Of a stretch of 64,000 nt of DNA, positions 1 to 64,000 are shown in pieces. Position 1 is the stretch's first letter; each line of letters opens with the position of its first letter. A program made the translations under genes and the position numbers. The DNA comes from Hysterangium stoloniferum (lineage: Eukaryota > Basidiomycota > Agaricomycetes > Hysterangiales > Hysterangiaceae): positions 124,001 to 188,000 of the forward strand of contig WHVD01000131.1 of the NCBI GenBank assembly GCA_015178975.1, given 5' to 3'. The notes below the pieces were generated by a model that had not been told where the DNA came from, did no database searches, and worked only from the letters and a program-made list of their open reading frames with translations.

Positions 1-868
1 CCAGACACTTTTTTGGATCACTATAGTTTTCATAGCTGATTGGCCAGTTATACTTCAAATTCAATCCCTCTGGTCATTTTTGCTTCCATTCTCAGGCATC
101 TTGGATATCTCTCATAATTCAAGTGGGTCCAAACCTTCAAGTTGTGGAGAAAGCTAATAACATCATTATGGAGTCATAAAAACTTCTAATAATTCCCTTA
201 TTTACTTATTTGTTTTATTTAGATATTTAAGCAAGTATTTGTAGATATATAAAAGGAGGCTTAATTCTTTGAATACAAGAGACAATTTTTACTACTATCA
301 ACAGCACAGCTTAGAAGCAAACATCTCCTTCATACCAAAGACAAAATAATAGCCTTAGTATGAAATTATCTAACTGTAAGTACATACCTACACTAGCAGA
401 TTTTTGAACTCTTTATCAGAAGTTGTGAAAGTTATTCAAGAGTCCACTTTAATAGCACAGTTAATCAATCTCTAATTAAATGCTTAGATATTTGACTCTC
501 AGACTATTTATCTATTTATAAAATTTTTAACAATTTGTTAATTCTTTATAAATAGTAAACTAAAAGGCTATAAGAAAGTGAAGGCCTAAAACAAGTTTCC
601 ACTGGTGTTATTGTGTATACATTCACTTTTATTCTCAAAAAGAACTTAGTGTTTGTAGAGCACATCATTTCAAATTTACCTGAATTTATCAAGAGACTAA
701 ACAAATATTAAGTTTAGTTGTTTAAAATTAATAGTACAGCTAATTAATCTATCAGTATTTAAATTACTGGGCCTTTATTTGTTTATTTCTTGGAAATTTT
801 ACCATTTCAATGTTTGTTAAACTATTTGAGAGAGTAAGTAGCAGAATCTCTTACAGAGGGCCAAAATT
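1..868. other. AT-rich stretch without a recognised gene
   Basis: This is very AT-rich sequence with no convincing reading frame, splice structure or domain on either strand. It includes many short A/T runs and few CpG dinucleotides, like the other decayed repeat stretches in the window. I see nothing I can name. Confidence 0.5.
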
Positions 869-1020
869 CTCTCACTGGAGACATTCCAAAATTTTTGGAG
901 TTGGAAAATCTTGTTACTCGGCCAAATTTTCTAAGCATTTTTTACATAAACTAAAAAACTTTTTAAAAACTGTGAGTTTTAGTAGGTTGTTCTGGAACTA
1001 AAAATTATATCTGAAATATT
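869..1020 (+). repeat. single arm of a foldback (palindromic MITE-like) element
   Basis: This matches one arm of the palindromic elements at 29.4-29.8 kb and 32.8-33.2 kb. The shared order is a CACTGGAG-type end, a block reading TTTTTGGAGTT, a GGCCAAATTTTCTA block, AGTTTTAGTAGG and TATATCTGAAA. Only one orientation is present, so this copy has lost its second arm or represents half an element. Flanks 1021-1452 hold nothing I recognise. Confidence 0.55.
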
Positions 1021-1452
1021 CCTACACATTACAAAATACTTCTGCAAGGCCAAAGTTACTTCTGCAAGTGCACAAAAACTTCCATGACATGGAAAAAAGT
1101 CCCTACAACTGCAGGACAAAGCTTGCTGATGAATATAGTACCAATTGACTTATTATACACTACTTGCCCAGTCTCATTTAGTATCCATAATCCATAGCCT
1201 AACTTTCATTTGGTTGATAGAGATGATAGAGCATGCTGACAAATATTTTGATGATTTTTACTATTATATCTACTAAGATATAAGATATGTATAGAAGTTT
1301 GAATAATGCAATATTTGATAGTATATACATAAGTACATAAGTCAAGGACTCAGAATCAACAATCCTAGTAGTCTATATGATCAAAGTATATTTGATTACA
1401 ATCAGAGCTAATCAATGGGAAACAAAAATGCATGAATCATAAACCCTAAACA

Positions 1453-4400
1453 CTAAAATGTTCTCAATAGTCCGTGTTTATCCATTTCCAGAATAAACCC
1501 CTCAATCTGTTCAAACGGAATACCCTCCGTATAATGTATAATGAACGATACAATCCCAACAATTTCAAAAATACTAGGGTTCAAAACAAAACCTACAAGA
1601 TTTTGAACCAATCCATTAAAAATCATACAGAGAAACACTTACTATCATGCTCAATGAGAATTTCCACCATCCGGCCATAATCTCGTACCGGAGGTTCAGG
1701 CAAGTAGAAGCGGCAAACTGCAGAGAGGATTACCCGCAGCCTTAGCTTCGCAGAGTGACCTGCAGCACAATTAAAGAAGTTGCCACTGTAAAGAAGTGAA
1801 ACATACCATATTTGGCAGACACTGCAAACAATTTTGCACCAGGTGAAAAGAATTCAGGTTTATCTACACCAACAAGCGATCCGCAGTGATATTCTAGTTT
1901 ACGCTTAATAATGTGATCGCCAAGCAAATCTTTGAAACATTCATGACAAAAAAATGTTGAGGTTCATGTCAAGCCACGAACCATGGGGCATAAGCTTAGC
2001 GAGGAAGTCAACAAGTTCTTCTGGACTGGGGAAAGAGGTATCCTCCGATAGTTTGACAATGCTGGGAACAATATTGGCAATGTTTGGTCGGAATTCGACT
2101 GTGGGTGAATGTCAGCTTGATGGCGTTCCCACTATAAGACACTAAACCTTGCTCTGAAAGCTTCGCCAATGCCGATACTCCCTCGGATCGAACGTACGCG
2201 TCAGAATGCTTCAAAAGTGCAACGATGTCGGGAATGGCAAGCGCGATGGCCGTTCGAAATTCCCCTGTCGTTGAATGTTAGTTGCATTTCGAGCCCATTA
2301 TTACCCACTGCACCTTGCTCTGAAAGCTTCCCCAGTGCCAATACTCCTTCGGATCGAACGTACCGGTCAGAGTCCTTCAGAAGGGCAACAATGTCGGGAA
2401 TGGCATCCGCAATGGCCGTTCGAAATTCGCCTGTCGTCAAATGTCAGCTGCATTCCGATCCCATTATTACCCACTGCACCTTGCTCTGAAAGCTTCCCCA
2501 GTGCCGATACTCCCGAGGATCGAACGTATGAGGCAGAGTCTTTCAAAAGTGCAACAATGTCGGGAATGGCAAGCGCAATGGCCTTTCGAAATTCCCCTGT
2601 TGTCAAATGTCAGCTGCATTCCGATCCCATTATTCCCCACTGCACCTTGCTCTGAAAGCTCTGCCACTACCGATACTCCCGAGGATCGAACGTACGAGTC
2701 AGAGTCTTTCAGAAATGCAATAATGTTGGGAATGGCATCCGCAATGGCCGTTCGAATGTCCCCTGTCGTCAAATGTCAGCTGCATTCCGATACCATTATT
2801 ACCCACTGCACCTTGGTCTGAAAGCTTTCCCAATGCCAATACTCCCGAGGAACGAACGTACCGGTCAGAGTCTTTCAAAAGGGCAACAATGGCGGGAATG
2901 GCAACTGAAATGGCCGTTTGAAATTTGTCTGTCGTCAAATGTCAGCTGCATTCCGATCCGATTATCACCAACTGCACCTTGCTCTGAAAGCTTTCCCAGT
3001 GCTGATACTCCCGAGGATCGAACGTACTCGTCAGAGTCCTTCAAAAGTTCAATAATGTCGGGAATGGCAACCGCAATGGCCGTTCGAAATTCCCCTGTCG
3101 CCAAATATCAGCTGGATTCCGATCCGATTATCACCCACTGCACCTTGCTCTGAAAGCTTCGCCAGTGCCGATACTGCGGAGGATCGAACGTCCTCGTCAG
3201 AGTCCTTCAAAAGTGCAACAATGTCGGGAATGGCAACCGCAATGGCCGTTCGAAATCCGCCTGTCGTCAAATGTCAGCTGCAGTCCGATCCGATTATCAC
3301 CCACTGCACCTTGCTCTGAAAGCTTCGCCAGTGCCGATACTCCCGAGGATCTAACGTCCTCGTCAGAGTCCTTCAAAAGTGCAATAATGTCGGGAATGGC
3401 ATCCGCAATGGCCGTTCGAAATTCGCCTATCGTCAAATGTCAGCTGCATTCCGATCCAATTATCACCCACTGCACCTTGCTCTAAAATATTTTGCAGTGC
3501 CGATACTCCCGAGGATCGAACGTACCAGTCAGAGTTTTTCAGAAGTGCAACAATGTCGGGAATGGCAACCCCAATGGCCGTTCGAAATTCCTCTGTCGTC
3601 AAATGTCAGCTGCATTGCGATCCCATTATTACCCACTGCACCTTTCTCTGAAAGCTTCCCCAGTGCCGATACTCCCGAGGACCGAACGTATAAGGCAGAG
3701 TCTTTCAAAAGTGCAACAATGACGGGAATGGCAACCCCAATGGCCGTTCGAAATTCCCCTGTCATCAAATGTCAGCTGCATTCCGATCCGATTATCACCC
3801 ACATCACCTTGCTCTGAAAGCTTCCCCAGTGCTGATATTCCCGAGGATCGAACTTCCTTCTCAGAGTGCTCCAAAAGTGCAACAATGTCGGGAATGGCAA
3901 CCGCAATGGTCGTTCGAAATTCCCCTGTCGTCAAATGTCAGCTGCATTCCGATCCCATTATCACCCACTTCACCTCGTTCTGAAAGCTTAGCCAGTGCCG
4001 ATACTCCCGAGGATCGAACTTTTTCCTCAGAGTGCTCCAAAAGTGCAATAATGGCGGGAATGGCACCCGCAATGGCCGTGTGAAATTCGCCTGTCGTCAA
4101 ATGTCAGCTGCATTCCAATCCGATCATCACCCATTGCACCTTGCTCTGAAAGTTTCGCCAGTGCTGATACTCCCGAGGATCGAACGTCCTCGTCAGGGTC
4201 CTTCAAAAGGGCAACAATGTCGGGAATGGCAACCACAATGGCCATTCGGAATTCGCCTGTCGTCAAATGTTAGCTGCATTCCGATCAGATTATCACTGAC
4301 TGCACCTTGCTCTGAAAGCTTTGCCAGTGCCGATACTCCTTCGGATCGAACGGACCAGTCAGGGTCCTTCAGAACTGCAACAATACCGGGAATGCAACCC

Positions 4401-4722
4401 GCAATGGCCGTTCGAAATTCGCCTGTCAACTGCATTTTTATCCGATTATCATCCACTGCACCTTGCTCTGAAAGCTTCGCCAGTGCCGATACTCCCGAGG
4501 ATCGAATGGACCCGTCAGGGTCCTTCAAAAGTGTAACAATGTCGGAAATGGCACCCGCAATGGCCGTCCGAAATTTGTCTGAAAATCCATAAATTACGGC
4601 AGTGTGCGAAGCCCTGGTCCACTTACCAAACACACGGAAACAGATGACTGCCTGTACGAGAGCCAACTTTCCTTCAAGAACTTCAAGTTCGAATCTGGGT
4701 AGGAGAAGTGGAAAATTCCTCG
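1453..4722 (-). CDS. HEAT-repeat protein A with 15 one-exon HEAT repeats and a unique C-terminal domain (5' end unresolved)
   Basis: The body consists of fifteen 117-bp exons on the minus strand, at 4462-4578, 4306-4422 and then every 166 bp down to 2148-2264. Each encodes one 39-residue HEAT/ARM-type repeat (core IPDIVALLKDSD, VRSSGVSALAKLSEQ), separated by 49-bp introns that read GTGCAGT...CTGAC...ACAG. All junctions are phase 1, so the repeats join in frame. A degenerate repeat follows (EFRPNIANIVPSIVKLSED, below 2098). A C-terminal region of roughly 130 residues I do not recognise then runs over three exons (KLEYHCGSLVGVDKPEFF, LRLRVILSAVCRFYLPEPP, LNPSIFEIVGIVSF), with well-formed introns near 1.8 kb (GTATGT) and 1.63 kb (GTAAGT), to a TAG at 1453. 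The joint near 1940-1990 is inferred. Upstream, a 96-bp exon (4627-4722) with a GTAAGT donor precedes the first repeat, but I found no ATG, so one or more 5' exons are missing from the model. HEAT arrays usually form protein-binding solenoids; the partner is unknown. A paralog lies just upstream. Confidence 0.7.
2148..4578 (-). repeat. tandem exon-intron array A (166-bp unit)
   Basis: Fifteen units repeat at 166 bp, of which 117 bp is exon and 49 bp intron. The unit between 4422 and 4462 has a 39-bp intron, so its period is 156 bp. The GT donor and AG acceptor are intact in every unit I checked although intron interiors vary. That is what selection on a spliced gene would produce. Confidence 0.85.
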
Positions 4723-5096
4723 CTATGAATGTGTTAAAATAAATTAGACGAGGAATAGTATACAACCACTGTTCATGCACATATTATTGTTATATATTTA
4801 AAGACTTTGATAAATTCAGGACGGCGTGTAATAGAGGGGTTTTGCCGACCACCCATATGTAAAAGAAGGGGGGATGCGACTTGCGACATATACTGTATGT
4901 AAGGCGGATATACAAGATTGCTCTAAGACTGATGGGTATCAGAAGGAGCACAATGGGGGATGTTCAGGCTTCGGAATGGTATTGAGGGTTACTCACGCAC
5001 CTTACTGTCACTCAAACCAATCGCAGAAGTTATGTGAAGCGTGAGAAGAGAATGATAGTGCCCTACAAAGGTTTCAGAAAGGTGCTTCAACAAGAA
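4723..5096. other. spacer between the two HEAT genes
   Basis: It contains the unresolved 5' end of HEAT gene A (an acceptor-like CATTCATAG lies at about 4723) and the 3' flank of HEAT gene B. No ATG-led exon stands out on the minus strand. Gene B could alternatively read through into gene A if its last caag|gt were used as a donor. Confidence 0.3.
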
Positions 5097-7855
5097 TTAT
5101 TGGATGATTGGATGACCTTGCTCGGATAGCTTGAACAGTACACATGCTGCGTTTGAGCGAAAATCGTCATCAGTATTCTTCAAAAGTGCAACAGCGACGG
5201 GAATGACAGCCTCAATGGCAGGTTGAAATTCAGCTGTCATTAAATGTCAGCTTCATTCCGATGCAATATCACCCACTAAACCTTGCTCTGAAAGCTTCGC
5301 CAGTGCCGATGCTCCCTCGGATCGAACGGACTGGTCAGAGTGCTTCAAAAGTGCAACCATGGCAGGAATGGCACCCACAATGGCCGTTCGAAATTCGCCT
5401 GTCGTCAGATGTCAGCTGTATTCCGAACCGATTATCACCCACTGCACCTTGCTCTGAAAGCTTCGCAAGTGCCGATACGCCCTCGGATCGAACGTACCCG
5501 TCAGAGTGGTTCAAAAGTGCAACAATGTCGGGAATGGCACGCGCAATTGCCGTTCGAAATTCAACTGTCGTCAAATGTCAGCTGCATTCCGATCCGATTA
5601 TCACCCACTCCACCTTGTGCTGAAAGCTTCGCCAGTGCCGATATTCCTTCGGATCGAACGTACCGGTCAGAGTGCTTCAAAAGTACAACAATTTCGGGAA
5701 TGGCATCCGCAATGGCCGTTCGAAATTCACCTGTCGTCAAACGTCATCTGCATTCCAATCCGATTATCACCAACTCCACCTTGCTCTGAAAGCTTCCCCA
5801 GTGCTGATACTGCCGAGGATCGAACGTACTCGTCAGAGTCCTTCAAAAGGTCAATAATGTCGGGAATGGCATCCGCAATGGCCTTTCGAAATTCCCCTGT
5901 CGTCAGAAGTCAGCTGCATTCCGATCCGATTATCACCCACTCCACCTTGCTCTGAAAGCTTTTCCACTGCCGATACTCCCGAGGATCGAACGTACCAGTC
6001 AGAGTCCTTCAAAAGGGCAACAATGGTGGGAATGGCACCCGCAATGACCGTTCGAAATTCGCCTGTCGTCGGATGTCAGTTGCATTCCGATCCCATTATT
6101 ACCCACTGCACCTTGCTCTGAAAGCTCCGCCAGTGCCGATAGTCCCGAGGATCGAACGTACCGGTCAGGGTCCTTCAAAAGGGCAACAATGTCGGGAATG
6201 GTACCCCCAATGACCGTTCGAAAGTCGCCTGTCGTCAGATGTCAGCTGCATTCCGATTCCACTATCACCTACAGCACCTTGCTCTGAAAGCTTCGCCACT
6301 GCCAATACTCCCGAGGAACGAACGTACCTGTGAGAGTCTTTCAAAAGGGCAACCATGGCGGGAATGGCAACCCCAATGGCCGTTCGAAAGTCGCCTCTCG
6401 TCAAATGTCAGCTCCATTCCGATCCGATTATCACCCACTGCACCTTGCTCTGAAAGCTTCGCCAGTGCCGATACTCCCGAGGATCGAACGTACTCGTCAG
6501 AGTCCTTCAAAAGGTCAACAATGTCGGAAATGGCACCCGCCATGGCCGTTCGAAATTCCCCTGTCGTCAAATGTCAGCTGCATTCAGATCCGATTATCAC
6601 CCACTGCACCTTGCTCTGAAAGCTTCGCCAGTGCCGGTTCTCCCGAGGATCGAACGTACCAGCCAGAGTCCTTCAAAAGGGCAACAATGTCGGGAATGGC
6701 ATCCACAATGTCCGTTTGAAATTCGCCTGTCGTCAAATTTCAGCTGGATCCCGATCCCATTATTACCCACTGCACCTTGCTCTGAAAGCTTCGCCAGTGC
6801 CGATATTCCCGAGGATCGAACTTCCTCCTCAGAGTGCTTCAACAGTGCAACGATATCGGAAATGGCACCCTTAATGGCCGTTCGAAATTCACCTGTAGTC
6901 AAATGTCACCTGCATTCCGATCTCATTATCACCCAGTGTACCTTGCTCTGAAAGCTCCGCCATTGCCGATACTCCTGAGGATCAAACTTCCTCGTCACAG
7001 TGCTTCAAAAGTGCAATAATGTCGGGAATGGCACCCACAATGGCCGTTGGAAATTCGCCTGTCGTGGAATGTCAGCTGCATTCCCATCCCATTATCAGCC
7101 ATTGCACCTTGTTTTGAAAGCTTCGCCAGTCCCGATATTCCCGAGGATCGCAGGAGGGACATCGAGTACTTCAAAAGTGCAACAATGTCGGGAATGGCGC
7201 CCGCCATGGCCGTTCGAAATTCGCCTGTCGTCAAATGTCAGCTGCATTCAGATCCGATTATCACCCACTGCACCTTGCTCTGAAAGCTTCGCCAGTGCCG
7301 ATACTCCCGAGGACCGAACTTCCTCCTCAGAGTCCTTCAAAAGTGCAACAATGTCGGCAATGGTACCCGCAATGACCGTTCGAAATTCGCCTATCGTCAA
7401 ATGTCAGCTAGATTCCGATCATATTATCAACCACTGCACCTTGCTCTGAAAGCTTGGCCAGTGCCGATACGCCCTCGGATCGAACGTACCCGTCAGAGTG
7501 GTTCAAAAGTGCAACAACCTCGGGAATGGCACCCGCAATGGCCATTCGAAATTCGCCTGTCGTCAAATGTCAGCTGGATCTTGATCTTATTATCGCCCAC
7601 TGCACCTCGTTCTGACAGCTTCGCCAGTGCCGATAATCCGCAGGATCGAACGTTCTTGTCAGAGTCCTTCAGCAGTGTGATGAAGTCATGAATGGCACCA
7701 TGGAGGCCAGTTCGAAGTCTACCTGAAAATCGCTGTATATTACATTGTCCTCCCTTTTCCATTGGGATTCTCTTACCACATTCGAATAGTAACAGTTCTA
7801 CTTGATCAGGTATGTTTTGAGAACCTTCTCTGCTACGCTGTTCCAGTTTCTTCAT
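5097..7855 (-). CDS. HEAT-repeat protein B built from 16 one-exon HEAT repeats
   Basis: An ATG at 7855 opens a 79-bp first exon (MKKLEQRSREGSQNIP...) with a GTAAGA donor (intron 7723-7776). Fifteen 117-bp exons follow at 7606-7722, 7440-7556 and so on every 166 bp down to 5282-5398. The terminal exon, 5097-5233, ends KLSEQGHPIIQ-stop. All introns are phase 1 and the summed length is 1,971 bp, a multiple of three, giving 656 residues. Repeats have the IPDIVALLKDS / VRSSGVSALAKLSEQ signature of HEAT/ARM solenoids; no other domain is visible. One repeat (exon 6942-7058) has an in-frame TGA at 6982-6984 where sister units read CGA, a CpG-to-TpG change, so this allele may be a recent pseudogene or that exon may be skipped, which keeps frame because each exon is 117 bp. 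The DUF6535 gene lies 124 bp upstream on the same strand, so co-transcription or an undetected fusion is possible. Confidence 0.7.
5117..7722 (-). repeat. tandem exon-intron array B (166-bp unit)
   Basis: Sixteen units have the same 117 + 49 bp architecture as array A and the same intron family, so both arrays share an origin. The unit at the 3' end is the most diverged (exon 5117-5233, intron 5234-5281 of 48 bp). Confidence 0.85.
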
Positions 7856-7979
7856 CCACTCTTTTTTTTCCCAGCAGTGATAATAAAGTTAGGTATTTGT
7901 GTTTTAATTAATTGCGTGAAGTCAGTTCACCTCCTTTTTCAACCTCGCCTTCGATCATCCTCCGGCAATCCTCTGCTCC

Positions 7980-9599
7980 TCAATTAGAGTCTTTCCCGTA
8001 GTTATGGAACATATTCTTACCATGATCCCAATACGCCAACATCGCCCTTTGGCAACTTGTACTTAAGTTGTCATGTCGCGATGATGCTCCATCTATAGCC
8101 GCCAACATCAAAGCCTTTCGCTCGTATGCTGCTGCACCCACAGTGACCAAAGTTTGAATGTGTCTGGGTAACGACATCCCCACGTTACCATCATCCATGT
8201 TTGTCGAAATACCAATACAAACTGCCCACCCCGTTGTTTGTAGGGAAGGCGGTAAACTGTCCGGCCGATTTAAGGGTATCCCACCGTCCAGAAGGGTTAT
8301 GAAGGGAGAAAGGTATTTTTTGTCAATTATTTTGTCGTTTTCTATGCGGGGCAATAGGAACCGTGAAATTGCAAGGAGGGAAACTTCGGCAATGTCTGCA
8401 TCCCATAAGGTGACGGTGTCCGCATTGAGCTGAAAGCAGTTCGACAAGACTTTGCATACTTTGTCCGTTATGGCTCGTTGGCACAATGCAATCCGCAGCG
8501 GTTCAGATTGTTTAGCACCTGCTAGCGCCCTAAGTGCCTCTTGAACTGCCTCCTTCGATGTGGAGTTTGCAATCATCCATGCCAGGACATCAGCTTCAAG
8601 TCGGGCCCGTTGAGGAATGCGATGCATTTCGATGAGGAACCGAGAAAGGCTTTCTAGCCCATCATAAATTCTGGATATATACGTCTCTGTCGGCGACAAA
8701 GACTTATAGTCGTCTGATATCGACGTCTCATACTTTGCGCGGGCACGGATGACTGGCAAAAACCGTGACATCGTTGTCCGAAAGGGGCAAGCACGGGAAA
8801 ACAAGGGTAAAACTGTGCCGAGTATATATAGCATGAATCCGAATAGGGTTAAAAAAAGCATAATAATGCCCAAAGCGACGCTGTTATTCCAGGTGAATAA
8901 GACGAGACCTGCAGAGAAAAGGAAGAGAGCTAGTTGGATCAAAAGCGGGATTCCACTAACAACTGACACGAGGCGCCATTGGTATGCTCTTTTCAAACGA
9001 AGGTGACGTTCGTAGGCATCACTTGAGGAACTTCCTCCGGATCTATGAATATACCCCGCCAGCCATTCTCTTGTAAGTACAGCACAAAGTGCACTGAAGA
9101 GAGTGAGACCGAGACTAGTGAACCACAAATAGTTGACAACAAGGGATGATTTGGAGACTTGAAAAGGCGGAGAGGTAGTTACAGCGAGGGGTTTTTGAAG
9201 CGCCTGAAGGATTTCCAGAAGAGGATCTACCTGCAAATCCTTCCTACTTTCAATCAGGAATGCGGTGAGAATCCCTGCAAACAAACCCGCCTGAAAAAGT
9301 GTGAATTAATGAAAGATCCATAAAGGAAAATGTATTGAATATACAAATATGAGAAGGTCGTCAACACCAACTTGCAATGACTCGACAAGATCTCTGTCCT
9401 CTTTTTCCGTTTCCTTCAGATATAATGACCATACGGTTGAATCCCATTGAACATGCTTGTTATAGGGGTTATCGTCCTCACTTTCTAAGCCATTATCGGC
9501 ACTGGATACCTCATTTGGTGTAAATGCTGATTTAATACCTGAGACAGACGGTATCTGTGATTCAGCGGAGCTAGGGTCTTTTGCAAACTGCTTAGACAT
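7980..9599 (-). CDS. DUF6535-family multi-pass membrane protein
   Basis: This is a two-exon gene: exon 1 at 9345-9599 (85 codons), intron 9291-9344 (GTATAT...TTTTCAG), exon 2 at 7980-9290, giving 521 residues. The acidic cytosolic N-terminus leads into WSLYLKETEKEDRDLVE and VDDLLIF, then across the splice AGLFAGILTAFLIES. This is the characteristic order of the basidiomycete DUF6535 domain. Hydrophobic segments are at about 86-100, 136-157, 193-217 and 225-247. The 270-residue C-terminal half is soluble and helical-looking with weak repeat character (EAVQEALRALAGAK). Function in this family is unknown. The reading frame is uninterrupted. A decayed piece of a related gene lies at 35.9-36.04 kb next to a HEAT fragment, suggesting DUF6535 and HEAT genes travel as neighbours. 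Confidence 0.8.
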
Positions 9600-9605
9600 G
9601 GGTTT

Positions 9606-10135
9606 AACTTGAGTTAGCCAACAATGTCGGTCAATATATACTTACATAAGCGCCCAAGCCCGTTCATCAAACTTCCTGCACATCGGAACATGTATCCTTA
9701 CGAGATTGGACCAAGTTAGGAAATCTTTCTCATCACTACGGTTCGGTGAACAACCTCTATTCCGCGGTCTCAATCGAAGCCGGTTGCAACCATACGCGAT
9801 GGAGAGACAATGACGGTGGCAGACACGGGCCATGGAAATAAAAGGCACGGAAGACCGGAGGGCTGAGAGACGCGATCTGTGAATGCGACCCAAAATATGA
9901 TGTTGTTACTCCAAGACCGAAATTACTGGCCAGACAGCAGGGGGTAGTGGATAAAGAAATGGTTTGGCTGATTTTAAGATGCATTGTTTTGATGGAAGAT
10001 TTACATGTGAGATGTGGGGCAATAGAAAACATGTGTGAAAATTGAAAGTGAGATGCAGCATCAGTGATGAAATTCTCCTTGGAAGATAACCAAAGAGAGT
10101 CAAAGGTAAACTCTGTTAAAAGTGTAGTAAGTGAA
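9606..10135. other. 5' flank of the DUF6535 gene, no gene recognised
   Basis: Minus-strand frames here have no recognisable domain. It presumably contains the DUF6535 promoter, but I see no clear TATA or CCAAT arrangement. Confidence 0.3.
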
Positions 10136-10207
10136 TGGCCAGACTGGGAGTTGAACCCAGAACTTCTGCATATATAGCAAGGGTATTACCAATTACACCA
10201 CCCAACC
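10136..10207 (-). tRNA. tRNA-like sequence, probably a pseudogene or SINE head
   Basis: The 72 nt read on the minus strand begin GGTTGGGTGGTGTAATTGG, which contains a perfect box A (TGGTGTAATTGG). They also contain GGTTCAACTCC, a good box B. The 7-bp acceptor stem pairs if G-U pairs are allowed, the D stem (GTGT/ATAC) pairs and the T stem (CTGGG/CCCAG) is perfect. The anticodon arm (CTTGC TATATAT GCAG) does not form a normal 5-bp stem with U33, so I cannot assign an anticodon. It could be a decayed tRNA or the head of a tRNA-derived SINE. Confidence 0.4.
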
Positions 10208-11569
10208 CTGGGAAGCCCGCTTCTCTTTTCTACTTGAGGAATAAATCAATGAACATGTAACGGCTTCGAGTCAATGGCAGTGGCCCTGAACATAAACAGA
10301 TAAAGTTCAGGGAGGCAATGTCTGGTATATGTAATTGTACGAATTCTGTTGGGGATGGTATTAATGTGAATGGGGTGTCAGAGTCCGATGTAGAAGCATT
10401 GACTTTTGATCGGTTCTTTATAAAAGGAATAATAGTTTTTTATAGAATAGAGTTTGTTTTTGCTTTCTTTAGAGTGCCAAGTTCCGTAATTAAATGTAAT
10501 CGGTGCTGGGAGACAGAAATTCAAATTATTAGCAGTAACACGCCGCTGTAGCTCGACTGGACTGACCCCTTGCACAATCCATTCGCAGCAGTTGCCGAGA
10601 AACATGCAATATACAAAGAAGGCGAAGCTAAGGGCGAGGCTGCCAAACCTTAAGTGACATGGAGCACTTCTACATAATGCTGGACTCTTTTCTCAGTTTG
10701 AACACATGATGTACACTTATTACTGGGTCTCATGACATATCTGCATGCTGTTGTTCTGGATCATTAGTTCAACGTTGACTTTGAAAATTTCTACAAGCTA
10801 TACTTGACGTTGAGTGACGAGAAGTTTCGTTATCATTTAATTTCCGATCCAGAATGAACTCTAAGCTGAGAAACTAGATGGCGTCTCTCACCCGTCGGAT
10901 CACCATAAGTAAAGAGGTTAGATGGCGTCTTTAATCCAAACAGGCTATAGATATCCATCCACCTCGAGAAAAATGGTTGATAACCTGGAGGTCCGTAAAA
11001 TACTAATAATACTGAGCATTGATGTTCGACTTATTTTTTCTCACTCATTATATAGTGAATATCCCGAAGGACATTGATGCAAGTGTAAAGCCCCACCTAG
11101 GAGGGTGTTTATAATTACTATAATATCAAATATTTATTAATAAAAGCCTTATTTTTACAAAACTCCATCTTTAAATAGTGACATATCCTCTGAGAGTATT
11201 ATATTGTTAACCACCAATCATAAGAAACAATTCTTCATATTACATCCTAAATAATTCAGAGTCAATTAATAGAACCTATTGTATATGGTTTTCCAAGTTA
11301 TGTAAATACTTGCTAATACTTTTATTAGTACTTTGTTTTTTAAAAGTTGTAATGTAGTTATTTCCATGTAAAATATATAAAATTTTATTGGAAATTTTAC
11401 ATACCACACTTTCTTGATTAAGTAAAACCATCTATATATTCTAGGTATGTTGAATCAAGTAGAAATCTGTTTAGATTCACAGATCCATTCCGAAGTAATA
11501 CATATGTATTTAGAGGTGCCAATGATATACATATACATGGAATGGACTATCTATTCACACTCTTGTGAG
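10208..11569. other. CpG-poor, AT-rich stretch without a recognised gene
   Basis: I find no supported reading frame. Base use resembles the other decayed repeat stretches. A 75-codon minus-strand frame at 10378-10605 has no recognisable motif and I do not call it. Confidence 0.4.
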
Positions 11570-11850
11570 ATAACAAATTAGCAGGAATCTCGTCCCAGGG
11601 CAGATAGCCCTTGTCATCCATATCCCTCAGAGTCATATGTACCACAAATGTCCCATTTTTTCTGAGCTAATGGTCAAATAAAATCACATCATAGCCTTAG
11701 CAAATAATATAAAGAGTACCTCTGAAATCAGATGGGATTTTCCTGTGTCTGAGCTCTGAACAATAGATAGATATAGCCCATAATATCCTTTGTCATCTGG
11801 CCTTCCAAGGCAAGAAACTGCTGGATATACCTCCTCACAAAGATATAATT
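11570..11850 (-). pseudogene. CpG-depleted fragment of the NTPase-nuclease family
   Basis: The sequence aligns along its whole length with 60,220-60,480, the Walker A segment of the family member at 58-60.9 kb. Differences are mostly CG to TG or CA. For example GTACCCGAGCTC there reads GTGTCTGAGCTC here. Only this internal piece survives, so it is a fossil fragment broken at both ends. Confidence 0.7.
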
Positions 11851-12620
11851 GGAATCCTAATGCTGACAGAGCGTGAGAATGAAATCCTCAAGGATCATGC
11901 AGAGATGGCTAGAGCATGGTACACTGACTGTGCTTGCTGTATTATTCAGGCTAAAGAAAACATTACAAGTGTTCTGAGTGCAAATGAAATGGGAATATTA
12001 CAAACAAAGGTAAGTGATTGAGTTACATTTAACTGTCATCTGTGCTGGCTGACATGTTACCCTTAGAAGTTTTACTACGAATACCGAAGTGCGGTTTCTT
12101 ATGCGCAGGAAGATACAGAAGCACAATTACCTGAGTTCCAGACTTTAGGAGATTGGGAGCCAGTGAAATCAACAAAGATGGATGTCTGTGCCAAAATATG
12201 CAAGCACTATCTCTCTGACGATAATATTCCTGATGTCGAATTCAATGAGGGTGTTCCCATTTTCCCAGGACTGGAGGTGCCATCTCAGATAATGAATAGC
12301 AGGATACTTATCTATTCAGAGTCGCCAATGGTAACCCACCTGCTCCGTAATGTTAGAAAAGAAAATTTGACTCGATTTATATTCTGCTAATGAATGATGT
12401 GGTTCGACAGATGTTGGAACTGTATGGGATGAAGAGTCTTCTATTGATGGAAGGGATGACTTTGATCTATGAGATGTAACTGTGGATGAATTCCATAGTC
12501 CCAACAGCCCGAGGATTCTTATCATCTCTAGCATTGGGGGAACTGGTCTGAATCTGACCATTTGTGACGTGATCATCCTTTTTGTAAGCACTTATTTTTT
12601 AAGCCTCAACGTATCTACTC
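11845..12620 (+). pseudogene. SNF2/SF2-type helicase C-terminal fragment
   Basis: Conceptual pieces read RILIYSESPMVTHLLRN, VLELYG-like, DGRDDFD, then PRILIISSIGGTGLNLT followed by ICDVIILF. The last part is helicase motif V (SSxGGxGLNL) of the SNF2/Rad54 group, and a probable intron (gttaga...gctaatg...cgacag) sits before the ELYG segment. The frame shifts by one base after that segment and has an in-frame TGA before the VDEFHSP piece. The N-terminal ATPase lobe is absent, so this is a truncated pseudogene. Sequence to 12,822 shows nothing more. Confidence 0.65.
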
Positions 12621-12822
12621 AAACATCTGGCTTAGAACCAGCTATGGAGTTCACAGGAGACTCATCAAATACATGGCCAAGCTCACAGACAACCACAAAA
12701 GAAGGTTGTCAAAGTGATTCACCTGTTGGCGGGTGAATCATCCGATATTCTCCTCAACCAGATCGCTTTACAAAAGGAAGATATGTTCAATGCATTTGTA
12801 AACAAGGATCTGGGTAAAGGTA

Positions 12823-14469
12823 TTTTATGTATGAAATTAGGGAAGTGGACGGGCCCACTTTGGATGACAATAATATATATTATATTCATCTTTTCCTTCA
12901 TAACAACATCCCATCAGCATCTTCTCAAATGGACTCCTCCTCACTTTGATATCTTTAAGCATCCTCCCAATCATCATTAAAACCAAACCTCTGCACCCAA
13001 ACCCCCCTGCAGTCTGGTCATAGCCTTTCTAAACCCTAATGGCTCCATAGCAACAAACGTAGCAGATGGTGAATGAATTTTGGGATATATAGTTAATACA
13101 ATTCATGTAAAAGAGTGTGAGATTACTGAAAAACATTCCAAGTAATTTGCTGTGTAATTTCTGTTGGAAATTTGGCTGTCATTAATAATCTCAATCTGAT
13201 GACACTTGTGAGTCCTATAGGTAGAGTAGCTTAGTAAGGCTAAAATGTCTACTGTATACCCTTGGGTGAACAATTTCCTCATTCAAGGGATTGTCTCAAA
13301 GAAGAAGAGGGCTGGTGTGAAGAGTCATGGAAGTTCTGACCGCTCTATATACAAAGAATATCGACCTTTTAGGTACGACACTACTATATATTGACTATCA
13401 AAGTACAATATAGAAAGTAAATAGCTGTAGTCGGCTTTAGTAGTGGTAAGACAACTAAGACAACTAAGGGAAAAAGAATCGACTTTGCAGTACGATTCCC
13501 TAGCGACTATATATTGACTATTAAAGTACAATATAGAAAGCAAATAGTTTTAGTTGGCTTTAGTAGCAGTAAGACAACTAAGATGACTAAGGAAAAATGG
13601 AATTGAGATACCTCTCACAGTGCCCCCCAGTTTGAAGATGTCAACGGAAAGTCGGAGGATGTCAGGAACTCCTCCCCATGTATATTGAGTGGATCCCCCT
13701 CGCTGCAAGATAGCTCGGGCCCAACTTAGCCGTTTAGTCTGAAACGAATGGGGAGTGCCTATATGATGTTACTACATTATGAATAGTTGTGACAGATTAG
13801 CAAAACACTCCAGGATAAAATCAATGAGAGGGTATCTATAAGGCTTGAAAATGGGAGGGGGACGGTGATGCATGAATGGCAAAAATGGCCCACTATTGTC
13901 GAGGCGGTGCACTCCATCATAAAGTCGGTTCACCCCTGTAAGCTACACAGGGGAGCACCGGGGCCATATAACATCACTGCATTGGGAACAGCTGGGATAG
14001 AGATTAATAAAAGAGTGGATGAAACCAGTGCAAGCTGATCGTGATTTTTCATGAGGCATGAAAATGGGATGGATGCAGTCATGCATGAATAGGGAAAACG
14101 GCCCGCTGGTGTTGAGGCTGGGAGTAACTATGGAAAGAAAGATTAAAGTCATAGTTAGTACAGGAATTCATAAGCAAAAAGGGACTCACGTTCAAAAATG
14201 GGCTTCATGGTCAAATACAAAAGTTATTCCTCGGGCTACTTGGTTTGGTGTCCCAGATGCAGGGGAATAAAAAAGAGACAAGGGGTACCCCTCATCATGA
14301 CGTCATATGGTCCCTGTAAGCTACGCGGGGGAGCGCCGGGCCCATATGACATCACTGCAGTGTGAACAGCGTTGATAGAGATTAATAAAAGACTGAATAA
14401 AACGAATGGGAGCTTACGGTGATTTTGCACCAGGGGTGAAAATGAGATAAATGCAGTCATATATGAATG
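12823..14469 (+). repeat. left copy of a nearly identical inverted duplication
   Basis: The reverse complement of 34,131-35,779 matches this segment almost base for base, with only a handful of C/T differences in the parts I compared. Matching starts at TATTTTATGTATGAAATTAG and ends at the ATGCAGTCAT...GAATGGG edge. The segment contains a shorter dispersed repeat (12,865-13,030, also at 23.48-23.64 kb), a roughly 125-bp two-copy tandem repeat and 1.5 units of the 371-bp satellite. No gene is supported in it. Confidence 0.85.
13352..13602 (+). repeat. two-copy tandem repeat of about 125 bp
   Basis: Two adjacent copies share TATATATTGACTAT, AAAGTACAATATAGAAAG and TTTAGTAG...GTAAGACAACTAAGA. 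The same pair occurs in inverted orientation at 35.0-35.25 kb because it lies inside the inverted duplication. Confidence 0.7.
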
Positions 14470-17140
14470 GGAAGACCGGCCAACTAGTGTTGAGGCGGGG
14501 AGTAACTACGGAAAGAAAGATTAAAGTCATAGTTAGCACAGGAATTGGCAGGCAAAAAGAACAAGATAGGACTCACGTTCCAAAATGGCCTTCATGGTAA
14601 GATACGAACATCACTCAGGCTACTTGGTTTGGTGTCCCACATCAAAAAAGATACGAGATGTACCACTCAACATGACATCATATGGTCCCTGGAAGGCTAA
14701 GGGGGGGAGCGCCGGGCCCATATGACGTGTTACGACCGTGTCGCAACCCTATCGGCCCCGAGATTATCGCCACTTGTCAACGTTTCAAGTCATCCTCTCG
14801 GAAACCATCGGCCCCGAAGCTGACGAATGTTTCGCGAAGATCAAACTCCATTTACGCCCACGTCAAATAACTCGTATTGTCTGGTCAAACTTTGATACGT
14901 CCCCTTTATTATGTTGATCCGTTCAATCTTATGTTTCGCATATGTCTATCTATATTTGTAGTCCTCGAACCATTTCCTTTTATCGTAATTCCGCTCTCGG
15001 TTATCATCGGCCTCCGAACTAATCATAAACTTCCCGTTCCTAGTCAAGCTTATTGTTAATACCGTGTTCCGCCCTTCTCCCCATTAGTATTTTCCAGACG
15101 CCTGTTACTTGTATATGAACCCGCTGTAATTGTAGTTACTAGACAATCAGAATATCGACTCAGAATACCCTCATACACCTGTATCAGTCTCATACTAAGA
15201 CTTCCCCCATCCGCCTTCGCGTGCGCTCGCCCACTCCCGGCCCTGACCCCTTGGCCCGACACCCGACTTGTCCTTCGATTCCGATCGGTATCACGTCGAA
15301 AGGTACTCACTAGGACTAGTCCTCGCCCGCCCGAAATTTAAGGACATCCTACGGATATTTGGGAGGGTGCAGCCCATAAGCTGAAGCCAAGTCCTTCCGA
15401 TCGGTCCCTGTCGGCCACCGACATTAGTCAGTTTCCAGTTCTTAACATGACGTCAGTGAACAGCTGTGATAGAGATTAATAAAATGAATGAATAAAACGA
15501 ATGCGAGCTTACTGTGATTGTGCACCAAGGGTGAAAATGAGATAAATGCAGTCATGCATGAATGGGAAGACCGGCCAACTAGTGTTGAGGCGGGGAGTAA
15601 CTACAGAAAGAATTAAAGTCATCGTTAGCATAGGAATTTGTAGGCAAAATGGACAAAATGGGACTCACGTTCCAAAATAGGCTTCATGGTAAGAGATGAA
15701 TGTTATTGGAGCGACTTGGTTTGGTGTCCCACATCCAGGAAATAAAAAAGATACGAAGTGTACCACTCAACATGACGTCATATGGTCCCTGTAAACTAAG
15801 CGGGGGAGCGCCGGGCCCATATGACGTCAGTGAACAGCTGTGACAGAGATTAATAAAACCAATGAATAAAACGAATGCGAGCTTACCGTGATTGTGCACC
15901 AGGGGTGAAAATGAGATGGATGGAGTCATGCATGAACGGGAAGAAAGGCCCATTAGTGTTGAGGCGGGGAGTAACTACAGAAAGAATTAAAGTCATAGTT
16001 AGCATAGGAATTCGTAGGCAAAAAGGACAAAATGGGACTCACATTCCAAACTGGCCTTCATGGTAAGAGATGAATGTTATTGGAGCGACTTGGTTTGGTG
16101 TCCCACATCCAGGGGAATAAAAAAGATATGAGGTGTACCACTCAACATGACGTCATATGGTCCCTGTAAACTAAGCGGGGGAGCGCCGGGCCCATATGAC
16201 GTCACTGCAGGGTGAACAGCTGTGGTAGAGATTAATAAAAGAATGAATAAAGTCAAAGCGAGCTTACCGTGATTTTCCACCAGGCATGAAAATGAGGTGG
16301 ATGCAGTCATGCATGAACGGGAAGAAAGGCCCATTAGTGTTGAGGCGGGGAGTAACTACACTAAGCAGGGGAGCGCCGGGCCCATATGACGTCACTGCAG
16401 GATGGAGAGATTAATAAAACGAATGAAGAAAACGAATGTGAGCTTACCGTGATTGTGCACCAGGGGTGAAAATGAGATGGATGCAGTCAAGCAAGAATGG
16501 GAAGAACGGCCTGCTAGTGTTGCGACGGGGAGTAACTATGGAAAGAATTAAAGTCATAGTTAGCATAGGAATTCATAGGCAAAAAGGACAAAATGGGACT
16601 CACATTCCAAACTGGCCTTCATGGTAAGAGACGAATGTTATTGGAGCGACTTGGTTTGGTGTCCCACATCCAGGGGAATAAAAAAGATACGAGGTGTACC
16701 ACTCAACATGACGTCATATGGTCCCTGTAAACTAAGCGGGGGAGCGCCGGGCCCATATGACGTCACTGCAGGATGAAGAGATTAATAAAACGAATGAAGA
16801 AAACGAATGTGAGCTTACCGTGATTGTGCACCAGGGGTGAAAATGAGATGGATTCAGTCAAGCAAGAATGGGAAGAACGGCCTGCTAGTGTTGCGGCGGG
16901 GAGTAATTACAGAAAGAATTAAAGTCATAGTTAGCATAGGAATTTGTAGGCAAAACAGACAAAATGGGACTCACGCTCTAAACTGGCCTTCATGGTAAGA
17001 GACGAGTGTTTTCGGAGCAACTTGGTTTGGTGTCCCACATCCAGGGGAATAAAAACGATACGAGGTGTACCACTCAACATGACGTCATATGGTCCCTGTA
17101 AGCTAAGCGGGGGAGCGCCGGGCCCATATGACATCACTGC
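13930..17140 (+). repeat. 371-bp satellite array, each unit headed by a 56-bp CRE-ended palindrome
   Basis: Units begin with TGACGTCATATGG at 14298, 14673 (TGACATCA variant), 15773, 16148, 16709 and 17080. Intact units are spaced 371-375 bp; one interval (561 bp) contains a partial extra unit. The head is a 56-57 bp element whose ends, TGACGTCATATGG and CCATATGACGTCA, are perfect reverse complements flanking a GC-rich core. The body carries ATGCAGTCATGCATGAA, GTTGAGGCGGGGAGTAACTA and TTGGTTTGGTGTCCCACAT in every unit. No coding capacity is evident. A solo LTR interrupts one palindrome. TGACGTCA is the classic CRE/ATF core; any binding here is inference. Confidence 0.85.
14728..15447. mobile_element. 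solo LTR (720 bp) of an LTR retrotransposon
   Basis: The ends are TGTTA...TAACA, flanked by a perfect 5-bp target duplication TGACG (14723-14727 and 15448-15452). It lies inside the terminal palindrome of a satellite unit. There is no internal region, so it is a solo LTR left by recombination. It is CpG-rich and the target duplication is perfect, which suggests it is young compared with the CpG-poor fossils around it. Its family cannot be assigned. Confidence 0.8.
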
Positions 17141-17960
17141 AATATTCCTATCAGGTAAAAGTCAGCCTCCACTCCATCAAGGGCAATATAACACATACGG
17201 TCTGTCCGATGTTCTTAACATTGGTCTTGATGTAACCCAAGAGCTCTTGAGTGTGCAACCCTGCAAAATGTTCCGCGCGCATCTTCTTTGCTGCCTCAAC
17301 TTCGAAAAAGACGTATGCGAAGACATCGCGGAGCATTTGTTGCAATTCATGCTCCATGTAGATGCCACGCGGTGTTGTTTCTGTCTTCAACGGGAGACCA
17401 GCCTGTGTACCGTAAGTAGATGCATAGGACCACATTAAAAATAAAATAACTCACAATGGCCGTAGCTGCAAAGTGCACCGGAATGAGGTTTAGTACCTCG
17501 CCCTGAGCAAGGCATGTTAGTAAAGTAATTGAATATAAGAATGGAATCTAAGAGAACGTACGACAAGATCCACACTGTAACCAGCACTTCCAGAAAGAGT
17601 GAAGCTCTTGAGGCATAAGCGGGAACCACGTGAATGTGCTGTTCTCGGTATAGTCATGTGGGAGTGTGCGGAGTAGGACTGATAAATATAATGACAAACA
17701 GGTCACACATGAACATCATTGCTTCCCTGCATAAGAGAAATTGGTTACACACGTCGTCCTAGCATGCTACCAAACTCATCATTGGTGGTATCGTGCTGAC
17801 AGTCTTGGAAACCCCATGCAGTGAGATTTGCGGGTGTGAAATCTGCTGTGAAGAAACGATCGCCACGAGTAAGAGCGATGGCATCTATAACTAGTTTAGA
17901 CGACGAATGCTCAATGATAACGGGGTGTATTTTTTCAAACCTGCGAGAATGGCACAAGAA
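17140..17960 (-). pseudogene. Ppo-type fatty-acid oxygenase (linoleate diol synthase) with internal deletion
   Basis: The 5' exon encodes RGDRFFTADFTPANLTAWGF and GSMLGR, typical of the heme-peroxidase (dioxygenase) domain of Ppo/linoleate diol synthases. A GTGTGT...TATCAG intron joins it in frame to LLLRTLPHDYTENSTFTWFP. After FPLM the sequence switches to P450-domain sequence: SFTLSGSAGYSVDLV, then after an intron EVLNLIPVHFAATAI, then GLPLKTETTPRGIYMEHEL and LGYIKTNVKNIG. The end of the peroxidase domain and the start of the P450 domain, probably over 100 residues, are deleted. The gene is also truncated at the 5' side, where only an acceptor precedes about 17,960, and at the 3' side, where the satellite begins at 17,140 and the heme-thiolate Cys region is absent. 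Intact proteins run to about 1,000 residues and make oxylipin signals; this remnant cannot. Confidence 0.75.
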
Positions 17961-18125
17961 GTGGTGTGAGGAGGGCAGAGATCTGCGCCAGGCTCAACCT
18001 GGTTTACAAAGAACAGTAAGTGACAGTCCGATCGCATCACTTACAAGGGACAAATGGCACTTACTGGTTTAGTTTCTTCTGCTTGCAGCCCAGGCTATGG
18101 ATGAGTGTCACAGGCAGTAACGCAG

Positions 18126-18182
18126 TGACATCATATGGGCCCGGCGCTCCCTCGCGTAGCTTAGAGGGACCATATGATGTCA
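18126..18182 (-). repeat. solitary 57-bp CRE-ended palindrome
   Basis: This is a single copy of the satellite head in the opposite orientation: TGACATCATATGGG at one end and CCATATGATGTCA at the other, with the GC-rich core between and no satellite body. It shows that the palindrome can occur on its own. Confidence 0.75.
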
Positions 18183-19731
18183 TAGGGAGGGCTGCCCTTC
18201 ACCAGAGACGCTATTGGAGTTGCCTGCTCTGGAAACCGTAAACCCTAAGGGAACAATGGAACATGAGCTTGGATAAGAAAGGATGGTATCCGTATTATTC
18301 TTAATCAAACACACTATTTTCTCAGCCTTTCGCACCTTATCTTTGTTAGATATAGTCACTCGGCACAGTAGCTACAGGTTGTGTACGATTGTGGGTCCAT
18401 GGTGCCCACTCATCTTCGCTCCTGCACTTCTAGTCCTGAGCATCCATCTCGCTTCTTCATTCTAATAATCATATCCAAATGTACGTATCACTTTAAATAC
18501 TATCATAAATCGTTTAACCATTCCCTACCAGATCTTCCACAAACCCACCTAAACCTCAAGGGTTAAACTTATGGAAACGTCTATGGCAAGTCGAGGAGTT
18601 TTTTGAGGATGCCATCTGCGCCTATGACTACTCGGATCAATACGACCCCGACGTCTGCTGCTAGAGTAACAGCTGCGCTATCTTCATACAAGCCTGCCAA
18701 CTCGCCCTTGAAGTCCTCCCCGATTTCTTCTCACACATTTTCCCTCACGCTCCGAGCAAACAATATGTTCTCCCTCGCAGCACCCGACGCCTAAGCCTCC
18801 TTCTCCACCCATGAAAGGGCCACATACCCACCCAAAGCATGGCCACGCAGCCCAGGTCCAAGCCCACGCTCCCACCACATGCCCCCGCCCACTGCCCATC
18901 CTCACCCCGGCGAACGCGCACCTCCCAAATCTCTCTCCATCCGTGCGCAGCCTCTTCCCCACACTCTCCGCCACCACGCCGCCGACGGTCCACACTGGGG
19001 AAGACCCAGCAGTCCTGACGCTCACGCTCCTCGCCGACACGCTTATGCAGCAGGCGCAGATTATGCTGGGGACGAGGGAGAAGGTGCGGCGTGGTGTGTT
19101 AGGGCCGTAGAGGGGGTGATTGATATTGTCGGGGAAGAGGTATGGGCTGCTGCCGTTGTGGTTTGCGGATAGAATCCCCATTCGCAACTCATCAAGTGTA
19201 TTTAAGGTCTCTCTTTTGCAAGTGAGTTTTCTGGATCACTTGTCATCCAACGCATTATCTTTTCATCTCGCTGTTGCATTATAGGTCAAAAAAGATCGGG
19301 GAACAGTCGAGGTCCTCTGGGACGGAGGACAAAAGCGTGAGTTCTAGTGGGGGAGTATCGTGTGGAGTTCAAGTGGTGAAACAGGGAGGAAGCCAACGGC
19401 TGAGGGTGCGTTATCTCTGGGCTTTTGAATCTAATCATCGTCTCATACCATCACCTTGCACCTTCTACAGAAATTGCTACGAATCCAGTACCATTGAAAC
19501 CTACACCCAAATATGTGGCATGGACATCATCGACAGTAAGATGTGGTCCACCTGCAATGCTCTCTGCCCCAATCTACGACACTTCTCTGGCTGAGCTGTT
19601 CTCACTTCAGACGCAGTTGTTCCAGCAGCTGCAGCAACTAGGACCAGAGCACAGGGACCAGGTCAAATTTCCCGCCCCCATCTGTCCAACAGATCGGACC
19701 AAATACGAATGGACAGGTATGGTATCAGGGA
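18183..19731. other. GC-rich stretch with possible coding fragments, unresolved
   Basis: Plus-strand frames near 18.56-18.66 kb (WKRLWQVEEFFEDAICAYDY) and 18.95-19.11 kb (TLTLLADTLMQQAQIMLGT) have protein-like composition, but I could not join them or recognise a family. The overlapping 167-codon minus-strand frame is low-complexity Gly/Arg/Val and looks like a shadow. Segments at 19.42-19.73 kb may be upstream exons of the next gene. Confidence 0.25.
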
Positions 19732-20559
19732 ATGAGTCAGTTCCGCGTAGCGCCACAACCTACTACCGGGAGTGACACAGCTTCTACCCCATCAACCTCA
19801 ACCGCAGCCTCAACCACGGCTGCTGTTTCCAATCCAATGACAATAGAAGATCCAATTTCACCATCACCCGAGGATGGCCTCAATGCTCTTCTAGATGGCG
19901 CGATTGAACATTTTGGATATGCTGCTGGTGATGTCTTCCATGCGATCTATCATTTCGACTCGATGACCGAGGACCATAAGAAAGCTTTCCAGATAAGTCA
20001 CCAAGCGTTGCAAGAGACCACAGCCGTCCTTGCCCCTGGTAATATTGTTCTCAACTCTCGTGTTTCTCATCGGATCCTCGTTATACACCCTATCCCTTGC
20101 GAGTATCTAGAGGCGGATTATTGGGCATTGAATTTCAAATCAAGCTGGATTGGCAGGAGCATGCTAAAGCAGCTGCATATTGCAGGGGATATCAACATTT
20201 GCCAGACAATCAATATGTTACGACAGAGGCCGCAAACAGCAGCACTGGCAGTGTGGTACTTTGAGCCGCTTGCTCATTGTCGGCTCACGGCGGGCTCTAC
20301 GGGCGGCTTCTGGCCTCTTGTCACAATGACTTCCAACGGGGCTGACCCCCCGGAGGTCATTTCAGACCCTTCAATCTCCATACCTAATAATGTGAAGTTT
20401 GCCCAAGTCCAACGCAAGGTTGTCAAATTCCAATCCACCGCTGACTTGCCTACATGCTTTAAGGAACACGAGTATTACCAGCCTGTTACACCGAATTTCC
20501 CGTTGTTCGATGCTTTCACAGTTGATTTGTATCCTTCAAGACACTCGGCCATTCTCTGA
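19732..20559 (+). CDS. unrecognised protein, main exon
   Basis: An open frame of 275 codons starts at the ATG shown. The frame continues upstream as IGPNTNGQVWYQG to an acceptor-like CTAG at 19,641, so more 5' coding sequence is likely. The first 50 residues are Ser/Thr/Ala/Pro-rich and disordered. The rest looks globular: FGYAAGDVFHAIYHFDSMTE, ILVIHPIPCEYLEADYWALN, ALAVWYFEPLAHCRLTAGS. I see no catalytic motif, signal peptide or membrane segment. The frame may splice after DAFT (about 20,518; gttgat...ctacag) into ATGACCATGTTCCGG at 20,571. A further frame at 20,696-20,953 (PTKTWRFPKGWNENCKMYDH) could be a later exon but is offset by an A-rich run. Codon use is CpG-retaining like the intact genes. 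Function unknown. Confidence 0.45.
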   Translation: MSQFRVAPQPTTGSDTASTPSTSTAASTTAAVSNPMTIEDPISPSPEDGLNALLDGAIEHFGYAAGDVFHAIYHFDSMTEDHKKAFQISHQALQETTAVLAPGNIVLNSRVSHRILVIHPIPCEYLEADYWALNFKSSWIGRSMLKQLHIAGDINICQTINMLRQRPQTAALAVWYFEPLAHCRLTAGSTGGFWPLVTMTSNGADPPEVISDPSISIPNNVKFAQVQRKVVKFQSTADLPTCFKEHEYYQPVTPNFPLFDAFTVDLYPSRHSAIL

Positions 20560-20955
20560 ATTCTACAGATGACCATGTTCCGGTCGCATGGAGGCTCGGC
20601 GGTGGGTTATCGAGCGATCCGCAAAATTGTTGCTGCCTTGAAGAAGCAACTTCGGGAGACCCCTCCCCCCTCCCAAAAAAAAAAGAAAAATCACAATGCC
20701 TGAGGCCGATAACAAGCCGACAGTCTCGGAGCCGCTCGTGGAGGTCCGCTACCTTCTCATCTCTCCAAGAGCACAGAATGATCCCATGCAACCTACGAAG
20801 ACGTGGCGCTTTCCCAAAGGATGGAACGAAAATTGCAAGATGTATGATCATCGTGGTGACGTGTACTGGTTAGAGATTATTTTTACGGTGCGTATTGTGG
20901 ATATCGCTCCGTCATTATTACAAACTGAAGGGTATTCCACCTTACAGTTGTAGAT

Positions 20956-22189
20956 GGCCACTGTTTTTTGATCCTAAATCCTGCTACCAAGTCAGGCACG
21001 GCTCGACACTAATTCGAGTTGTTGAAGTCCGGGTGTGAAATCAATATTTGATTCATTATTTTGTATCTACTAGATTCCTTATAGTACGTGAGGATTTCTG
21101 TACTGTGTAGGCTAATGTCACGATGAACGGATTTTGCCACTGTATAACCAATGATGACCGGTCTAGCGAGGACAACTATCTTTGCTTTGTCAGAAATTTT
21201 AGAATCGTCATCATTGCAAATACACTTACATTGTCCAAATTAGATGATATGTTTCTGCACGGTCTCATCCCCTGCTTCCCAGCCTGTCCAAAATGAATTT
21301 CATGAGTTAGCGTCCAAGTCAGGTGTAGGTAATTGAAACATACAATCCTCCTCTCAAGCGGTTCAGGTCCGAAAACGTCATTTATGATATGTCTTTCCTC
21401 AGTCACAATGTCTTCCGTCTTCCAAATATCAAATCGAAGCTCCAAAGCTGGTGGCTGTAGTCCCAACTAGTCCGGGCCGACCAGTGAAAAGTGTTCAAAG
21501 CCGAATAAGTGGCCAAATCCAAGGTAGTAGTACATTGTTGTTTTGTGGCATTCGCACTTAGACTGATCTGATTTCATTTCTTCATCTTGACACTTGTAGG
21601 ACGACCTGCAAGGATCAGCAGACGATGATCCGCTACTACTATAACATAATAAGGGTACACATGGCTGTCGGTGAGCTGGAGCAGTTTGGCGGGCAGGGTG
21701 CGGAAGCGAGGGATTTGATTTCGTCGATGCTAGACTAATGTTGAAGTGGTGTGAGTTTTACTTTTTGTCTTTGTCTTTGTCGTCTTCTTACATCTGTCAA
21801 TAAAAAATTTTTTTGTACTGATGATATTCCATATCTTTGCCTCCAGTCAGGACACTGCTAATTGTCTTATGCATCCATTCTGGACGCCTGTTTCGCGAAT
21901 TAGAACAATATTTACTCAGTACTTTGACAGCACCGATCGAGAAGGGTCCCAAGTTCGAACGAATGGTTGTTGCCATTCGTACACGCAAGGTCTTAAGATA
22001 GATATTGCCCAAATTTCTCTTTTCTCAACAGCTTAAATGCTAATGAACCTCTCTAGCCTAAAATACTTGTTCTTGATAGGTATTATAACAGGTTTTGAAT
22101 GGATACAGATCATATACATTTTTCGAGTCTGACCTGTTCCGGTAGTGTCCGATATTCTGTGGCCTATCTGCTGTAAGGGAGTGTAACTC
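20956..22189. other. no gene recognised
   Basis: Short frames occur on both strands, for example a 96-codon minus frame at 21,176-21,466 and a plus-strand piece ending VGELEQFGGQGAEARDLISS near 21.73 kb. I recognise none of them and none shows a consistent splice structure. Confidence 0.3.
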
Positions 22190-23284
22190 CCTACACTGTG
22201 ATGTGGTAATAGTCATGTGAAAAATTTACCTCGTAATCATTGAACGTTTGTTGTGCCCGTCGTTTTTGCGCCACGTTTGTCGGCCACGCTCTTTCGCCAA
22301 ACAGTCTGGTTAGCCACTCATTAACAGGTATAGCTAAGCAGTAGCGTAAATGACCGTCTTCCACTTTTGGCGTATCCGTGAAAGGCATCCCAGGACAAGA
22401 TCGACTGAGATAATGGTCTTTGGCGAAGAGCAACAGTAGTCGGCATACAAGTTCGCCATTTTTACCTACATCTATCATCCCGCTCTCAATTTTGTTTTTG
22501 AGGTGAAATAATACATTTGGAAGAACTTGGTCATATTCCCACATCACATCCGCCGCCGCATGTGAAAGAAGCGGCTCTGAAGGATAGCATGTTTCTTTCC
22601 AAGATCAGTCCTCTGTGACGGAGATGCAGATCCGCATATGACTGGCCACCGACGTCTCCATGTACTCAACCGTCTCGGGGTGCCCAAACACTACATCCAA
22701 GGCGAATCGTTGCGAAACTAGTGCAAGCGAACATGCCGCCTTTGTATTATCATAATTGTGCGCCAGCATCAGCTTCCGCTTAGCTACTGCCACAAGCTCT
22801 GAAATCGGAACACACGCGTTCGTCGTAGACCATCTGTATATAGACATGAGATAAATCCCATCGTGGTGTTGTCCCACTCACAAAGGACGTCCAAGCCCAG
22901 TCATGTGATTAACATCGTTCAACACAGGCCAGCTTTCAGAGTCTAGACTGAATTCATGTGCTGATTGATCGAAACCCAATTCAGTAAATGGCCTAAATAA
23001 GAGCTCGCTCCAACCGAAACCCGCAAAGACGGATCTGCCAACATCAGCATACAACTCTCAGTCCATCTATATTTCAAACCAAATAGGAATCATTCTGACG
23101 TACAAATACTGCTTGGAGCCGCAAAGTCAGCTATTCGCGAATTAGTTGAAGCGAAAATCGCCCAAATTGGGTATCTATCCGCGTTAGAATATATACTGAT
23201 CGCACGACAAATTATGTCCGCTGGGATATATTTCTGTTCCTGACACCCTCGCTCGTCTCGAAGAATAGCAGCCTCATCAAAACC
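22190..23284 (-). pseudogene. truncated copy of the NTPase-nuclease (Crinkler-type) family member at 58.7-59.7 kb
   Basis: The whole segment aligns with 58,660-59,735 at high identity in the same orientation. It includes MSIYRWST, SLALVSQRFALDVVFGHPET, GKNGELVCRLLLLFAKDHYL and AIPVNEWLTRLFG. Similarity stops abruptly at CATCAAAACC (23,284), so the upstream half with the P-loop is absent, and it stops again near 22,190 before the C-terminal part. It retains CpG, so it is a fairly recent partial duplicate. It is a fossil fragment. Confidence 0.8.
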
Positions 23285-24299
23285 TCAGATGGATGGAAGA
23301 TCAATGAAATTGAAAGATACGTGAGCTGGCATGTTCCAGGCAGAGTTACGCTGTGAGCTTCAGGATGAATATCGATGAGGCCAGGGTGGAAGGCTAAGGT
23401 AGTTATTCAGGGAAAGAGAAAAGTATGATAAATGAGGCACTTTATGTATCTTTCTTTAGGTGACGGGTGCCCTGCAGGTGAGAATGATATATATTATATT
23501 CATCCTTTCCTCCATAACATCCAATCCGCATCTCCTGAAATGTAATCCTCGCTCTCTCTGGATATCCTAAGCACCCTCCCGATCACCATTAAAACTGAAT
23601 CTCTGTACCCAAACCCCTGCCGTTTGCCACAGCCCCTCGCCGCTACTTCCTTGAACGAAACAGTGCCAATGTTTTGGTTTTCTGCATCGCCCTTTTGGCC
23701 ACGACAAAGCCTACCGCATTCAATGTGAAATGATTATCAGGCCATCGGGGCTGGGGAATTAGTGTGCCTGGCAGGATTGAAAGTGGGAGCGGTCCAGTCC
23801 ATTCGTCTGGTCGGTGAAGGACAGTGCCATTGGAGCCTCGGGGACAGTGTGGTCCAGGAGAGACCTATTATTTGGGTCAACATTAGTGTGTAAAGAAGGG
23901 AAGAGGGCGCACTGTACGTTTTGATCATGGCGGGCGCCCTGCAGCTGCCATTGTGCCGACTGCCAATGTGGATTACCGTTTCAAGAGCATTGTTGTTGAT
24001 GTTGGTCTATGGCTCTCCGGCAATGGCAGCAGCAGCTGATGTCGCGGCGGGTGAGACCATTTAGGTATGTAGATATGAGGTCTGTCAGAGATATTGTAAG
24101 ACTGATATCACGACGAAGAATTTTTGGCACTGTGTATAACAAATGATGACTTCAATTCTACATCAGGAAATGTATGGCATAGATTATGAAAGAATGAACT
24201 GACATTTCAAGATTTGACGAAACAGGACTGCAGATGAGTGTTGTCAATATAACTATGAGTCTTCAGCTGTTTTGACATCCGTTAGGAATTACTAGACGA
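23285..24299. other. unassigned, contains one copy of a dispersed repeat
   Basis: Between about 23,480 and 23,640 lies a CpG-retaining relative of the repeat at 12,865-13,030 and 35.57-35.74 kb (shared ATATATATTATATTCATC and CACCCTCCCGATCACCATTAAAAC). The rest has short frames without recognisable domains. Confidence 0.4.
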
Positions 24300-25740
24300 A
24301 GACGGCGTCTTCTGAGATTCTGACGTATAGAATTTGACGGCTTCGCGATTTCTTTTGTGGCGTTTATTGTAGTTGGTCTTGTACTGGGACGGGTTGGAGC
24401 AGATAGATTGTTTGGCTGCGAATTAGAAGAACTAGATTTATCCAGAATCGAGTGCTTACTACGAGCCTGTTTTTGACCACTTGTTTGTATTGCGGCAGGT
24501 CGGGATGGATGGTTAATGAATGGTGACAAAAACAGTTTTGAATGGCGACGAAGAGAATTTTGAATGGTAACAAAGAGGATATTGAATAGCGATGAAGAGA
24601 ATTTCAAATGGCGACAAAGAGGTTTTTGAATGGTGACGAAGAGGATTTTAATGGTGAGGAAGATGTTTTTGAACAGTGATGAGACGTTTTCAAACAGTGA
24701 TCACATTTATGAACAGCAACTAAGAGATTTTTGAATGGCAACAAAGAGGTTTTCGAATGGTGACAAAGAGGTTTTCGAATGGCGATGAACAGGTTTTCAA
24801 CAGTGAGGAAGAGGTTTTCAACAGTGAGGAAGAGGTTTTCAAACAGCGATCACGTTTATGAACGGTGACTAAGAGATTTTTGAATAGTGACAAAAAACCT
24901 TTTCAATGGCGAAAACACCCCTTTCAATGCCATGCACAACGGTGATCAAGATCATCACGACAAAGAGCCATCAATAGCAAAGATTGGAGGTTGAGTGGCA
25001 TTTGGGACGGCGATGAAGATATTTTGGGACGGCAACGAAGAAGTTTTGGGACAGCAATGAAGAAGTTTGGGGACGACAATGAAGAAGTTTTGGGACGGCG
25101 ATGAAGAAGTTTTGGGCAGTGATGAAGATATTTTAGAACGGCAAAGACAATTAATGTTGCCAACAGGAATTGAGACAATGGTGATCAAGATTATCACGAC
25201 GAAGAGCCATCAACAGCAAAGATTGGAGGTTGAGTGGCATTTGGGATGGGCAATGAAGAAGTTTTGGGATAGTGATGGAGATGTTTTGAGATGGCGATGA
25301 AGATGTTTCATTTGATCAGTATTTTGAACGGTGATTACAATAACATTTGCCAAAGATGAAACAGTGATGAAAACCATTTTGCTTAGTGTTTTGAATGGCG
25401 ATGAAGACATTTGATCAGTGTTTTGCATGGTGAAGAAGACATTTGATTGGTATTTTGAATGGCGACAAAGGCATTTTGATCGGTATTTTGAATGGCGATG
25501 ACAATAACGTTTACCAACAGTGAAATGGCAAAGAAAACCATTGTAATCATTGTTTTGAATGGCGCTGAAGATGTTTGATCAGTATTTTGAATAGTGACGA
25601 CAATAATATTTGCCAACGGTGAAACGGCAATGAAGACAATCGGTATGTTTGAACTGCAGACGACGATGATAATGCTTGTCAATGGCAAATATTGGAGTTT
25701 GAATGGTGAGGGAAACGGATTGAAATGGCAAAGACAATGT
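24300..25740 (+). repeat. degenerate minisatellite, roughly 30-bp period
   Basis: The motif TTTTTGAATGGCGACAAAGAGG and close variants (ACGGTGAT, AACAGTGATGAAG) recur dozens of times with a period near 30 bp. There are sub-blocks around 24.5-24.9, 25.0-25.15 and 25.25-25.72 kb. A second array of the same family lies at 44.2-45.1 kb. It is not coding. Confidence 0.7.
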
Positions 25741-28070
25741 TTTTAAACGGCGAAGGGCGAGGGGGACGGTTTGAACGGCGAGGACACCCCTTTCAACGCC
25801 GTGCACGAACGAGGCCTCATTCGCGGGGGAATACCCATAGACTCCAAAAAGGCGATCTTCCACATTATCTCTGGCCACAATCTCAATGGATGACCCCGAC
25901 CCAGGTATCTGAGTTAGCTGGACTGATTGCTATCAAGTTATTGTGGGATCTGGATTCTTTGCAGTTCTCGGTGGCGCCAGGTAAGAGTTACACCCGTCAT
26001 AAAAGTACTTGGGCGGTAAATGCCGCTAAGTAAATAGGCGAGCTTGGGCTACTATGCTGGCTAGCTAGAGTATTTACAGATTTCCCAATTTCCTGATGCA
26101 CTCCTTGATCGAATGTGTTTGTGGGTTACGTTGAGCATTTTAGGAGCACTCGGTAAGAGCCTGCTGAAGAATCTAGCCTCATGTCAGTGATGTCATTACA
26201 TGTAGCATATATGTGAGCTGTGAGCATACTCTCGAAGAAAATCAGGAAACCGACTGGCTCTTAACAATATCAAGTGTAAACCCGGTGGTGAGATTGAGGT
26301 AGTCCGGATTGCGGTCTGTTATAAAGATCACTGTCATGATGGACAAAGGCCTATAGTCATTTGTTCTAACATATAGAGGAATACATTGAAATGAGCTGGA
26401 CAGAGGCATGAGCAACGATGTGCATAATTGGAGGATAGATGACTAATGTGGTGTACTCTCTACGACAACAAATAGTTTAAATGTAACACCCTTTGCAGCC
26501 GGTGTTTAGGACAGTCCTGTCTGTCATAGGGACATTATTTTCAAAGGCTAAGCCAATCTAGTTGAATAAAGCTACATGGGTAGAACCAACTTCAAAGTGC
26601 ATACAGTCACATTTCCCATCTCCGCATTGAATATATTGGGGACTCCTAGTCGTGGCTAGCATTACGTCTGATTTAAGGATGACAATGGCGTCAAATAGAA
26701 TATCACTGGAAGTTCTCAAAGAAAACCCCATGAAGCGAGCTGGGATAGCGCGAGGCAAGTTATTAAAGAGCAACCAAGAACATCCGGAACAGTCACTCAC
26801 TCTTCCTTGCTGACATTTGTCTCACTCATCTTATCTCAAAAACTAAGTTCAATCCGGAGGGTCCCTGATCTTCTGAGGCCAGAAGTTTGCAATACTTCTA
26901 AATACATGACACTTCAATCGATATACTATCGAGTGGGTGATATGATTCAGTGTCGAAATGTGTGGTCATTAGTGGGTGATGACAACATCCTTGGATTCGA
27001 TAGCACCTTCGGATGGCCACCTTGCGGTGGCGAGACATGGGAACAACGAATAATCAGAATCGATGTTTCAACTGTTGATTTATCCTCCCCAGGGTGATTC
27101 CTTCAGAATAGTCCACATGTAAGCCTGGTGGCTTATGACATGCTGATTACATTACCACAGACACGCGTAGTACTATTTCAGATAATCGTTTTACTTCCTG
27201 TCATCATCGTGTATCGTACTCGCCGTTCTCGAGGAATACAGTTAGGTCCTATCAACGTCTGGACCGATGCCAATGTAAGGCTGCATTGGAGAGCAGCCTT
27301 TCACCACAGGAGTGCTATACACTGACCACCCTTGTCGACACCAATCTCGGCCGCCGTAAGACAAATTTCTAGAGCACAGAGGTTTATGGTAAATGGGACA
27401 TGCATAGGAACTCGCAAATAACACTCCATTACCCGTTCGTATTGGTTTCCTCAAGCATTGTAGTCGTATATACATGTAATTGTATAAAGTTTGTAAATCC
27501 TGTTACAAAGCAGGTTAAGTACAGAGCCATAGCACTACCTCTACTCCTTGTTTGGATGGGATGTGTCGGCGTTATCCAGAGAGATGGTTATATATTGTGC
27601 CGAAGTGATGGAACAAGTGTTGAGGATGAGATGGACTTCGACCTCACCTGAGTATAGCAGGGACCCTTGCAAACGCGCGGGGAGCTCTATTCACATATAG
27701 CTACATATATACAATAGGAACAATGGAATCCTAATGAGGAAAACAACAAGGATGTGAGACAAGAGGACAATGGGGAAAAGGAACAAAAGAATATGAGCTT
27801 GTATGATGCTTGAAATCCAACAACAAGACCTTCAACAGACCAACCATGATTCTTCATGGTTACCACACGTCAAGCGCAACATCTTCTCTATCAGAGTATC
27901 AACATGTGGGACCCAGTATACACTCTCAAAGACGCTCACCTCCAGTCCCACCACCCTATAAATGACATCGTCAGGAGAACCCCGAAAGCGAGTGCAGATT
28001 AGCATCAAATGGAGCCGGAAATGCAGAAGCATGGAATGCAGGGATTAGAGCAAGTGGACAGGGCCATCCA
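25741..28070. other. no gene confidently recognised
   Basis: Some frames have protein-like composition, such as minus 26,558-26,800 (ARFMGFSLRTSSDILFDAIV) and plus 26,807-27,097 (FDSTFGWPPCGGETWEQRII). They overlap or abut on opposite strands and I cannot link either to a family. CpG content falls toward 28 kb. Confidence 0.3.
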
Positions 28071-29125
28071 GTGGGAGGAATCAATGAAGTAGAGGACTAT
28101 CCTGGCCAAAATCGACAGGAAAGTGATACATTGGTGGATGATTGGCAGAACAATGGGGGGCACACTGAAATTGGACAAAATAATGACCTTATTTGTACAT
28201 TATTTGCATCAACTAGTGTATACTGTAACTTAGAGCAATCCACTCAGGAAAATGAATATGGCATTGATCCAGGAAGTTTGGTGGACATGACACAGAGAGA
28301 CGTCTCCATGCAGCCTGCATTGAACAATGATGGTATTGAAGGCAACTTTGCTCAGCCAGAAACAGCTCAAGATGATGTCCTGGATCTTGACCAAGGCGAT
28401 TTTGAGGTTGATGCCACATTGGAGGAGCTCAAGATGTCACAAGACTTTGTGGCAGCAATCCAAGGAGCAACTCTTGCAGCAGACAAGTTGCCTGAGAGCA
28501 TAATCAAAAAGCTATAGGCTCCGGAACAAGCTCAACTCAATCTCAATAATGAACCAGAGTTAATGACTGCGATAGAGCTCTTTATTAACACTACATCTGC
28601 CTCAGAAGAGGTTTTAACAATGTTCGACAAACTATTCATCATTCATTTATGCGACTTGGTATTGAACATAATGAACTCTCAACGCTCTTCCAAACCAAAA
28701 AGAAAATTGAACAGATAACTGGGATTTATTCTATGATGCATGACATGTGCCCAAATACATGTATTGCCTACACTGGTCCTCTCGAAAACCTCAATAATTG
28801 TCCAAAGTGTGGCCAATCTCGTTATGACACACAGATTCTGGCTGCTACTGGTAAGCAGGTGGCCTGACATCACTTCCATACAATTCCACTGGGTCCCCAA
28901 CTGCAGGCTCTATGGCACAGCCCACACTGTGCAGCTGCCATGCAATATCATTGAAATAGGACAAAAGAACTTCTTGGAGCAGCTCATGCAAATGCAAGAG
29001 TGCTTAATGAGTGGGATGACATTTTCTCTGGCATGGTATACCTTGAGGCAGTTCAAGCAGGAAAAATCAAGGATAATGACATGGTTCTTCTCATATTGAT
29101 TGATGGTGTACAGCTTTACCAGAGC
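28071..29125 (+). mobile_element. CACTA-type DNA transposon fragment (Tnp2-like transposase N-terminal part)
   Basis: Successive frames encode an acidic leader, then MHDMCPNTCIAYTGPLENLN, NCPKCGQSRYDTQ, FHTIPLGPQLQALWHSPH and MVLLISIDGVQLYQSK. These in this order mark the N-terminal half of the basidiomycete Tnp2-like transposase, including the CxxC zinc-like pair (CPKC). Frames change several times (after TKKKIEQITGIY and after ATGKQVA, for example), so it is inactive. It is cut at about 29,125, where a GA-rich minisatellite starts, so the catalytic core and 3' end are absent. The stretch is CpG-poor, consistent with age and methylation. Confidence 0.7.
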
Positions 29126-29385
29126 AAGATGATCAGAAGAGGATGAAGAGAGAATGAAATGGTACACAGGGCCTAGAGGAAACATAGAAGGGAAGGGACA
29201 ATGCACCACCTAGAAGAAAGAGAGCCAGTAGATCAGAGGGGGATGAAGAGAGAAAGAAAGGGTGGTATGGTAAAAAAGATTTTAAATTATAGACAAATAT
29301 CTCTGTATTGAGTATTAGGTAGAACACAATAGATACTTACACTTACTTATAAAGAAAGGTTCTGAGTTTTCTCTCAATGATACCC
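29110..29385 (+). repeat. GA-rich minisatellite, left piece, and its flank
   Basis: Units with AGATCAGAGGGGGATGAAG and AGAAAGAAAGGGT run to about 29,270 and match the main array at 31.2-32.8 kb. They were separated from it by the foldback element and the solo LTR. The last 115 bp before the foldback are AT-rich and unassigned. Confidence 0.65.
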
Positions 29386-29785
29386 AGACATCCTGGAGTA
29401 AAGGGAGGGAAGGCATCTCAAGATTTTTGGAGTTGGAGAATCTTCTGAAAATCTTGATATTTGGCCAAATCCTTGAATAATTCTTTGAAATGATAAATTG
29501 ATTGAAATTTTTAAGTTTTAATAGGATTTTCCAAAGTGGAAAATTTATCTGAAAACTTTAAATATTTGTATCAGGAAATCTCAGGAAATATCAATTAGTC
29601 AGAGTTAATTGATAAAAATATTTAAAGTTTTCAGCTATAATTTTCCACTTTGGAAAATCCTATTAAAACTTCAAATTTTCAATCAATTTATCATTTCAAA
29701 GAATTCTTAGAAAATTTGACCAAATATTAGGATTTTCAGAAGGTTTTCAAATTCCAAAAACCTTGGGGTGCCTCCAGTGTCAGAA
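29386..29785. repeat. foldback (palindromic MITE-like) element, copy 1
   Basis: The two halves are imperfect reverse complements. TTTGGCCAAA, TTAATAGGATTTTCCAAAG and TCTGAAAACTTTAAATATTT on the left reappear inverted on the right, with a short loop near 29,580-29,610. The right end is TGCCTCCAGTGTCAG. It has no coding capacity. Confidence 0.75.
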
Positions 29786-29812
29786 AAGGACCAAGAGAGA
29801 AAGAGAGGGGAC

Positions 29813-31212
29813 TGTTATGTATTTTTAAAAGTTGTTTCTATTTTTCGCAATTTCCCCAAAATGAAATTCTTAAGAAAGGCTTTAAATGTACTTATATCAC
29901 GATTATAAAATTATACAATATTCTCTTGATTTATATTGAATTTATGCAATTTAATTTGCATTTTTATCTTATAAATTGAGGGAGCTACAAAATTTCTACC
30001 TTTTATTCTTTTTTAACTAATATATCTTCAAACACCTGGCACTTATGTATTACACAATGTGCAGGAATATTTGTCACAACTAGTGACAGTCACAAAAGGT
30101 GTGGGACAGTCACAAGGCACGATGGGTGTCACACACGCACTAGCGTGGGAATATTATGTCATATATTATGTCATCATATATGCTACAATAGAGAATGGCG
30201 GAAATGTCTAAAACATTCCAAGTAAAATAGCTAAAATAGGATAGAAATAAAGTTCAATATGTCTCTAAATGTCTCAGATCTCAGTGTATATAAGAAGCTC
30301 TGCTCTAGCCATGAAATAGAACTCATTTTTTATCAACCCATTTACACCATATCTGTGTGTCACTGCAGCAAGCAGCCTACTCCATCCCAATCTGGGCAGT
30401 TGGACATCTAATTCCACCTCTATCAGAGCTGTTGGAAACCCTTGCCACCTCTATCAGAGTTGTTGGGCCAATCAGATATCTTGTCACCTCAATCTGAGCT
30501 GTTGACTGATCTGTTGTTTCCCTCTATCACCTCAATCTGAGTTGTTGACTTTGTTCTCCCTTGCCACCTCTTAGTTGAGTAGCTGGCTATCCTTTATTAC
30601 TTATCCACCTCTAGTTGAGTTGTTGGTTATCAATTAAAGTAATAAACAATCTTGGTTATCGTTGTTGAGATTAGGAATACATTTCTAATTTCTACCCGGT
30701 TTTTGGCATAAATAAATACTGAGAATATTCTTGCAGAATCCTTAAGGCTACATGAAGATTCTGATAAGTTAGTATCACAGTAGACCTTGTAGGTTAGTGT
30801 AAATAAAGCATATATTAGCCAAATAGTGTTTTATTCTATATCTAATCTTTTGACCTGTTTATAAATATTTTTACGGTTTGATAAATAGTATAAAATATAT
30901 ATAAACTAGCTAGAATCGAAGTTGAATCTAGTTTTAGAATCAGTGAATTGTTATTCATATTTTAAGTACATATTTTCACAGAAAAAGAACAAGCTTCCAC
31001 AAGCAGCTCTCAAAACCTTCTTTGCAAAGTAGGGTGCATATATTCAAGTAAACTCTTGACTTCAGGGGTTCTAAGTCTATTCAGGCTGCCACTGATTAAT
31101 ATCAAATACTTAAATTATTTTGCTTTGCAGTGAATTGAGTATTTGCACATTTTGATAGAGCATTGGACTCCTTTTTCAGAAAATAGTATTAAAGTAAGGT
31201 TAATACATCACA
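29813..31212. mobile_element. probable solo LTR, 1.4 kb
   Basis: The ends are TGTTATGTAT and ATACATCACA, imperfect inverted repeats of the TG...CA type. The flanks are GGGAC and GGGAT, a 4-of-5 match to a target duplication. The site lies inside the GA-rich minisatellite, which resumes on both sides. A TATA-like GTGTATATAAGAAGCTCTGC lies near 30,290, as expected for an LTR promoter, followed by a repeated CACCTCTATCAGAGCTGTTGG-like region. There is no internal coding region. It is CpG-poor, so older than the 14.7-kb LTR. Confidence 0.6.
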
Positions 31213-32840
31213 GGGATACACATAACCTGGAGGATAAAGTGAGAGGGTCAATCAGGGGATGAAGAGAGAAACAAAAGATACATGAAAAGCCTGGAGGAAA
31301 GAGAGAGGGGGATGATCACAAGAGGATGAGGAGAGAAAGAAAGCCTGATGGAAAGAGAGAGGCTGTCCATCAAAGGAGAAGAAGAGAGAAGGAAACAGCT
31401 ACATGCACATCCCACCAGAAAGAAAGAGGAGGCCGATGAGAGGAGGGAAGGATGGGGCCAGATGAGGGGAGAGGGAAAGAGCTACATGCAAATCCTGGAG
31501 GAACGAGAAAGAAGTACAATCAAACGAAGAGAGGAGGAAAAGGTAGACGCACTTCCTGGAGAAAACACAGAGCAGGCCGATCAGAGGAGGACACAGAGAC
31601 AAGGTAAGGATACACACACCCACTGGAGGAAAGGGAGGAGGAGGGCAATTAGAGGAGGACGAAGAGACAAGGAAAAGGCTACCCTCACATCCTAGCAGCA
31701 AGAGAGAGGAGACCAATCAGAGGAGGATTAACAGAGAAGGATGAACAGAGAAGGAAAGTGTACATGCACAGACTGGAGGAAAGAGAGGAGGTTGATCAGA
31801 ACACAAACAAAGAGGCAGTGTTACAAGCACATCCTGGAGGAAAGGGAGAGAAGGCCCATCAGAGGATGGAGAGAGAAGGGCTACACTCACAAGCTGGAGG
31901 AAAGTCAGCAAGGACAAGTAGATGAGACAGGAGACAGAAGGAAAGGGTACACACCCAGCCTGGAAGAAATAGTGATGAGGCCATTCAAAGGCAAACAAGG
32001 AGAGGGAAGGAAAGTGTACACACAAGGGCTTGAGGAAAGAGAGGAGGTGGATCAGAGCATGAACAAAGAAGGAAAGGGCTACATGCCCATCCTGGGGGAA
32101 AGAGAGAAGTACACAGTACAGGCACATAGTGGAGGAAAGATGGTGAGGACGAGTAGGAAAGAAAGGGTACATGGAAATCCTGGAGGAAAGAGAGAATGAA
32201 CAGAGGAGGATGAACAAATAAGGAAGGGCACACACAGCCTGGAGGAAAGAGGAGAGGCCGATGATGGAGAGAAAGGGTACATGAACAGCTTAGAAGAATG
32301 AGAACACCCCGATCAAGAGAACTAAGAAAGATAGAAAGTACACACACACATTTTGCAGTAATGATGGAGGAGATCGATTAGAGGAGGACAAAGGGAGAAA
32401 GACAAGGCACATGCAGTCTGGAAGAAAAGGAGATGAGGATGACCAGAGGACGAGAGAAGGAAAGGGCACATGGTACCCGCTCATCCTGGAGGACAGAGAG
32501 TGGAGGGTGATCAGAGACAAACAAAGAAAAAAGGAAATGGTACATGCACAGCCTGTAGGACAGAGGGAAGAGGCAGATGAGAAGAGGGGGAACAAGAGAG
32601 AACGAAAGGGTACAGACATGTGGTGGAGGAAAGGAGAATGTCGATTGGAGGAGGGCTACAAGACAAAGGAAAAAGCACAAGGATATCCTGGAGAAAAGAG
32701 AGGACTCCGAGCAAAGGGAGAAGCAGAGAAAAGGACAGGGTACAGGTACATCCCAGAGGGAGGAGAGAGGATGGCGATGAGATGAGGATGAAGAGGGTAG
32801 GAAAGGGTACACTGACCTAGGTCTTTTTTAGGGTATTCTC
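31213..32840 (+). repeat. GA-rich minisatellite, main array
   Basis: Degenerate units of about 55-70 bp have the core CCTGGAGGAAAGAGAGGAGG, then GATCAGAGGAGGA, AACAAAGAGAGAAGG and AAAGGGTACA. The purine bias produces long open frames on both strands that I regard as artefacts. Confidence 0.75.
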
Positions 32841-32842
32841 CC

Positions 32843-33224
32843 CTGACACTGGAGGCACTCCAAGGTTTTTCGAGTTGAGAACCTTCCAAAAATCCTACTA
32901 TTTGGCCAAATTTTCTAGGAATTCTTTGAACTGATAAATGTTTTGAAAATTTCAAGTTTTAGTAGGATTTTCCAAAGTGGAAAACCATATCTGAAAACTT
33001 TAAATATTTGTATTAAAAAACTCTGACTAATGATGTTTCCTCAGATTTCCTGATACAAATATTTAAAGTTTTCAGATATGATTTTCCACTTTGGAAAATT
33101 ATACTGAAACTTAAAAATTTCAAACAATTTATCAGTTCAAAGAATTCTGAGAAACTTTGGCCAAATATTAGGATTTTTGAAAGGTTTTCAAACTCCAAAA
33201 ACCTTGGGATGCCTCCAGTGTGAG
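32843..33224. repeat. foldback (palindromic MITE-like) element, copy 2
   Basis: The element starts CTGACACTGGAGGCACTCC and ends GCCTCCAGTGTGAG. Between these, TTAGTAGGATTTTCCAAAG and CTGAAAACTTTAAATATTTG recur in inverted form around a centre near 33,030. It is the best preserved of the three copies. Confidence 0.8.
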
Positions 33225-33607
33225 GTGGACGGTCCACTATTCTTGGTAGAAGAGTCCAAAGAGTCCAAAGAGTCCAAAGAGTCCAAAGGGTTTTAGTCCC
33301 CAAGTGCCTAATATTTTTGCCGAGAAAGAAGTAAAGGTTGTGTGCGCCGTGTGGGGTATGTGGATGTATGTGGGGGGGCCAGCGTCTAAACGGCCAGACA
33401 TCTCCGCCCTCGGTAAACTGCCAGGCTTCTTTCCGGCTATGGTGGACCTTTCTACAAAAACTGTGGACTCTTCTACAGAAACTGCGGAGTCTTCTACAGA
33501 AAGCGTGGGAGTCTCAGACGAAAACGGTGGAGTCTTCTACACAAACGTGGAGTCTTGTACGAAACCTCGGTTGGAGTCTTCTACGAAATAGTAGACCGTC
33601 CACCTCA
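33221..33607. mobile_element. small TIR element with minisatellite-like interior
   Basis: The ends TGAGGTGGACGGTCCACTAT and ATAGTAGACCGTCCACCTCA are near-perfect inverted repeats, and weaker complementarity extends about 15 bp inward (TAGAAGAGTCC / GGAGTCTTCTA). The left interior has five copies of a 9-bp GAGTCCAAA unit; the right interior has degenerate copies of TGGAGTCTTCTACAGAAAC. It encodes no transposase, so it would be non-autonomous. It abuts or overlaps the end of the foldback element. Confidence 0.6.
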
Positions 33608-34130
33608 GGTTGGAATAGACCTAAGGGGGGGGGGTCTACCACTCAAATCCCCTCATCCTGACTTACACAGTCAATATCCACCCAAACTATCAAGTGTCTA
33701 TACTTGCCAGAATCCTCTAATTCACCGATATCACCTCCTGCCCTTAGTCTGGCCTGGTTTTAGCACTGTGAGTGTGATATTATCATTCTTTATTCTTCTG
33801 CAACACTAACTTTGATATTATTTTTGTTTATTTTTTTTGATTGTGAGACATAGTCACTTATTCACCTCTTGTTTGTTTTATCCCTCCATCTTACTCACTG
33901 TGCATCCTCTGCACCTCTCCTTGGAATACTGTTTAACTTGTTGGGATTCAACTGCAAAGGTGAGTGCACTACATTTCACTATCTCATTAAATATCCTTCT
34001 ATTCTATCACCCTTCTTGTTGCAACTTACTTTCCCATATGTTACATGGTTTCCATACCTGATTGTATGTCCCATTGAGCTGCTATGCCTCTCTCTTTTGA
34101 GACTTGTATAAAAACCCTAAACCCTAAACC
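33608..34130. other. no gene recognised; short CCCTAAA run at its end
   Basis: Pyrimidine-rich sequence without a supported gene. At 34,115-34,131 there are about two and a half CCCTAAA heptamers, directly at the edge of the inverted duplication. Confidence 0.4.
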
Positions 34131-35779
34131 CATTCATGCATGACTGCATTTATCTCATTTTCACCCCTGGTGCAAAATCACCGTAAGCTCCCATTCGTTT
34201 TATTCAGTCTTTTATTAATCTCTATCAACGCTGTTCACACTGCAGTGACGTCATATGGGCCCGGCGCTCCCCCGCGTAGCTTACAGGGACCATATGACGT
34301 CATGATGAGGGTACCCCTTGTATCTTTTTTATTCCCCTGCATCTGGGACACCAAACCAAGTAGCCCGAGGAATAACTTTTGTATTTGACCATGAAGCCCA
34401 TTTTTGAACGTGAGTCCCTTTTTGCTTATAAATTCCTGTACTAACTATGACTTTAATCTTTCTTTCCATAGTTACTCCCAGCCTCAACACCAGCGGGCCG
34501 TTCTCCCCATTCATGCATGACTGCATCCATCCCATTTTCATGCCTCGTGAAAAATCACGATCAGCTTGCACTGGTTTCATCCACTCTTTTATTAATCTCT
34601 ATCCCAGCTGTTCCCAATGCAGTGATGTTATATGGCCCCGGTGCTCCCCTGTGTAGCTTACAGGGGTGAACCGACTTTATGATGGAGTGCACCGCCTCGA
34701 CAATAGTGGGCCATTTTTGCCATTCATGCATCACCATCCCCCTCCCATTTTCAAGCCTTATAGATACCCTCTCATTGATTTTATCCTGGAGTGTTTTGCT
34801 AATCTGTCACAACTATTCATAATGTAGTAACATCATATAGGCACTCCCCATTCGTTTCAGACTAAACGGCTAAGTTAGGCCCGAGCTATCTTGCAGCGAG
34901 GGGGATCCACTCAATATACATGGGGAGAAGTTCCTGACATCCTCCGACCTTTCCGTTGACATCTTCAAACTGGGGGGCACTGTGAGAGGTATCTCAATTC
35001 CATTTTTCCTTAGTCATCTTAGTTGTCTTACTGCTACTAAAGCCAACTAAAACTATTTGCTTTCTATATTGTACTTTAATAGTCAATATATAGTCGCTAG
35101 GGAATCGTACTGCAAAGTCGATTCCTTTTCCCTTAGTTGTCTTAGTTGTCTTACCACTACTAAAGCCGACTACAGCTATTTACTTTCTATATTGTACTTT
35201 GATAGTCAATATATAGTAGTGTCGTACCTAAAAGGTCGATATTCTTTGTATATAGAGTGGTCAGAACTTCCATGACTCTTCACACCAGCCCTCTTCTTCT
35301 TTGAGACAATCCCTTGAATGAGGAAATTGTTCACCCAAGGGTATACAGTAGACATTTTAGCCTTACTAAGCTACTCTACCTATAGGACTCACAAGTGTCA
35401 TCAGATTGAGATTATTAATGACAGCCAAATTTCCAACAGAAATTACACAGCAAATTACTTGGAATGTTTTTCAGTAATCTCACACTCTTTTACATGAATT
35501 GTATTAACTATATATCCCAAAATTCATTCACCATCTGCTACGTTTGTTGCTATGGAGCCATTAAGGTTTAGAAAGGCTATGACCAGACTGCAGGGGGGTT
35601 TGGGTGCAGAGGTTTGGTTTTAATGATGATTGGGAGGATGCTTAAAGATATCAAAGTGAGGAGGAGTCCATTTGAGGAGATGCTGATGGGATGTTGTTAT
35701 GAAGGAAAAGATGAATATAATATATATTATTGTCATCCAAAGTGGGCCCGTCCACTTCCCTAATTTCATACATAAAATA
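34131..35779 (-). repeat. right copy of the inverted duplication
   Basis: This is the inverted copy of 12,823-14,469, about 19.7 kb away. It carries the same 125-bp tandem pair, the same satellite palindrome (about 34,250-34,303) and the same short frames. Differences in compared parts are single C/T changes. Confidence 0.85.
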
Positions 35780-35914
35780 CATACAAGGGGGGGGGTAGAC
35801 ATATAATTTGGTGGAAGGGGTTTTTGGATAAACCCTAATTTGTGGGAAAAAAGAAGGATTTTTTGTGTGCATGTGTGGAAATAATACATATATATAATAT
35901 AATATAATATACAA

Positions 35915-36042
35915 TATTTGGAGACTTCAAAAGACTGAGATGAGACGTCTTGGCAGTGAACTGATTTTGGGGTGTGTGACAGATTTCCTAAAGAGGATCT
36001 ACCTTCCTACTTTTCGTCAGGAAAGTAGTAAGAATCACTCCC
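35915..36042 (-). pseudogene. decayed DUF6535 gene fragment
   Basis: The sequence GAGACTTCAAAAGACTGAGA...GATTTCCTAAAGAGGATCTACC...TTCCTACTTTTCGTCAGGAA aligns with about 9,150-9,275 of the DUF6535 gene, with gaps and CpG losses. It corresponds to the part just after the first membrane segment. It ends at a truncated satellite palindrome (36,043-36,081). Confidence 0.6.
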
Positions 36043-36189
36043 TGTAAGCTAAGCGGGGGAGGGCTGGGGCCATATGATGTCCCTGGGTTAAACCGGTGGT
36101 AGATGTATATTTAGAAATTGGGCACTAGTATGGGGACAGATGCCCTGCATTGACGCCCATCTCAGAGGGGATTCATTTTCTAGAGTGGC

Positions 36190-36388
36190 ATGGCGACTGA
36201 TTCTGATCACATTCTCACCCACTGCACCTTGCTCTGAAAGTTTTGCCAGTGCTGATAATCTGCAGGATTGAATGTTCTCGTGAGAGTCCTTCAGCAGTGT
36301 GACAAAGTCACAAATGGCACCATGTAGGCCACTTCCAAGTCTAGCTGAAAACTGCATATTATATTGCACCCCCATTTCCATTGTGATT
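36190..36388 (-). pseudogene. decayed first HEAT exon with both flanking introns
   Basis: An exon of exactly 117 bp (36,228-36,344) with caag|gt donor and ctg (CAG) acceptor aligns with the first HEAT exon of gene B (7606-7722). Both flanking introns are recognisable. CGA codons have become TGA/CAA types (GATTGAATG for GATCGAACG), so it is CpG-depleted and dead. It stops exactly where the 72-bp repeat array begins. Confidence 0.75.
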
Positions 36389-37735
36389 GCCTGTGCAAGG
36401 GTGTTCATCCTGGATGAACACCTGCATATGCACAATACAGGCAGCTTCGGCGCTAAAGTTGCCTGTGCAAGGGTGTTCATCCTGGATGAACACCTGCATA
36501 TGCGCAACACAGGCAGCTTCAGGGCTAAAGTTGCCTGTGCAAGAGTGTTCATCCTGGATGAATACTTGTATATGCGCAATACAGGCAGCTTCGGTGCTAA
36601 AGTTGCCTGTGCAAGGGTGTTCATCCTGGATGAACACCTGCATATGTGCAATACAGGCAGCTTGGGCGCTAAAGTTGCCTGTGCACAGGTGTTCATCCTG
36701 GATGAACACCTGCCTATGCGCAATACAAGGAGCTTCGGCACTAAAGTTGCCTGTGCAAGGGTGTTCATCCTGGATGAACACCTGCATACACGCAATACAG
36801 GCAGCTTCGGGGCTAAAGTTGCCTGTGCAAGGGTGTTCATCCTGGATGAACACCTGCATATGCGCAACACAGGCAGCTTCGGGGCTAAAGTTGCCTGTGC
36901 AAGGGTGTTCATCCTGGATGAACACCTGCATATGCGCAATACAGGCAGCTTGGGCGCTAAAGTTGCCTGTGCAAGAGTGTTCATCCTGGATGAACACCTG
37001 CATATGCGCAATACAGGCAGCTTGGGCGCTAAAGTTGCCTGTGCACAGGTGTTCATCCTGGATGAACACCTGCATATGCGCAATACAGGCAGCTTAGGCG
37101 CTAAAGTTGCCTGTGCAAGGGTGTTCATCCTGGATGAACACCTGCATATGCGCAATACAGGCAGCTTCGGCGCTAAAGTTGCCTGTGCAAGAGTGTTCAT
37201 CCTGGATGAACACCTGTATATGCGCAATATAGGCAGCTTCGGCACTAAAGTTGCCTGTGCAAGTGTGTTCATCCTGGATGAACACCTGCATATGCACAAT
37301 ACAGGCAGCTTGGGCGCTAAAGTTGCCTGTGCAAGAGTGTTCATCCTGGATGAACACCTGCATATGCGCAATACAGGCAGCTTGGGCGCTAAAGTTGCCT
37401 GTGCAAGAGTGTTCATCCTGGATGAACACCTGTATATGCGCAATATAGGCAGCTTCGACGCTAAAGTTGCCTGTGCAAGTGTGTTTATCCTGGATGAACA
37501 CCTGCATATGCGCAATACAGGCAGCTTCGGCGCTAAAGTTGCCTGTGCAAGAGTGTTCATCCTGGATGAACACCTGTATATGCGCAATACAGGCAGCTTC
37601 GGCACTAAAGTTGCCTGTGAAAGGGTGTTCATCCTGGATGAACACCTGCATACGCGCAATACAGGTAGCTTTGGCGCTAAAGTTGCCTGTGCAAGGGTGT
37701 TCATCCTGGATGAACACCTGCATACACGCAACTTT
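36389..37735 (+). repeat. 72-bp repeat array 1, about 18.7 copies, palindromic core
   Basis: Each unit has GCCTGTGCA, then the 17-bp palindrome GTTCATCCTGGATGAAC, then CACCTGCATATGCGCAATAC, AGGCAGCTTCGG and GCTAAAGTT. In many copies the palindrome arms extend through flanking GT/AC, and GCCTGT...ACAGGC forms an outer inverted repeat. The core is nearly invariant while the other half varies. Because 72 is a multiple of 3 and the unit lacks stops in several frames, open frames over 500 codons appear on both strands; I do not consider them genes. Confidence 0.9.
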
Positions 37736-37896
37736 CACCCTAGAGCAAAAGTTGCATGCACACAGCTGTTCATCCTGGTCCCTAGATGCCCTACCCTATG
37801 TAAAATGGATCTGGTCCCTAGATATTGCACCCTATGTAAAATGGATCTGGTCCCTAGATGAACCCTACCAGACCCATATAACCCTAAAGCCTAATA
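37736..37896 (+). repeat. shared tail of the 72-bp array
   Basis: This tail is nearly identical to 43,035-43,198 after the second array. It contains a two-to-three-fold repeat of CTATGTAAAATGGATCTGG / TCCCTAGAT and ends with CCATATAACCCTAAA. Array plus tail therefore moved as one unit. Confidence 0.8.
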
Positions 37897-37939
37897 CCAT
37901 GGATCTGAGTTCGCGGTTCATTTACAACGAATAATAAGA

Positions 37940-40245
37940 GAAGAACATGCCTCCAAAGCATACTTTCACGGTGCAAGCCACTGTAGCCATCGGAGCACTG
38001 GGGGGATAGAATTAAGATGCACCAAGAATCCCGCATAAGTCTGTTGATATAGAGCGGTAAGTGCACTCAATAGGATCGCAATCCCACCGTTGCGGAATAA
38101 ACAGACCAAGAGGAAGTTCTGAGATTATCTTTTCAGAATCAGGGGATTTGTGTAAATAAAGGCACGCTGCACACGAATAGAGTCATAGTCAGGGAGTACA
38201 ACACTAGAATGAACAGGAATTTGAAGTAGTGGGCAGCGTCATGAGCGAGGCCTGCCATCCAGTATGTTCTACACAAACGGAAATTAAGGTTCTAAATTTG
38301 GCAGAAAAGATGGTTTTCTACATTGTGGAGACGATTATGGTGGGAATGAGGCGTAATGGCACCACATCGAACACGAGACCAGCCATGAGCCATGCAGTAG
38401 GACTGGGATTGCAGCATCAGATTCATCAAGAGAAGCGCAAAGTAATGGAGCCAATGGATTGTACCTGTAATATGATGCTCCACATTCACGAAGGAAGAGC
38501 GGTCGAATTTCAACAAGATTGTACAAGGCAGACAGCGAAGAGAAAGCAATCAGAGCTCCCTGTCATTATTGTAAACAATATGTCTCATAGAAAGGGCTAT
38601 TATTCACCAGGAAGAAGAGGCACCCTACGCGGCATTGGAAGCCTGGAATTGTTGTCCCTGTCTTGAAATATAGACCACCTAACAGTGGATCTGTCAGTCA
38701 TTACCACAGAACAGGAGCGACTGCACGTACTGACGAATACACCGAGTACTGCAGCTATACCAACATGAGCGAGAAATAAAGTTTTATCTCTATTGAACCA
38801 TGTCAGCAATCGTGAGGCAAGAACCCACTCGGAAAGGATGTGCCTCTGAAACGTCATCCCAGAGAGCACCTCGAACTGTGTCAAGAACGTTGTAGCATAC
38901 TTCCTTCTCTGCTATTGCTCGCCCGCCGCTGCGGGCTCCGCCTCATTCCTCTCCGCTACCAGCTTTTCCTGGCTATTCCCCTTCGCTACATTATCCCCAC
39001 TTGCGCTTGCGTTGCCGTCAACCCTGCTGCGCAGACTGGAGCTCTTTTCCCGCACTTCTGATGAACTGGCAATCCCAGTATGGCCCGGCTCGCTTGCGAC
39101 ATCCAGAAGCCAGTCAGCAACATTGTATCCTGCAGGACAGGATCCAAAGCCGCGGGCAAAGAGATGCTCTGAAGGTATCAGCCCTCCGGGGCTGGTGTAC
39201 AGAGTTTGACCATCCGAAAGGAGGAGGACATGCGAAAAGGTCATGTAAAGTTTTGAGCTAAAAAATAATTGATATGAATGGTCAGTCTGGCGGGCACTAG
39301 CTGGTGACTTGCCTGGGCTGATGAATTGATGCTATTACCGCTGTTGGATGGTCTGGATCAGTAGCTATGTCACATAATACATTAGCTACTTTCGCTGCTG
39401 AGACCGAGTCGAGGCCTATAGGAGGCGAGTCAATTATGTCAGAGAAGACATCCCGCATTGGAGGACCACTCACCACTCGTAGGCTCATCAAGCACAACGA
39501 CATCGCATCCTGCCACAAGCTCGCAGCCCAGGCTCACACGTCTCATCTCGCCGCCACTGATTCCGCGATGCTCTCCACTCCGGATCCTGACGTCCGCCAC
39601 GTCGTCTAATCCAAGTTGTGTCAACAGGCTAACAATAGGGTGGTTAGAGCCGTATACACCTCAGAGCGATATCGTATAGTTACCGTGACACCCGGTCAAC
39701 TTTGGCACCATGCGGGATAGACTCAGGAAGGCGCAGTTTCACAGCAAACAGTGTTTCACGCAGCGTCAGTGCAGCAGGCAAGGTATCTGCCTAAAACGTC
39801 TACTCAGCAACACCATTGTTATTGACCAAACTGAAGCACGCCATACCTGGTCCACGAATCCGATTCAAGGCTTCTTGATTGGATTCCCGGCACGATTGAG
39901 AAACCCAGGTCTACAGGTGCATTTGAGGTCTTCACAGCTCCAATTGCTGCCTTGGCTGAGGTCCTGGGTGCATTTATTCGCCGTCCAATAGAACTGTTCG
40001 ACCCCATCGTAAATTAATTGGGCGTATACTGTGCCAGAGGGGGCCAAATGATGTGCTGCCGGGAATGGGGCTAAGGGAAGAGTTGAGAGTGCGGAGAATA
40101 TTGAGATCTGAGCGTAATGGGAATATTGCTTGTAGTGTGGGGTTCTGAAGGAATCGTGGATGATGCGCAAATTTGTTATCAGTATTTGAACGTACGAGTA
40201 CCCAACAGCCCATTTCTCATGCAGCATAAACACGAGGTTGGACAT
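37940..40245 (-). pseudogene. ABCG-type (Adp1-like) transporter pseudogene
   Basis: Read on the minus strand, pieces of one gene appear in the right order. There is a Cys-rich EGF-like N-terminal segment (CTQDLSQGSNWSCEDLKCTC, near 39.9 kb), then LTLRETLFAVKLRLPESIPH (39.7 kb). Next come the ABC signature and Walker B (ISGGEMRRVSLGCELVAG, VVVLDEPTSG, 39.5 kb) and GLDSVSAAKVANVL with the H-loop AVIASIHQP (39.3 kb). TFSHVLLLSDGQTLY (39.2 kb), the first transmembrane part RDKTLFLAHVGIAAVLGVF (38.7 kb), and weak C-terminal membrane pieces down to 37.94 kb follow. The Walker A region between the Cys-rich segment and TLRETL is missing, and the pieces lie in different frames, so the gene is dead. 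Intact homologs of about 1,000 residues export small molecules. Confidence 0.75.
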
Positions 40246-40295
40246 TACAAGTGACAGAGGTATTCTAGACTCGTGAAGACACTTTCAAATCAATG

Positions 40296-40430
40296 TTGTT
40301 TCATTGTTTCATTCAGATTGTTAAGATTTATAATAATTTCTATTTTTGGTAAATGAGATTATTCCCGCAAACTCTTATTTTAAGCGCCGGTCAAGATTGA
40401 CCCCACAGGCACCCATATCTATCAGTTACC
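40296..40430 (+). repeat. dispersed repeat, CpG-retaining copy
   Basis: ATTGTTAAGATTTATAAT, AAATGAGATTATTCCCGCAA and CAAGATTGACCCCACAG also occur at 55,772-55,890. The other copy has TG/CA in place of CG (CCTGCAA, GCACCAGG). Identity of the element is unknown. Confidence 0.65.
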
Positions 40431-42490
40431 ATTCGGCAACTGTAGAAGCCTTGTGTCCCTGTCTTACACATGACCTCTTACTTACATAATCTTTTGTTTT
40501 TTCCTCCTACCCCTCATCTATACCATTCGCTACTTCATCCAGCCATACACCCATGTCCTACCAACCTGTCCAACCCGGTCCCAGTCAGGCTATTTGAACA
40601 CAGCCTTTCACTTCTTTTCATACTCACTTCCTTGCTTCATCTTGTTCTACTTCACTCTATTGGACTCCTGGACTTCTGGTGCGTCCTCTGTATCCCCAGT
40701 TCTATTTTATGTATATGTCCAAATCCTCAACCTTTCACATCCATCCACAGTTTCCATTATGGGATCCTTCACTATCTGTGTATGTGAAGAGTATGCTGGA
40801 ACTGAACCCAAAATAAGGGAGGAGCATGTTCTTTTTTTTTCTGTGAGCATCTGAGCATTAGTCGTGAAGCTTTGATCATTGACTTGCTGTGATAGTTGTC
40901 GCACTGTATTGCTTACTTACATTCGTTTTTAAGTCTTAATGCTGACCACTCTTCCTTTTTATAGTACACTCCTCATGATGGGCTGTGCCGCAATGGCTGG
41001 GTTGTGCTTATGTAGATACCTGATGATGATCATGACCCACCCATTCATGTGCATTCCTCCTCCCCCAACACACAAACCTACACTTAATGCAACTGCAGTC
41101 ACTCTAACTGTATCCTCACCATCACCTATTAGAATGACCACCCTCTCAAGACTGTGTACTGTCATCTTTGGAGAGTGTGCCGGTGTTGGTTTGTGGGGAG
41201 AGCAGTAAAGTGGTGGATGTGGTGGTTGATCCTGATATGCATATTACATTGAGATGATAAACAACCTCACCAGGTCCAATATCCAGTGCATAGCCATCTC
41301 ACAGTTCAAAATAACCCCCCACGTGTTCGCATTCAGCTGGCTGGCACCCTCCATCTCATTGACATTGAGGACATCTACGTCTGCACACTCTGGCTCTGCT
41401 GCAAGCAGCAGGGGGTGCGCCTCCCCAGTTGACACACCCTGCCTGAGCTCCCACAGCTTTGTGGGTTGTCACAGGGGCTGGGTGTCCAGCGACATCTCAT
41501 TGCTATCAGTACCCAGGCTGGGGAAGGAAGAGGTGAAGAAGGCCAAGGACAGGGACGTGGTGCGCATGTTTAGAATATGAGCGATAGGAGTGGGGGAGAT
41601 GGCAGCGGCAGTGGTGGTGACCTGCGCTCATGGCGCAGTGAGGAGGGTCCAGAGGAGGAGGCACAGCGGCAGGCCTTTGCATCGTTGTTTGCGTCACTGA
41701 GCCTGGGCAAGGTTCTTACTCAGAAGCCAGTCAAATCACAGTTGTTGTTGTCATCGTCAGGCTTCTCATTTGCGTCACTTTCCGCCTCAAGTGCGTCTGT
41801 GAATACGCCGCAGTGGTGGACCAAATTCCAAGCAAATTGTCATGAGAGCATATTAGCAATGTTCCAGGACGAATAGGACTGTGACAGAAGTATCTGCATC
41901 ACTGCACCCTCCTGAGTGCTTCTAGCACAATTGTAGTAAATTCAATGTTACTTGCACTCTTTGTAGCAGCAGTGCTCTGTGAGCAATTATTCCAATCAAG
42001 AACTTACTTAAGTTGTAAACATCTGTTCATAATTCTCATGGTGGGATTATCCTAGTTGTTGGAATATGAAATAGCTGGGGCTATGTTGTAATCTAATTGT
42101 AGTGTAATGGGAGTTGGCAACGACAGGCAGAGTATAGTATAGTGAGTATGGAATGTCTTACCTTCTGAGTACAAATACATAGTGTCAGTCCAAAGTAGGA
42201 GTAACAATCAATTGTCTTGGACAAATTTATTTGTACATGGTCTCTGATGGAGGAACATGACATGTCTTTGACAATGCGCAATCACGCTACCACTCAATTG
42301 TTCTTTTTGTTTCCTTCTCCTATTGTCTATCACCTTTTGTTCTATTTCCTATATAGACTACACATCGTCTCCCATATCCCTCATGTCGTCTCATCTTAAT
42401 TCTGCACTCGATAGTCTTCAAAGACTTCAAGTCCATTTATTTTGTATCCACCCTTCCACTTTCACTAGAAATACTTCTTACGAAAATGTC
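40431..42490. other. no gene recognised
   Basis: This is pyrimidine-rich plus-strand sequence with several short frames. The most protein-like are at 41,254-41,580 and 41,577-41,876 (RQAFASLFASLSLGKVLTQK), but they show no domain, splice signal or homolog I can name. Confidence 0.3.
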
Positions 42491-42494
42491 TCCA

Positions 42495-43040
42495 TCACAG
42501 TTCACCCTGGATGAACACCCACATATGTGCAATACAGGCAGCTTCGGTACTAAAGTTGCCTGTGCAAGAGTGTTCATCCTGGATGAACAGCTGCATACAC
42601 GCAATACAGGCAGCTTCGGTGCTAAAGTTGCCTGTGCATGGGTGTTCATCCTGGATGAACACCCGCATATGTGCAATACAGGCAGCTTCGGTGCTAAAGT
42701 TGCCTGTGCATGGGTGTTCATCCTGGATGAACATCCACATACATGCAATACAGGCAGCTTCAGCGCTAAAGTTGCCTGTGCAAGAGTGTTCATCCTGGAT
42801 GAACACCTGCATACGCGCAATACAGGCAGCTTCAGCACTAAAGTTGCCTGTGCATGCATGTTCATCCTGGATGAACACCCGCATATGTGCAATACAGGCA
42901 GCTTCGGCGCTAAAGTTGCCTGTGCAAGGGTGTTCATCCTGGATGAACACCTGCATACGTGCAATACAGGCAGCTTCAGCGCTAAAGTTGCCTGTGCAAG
43001 GGTGTTCATCCTGGATGAACATCTGCATACACGCAACTTT
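42495..43040 (+). repeat. 72-bp repeat array 2, about 7.5 copies
   Basis: Same unit as array 1 (36.4 kb) and same orientation, with the invariant GTTCATCCTGGATGAAC core and more variation in CACCTGCATACGCG. The common tail (43,041-43,198) follows. Confidence 0.9.
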
Positions 43041-43204
43041 CGCCCTAGAGTAAAAGTTGCATGCACACAGCTGTTCATCCTGGTCCCTAGATACCCTACC
43101 CTATGTAAAATGGATCTGGTCCCTAGATGTTGCACCCTATGTGAAATGGATCTGGTCCCTAGATGAACCCTACCAGACCCATATAACCCTAAACCCTACT
43201 CACA

Positions 43205-43766
43205 TATCTGGGCCGCTTCTTTCCACCCAGACTTACCATAGAAGATTGCTTGCCATTGTCACCATCATTGCTGTGAGTTGCCGATGATTCTAAAGTAGCT
43301 GTAGCGATATCTTCATTTATTAAATGCTTCAAATCACCTAAGGGATTACATATCAGCATCTGGCTAGACAATTGCGGAGCATTCTTTCCTTGATCACTGC
43401 CCAAAGCTCTAGGCAATTTCTTTCCCCGTATACGTGCTAAACAAGACAGCTCATTGTCATCTCGTAAATATCATGTCAGAAAATATATAAACATAAATCA
43501 ATTGTAAATCTACCTGAAGTATCCACACCGATATAATCGCCATCTTCGGAATCCGAAGAAAATTCAACACTCATGAAACGAAATACAGAACCGTCACCAG
43601 AATCACTGCAGCTGCTAAAAGAGGCAACGTCATCACTAGCATTGATGTCCAACCCTATATTAGAACTGCTTTTGCCTTGTTCATCATGAAAATCTGAATT
43701 AATGGGAGTGTCATCGCAGGCATTACTGTCATTGAGACCTGCAGCACTAGAGATAAGATTGTCCAC
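43205..43766 (-). CDS. partial acidic Ser/Asp-rich protein, truncated by the repeat array
   Basis: Two exons join in frame. 43,511-43,766 (FMSVEFSSDSEDGDYIGVDT) joins via an intron starting GTAGATTTAC and ending GTTTAG to ARIRGKKLPRALGSDQG...LICNPLGDLKHLINED...MVSLGGKKRPRY. The second exon ends at a good GTGAGTAGG donor exactly at the edge of the array tail (about 43,205), so the 3' exons are lost. The N-terminal side is open beyond the TTG at 43,766 and no certain ATG is visible. There is no recognised domain; the acidic Ser-rich composition suggests a disordered nuclear or DNA-associated protein, but that is a guess. Confidence rests on the coherent splice junction. Confidence 0.4.
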
Positions 43767-44220
43767 GGAAAATGTCTCAATATCATCACTTGGAAATAGC
43801 CACCATTCCTATCCATCATGTAACAGCCTCATTTGTCTCTAATAAACGTTACATTAAACAAAAAACAAAAAAAAACAATAATATACATACTTTGTCATTG
43901 TTCTGATGGCACGACGGAGACGTGATGATCAAGTAAATATTGCGAATCACTAGCCAGAGTTCTCCTCTAATAAAGGAAGAACATGACTAGAGATCAAAAT
44001 TGGAATAGGAGATAAGATGGAGGAAGACGACCAAGAGGTGTTGGACCTGTTGCAAGTGAAACGTGCCGTTATAAACCAATTTCACATTCAGCCGCTCCAA
44101 GATAGAAATGAAGCCGACTGACAGGACGGACTGAAAATAAAAGACAAAAATGGAATCATAATCAGTACTTGTATTCATAGCAAAGAATTCCAAGGATTGA
44201 GTAAATTACAAAAACCGAGA
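43767..44220. other. no gene recognised
   Basis: A 68-codon minus-strand frame at 43,987-44,193 has no motif. Otherwise empty. Confidence 0.3.
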
Positions 44221-45115
44221 ATCTCCAACTCCACACACAAGTTCTGGCGACTATTAATCAACTTTTTGAATGGCGACCAAAAGCTTTTCGAATCGTGACA
44301 GACGACGATATTGAATGGTGAAGACATTTTTCTAACAGCGACGAAGCTGTTTTTGAACAGCGAAGAGGATTTTAGATGGTGACAAAGAAGAGGATTTAAA
44401 ATTCCGAAGATCTTTTCAAACAACGATGAGACATTTTTGAAAGGTGATAAACACATTTTTGAACAGCGATCACGTTTATGAATGAAGATCAAGACATTTT
44501 TGAATGGCAATCAAGTTTTTAAACGGTCATGAAGAGGTTTCGAATCGCAAAGATGTTTTTAAACAGCGATAAGACATTTTCGAAAGGTGACCATGGCATT
44601 TTCAAACCGCGATGACATTTATGAACGGCAACAAAAAGCTTTTGGAATCGCAAAGATATTTTCGAACAGTGATCAGACATTTTCAAACAGCAATCAAGAC
44701 ATTTTCGTACAGTGATGACGTTTATGAACGGCGACAAAGAGCTTTTTGATTCGCCAAGATGTTTTTGAAGAGTGATGAGACATTTTTGAACAGTGACAAT
44801 CACATTTATAAATGGCAACTTAAGACGTTTTTCAGTCCCGATCACCGCCGGGAACCCGCTTTGAAGACTCGGACCGACAAAGACATTTTTGAATCCCAAG
44901 CAAGTCATTTTTGAATAGTAATCATATTTATGAATCGCGATAAAGACCTTTCTGAATCACGACCAACAAGTTTTTGAATAGCGATTAAGTTTATGAATGG
45001 CGGTCAAGAGCATTTCGAATCATGACCCAGAGGTTTTTAAACTGCAAAGATCTTTTCAAACAGCAATCAAACACTTTCGAACCATCACGAACATTCTTTT
45101 CAATCGTAATTGGCG
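44221..45115 (-). repeat. degenerate minisatellite, roughly 30-bp period, second array
   Basis: TTTTTGAACAGCGATGAGAC, TTTTGAATGGCGACCAAAAG and variants repeat through this stretch, the same family as at 24.3-25.7 kb. Open frames on the minus strand (Phe/Lys/Ser-rich) are products of the repeat. Confidence 0.7.
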
Positions 45116-45138
45116 TTTAGGCAATTCATTCACTTGAT

Positions 45139-46590
45139 CTAGACAGAAAAGATACATGTCGTTCCATCCCCTTTACAAGCGTCTCCGCGTATCGGTGCAG
45201 GCGCCGGAAGCACCCTTCCAGGCCCAGAAGACGAAGGCAAAATCCTAATCGACGTAGAGCCGTTAGAGATCGTACGTATCGTTGGCGTGTTAGGCCCAGA
45301 GGCCGAGCCAGACCTAGCACGTATTGAGGTGTTTAGCTGTCCGTTTGGTGCAATCGTGCTTCCACCACCTGCGCCGCCCGTCCCCACCGCACCTGCACCC
45401 GCACCAGAACCACCACCCATCGCGATTCCCAGGATTCGCAAGCAACAACGGCGATCGGGGAGGTTTCTGTGCAGACTCCATGCTTTCGTTCATGTTCATT
45501 CCACCACCTCCTCCGTCGCCATGGGTATTGTCATCGTTCTGGGCAATAGTAGGATCCTTCCCGGTGTCATGATCATGGATATGAGCTTGAAGATGTCCAT
45601 TCGCGTCCATCGTCTGCACGATGCTCATGGCTCCCCCAGCCCACGCCGCAGGAGGATTAGAAGCAGGACATGAAGGACTCGGAGGGACTCGTGGGAACGT
45701 GTAAGGGTATTCGGGGACTGTTGGGGACTGAGCGACGTCGACGTTGAGATTCGCCTTCGTTTGCATCCTCATCTTCAACCTAACGCTTAGACCAACAGGC
45801 CGTTTTTGCAGACGCGGTACACCGTCTCCGTGTCCATCCTCGTTCACCATTGCTGTAGATGCCTCTGCCTCCACATGCTCGTGACGCTCACTTCCCTCCT
45901 CATCACGGTCGGAAAAGATATCCCTGTCCGCATCGACATCTGGCCAACACTAAAACCCCCACTCGTAGGAGTCCCAGCTTCCCTATGCACACTGAGCCCC
46001 ACACCAGCACCAGCACCAGGATCAAGTCTACCGCCCACACCAGAACCAGAACCAGAATCAGAACAAGTCTGCTCGTCGCCGCCAGGGCCACCACGATCAC
46101 GATCACGGCCGTCCACCCAAACATGCGTATGCGTCTTCCCATGCGGGTACGCCGTCATAAACCCCTCATCCCACGACTCGCCGCTGCTTTTTCGGGAGAG
46201 TGAGGAATCGTCAGCGTTGGCGGTGGGATGGTGCTGGGTGGTCTGTGTAGGGATAGATGCACGTGTACAAGTCGTCTCATCGGTGGTGGCAGTAAAGTTT
46301 AAATGGGGAAGCGAGGGCTGAAGTGAGATCTGTAATGATATTGAATGTTGAGATGTTGCTGTTGCCACTGAAGCTGAGGCTGACGTCGAAGTCAGAGTTG
46401 AAGTCAGGGTCCAAGTCAGGGTCCAAGTCAGGGTCAAACTCGCAGCCGATCCCGAAGCCGAGCTCGACGCAGATATCGACGCAGAAGAGGGGTGCCCCAG
46501 CCTCAATCCAAATCCATATCCCTGCCCATCCGACGCCTTCCTCGTCCGACAGGGCGTCTTCATCTTCGCTGTGGGTGAGCGGGGGTGGTT
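45139..46590 (-). CDS. GC-rich, low-complexity putative gene, exon structure unresolved
   Basis: Three long minus-strand frames overlap head to tail: 45,844-46,650, 45,314-45,874 and 45,139-45,441. The middle one begins just after an acceptor-like TTTTAG (CWPDVDADRDIFSDRDEEGS) and reads VPRLQKRPVGLSVRLKMRMQ. The last reads NTSIRARSGSASGPNTPTIR and SSGPGRVLPAPAPIRGDACK and ends IFSV. Frames likely join by short introns. CpG is retained, unlike the neighbouring minisatellite. Composition is Ser/Gly/Pro/Thr-rich and I recognise no domain; a disordered regulatory protein or a degraded gene are both possible. Confidence 0.35.
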
Positions 46591-46938
46591 GTTAGTCGGA
46601 AGATGGAAGAAAAAGGTGAAAACGAAAACTGACCTATCGCTCCACCCCAACCAACCCCGTAGTCAAGCCAATCCCTCCTCTCCACAGCCTACCATCCTTG
46701 TGCCTCTGCCTCCTCGAAAGCACGATTGACTTACAGAACAGGTGCCAGTGACGTTCCGCAGGCGACACTGGTGCGCGGCTAAAGGCTGCCGACTTTGACA
46801 GAGCAGTGAATTCAGAGGCTTCCCAAGCCTGTTCACTGTCATCCGCCTCTCTGCCCTTCCACCACGAGCATAAGGGTTAGTGGTCACGGAACAAGAGATC
46901 ACGTGACCTCACTGTCATTTCCACCCACCACCGCTATC

Positions 46939-49900
46939 ATGTCTAATCGATCGCAGCTCCCTCCTGATACCCAGCGGTCGTCATCCTCAGAGTCTGCTAA
47001 CGACTCGTCAATCAAGAAACTTCATCATGTGACCACCAGACGGACATCTCCTGAAGATGAGCAGAGGCAAGATCGTGAGGTGTTGGAGGCTTTGATCCTC
47101 GAGGGCGTCCAGTCTGGCGCGAAAAAGTTCGATTTGCCATTCGCCATCACCCTTCTGTCTCAAATTGCTGAAACGGCCAATCCACCTCTCCTGCCCGGCC
47201 TAACCGATCGTGTCTATAGTCGCAAGTGTATCGTCGAGAACGATGAGCTCTTCGACTTATTGGGCGAATGTTTACAAAAAGGATCGTTTTCAGAGATTCG
47301 GAGCCTTGGTAACTCTCTAGTCTATTTCTCTGGCGCTATCTGTCATCATCGCTCTTATTAGAGATACTCCAACCTGACGATAGCGAACGCCCCCACACCC
47401 CAATACAAGGAAGAAAGGTTGTAGCCAAAGGTAGGTGGTACATTTTCAAGTGTGGATGGGATGGGATTGTAAATATTTTTCGTTATCGTTAGGTGAATCC
47501 CCGCGCCGCCTCACAGAGAAAGAGACGAAAGCTACGACAGCCGCCACAATTCAAGAGTTTGATAACTACCTCAAATACTTGGCCACTGGGAAATTGGATG
47601 GATATCTCGACTCCATCCGATGTGAAGACAAGCTTACAGACCTCAACGTGGATCTCCCCCTCCACCCAATTCTTCTCCTTCACGACCTCGGCAAGCGCCC
47701 AGACAAGGATCGGATAAAAAATTTGTTCACCCGTGGCAGCACAGTGTTCGTGGCGTTTGGACCATTTTACAGACAATAAATGCTAATCTTCCTCTTTCTT
47801 TCCAGCCATCTATTCGGCGTCTCGGGTTCGGGTAAAACACGCCTTGCACTTGAGGGTCTTTGCTTGAATTGGGGCCTTTATCTTTCGTGCAGAACCACAG
47901 GAGGTCCAGCATCTGGCTCCAAAGACGTAGAAGTAGCGACGGAAAAAATATTGCCAAGTTTAAGCACTTGGCACACAGGAGAAATGGGTGAGAACGCTAC
48001 AGCTGCACACCGAGTGTTTGCAATGTTGTTGTGCGCGCGCGTCTTGATCCTGAAGCAGTTTGTGCAACATGTTCCTGTTAACACAGGTGCCACGTTGGCT
48101 CGACGGCGATGGGTTCTTGCTCAAGTTTTGCCACCCTCCCTCAACTTTCAAAATAAGGATCTCTTTGTCAGAGTGCTCTGGACCCTCCGGTCTGCTGACC
48201 CAGAGATCATGGATAGCATTATGACATCCACCCTACATGAGCTCACGACTAACAGAAATGACTTGTTTCCAGAAGGATCCCGGACACGTCTATTCGTCGT
48301 GATCGATGAAGCACAAGTGGCTGCCGACAATATGAAGGAGTACTTCCGCTCCGACACCGGGACTGATATGCGCCCTATTCTTCGTGAAATGTATAAATAC
48401 TTTCTGAACACTGAACTCTTCACTGGTTTTATTCTCTCGGGAACTGGACTGTCGATGAAAGTGGTGGGTTCTGTTTCTGCTGGGAGTGCAAAAAATACAG
48501 GTGCGAGTGGTACGCGGGTCTTCACTGATATTGGGCGTTTCACGAAAGACGATTCTTCTCAATTGGACTATATTCGCCGATACCTCACACTCTCCGACAA
48601 TAACTCCGATCGACGATTGTTGGAACGCATGGTGTACTGGTTTTCTGGCCGGTATGTCTATCGTTTGATGCTACAAGTTTCTTTTTTATCGTTGATATTG
48701 TAGTCACCGGCTGACAGCTAGCCTTATTGAGCTGTTTATCCACTCGGAAAATGTGCCGCGCCATCGTGTCCTGACCTCGTTCGCTGAACAGTTGACTGGA
48801 TTTAAAATCACTGACGCAATCGACCTGGAGGATGACGAACCTCCGATTTCCCCTGAGCTGTCCACGTCGATCTCACATTATCGATCAATTAGTCAATTGG
48901 ACCGGGTTTTCAACGAAAGAAATAGTCAGTGTAACATCTCTTTTACTAATGCAAGGACCAACCACGTATTTGATAGGAGAGGAACTGATGCAATGCCTAG
49001 TTGAAGTTCTCATGCGGTGGACTTTGGGAAGCGAACCTACGACCATTGCCATCGAAAGGCATATGCACGAAATAATTGCGTGCGGCATAGGATTTTTGGA
49101 CAAGAAGACGAGCGCTTGGGAATTCAAGGCTGATGAGAACTACCCTGTTTACATTTCCGAACCATTGGTAGTTCTCTCCCTCAGCTCGCTTTTCCAAAAG
49201 CAGAGTCACACGATGAGGGAGACATGGATGGCCAATGCATTCCGCAGTGCTCGTACCACCTCGTCACTTGGATATATGTTTGACCAGGCGATCCTTCTCG
49301 TGCTCATGGAGACTTTTGGGGGGAAGTTCACACCTTTCTCGGACGCCTTCCACTGTAGCGAGTCATTAGGGTCGAGGAAGGTTACCTTAGTGACGCTGAA
49401 GCGTGGGGCTGATAACATAATGCAGTGCTCCCCGGCATCGTGGAAGGCAGGGAATTCTGATCGCTTGGGTGTGAAGGCTAGTTCGCCTAAAGACGTTCTC
49501 GCTTTCTTGCACGATCCAGATGGAAAGCCGTTTCTTCTTCCAGACATTCACATGGGTCCCGACGTGCTGTGTACCGTTCAAGACGAGGAGACGAAGGAAC
49601 TGATTATTCTTGCAGTGCAAGCAAAAGTCTCACCAATCCTCAATGCTCAGAAATGGCGAGATGCCATCATTTCTGTTACCCCCGAATTCTTTTACACGAT
49701 GCAGGTATGTATCAAACCTTGTAAACGCTATCGCACTCAACCTTTATTCTGATGCTTATAGAAGGGAGAGAAATCGGATCGATATGCACGAGTGTCTTAC
49801 CCAAATCTCATAGATGATCTGACAGGGTGTTTGGAGATGGTTCTCGGGCCAGCAGTATACACGCCAATAGCTGACATTTATCGCAGCAAACTCCGCAGCA

Positions 49901-50145
49901 GCATCCGAGCTCAGCAGCAATCTGCTTCGCACTCAACGCGACAGACCCCCAGATTCCTTCGCATCATTGCAACCCCTGACGATCAACAGCAGAAACGTCT
50001 GAAAAGGGAATGGAAGGGTGATGTGGCCGTTTTGCAGTGGGATGTTGTGAAGGGTTATATTGGTTCGACGGCCGATGTACTGAAGGCTACAGGGCCCCGT
50101 TCCAGTGAAGGCAACCCTCACAAGAAAATTAAAACTACGCGGTGA
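46939..50145 (+). CDS. Crinkler-type STAND-like NTPase with PD-(D/E)XK-like nuclease domain, complete
   Basis: There are seven exons: 46939-47308, 47362-47430, 47493-47745, 47806-48651, 48704-48891, 48956-49704 and 49762-50145. All join in frame across GT..AG introns of 52-64 bp, giving 952 residues. The ATG at 46939 follows a CCACCACCGCTATC leader conserved at 51.4 kb. The first 230 residues are a family-specific leader (KKLHHVTTRRTSPEDEQRQD, RKCIVENDELFDLLGECL). Walker A GVSGSGKT lies at 235-242, Walker B FVVIDEAQ has Asp398-Glu399, and a sensor-like FTGFILSGTG follows. WFSGRHRLTASLIELF starts a helical region. Near the C-terminus GPDVLC (Asp778) and ILAVQAK (Gln797-Lys799) fit the restriction-endonuclease-fold motif. 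A basic Lys-rich end (NPHKKIKTTR) could be a nuclear signal. By analogy with Crinkler-type proteins, which combine NTPase and nuclease modules, it may act on nucleic acids. The last introns have weaker donors (GTTCGT, GTCAAT). Confidence 0.75.
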
Positions 50146-51375
50146 ATGTCAATTTCTTTGATCAAAGCGACTTGGGATGTTTAGATAAGAGTTTTAATTT
50201 GTGTCGTTCCCTTGTTATCCTATAGAAGTATATGTTGTTTCGATTAGCAAATATGCAAGTAACCCCGTTGATCAAGGTTGATGCGAGGATATACTTGGAA
50301 GAGACAAGTCACCGCTAATATACTCACGTGTGATTCCGCTTCAAAACCACTGTACTGGCAAGTATCCACAGGCTCGGGATCATAAGTGATTGGTGTGCCA
50401 ACTATGTCCCAAAAGGTACTATCTTATGATATGTGTTAATATTCTAATACTGCACTATTTATCAGAAAGCGATAAAGCACATAGGCTTCTTGGTGATAGT
50501 CGAGAGGATTCAGGACACATCCTTTATGGAAAATTCTCTTCCAGAGGTATCATCCGTCTTCTCCTGAGAGAGCTCCCGCTATCCTATCAAGCAATAGTAT
50601 CACATGCCGTACGGTCCTGAATTATTTTACTTGGCAGCTATTTTATGGGTATCAAGTTTATCTCTCACCGAAGAATTTCTCTCTGTCATCAATTGTTCTG
50701 GTTCAGCAAACCTCCCACAGGTTGCCACATTTTATTTATCAGAATTTGACCTATGATAGAGACCTCGAAGTGCACTTGAAGGTTATTCAAGAGTTATATG
50801 ATTTACCGCTCGTACCAATAAAACGAAAGATGCAGGTATGACAGATCCTTCTGAGAAGGCTATGTTATCTGGAATGGAGATCAGTCTAAAGTACGCCCTC
50901 TCAAACTACATCATACGTGGAATAAATTAATGGGCGGCGTTTTTCTAATGGGCACCGCACAACAGGAACGTTGCATTCTCATATCCCAATTCTGACCCTG
51001 CCATCAAAGGACATTATGAATGAACTTACTTTGGCCCCCTAATTGAGGTTTCAGTCAGCGTCTCAACGACATACGTGGGTTTCCTGCCAGCATCCAACGA
51101 CAGCTGGAGGCCTTGGGGCCGGTTGCAGCGTGGTCCTCTTTGCCATTGCTAGCAGATACGTCCATGAACATGCCAGTTCTCCTACTCACGGACCTAATTC
51201 CTCCCCAACCACTAATCTTGCTGTTTCTCCCGGGTTTTTCTTGTCCTTGCTCAACAATACGTCCCGCTTACACCCCACTGTCCCCCAGGGCTCCAACCAC
51301 GCTGTCGTCCACGGGACGGACCACCGCTTTTTCTCAGTAACGCTAAACCCCAGCCGCAATAATTCACACACTCCA
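50146..51375. other. 3' flank and spacer, no gene recognised
   Basis: Plus-strand frames at 50,390-50,620 and 51,043-51,495 lack motifs. The last 40 bases before 51,402 resemble the leader of the 46.9-kb gene. Confidence 0.35.
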
Positions 51376-51626
51376 GGTCATTTCCGCCCACCACCACGAT
51401 CATGTCTAATCGATCGCAGCTCCCTCCTGATACCCAGCGCTCTTCATCCTCGCAGTCTGCTAACCAATCGTCAATCAAGAAACTTCATCATGTGACCACC
51501 AGACGCACATCTCCTGAAGATGAGCAGAGGCAAGATCGTGAGGTGTTGGAGAATACTAACATCGCCGTAATCCGCTTGGCCGTCCAGTTGGGCCTGCGAA
51601 AGTTCAACGTCGAATTGGGGCAGTGA
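51376..51626 (+). pseudogene. duplicated leader and first-exon start of the NTPase gene, joined to other sequence
   Basis: The leader (CATTTCCGCCCACCACCA) and the first 51 codons (MSNRSQLPPDTQRSSSSQSA to EDEQRQDREVLE) are nearly identical to 46,915-47,090. After GTGTTGGAG similarity stops and the frame continues NTNIAVIRLAVQLGLRKFNV to a stop at 51,626. The P-loop and nuclease parts are absent. It is either a truncated copy or the first exon of a short chimeric gene. It keeps CpG, so it is young. Confidence 0.65.
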
Positions 51627-53118
51627 GAAAGTTACATAGATCTCTTTGATGCATTATCTCTCAGGGTGCACAAGATATAAAGAGCACAACATTGAAGGAG
51701 GAGTTACAACTTCCACCCCGTTGTCTAAAAAAAGGTCCTTGATGCACACATCTTCATAGGGCTCAAAAAGGGTAGTACAACCATTGCCAGTCCTCGCTCA
51801 ATTCCAGATATATCGAACCAGAATAAAATTTACTGGAATGAAATCCATAATGGAGTTGAGTTGAGTTGTGCAGACACAAATTGGGATATGACGAGACAAT
51901 CAAACCAGAATCAAAGTCATAAACAAGCTGAGTTGGGCAGACACATATCATTGGTAAATGGTATATACAAAGAACACAAGGGATGGTGGATAAGGGTAGA
52001 AATATGGATATTGAGAGTTAAAAAATGATTTAATATGTCATGTGCAAGGACAGATATTGTGGATGGATTATGACCTTATTATTTATGCCTGCATAGACAC
52101 GGTACCACCTCATAGTCTCACTGGTGCTGGGTATTATGAAAGTGTGGGGGTAGACAGGGTGACCGCCACAGTCATATCTAGAATAAAGGTATAATTTCTC
52201 TCAGTCCTTAAACCTAGTTGAAGGGTGTGAATGAGGCGTTCTGGTGAGGACGATTGAAAAATATTACATACCCATCGACAATATGGACCTGTGAGGCTGG
52301 AATGACAATGTGGGTGCTGTGGGAACAGCACCTGGTTGGTGATTCAGGGTGGGGATAGTGTGGGCAGATTATGTTTTGTGTGAATGAGAAGAACTTACTG
52401 TGTCATACTCTTGGTATGTGTTAGCAACCTGTGCTGGAATGCTGTAAATAGGTGAGCAATCTGTGCAGAAGAGGATTATAGGTGGAACATGCCGAATCAC
52501 TTACTACTTGGTAGATTTCTGGACGTGACCTTTCCAAACACCATAACTGTAAGGAGTTCGGAAAGAAAGGTCTACCCAGCAATTGCAAAGTATGCAAAAG
52601 GCACAAAAGGGTTCCAACTTCCCAATACAAGGTTCAGGCATGAGGGCCTTATAATTAGGCTCTCTCTCAAGTGAGAGATGTTCTGCAGTAGGAATCGCGG
52701 CTACAGCTATGGGGCCAGACCCATTAGTAAAAGATCCCCCTTCTTTTCTGGAAATCAGGTGGGATCAGATGTGGGCTTGGGTTGTGACATGCATCTGAGC
52801 AGCAGGGAATGACAAAGGTGAAGAAGCAGGCCTAGCGGTAGATGAGAGTCCTATCATGGGTGGTGGCATGGACCCATGTGTGGATCCTGTGCCATTAGAG
52901 GTCGAGCCCGATTGCTGGGCTGGTATTTATGTGCATTGCTTCAGATACGGTGACAGCAGCAATATTGGTCGGTTGCCTAAGCTCAATGCTGTCTTTGAGA
53001 GTTTTTAGACCTGCTATGCTTTTCAGGCTTTGTTGAAGATCCCTTGGAATTCAGTTTGATCCTGAAGAGATTATTCAAGTGAGTAACTAGAAAAATTTGA
53101 GCATAATATGTTAAATTG
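51627..53118. other. CpG-poor stretch, no gene recognised
   Basis: Few CpG dinucleotides and only short frames. Some minus-strand frames near 52.4-52.6 kb may be eroded exons of the gene represented at 53.1-53.6 kb, but I cannot join them. Confidence 0.35.
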
Positions 53119-53623
53119 TTACTTTATATGCGGGACTAGTGCTGATGTGGACAAAGCCGTCCCTGTATCAGAGCTGTGAAGGTGAGACAGTTCTGCAGTT
53201 TGAGACACGCGAGGCACTAAAGAGGGAGCTTTTACAAGATTTTGAAGAACCTCCTGTGCTAGAATGGCTGCAGATTCTGAAAGAAGCAGGTCGCTTTGAC
53301 TAGATGTGTTGGTTGAGTTATGATTGGGGTCCAGAGTCTGTGAGGCAGATTGTACAGTTCCAATGGATGTGCGCATGCTACTACGTGTTAGACATCAGAA
53401 CAGTAAAAGTGATGAAGGGGGGTTAAGTGAGCCTTTACTACAGAAAAGAACTTACTGGGACTTGGTGTGTTTTGTGGCAAGGCCAGACTGAGGCAGCATA
53501 TAGCTTAACCCCATCTAATTTGAACCACTTATCACAGGGTCTGCAAAAAACACGATGAGGTTCGACAATTGATATGTTGGCATCATTGTGGAGCAATTGT
53601 CTGCATTCTTCAAGGCTTGCCAT
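53119..53623 (-). pseudogene. remnant of a basidiomycete zinc-finger-like protein
   Basis: Minus-strand frame 53,438-53,623 starts MASLEECRQLLHNDANISIV and contains CRPCDKWFKLDGVKLYAASV then WPCHKTHQ. The CxxC ... W..H spacing is that of a single zinc-finger-like module found at the N-terminus of many uncharacterised mushroom proteins. A second frame, 53,119-53,376 (SQSDLLLSESAAILAQEVLQ), could be the next exon. The stretch is CpG-poor and no complete gene can be assembled. Function unknown. Confidence 0.4.
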
Positions 53624-53859
53624 GGGGGTCAGTAATGGGGTAAGTGTGAGGGGGTGTAGAAGGTGTAAATATTATGTAGAGACAGGGGGAACTAGTCTAC
53701 GTTTTAGTAGTATAAGTGGGGGAGAAGGCAAGTCTCATTCATGGATTCCACTGGAGTCAAATTCTACTGTGGATGGAGGGAGAGGGAGGAAGATCCCCTT
53801 CCTGGGAATTAAACTAACTCCAACTCCCTGTGGGTGCTGGTGATTGCGATTATCACTTC

Positions 53860-54065
53860 AACTATTTGCTCACTTGTGGATCTGTTCATCCAGGACAAAC
53901 ATGCTGGTGTGTACAACTTTAGATGCTGAAGCTGCAACTGCTCACATGTGGATCTGTTTGTCCAGGATGAACACACTGATGTGTGCAACCTTAGATGCCA
54001 AAGACTGAGGAATGCATGTGTGAGTATTCATTCATCCTGGACAAGAAGGTTGGTGAGTGCAACCC
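53860..54065 (-). repeat. diverged relatives of the 72-bp palindromic repeat
   Basis: Three degenerate copies carry GTTCATCCAGGACAAACAT, GTTTGTCCAGGATGAACAC and TTCATCCTGGACAAGAAG, each followed by TGTGCAACCTTAGATG-like sequence that matches the GCAAT/CTAAAGTT part of the 72-bp unit. Spacing is about 70-80 bp. Confidence 0.55.
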
Positions 54066-55771
54066 ACACTAGTGTCGAAGTGTAACAAATGAAGACAAAA
54101 GTAAATAATTTGGAGGAAGGATATATATTTGGGTTGGATTGAAGAGTAATACAGTATACATCACATCAGAATCTCCTCACACTAAATGCCCCATCTGGAA
54201 GTGACCCAGGTATGGGTGTGTCAAATAGAGTGAATGAAGGCACATTGAAGCCATGCTGAAGAAGCTTTTTTGTGAGGTTTGTGGTAACAACACCTCAAAA
54301 GATGTGCCAACAAGAACACATTCTTGGATATGGCCAGAATATCTTTTGAGAACATTGAGGTAGAGGTCACTAAGGTTCTCGATAGTATATCTTGTGGTTG
54401 TTGGATTGATGAAGTTTGGATGTTAAAAGCCAATTATCATAATGGAGTGAGGCAAGGCATGGATCAGATCAGCATAAGATAGGCAACCTCCTCCACCAGG
54501 AGGGACAAGGAAGTACACTATGCTATTACCTCATTGAAAGATGGATGCATACAATGGGAAAGTAGTTGTTCTGGTAATTCCCTTGTTTATATATTGGGAT
54601 AATAATTGTGGTAGGCCACACTCCGGTTGAAGGAACACTGCAAGACTGCAGAGAAAATTATAATTGTTAAAAATATTTTAAGATAAGGCTCTTACTTTAA
54701 ACTTGAAGAACTGAGAATGTTGGAAATTATATGGGTGAGACAAATTTGTCTATTGCTATCAAGACCAGCAGCCCAGAGGTCTGCATCAACCTTGATATTG
54801 AAACCAAGCAGTTGTAAAGCACAGAGGGCAATAATTTTACTCCTGTCAAACAGGAGTTCTTTGCTAGGATGTGGGGATTGACTAGGACATCTAGATTCTT
54901 TTAATTCCTGTGATGGGCTGGTTGAATGCCATCTAATTGCTGACGAGAAGCTGCTGGGGGAAATCTAAGCACAATGTGCACATTAATGCCACCTAGGCCT
55001 AAGCTAGAGATAGATAATATTGAGCTGTCTGATAAAAGTGTAGGATAGACAGTGATCTTGAAGGACAAAGCAGGATTGATCATGGGATTGATTCTTTTGA
55101 AAGACTAGATGGGTGGAACAAGATTGTGCTGAATCGATTTTCATAATTTAATCAGGGATACCAACCCTGAAGCCACCTATAAGAGAAAAATTTTGAGCAA
55201 GCACAATACACTATAGTATAATTATACCTACTTTGCAGTTTCCCAGATTCCCTTTGTTGGATCCTATCATACAGGAGACACCTGTCACACCCATCTTTGA
55301 CAGTTCTAGAGTCAGTCTCTCAAGTTTAAAAGCATTACCAATTGCTATACCACTGCCATGTAGCCTTTAATAAAAGTCAGAATTATTTTCAGCATTAAGA
55401 ACAAAATGACCTACTCTGCACATGTCAATCTAGTGGCTTGGGTGCCAGCATTTTGCCACACCTGTGTAATAACTTCAGATTGACCACAGGACTTGGTACC
55501 AAATAGCCAGCTTTGTCCATCCAGCCATCAGACCTAATGGCTACACCCAAAATAACTGAGTAGATTCAATTACCATCTCTGATAGTGTTGTTTAATTACC
55601 TAAGGACCAAAGCACAAACACTATCCACAGAAAGTGTCCCATCAGCACGAGTGTCAAATGGCCTACAATGTCCAGAAGGAGAGAATGATGGGAAGGAGGA
55701 AAAAACAATTGCTTACATAAGCAATAGGTCACATGTAAGACAGGGTACCAGGGAAGCAGACATATTAATGT
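54066..55771. other. CpG-poor stretch, no gene recognised
   Basis: Short frames only. One minus-strand frame at 54,901-55,083 reads SSLGLGGINVHIVL, faintly like a ketosynthase, but nothing around it supports that. Confidence 0.35.
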
Positions 55772-55890
55772 ATTGTTTGATTGTTTGGTTTAAATTGTTA
55801 AGATTTATAATTAATTCCTTTTTTGGGAAATGAGATTATTCCTGCAAACCCAGATTTGAAGCACCAGGCAAGATTGACCCCACAGACACC
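55772..55890 (+). repeat. dispersed repeat, CpG-depleted copy
   Basis: Second copy of the 40.3-kb repeat (AAATGAGATTATTCCTGCAA; CAAGATTGACCCCACAG), with TG/CA where the other copy has CG. Confidence 0.65.
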
Positions 55891-55989
55891 CATAGCATAA
55901 GTACCTGTGCCGTCAATGTTGCTCAGCACTGAATGGTATTGTCACCAGAACTGGACACAATCTGAGTCCTGTCTGGTGAAATTGAGACT

Positions 55990-57010
55990 GAAAAAACCCA
56001 ATCCGTGTGTCCCTCCAATGGCTCCTGCAATGGCTTTCCCATCGCCCCATCCTACGTTGGGGTTCGAATGAGTGGGAAATTTCTTCTATGCTACATGGAT
56101 TCGCATTCTTACATTGTCTATTGTGACGAGGAGACCTTTCCCCCCTCTGAAGCTCTTTTAACTATTCCTGTCGCAGATGCCTCTCAATATTCTGCGAAGC
56201 CTTTGAAATGGCTCCGATGCATAATGGCTGCCGTAGTTGGCTGTGAAGGCGAGTTGGCTACCTACACTCATGATCAAAATGATCACGAAGGACAAACTCA
56301 TCTCCCTCTCAATTTGGAAGATGCTGCCCCTCAACATTGAAAGTTCCGTTTTATTCCCGAAGGCCCTATCAGTTTCGTTGACGTCGACAGCTTAAATCAT
56401 CCCAAGTCCTCACAATTCACTACACGAAGCTGACCAGGGTTTAGAGCTCACATTGTGGAGAGGGATGAGAGCAGCCTTGTTAATGGAGTAAGGGCAGAAT
56501 ATTGCGATGCATGTCATCTTATCTCTCATTCAAAAGGAAATCTGGTCTGCTAATCATCCACTCGCAGAATGTTTTATATATTAACAACATGCAATACATT
56601 AAAGCTCGTTGCATTTGGAGAACGATAGTGGAGGATCTGGAAATGAAAAATATTGACAACATTCAAAATAGGATTCTCATGACTCCTGATTTTCACCATT
56701 TCTTCGGCCTGTCCCATTTGGCCATCTTAGGTGTAAGTTTATGGACGTCCAGCTGTTTCTCAAAATATTCACTAGCTGTAGACTTCCAATTTCGCTCAAA
56801 GTATGCATGAAGTCTTGCCAAATCCAACATATCAAAACCCGTCCTTCCCTTTTACCCACATTTCTTTGTCCCGAATCCTTCCGATGCCAAATTAGTCTTC
56901 ATGAATCCGTATCAGCGAGATTTCAGCTATCCAGTGGAGATCGTCGATGAATGGCCGAAAGACTGGCTACCAGCTTTTCTATGGGATTTTATCTGGCACA
57001 ACAGGGGGTG
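55990..57010 (+). pseudogene. HNH-endonuclease-like gene, decayed
   Basis: Plus-strand pieces read GVRMSGKFLLCYMDSHSYIV, PLKWLRCIMAAVVGCEGELA, FRFIPEGPISFVDVDSLNHP and FRAHIVERDESSLVNGVRAE. YCDACHLISHSKGN, ILMTPDFHHFFG, DAKLVFMNPYQRDFSY and EWPKDWLPAFLWDF follow. CDACH and the SHSKGN segment are the hallmark of a large basidiomycete family with an HNH-nuclease-like motif, and the flanking order (PLKWLR upstream, ILLTP-like downstream) agrees. There are at least two in-frame TGA codons before the HNH motif (after DAAPQH and after FTTRS), and the segment after SHSKGN is rearranged. CpG is retained. Substrate unknown. Confidence 0.5.
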
Positions 57011-57589
57011 TGGATAACACAAACTCTGAAAACAGATGTATGCCACACCCGATTAATCCATGGATGGCACCGGAAAATAGTCGTTTGCAATGTGACCATC
57101 TGGCCACTTAGGAATTGCAGTTCTTGTCATAAGCCAGACACCACCTCGAGGTCCCTCGCTCATTGGACAGGTTTCGATGTGTCGTGGACAGGGTTCACAC
57201 AAGGTGTATTGACGCCACTGCTCACTGCTGTTTGTACTGGGACAGAAGATGGTATTAACGACCACCCAATGGCGGAATTTCTTGGTGAGCAGGTACTTCT
57301 AGATTTTATTTCATTGGCACTCACCTCAATAGAATATATATGGATTGTACTGGGTACCCATCATTATGTTGTCCAGAACGGCATCCAAGATGTCATTTCC
57401 TGTATGAGCACACATCTTCAGCATATCCATCTTTCGAGTTCCATTGTGTCAATAGAGGCCGACCTCTCGGACTCGAGCAAGTTAATAATTAATGAGGTGG
57501 ATCAATCACAAAACCCGTCTCCAGAATTGAATGGTTCACAGAGAACATCTGTTCCTGAGGATAAGGGATAGTTCAAATCTGGAATGTTT
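57011..57589. other. open sequence of uncertain origin
   Basis: A 206-codon plus-strand frame (56,951-57,571) covers this stretch but overlaps the HNH relic in another frame and shows no domain. Its last part may be upstream sequence of the DUF2235 relic. Confidence 0.25.
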
Positions 57590-57850
57590 TGACGCAATCC
57601 ATCCAAGAGATCACCCCGGTCCTCACCAGTCGGGCCCCTCAACGTGGCAAAATGTTTCAGGGATACCTTCTCGAGAAAAGGCGTCCGGGTGCATTTTATT
57701 GGGGTTTGGTACAATCAATTACCTCGTTCCGTCATCTCTATTAATAATGACCGCTGTGGATTATTAGGGATACCGTCTCTTCCATCGGGATTGTGAGAGG
57801 CCCAAATCTTCGGAAAGCACTCTGCGCGCAGACGATCACTGGTCATTCAA
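57590..57850 (+). pseudogene. DUF2235 (T6SS phospholipase-like alpha/beta hydrolase) fragment
   Basis: FRDTFSRKGVRVHFIGVW ends at a donor (gtacaatc); the intron ends GGATTATTAG near 57,770. It joins in frame (TG|G = Trp) to DTVSSIGIVRGPNL. VHFIGVWDTVSSIG is the conserved block of DUF2235 proteins. The upstream nucleophile motif (GFSRGA) and the downstream His region are absent, so only one block of the domain survives. Confidence 0.6.
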
Positions 57851-57996
57851 CCAAGTTAAACTTGGACCATAGCAAGAAAAGTACCAGACCACAACGTAGA
57901 CTACATTCAATACAGTAACTATCCTGAATGTCCAACGATTACAGTAATCATCGCCAACATGTCACCCACATACACTTGACAGAATTTCTTTGTCTT

Positions 57997-60935
57997 CTAC
58001 AGCGTGCCCCTTACATAATCCAAATACGTCTCACATCCCACTATCTCCCATCCCAGCGGATGAACTTTGTCCCGGAGGTACGTGCAAATTGAGCCTGTGA
58101 GGGCAAACGATCCAGTTTTGGAGCACCTAGTGGAGGTGGTATATCCCGGTGCAATACCCCTCTCATCGCAGCTTCTAATCCTACGTTTAAGAAAGGATAA
58201 GTCCCCCGGTTCATTGATGCCGCCGAAATCCGCAAGCAAGGAGCATTGTATTGTCGAGTACGATCACTGTCAGAAAACGTGGAAGAGAAGCTAGTTGTTT
58301 CCACACCAAGATCCATAGAAATAGAAATCCATGGAAGGCCATTTTCAAGATCAATCTCGGTGTTAGTCCTTTGGATATAGGAAACATCCGCTTGGTCCCG
58401 CATCCTTTGATTTTTATCAGAAATACAGACATGCGAAAAATTATTCGTGCCCTTCTTGCGAATAATTATAAGCTCATCGATAAGAGGTTGTAGATGGGCA
58501 CATTGTACAGCACATGTACGGAAGTACAAACGCTTGGCGAATTCATCCGCGCTGCTCGTCAGAAAATAATATGACTCAGTGCTCAACAATCCTTGCAGGC
58601 AGTCAACTCACCTAACAGAGCCATCAAATGGCGCAATGGGCTTCTGCATACTTATCCAATGTGAAAAGTTTACCTCGTAATCATTGAACGTTTGTCGTGC
58701 CCTGAGATTTTGCTCCACGTCTGTCGGCCACGCTCTTTCCCCCAAACAGCCTTGTTAGCCACTCGTTAACAGGTATAGCTGAGCAGTAACGCAAATGTCC
58801 GTCTTCCACTTTTGGCGTATCCGTGAAACGCATCCCAGTGCAAGATCGACTGAGATAATGGTCTTTGGCGAATAGCAACAGTAGTCTGCATACGAGTTCG
58901 CCATTTTTACCTACATCTATCATCCACTCTCAATTTTGTTATTGAGGTGAATAATACCTTTGGAAGAACAAGGTCAGATTCCCACATCACATCCGCCGCT
59001 GCATATAAAAGAAGCGGCTCTGAAGAATAGCACGTTTCTTTCCAACATCGGTCCTCTGTCACGGAGATACAGAAGCGCATATGACTGGCCACGGACGTCT
59101 CCACGTACTCGACCGTCTCGGGGTGCCCAAACACTACGTCCAAGGCGAATCGTTGCGAAACTAGTGCAAGCGAACATGCCGCCTTTGTATTATCATAATC
59201 GTGCGCCAACATCAGCTTCTGTTTAGTTACTGTTACAAGTTCCGAAATCGGAGCGCACGCGTTCATCGTAGACCATCTGTATATAGACATGAGATAAATC
59301 CCATCGTGGTGTTGTCCCACTCACAAAGGATGTCCAAACCCACTTATGTGATTAACATCGTTCAACACAGGCCAGCTGTCAGAGTCTAGACTGAACTTTG
59401 GTGCTGATTGATCGAAACCCAATTTAGTAAACGGCCTAAATAAGAGCTCGCCTCCAACCGAGACCCGCAAAGATGGATCTACCAACATCAGCATATAACT
59501 CTTAGTTCATCGATATATTTCAAACCAAATAGGAAGCATTCTGACGTACGAATTTTGCTTGGAGCCGCGAAGTCGGCTATTCGCGAATTAGTTGAAGCGA
59601 AAACCGCCCAAATTGGGTATCTATCCGCATTAGAATATATACTGATGGCACGACAAATTATGTCCGCTGTGATATATTTCTTATCCTGACTCCCTTTCTC
59701 GTCTCGAAGAATAGCAGCCTCATCAAAACCCAACACAACTTTCATCTCGGGGTCCGTTGCACCGGGAGTAGCGTTAGGTAGCAAACCCTTGATGACATTA
59801 ACAAGTGACTTGTAAGCACCCGTCATCACTTCTTTTCCCGAAAACGCCAATCCAGCGTCCTTGGCCGGCTCCGGACCTGAACCAGGCCCCACGCTTTCGC
59901 AATTATCTGACAAGGAAAGATTCCTCATCTCTAATGTATTGTATATCTACATATTTTGGGTTTCAGAACCAGTGACCGAACTTTGTTGACTTGAACGTGC
60001 ATGATCGAACATATTCTGTACCTTTGCAAAGAATTCCCTTAGCCTCGGCGCAAATGAACCGAACTCCTTCTGCCAAGCCCCTACGCACTGTGAGAAGGTG
60101 ATTCGACCGTGATCATCACATTTTGTTGTGCAAATATCGTGGATTGTACTCTCCAGTGTTTTGAAAACTGACGTGAAAAATGCGCTGCAACGACTCTCGC
60201 GTTCTCAGCAGATAGCAAATTAGCAGGAATGTCGTCCCGAGGCGGAAATCCTTTATCAGTGATATCCCGCAAAGTCATATGTACCACAAATACATCGTTT
60301 TTTTCCGAGCTAGACATCACGTAAAAGCACGTTATAACCTTGTTCAATAGTATAAAGAGTACCTCTGAAATCAGACGTGATTTTCCTGTACCCGAGCTCT
60401 GAACAATCGACAGATACAGCCCATAATACGCCTTATTATCTTGGTGAGCAGTTAAAAACCGCTCGAAGAAATCCAGGGTGTAAAGCTCGAAAGCTTGCAG
60501 AGGATCTGAGACATATTTCGCTTCCACAAACTGTTGACCAATAGAGGTTTCTGAAGGCGGTTCAGCGAAAAATTGTTTCAGAATACGCAGCTGTTATGCA
60601 AAAAATAAATTACCTTGTCCATCCGAAGAACTCCATCTGATTTGAGTCGATACCTGGCGTTGATATATAACCGCTTGAGGCGACCCGGATGTGGTTTACT
60701 CACAGGTTGAAACATCTCTAATATTAGTGTAAGGGAAATAAGGACAAATCACGCAAGAGAAATACACTAGAAACTTACCAAGGCTCCGAATCTCTGAAAA
60801 CGATTCTTTTTGTAAACATTCGCCCAATAAGTCGAAGAGCTCATCGTTCTCGACGATACACTTGCGAACATGGTCAGCGTTTTTAAGGTCGGGCAGGAGA
60901 GGTGGATTAGCCGTTTCCGCAATTTTTCCCAGTAG
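57997..60935 (-). pseudogene. second NTPase-nuclease (Crinkler-type) family gene, interrupted
   Basis: Read on the minus strand it begins, without an ATG I can find, with LGKIAETANPPLLPDL and RKCIVENDELFDLLGECLQK. This and the first intron closely match exon 1 of the 46.9-kb gene. The continuation is a different subfamily: FELYTLDFFERFLTAHQD, Walker A-like SGTGKSRL, VHMTLRDITDKGFPPRDD, Walker B-like VVLGFDEAAIL, AVFASTNSRIADFA, then SLALVSQRFALDVVFGHPET and AIPVNEWLTRLFG. The C-terminal region (GLPWISISMDLG, YLRDKVHPLGWEIVGCETYL) ends near 57,997. The frame appears interrupted in a few places, although undetected short introns could explain some. I treat it as a fossil gene. Partial copies lie at 22.2-23.3 and 11.6-11.85 kb. 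Confidence 0.6.
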
Positions 60936-61648
60936 GGGGATAACACCTACACCTATGCACCTTCCCCATCTGGTCTGTGTCGACTCATTGGATCCTCCTA
61001 CCAGTTCTCTCTGGCTTCAGAACACCCACTGGATAATCTGTTTGTATTTTAAACGTAAGTAGATCTTAAAGTATATGGTCTCAGTTTTTCCACACCCACC
61101 TTGTCCCGGGGTACATGGTACATGTTAGCAATGTGATCCCCAGTGCAATGTGATCCCTTGCAACATCCGAGGATACCAGGTGGTATATCAAGGCAAAGCT
61201 CGCCAACAAATTTAAAAGGCGTATGAACTGGACCTGAAAGAGGATTGTTAGAAGAAAATAGCAGAGATTTGGGGATGAGTCCCTTTGTAGAAGGCATGCA
61301 TATGAGGTCAAATCAGGGACCAAAAGAGAAAAGAACTGAACCAACGAAAAAAAGAATGGCAAAATAGCATGTGTTGAGTGTGCATGCATGGAAGTGAGGT
61401 GGAAGCGATATACAGATAGAGGCCCCCAGCTTTGAAGAAGTTACGGCTGGAAACCAGAAGATTCTAATCGGGCCCGCTGGTCATACTCGCAAAGTGAAAC
61501 AACATGGTGCAAGGCATTTATAGATTGGAATCTCGCAAGCAGTGGTATATACATTCTCCTTTTCATCGCCCTCGCCCCTCTCTCTATCTCTCTCCCCTAG
61601 GTTTATAATCCCCCAACCTTTAACTTTGTCCCTTTCTTCACACCATCA
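60936..61648. other. spacer, promoter side of the zinc-cluster gene
   Basis: No gene recognised. A pyrimidine-rich tract (TCTCTCTATCTCTCTCCCC, about 61,580-61,600) lies 50-70 bp before the next ATG, a common feature of fungal core promoters. Confidence 0.4.
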
Positions 61649-63736
61649 ATGGATGCATGTGCCACTCTCAACCCTTATCACCGCCCATCGTGGGCCTGCA
61701 CTCACTGTCGCCATGAAAGGACACAGTGCTATGAAGAGAGGCCCTGCAGCACATGCAGAAATAAGGGAAGGGTTCAGATATGTATGCACAGATGGATGTT
61801 AGGGATGTAAACAAAGGAAACTAGTGTGAGTTCTATCCCCAACTCTCTGACCTTTCATACTCTGTCCATACTCACCCACATGTACACAGATGTGATGGCA
61901 ACAAACCCTGTTCCCCCTGCGCAAAAAAGGGCATAACATGTATCCTGCTTTCTCCTCGTGTCCCAGCCCGTCGGGCCAAACCAAAGCAGGTCGTCCCTCC
62001 GTCCCGCCAATCCACTATCCTCCCGCATCCCTCTTCCCCTCTCACCCTCCTCCAAAACCGTATCAACCACCTGACAAAATCTGTGACTCGTGCAAAAATG
62101 AGGGTACTGTTTGCAATGGCGAATTGCCCTGCTCACGCTGCACAATGCATGGCACTCGATGTATTTTTCCCTTAGCATCCGGATCAATACCACGTTGTGC
62201 GTCCTGTCGCCAGCTGAATATCAAGTGCGAGAGGGCACGGCTGTGTGATAATTGCTTGTATTCAGGGACGGAGTGTATAGACAACCCACGCAAAGGGAAG
62301 GGCCAGAGCTTGAGGGGGAAACGGGCCTGCGCTAGTTGCCGTGCGGACAATGTCCAGTGCGAGGTTGAGTGCGTTTTTGCGTTCAGTTTGCTTCATTCGC
62401 ATATTCACAGTTTGTTCTTTTTCACAGCCGGCCTTGCAAGCGTTGTGTGAAGAGGAAGATTCAGTGCACTGACCCATGTAGGGCTTGTGGATGCCAGGTG
62501 CCCAGATGCATGTCCTGCGTGGAGTCGTCTGGTGGCACTCACCATCACTATCAGGAGAGTCCGGCCGAAGCGTCGACGAGCTCGTCTTTACAAGGTAACG
62601 TTTGTGCTGTGCTATTTAATGTATAGTTCTCATCGCTGAACTCGACCACTAGACAAAGCCACACCCACGTCGCCGTCGTCACCTCTGGAGTCCCCTCTAT
62701 CCCCCTATTCACGTCAAAGCCCCCATAATCACGCAGCTGTATGTGTTCCCGACCCCGATTCACACAACAGCGGTTCACAAGGTGCGTTGTACGCTGTTTA
62801 TTAGTTTCATTCTCTATAATGACCTGCAAACCAGGTCACAACCCTCCTACTCCCACACCGTCCCCATCCCCAGTGTTCTCGATACAGCCCTCTCTATCTC
62901 AGCTGCACTCTACTTCCCTTCGTGATCGCAATACAATATTGCATATGGCCACTCCCACTTTGGACCCACAAGGTATGGGTTTGTACTCGGAAGGTAAGAT
63001 ATTCCATGTTTACTATATTCTATTGTTGCTAACCCCCCATTAGACCATGAGGAGTCTCCTAGGTCACCAATGTCGCCATTGTCACCTCATTCTCTTCAAG
63101 TACCCACAACCGCCTCGCTTTATCATACAACGCCAGGTCCTGTCGAGCCACGCTCCTACTCTGAGGGTATGTTGTGCTTAGCTGACTACTATTTTCTCTC
63201 ATCGCTGAGATGCCAATTAGGCAATGCACAGCGTCTTGTGTCACTGCCATCTTGTTATCCATCTCAAAGGCGGCACTCTGGCTTGTATGATCCTCGAATG
63301 GAGTCAGATGAATCTGCACCTATTCTCAGCCCATTAAGGAAGCATTCGCATCCCCAAGGTGTGTATTTTACTGTTCAAGAAAGTCTTTTTCTTTTTGTCA
63401 TTGAATAATTCCCTAGATGAAGCGTCAACCGTGTCCTCCTCCTTATCTCATCCCCCCCAAACCAACCCTACCACCTTGTCGTCTCACTCCACGACCTCGA
63501 GTATGGACCCACTCACCCACCATCCTTATTATGGTGACACCTTCCACCATGACCTTGGCACAGCATTGGGCTCCCAGCCCCTCCAAAGGAGCTTACCCTT
63601 CACCAGCCCTCTGACAAGACCTCAGGCTGTCGACGAGCCTCGAAAAGTAACGCTCCCGTCTTTTGCCGAAACTTTCCCGGAATTCGTTGGATCCTCGTTG
63701 AGGGTTGGAGGTCATGTTATTTTGTATCCTGGCTAG
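61649..63736 (+). CDS. multi-Zn2Cys6-cluster protein with Ser/Thr/Pro-rich tail
   Basis: Three perfect Zn2Cys6 clusters (C-x2-C-x6-C-x5-C-x2-C-x6-C) lie in tandem at 62,082-62,162 (CDSCKNEGTVC...), 62,196-62,276 (CASCRQLNIKC...) and 62,328-62,467 (CASCRADNVQC | RPCKRCVKRKIQC), the last split by an intron 62,369-62,427. Two more cluster-like segments precede them: CTHCRHERTQCYEERPC after the ATG at 61,649, and CKQRKL plus CDGNKPCSPCAKKGITC across an intron ending CACAG. A Cys-rich piece (CRACGCQVPRCMSC) follows. Frames between segments 1-2 and 2-3 do not join simply, so the 5' end may have extra introns or be damaged. The 3' half is Ser/Pro/His-rich over at least five small exons, all with phase-1 introns (caa g|gt, gag g|gt), ending GGHVILYPG at 63,736. 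Zn2Cys6 modules normally bind DNA, one per protein; I see no fungal-TF middle domain, so its role is open. Confidence 0.65.
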
Positions 63737-64000
63737 AGAGCCGGGCTCTTTGTTTTCTTGCTTTCCTGTTGATCGCTTTCCAAAGTTGTTTTCATTAGCA
63801 TTCAGGATGACATGACAAAATACTTATTTAGACTCAGTTTTTTATTTTTATAATTGTATGATTAGAATCACGTCAGTCGTCCAAAAAAGTATAGTAGGAA
63901 CAATACTTTCCATACGTTACTAATATTTCATTAGTTGGAAATACACTCTAATAATTAATAAAACTGCTTCAGAGATGTACAGAAATGGAACAGGCGTTGT
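63737..64000. other. 3' flank of the zinc-cluster gene
   Basis: AT-rich sequence with possible polyadenylation context (TTATTTTTATAATTG). No gene seen. Confidence 0.35.

Follow-up and report, generated by a model that had tools for sequence, protein, structure and literature searches.

The 166-bp tandem array at 2148-7722 of the window (the whole 64,000-nucleotide stretch of Hysterangium stoloniferum DNA analysed here) is the repeat region of a single minus-strand gene, in which a DUF6535 domain lies upstream of a 31-exon HEAT array. This gene is a member of a large DUF6535-HEAT family. On balance, we lean towards an origin in DNA-level amplification of an exon-plus-intron unit, combined with ectopic exchange and selection for variety, in a protein with a role in recognition.

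Architecture of the gene

With a period of 166 and 33.4 copies, the array scored 5614 in TRF, which placed it at 2146-7671. The gene model comprises at least 37 exons, most of them with closely similar junctions. The preliminary description spoke of HEAT genes in the plural; we find instead one gene with two HEAT blocks around a conserved linker. Exon 1 (9345..9599, minus strand, as are all features below) starts with an ATG at 9599, is 255 bp long and ends in phase 0. It begins the DUF6535 region, the bulk of which lies in exon 2 (8021..9290), followed there by a stretch without a Pfam match. Joined, exons 1 and 2 match DUF6535 (PF20153) over the entire profile (1-177 of 177) at 156 bits, against a cut-off of 23.9. 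The single-sequence fold prediction for exon 2 was poor (pLDDT 45.6). Ahead of the HEAT array is a short connector, exon 3 (7777..7860), in phase 1 on both sides, with full-length matches of 76-90% identity at the paralogous loci L009, L010 and L011.

HEAT block A (5117..7722) contains 16 exons of 117 bp and 15 family introns, 14 of them 49 bp and one 48 bp long. Block B (2148..4578) contains 15 exons of 117 bp and 14 internal introns, 13 of 49 bp and one 39-bp variant (4423..4461). The 538-bp gap between the blocks holds two short non-HEAT exons, both in phase 1: linker exon 1 (5006..5062), matched in L009 and L010 only, and linker exon 2 (4627..4722), which had no match in a Pfam search and has matches at E<0.02 in 16 of the 20 paralogous loci. 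A last family intron of 49 bp (2099..2147) precedes the tail exon (1941..2098), which encodes a degenerate, 32nd HEAT-like repeat and then the region before a frame change. This change is near a homopolymer at 1948-1954, and conserved coding sequence resumes in another frame. Using tblastn, we located two conserved C-terminal coding stretches within 1644..1948 (1948-1808 and 1760-1644), which occur at E<0.02 in 15 and 13 of the 20 paralogous loci, respectively, and had no match in a Pfam search.

Two features would suit a window copy that is a decaying pseudogene or marred by assembly errors and gives no full protein, with the family otherwise as described. The fifth HEAT exon of block A (6942..7058) carries an in-frame TGA, and the tail stretches lie in different frames here, whereas L009 and L010, its closest relatives, have them both in one frame. 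Yet the other 30 of the 31 HEAT exons are open in the common phase-1 frame, AG precedes and GT follows all 31, and the TGA exon could be skipped in frame. Match coordinates also put the tail stretches in different frames at five more loci (L021, L022, L024, L025 and L028), and an unrecognised intron or other structure between them is possible. We regard decay or misassembly of this copy as doubtful.

The HEAT unit

As first described, each of the 31 exons at 2148-7722 is exactly 117 bp long, is in phase 1 and encodes one 39-residue HEAT repeat. The accompanying claim of a 49-bp intron in every unit was slightly too regular: this length is found in 28 of the 30 family introns (15 in block A, 14 in block B and the one before the tail exon), and the remaining two measure 48 and 39 bp. 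A single exon is predicted to fold as a helix (residues 2-18), a turn and a second helix (22-37), with a pLDDT of 90.2. Asp at position 19 (390 of 515 exons) and Arg at position 25 (464 of 515) are conserved, which we take to be HEAT marks. The 166-bp period is simply the summed length of the 117-bp exon and its short intron, and elsewhere it shifts to 164-165 bp, so a chromatin explanation, as in the earlier remark on chromatosome length, is unneeded.

A non-coding satellite, open in frame only by chance, would share the tandem period and the array-wise homogeneity of these units, but this is an extremely improbable reading. Exon length is fixed while intron length drifts, and only a single frame is open: of 30 stretches, including the inter-block spacer, 28 and 25 contain stops in the other two frames and 2 in the coding frame. 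An approximate query of 14 of the 31 window units, joined, matches the HEAT profile PF02985 at 168.8 bits (cut-off 23.5), and conserved coding pieces flank the array on both sides.

A family of DUF6535-HEAT genes

The same exon-plus-intron unit fills 20 other loci of the genome. Across the 21 loci, 535 of 557 exon matches are 117 bp long; intron lengths vary, with 49 bp (397), 47 bp (68) and 48 bp (24) among them. A DUF6535 match adjoins the array in 20 of the 21 loci by coordinate comparison, with none listed for L011. Genes carry about 25-35 copies of the unit, and among paralogous arrays block size runs from about 10 to 21 units in blocks not cut by locus ends. The proposal that repeat number can change without breaking frame stands in so far as the paralogous arrays vary while their exons stay at 117 bp; the intron is not required for this, because 117 bp is 39 codons. 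We did not find this family described in the literature of open-licence papers.

Splice signals and intron constraint

Full-length, ungapped exon matches (475 of the 557) were counted without splice-site refinement: AG precedes all 475, and GT follows 470 of them and GC the other 5. The best-conserved internal columns over 384 introns of 49 bp are A36 (100%) and T34 and T7 (both 99%), with T34 and A36 being part of a branch-point-like CTGAC motif. This motif, the shortness of the introns and the presence of DUF6535 would all suit a basidiomycete. These signals suggest that the family introns are removed as spliceosomal introns. We also considered an alternative donor 9 bp into the intron, in frame, and rejected it: G10 and T11 are present in 87% and 95%, against first-position GT in 470/475 and GC in 5/475, and the 2-bp deletion in 47-bp introns also puts it out of frame.

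The preliminary description held that any exon could be skipped cleanly. The frame indeed allows it, as all 31 exons are in phase 1 and 117 bp long, and this would suit an intron that is useful in itself, either because leaving out or choosing among interchangeable exons yields many isoforms from one gene or because the 166-bp period positions nucleosomes. Divergence is also slightly lower in introns than at four-fold sites (14 of 20 loci; means 0.109 and 0.125, p 0.048), and no fused exon-exon junction was found in the genome at ≤2 mismatches, where the comparison gave 906 donor and 1,344 acceptor junctions. The window array shows the opposite, its introns diverging more than four-fold sites (0.165 vs 0.114). 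The drift of the period likewise speaks against a useful intron, and splice signals are much alike across units, which does not appear to indicate regulated choice. We judge this explanation unlikely.

Amplification of exon and intron as DNA

The pattern of the intron 3' end occurs in 901 places at ≤1 mismatch and in none of the reversed control. Such numbers could reflect a mobile intron, that is, an introner-like element inserted at one place of existing HEAT repeats. But all five of the intron places read, drawn from the first 100 of the 901, adjoin HEAT exons, and the fused junction absent at ≤2 mismatches is also the empty HEAT-HEAT site of such an insertion. On these grounds we rejected a mobile intron; with introns and exons both similar array by array, it is very improbable. 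A search for retroposed intronless copies likewise gave none at ≤2 mismatches, a pattern that more diverged copies would escape.

The amplified unit is exon plus intron, as had been proposed, and amplification looks to have occurred at the DNA level; a strict lock-step of the two parts is not favoured. The view that such amplification is unusual is weakened by a class already in print: Street, Rose and Barrick 2006, as described in PMC4585158, count repeat-protein genes of duplicated intron/exon modules as their second class.

Exchange between units and paralogues

Alignment of units within and between arrays, the check suggested earlier, revealed array-wise similarity and one exchange tract between paralogues. 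Of 363 units, 184.8 have their nearest unit within their own locus, where 18.4 are expected (about half vs 5%); in the window this holds for 26 of 27 units. Exons and introns each show this similarity, but nine loci (L013, L020-L026 and L028) cluster by array weakly or not at all. L024 and L025, genes otherwise about 90-93% alike, have a stretch of 1,932 bp in common that differs at 6 sites and is offset by three units; on its right side this tract, the only exchange tract mapped, ends inside an exon. For L037 and L038 the first 2.4 kb are 97.3% identical and the arrays 85-92%, with 24 vs 21 unit matches. These signs of concerted evolution and of change in unit number come from paralogues within a single genome.

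The histories of exons and introns show a weak link. At p<0.05, distances between exons follow those between neighbouring introns in 5 of 19 arrays for the downstream intron and 3 of 19 for the upstream one, compared with 0 of 19 in the control. The exon half adjoining the intron correlates with intron distances in 5 of 19 arrays on either side. In the window array the correlation is absent (r 0.22, p 0.078; r -0.04, p 0.58).

Hypervariable positions 22-23

Repeat positions 22-23 sit at the turn between the helices and have an entropy of 3.1 bits each. Both rank in the top four for variability at 18 of 20 loci (the exceptions being L015 and L019), having been chosen on the same data as tested. 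At these codons pN is 0.443, against a pS of 0.165 at the 33 codons outside the five variable ones, and is higher in 21 of 21 loci. We consider selection for variety at these positions a probable reading. By the counting method local pS is also high (0.388 vs the pN of 0.443), with pN exceeding the same codon's pS in 12 of 21 loci at codon 22 and 15 of 21 at codon 23, and four-fold sites at these codons differ in 0.207 of pairs, vs 0.118 elsewhere (other codons range from 0.024 to 0.333). Given this high local pS and four-fold divergence, locally raised mutation or older variation is possible, and we favour a mutation hot spot less. The overall pN/pS of 0.86 would fit relaxed selection too.

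A proposed mechanism

In the explanation that we favour, a founding HEAT exon and its short intron would have been tandemly duplicated as DNA. Homology of the units along their whole length would then permit out-of-register crossing-over and ectopic gene conversion, by which units could go on being copied, shifted and made alike, both inside one paralogue and from one to another, with whole units gained or lost. Exon length would be fixed by the protein and the intron kept mainly by its splice signals. Selection, rather than mutation, would have spread variety over positions 22-23, producing a changeable binding face on a solenoid joined to a hydrophobic N-terminal domain, which is probably membrane-anchoring. 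Such a protein may recognise variable proteins, be they self, nonself or partners. In this scheme the anatomy, the pattern of constraint, the similarity by array, one exchange tract and the hypervariability are observed, while splicing, membrane anchoring, the part of selection and the recognition role are inferred. A bolder, improbable version is a NOD-free, membrane-anchored repertoire of interchangeable in-phase HEAT exons, each bearing a hypervariable pair of residues. Germ-line exchange between paralogues would reshuffle these exons and splicing would further choose or leave them out, for many binding faces per gene; read with this choice at splicing, the genes would resemble Dscam or VLR in the principle of one gene giving many binding faces.

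Relation to known repeat-protein genes

A close likeness to the favoured explanation is found in fungal NLRs with WD, ANK, TPR (and HEAT) repeats, for example the HNWD genes of Podospora anserina, whose repeats are described in PMC4986451 and PMC12222747 as internally conserved, in concerted evolution and with a few hypervariable positions each. The DUF6535-HEAT family likewise has repeats that resemble one another, evolve in concert inside a gene and among family members, vary in number and carry a few hypervariable positions. On diversifying selection at such positions, a further mark of these NLRs, the pN and pS counts above speak both for and against. It differs in having DUF6535 at the N-terminus in place of NACHT/NB-ARC, for which there was no match in the N-terminal, HEAT (best 25 of 28 families), linker or tail pieces. 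Mean residue identity of the repeats over all units comes to about 69% for the window, 80% for L012 and 82% for L011, below the criterion of over 85% identity over 100 residues given for fungal NLRs in the same two papers. Each repeat here is its own exon, whereas the word "intron" does not occur in the main text of either paper.

The second class of Street and colleagues is alike in that exons match the repeat unit, being exact multiples of it, as in the 535 exon matches of 117 bp. Here, in contrast, there are dozens of copies per gene in many genes, with one-repeat exons, short introns that all belong to one family, and exchange that seems to continue. The one paper found to name DUF6535, PMC12387923, has it in a table of expressed genes. 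To this domain, matched well above cut-off at the N-terminus, the HEAT array is an addition absent from the literature found. The best PDB sequence matches of four joined window units are OR497 (4rv1), designed armadillo proteins (6s9m, 4v3r) and alphaReps (6ft5). All of these are engineered, alphaReps being built with randomised surface positions, whereas the variety in DUF6535-HEAT units is natural. Vertebrate NLR/LRR and collagen genes also have a symmetric-phase exon per repeat module, in other folds and with longer, more diverged introns.

For gene-finding pipelines, so many exons with such similar junctions are a hard case. The intron beside each exon is a built-in yardstick, useful for telling exchange and selection apart where evolution is concerted. 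What is known of fungal nonself recognition through repeat proteins comes mainly from NLRs; should these genes form another such repertoire, built on DUF6535 and sensing through HEAT repeats, an unstudied domain would gain a testable role.

Gene model and the HEAT unit

The window belongs to a 111-Mb genome assembled in 554 contigs. Its DUF6535-HEAT gene lies on the minus strand, and our model starts at an ATG at 9599. Two exons (9599-9345 and 9290-8021) encode DUF6535 (Pfam PF20153, 156 bits vs a cut-off of 23.9), followed by a short exon (7860-7777), a first run of 16 HEAT exons from 7722 to 5117, a pair of linker exons (5062-5006 and 4722-4627), a second run of 15 HEAT exons from 4578 to 2148, and a tail whose first part, beginning at 2098, is a worn HEAT-like repeat. 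Starting with the junction between exons 2 and 3, all junctions up to the tail exon are in phase 1. A tRNA-Ile (anticodon TAT, 10136-10207) is located upstream on the same strand. The model spans 1,848 residues with one internal stop, an in-frame TGA within the HEAT exon at 7058-6942. Past the stop at 1941, conserved tail stretches continue in a different frame, with the change close to a homopolymer at 1948-1954. These stretches share one frame in L009 and L010, close relatives of the window gene elsewhere in the genome. In the paralogous loci L021, L022, L024, L025, and L028 they are also not in one frame (locus coordinates), so the tail could have an unrecognised structure. It is possible that the gene copy in the window is a pseudogene or contains assembly errors.

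All 31 HEAT exons of the window are 117 bp, and its 30 predicted family introns measure 49 bp in 28 cases, with one each of 48 and 39 bp; TRF reports 33.4 copies of period 166. We compared these with another 20 loci of this genome, picked as best matches, in which the unit recurs. Taken together, 535 of the 557 exon matches in these 21 loci are exactly 117 bp, and intron lengths are 49 (397), 47 (68), and 48 bp (24), with a few others of 32-58 bp and six overlapping calls. The coding frame contains almost no stops, while the other two frames contain them; stops in the nominal frame occur in 11 of the 557 matches, several of which are frame-shifted or badly placed. Introns of 47 and 49 bp are mixed within some arrays (L013, L014, L016, L018, and others), the 2-bp difference lying close to the donor, a marker that could track unit exchange.

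The predicted fold of a single exon is a HEAT hairpin (helices at residues 2-18 and 22-37, mean pLDDT 90), so that one exon corresponds to one structural repeat, with positions 22-23 beginning helix 2 at the turn. Structure prediction for the DUF6535 exon yielded no usable model.

Intron and exon travel together

Without refinement, AG precedes the exon in all 475 full-length ungapped matches (L009-L028 and the window), and GT follows it in 470; the remaining five introns start with GC. In 384 of the 49-bp introns, the best-conserved internal columns are A36 (100%), T34 (99%), and T7 (99%). T34 and A36 correspond to the two positions that should be invariant in a CTGAC branch point. Because 49 bp is not a whole number of codons, intron retention would break the frame.

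DUF6535 matches 75 stretches of the genome (E up to 0.001), some of them parts of a single gene, and by coordinates a match adjoins the array in 20 of 21 loci. Patterns for the intron end, donor junction, and acceptor junction occur at 901, 906, and 1,344 places, with 0, 0, and 1 in the reversed controls. HEAT exon sequence adjoins the intron at all five intron places read, picked among the first 100 listed of the 901, and a fused exon-exon junction was found nowhere in the genome at up to 2 mismatches; thus intron and exon move together at the DNA level.

A solitary relic of a first HEAT exon and the start of its intron is present at 36192-36321 (minus strand), and contigs C90 and C125 carry a near-identical donor stretch. 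The relic adjoins a 72-bp satellite, which forms two arrays (36387-37731, 18.7 copies; 42500-43030, 7.4 copies) and whose unit includes the palindrome-like GTTCATCCTGGATGAAC. The window also contains a degenerate minisatellite, mostly 21-22 bp (24517-25592 and 44429-45038), with units including AAGAGGTTTTCAACAGTGAGG and AAGACATTTTCGAACAGTGATC, and a tandem duplication at 16360-17141 (unit 371 bp, 2.1 copies, 94% matches).

Unit exchange within and between arrays

For 363 units having a 49-bp upstream intron, the nearest relative lies within the same locus in 184.8 cases vs 18.4 expected (26 of 27 in the window). Introns alone gave 185.6 (window 18/27) and exons alone 168.0 (window 26/27). Array-wise clustering is strong in L009, L010, L011, L012, L017, and the window. 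It is weak or absent in L013, L020-L026, and L028, where pairs of paralogues, for example L024/L025 and L013/L023, can be aligned with each other one unit at a time instead. L024 and L025 share a tract of 1,932 bp with 6 mismatches, pairing units 7-15 of one with units 10-18 of the other. On its upstream side, mismatches at 8, 36, 39, and 56 bp place the left edge close to an exon start, yet not sharply; on the downstream side, no mismatch occurs until 75 bp beyond the exon end, within the next exon. Between L037 and L038 (24 and 21 unit matches), identity is 97.3% across 2.4 kb at the N-terminal end but 85-92% in the array. Blocks uncut by locus ends contain about 10 to 21 units. These array changes involve whole units, and out-of-register exchange explains them best.

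The preliminary description had the HEAT genes at 2148-7722 growing by joint amplification of one exon and its intron. Such a locked module holds for the origin of the arrays and only partly for present exchange, because few loci show correlated exon and intron distances. Exon distances correlate (p<0.05) with those of the downstream intron in 5 of 19 loci and with those of the upstream intron in 3 of 19, and the adjoining exon half does so in 5 of 19 on either side (control 0/19); in the window array none of these correlations reaches p<0.05.

Variability at positions 22-23

As counting statistics on recombining units of one genome, pooled within-locus pN and pS are 0.155 and 0.179, or 0.124 and 0.165 for the 33 codons outside the five variable ones. 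At codons 22-23, pN is 0.443, exceeding the pS of those 33 codons in all 21 loci. Their own pS is also high (0.388), and pN exceeds it in 12/21 loci at codon 22 and 15/21 at codon 23. Except in L015 and L019, both residues rank within the top four for variability (18 of 20 loci), and 94 kinds of residue pair occur in 515 exons, 17 of them in the window's 31. Residues differ in 0.72 of comparisons at these positions vs 0.26 elsewhere, and four-fold sites in 0.207 vs 0.118, with other codons ranging from 0.024 to 0.333. Our reading is that selection favours variety here, with a local rise in mutation or older variation as alternatives. Introns are slightly less divergent than four-fold sites (means 0.109 vs 0.125; 14/20 loci, p 0.048), a trend that the window reverses (0.165 vs 0.114).

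Comparison with known repeat genes

Genes whose repeats are intron/exon modules form an established class (Street et al. 2006, described in PMC4585158). The combination of DUF6535, hypervariable HEAT repeats, and an intron per repeat was not found in the open-licence papers searched. PMC4986451 and PMC12222747 describe fungal NLRs with WD, ANK, TPR, and HEAT repeats that undergo concerted evolution and vary in repeat number, with positive selection at a few positions of the binding face. We do not class the DUF6535-HEAT family as fungal NLRs, since neither NACHT nor NB-ARC was found among the pieces of the window gene searched and mean repeat identity is below the 85% used for those NLRs. By analogy, the family may nonetheless work like the repeat-bearing fungal NLRs.
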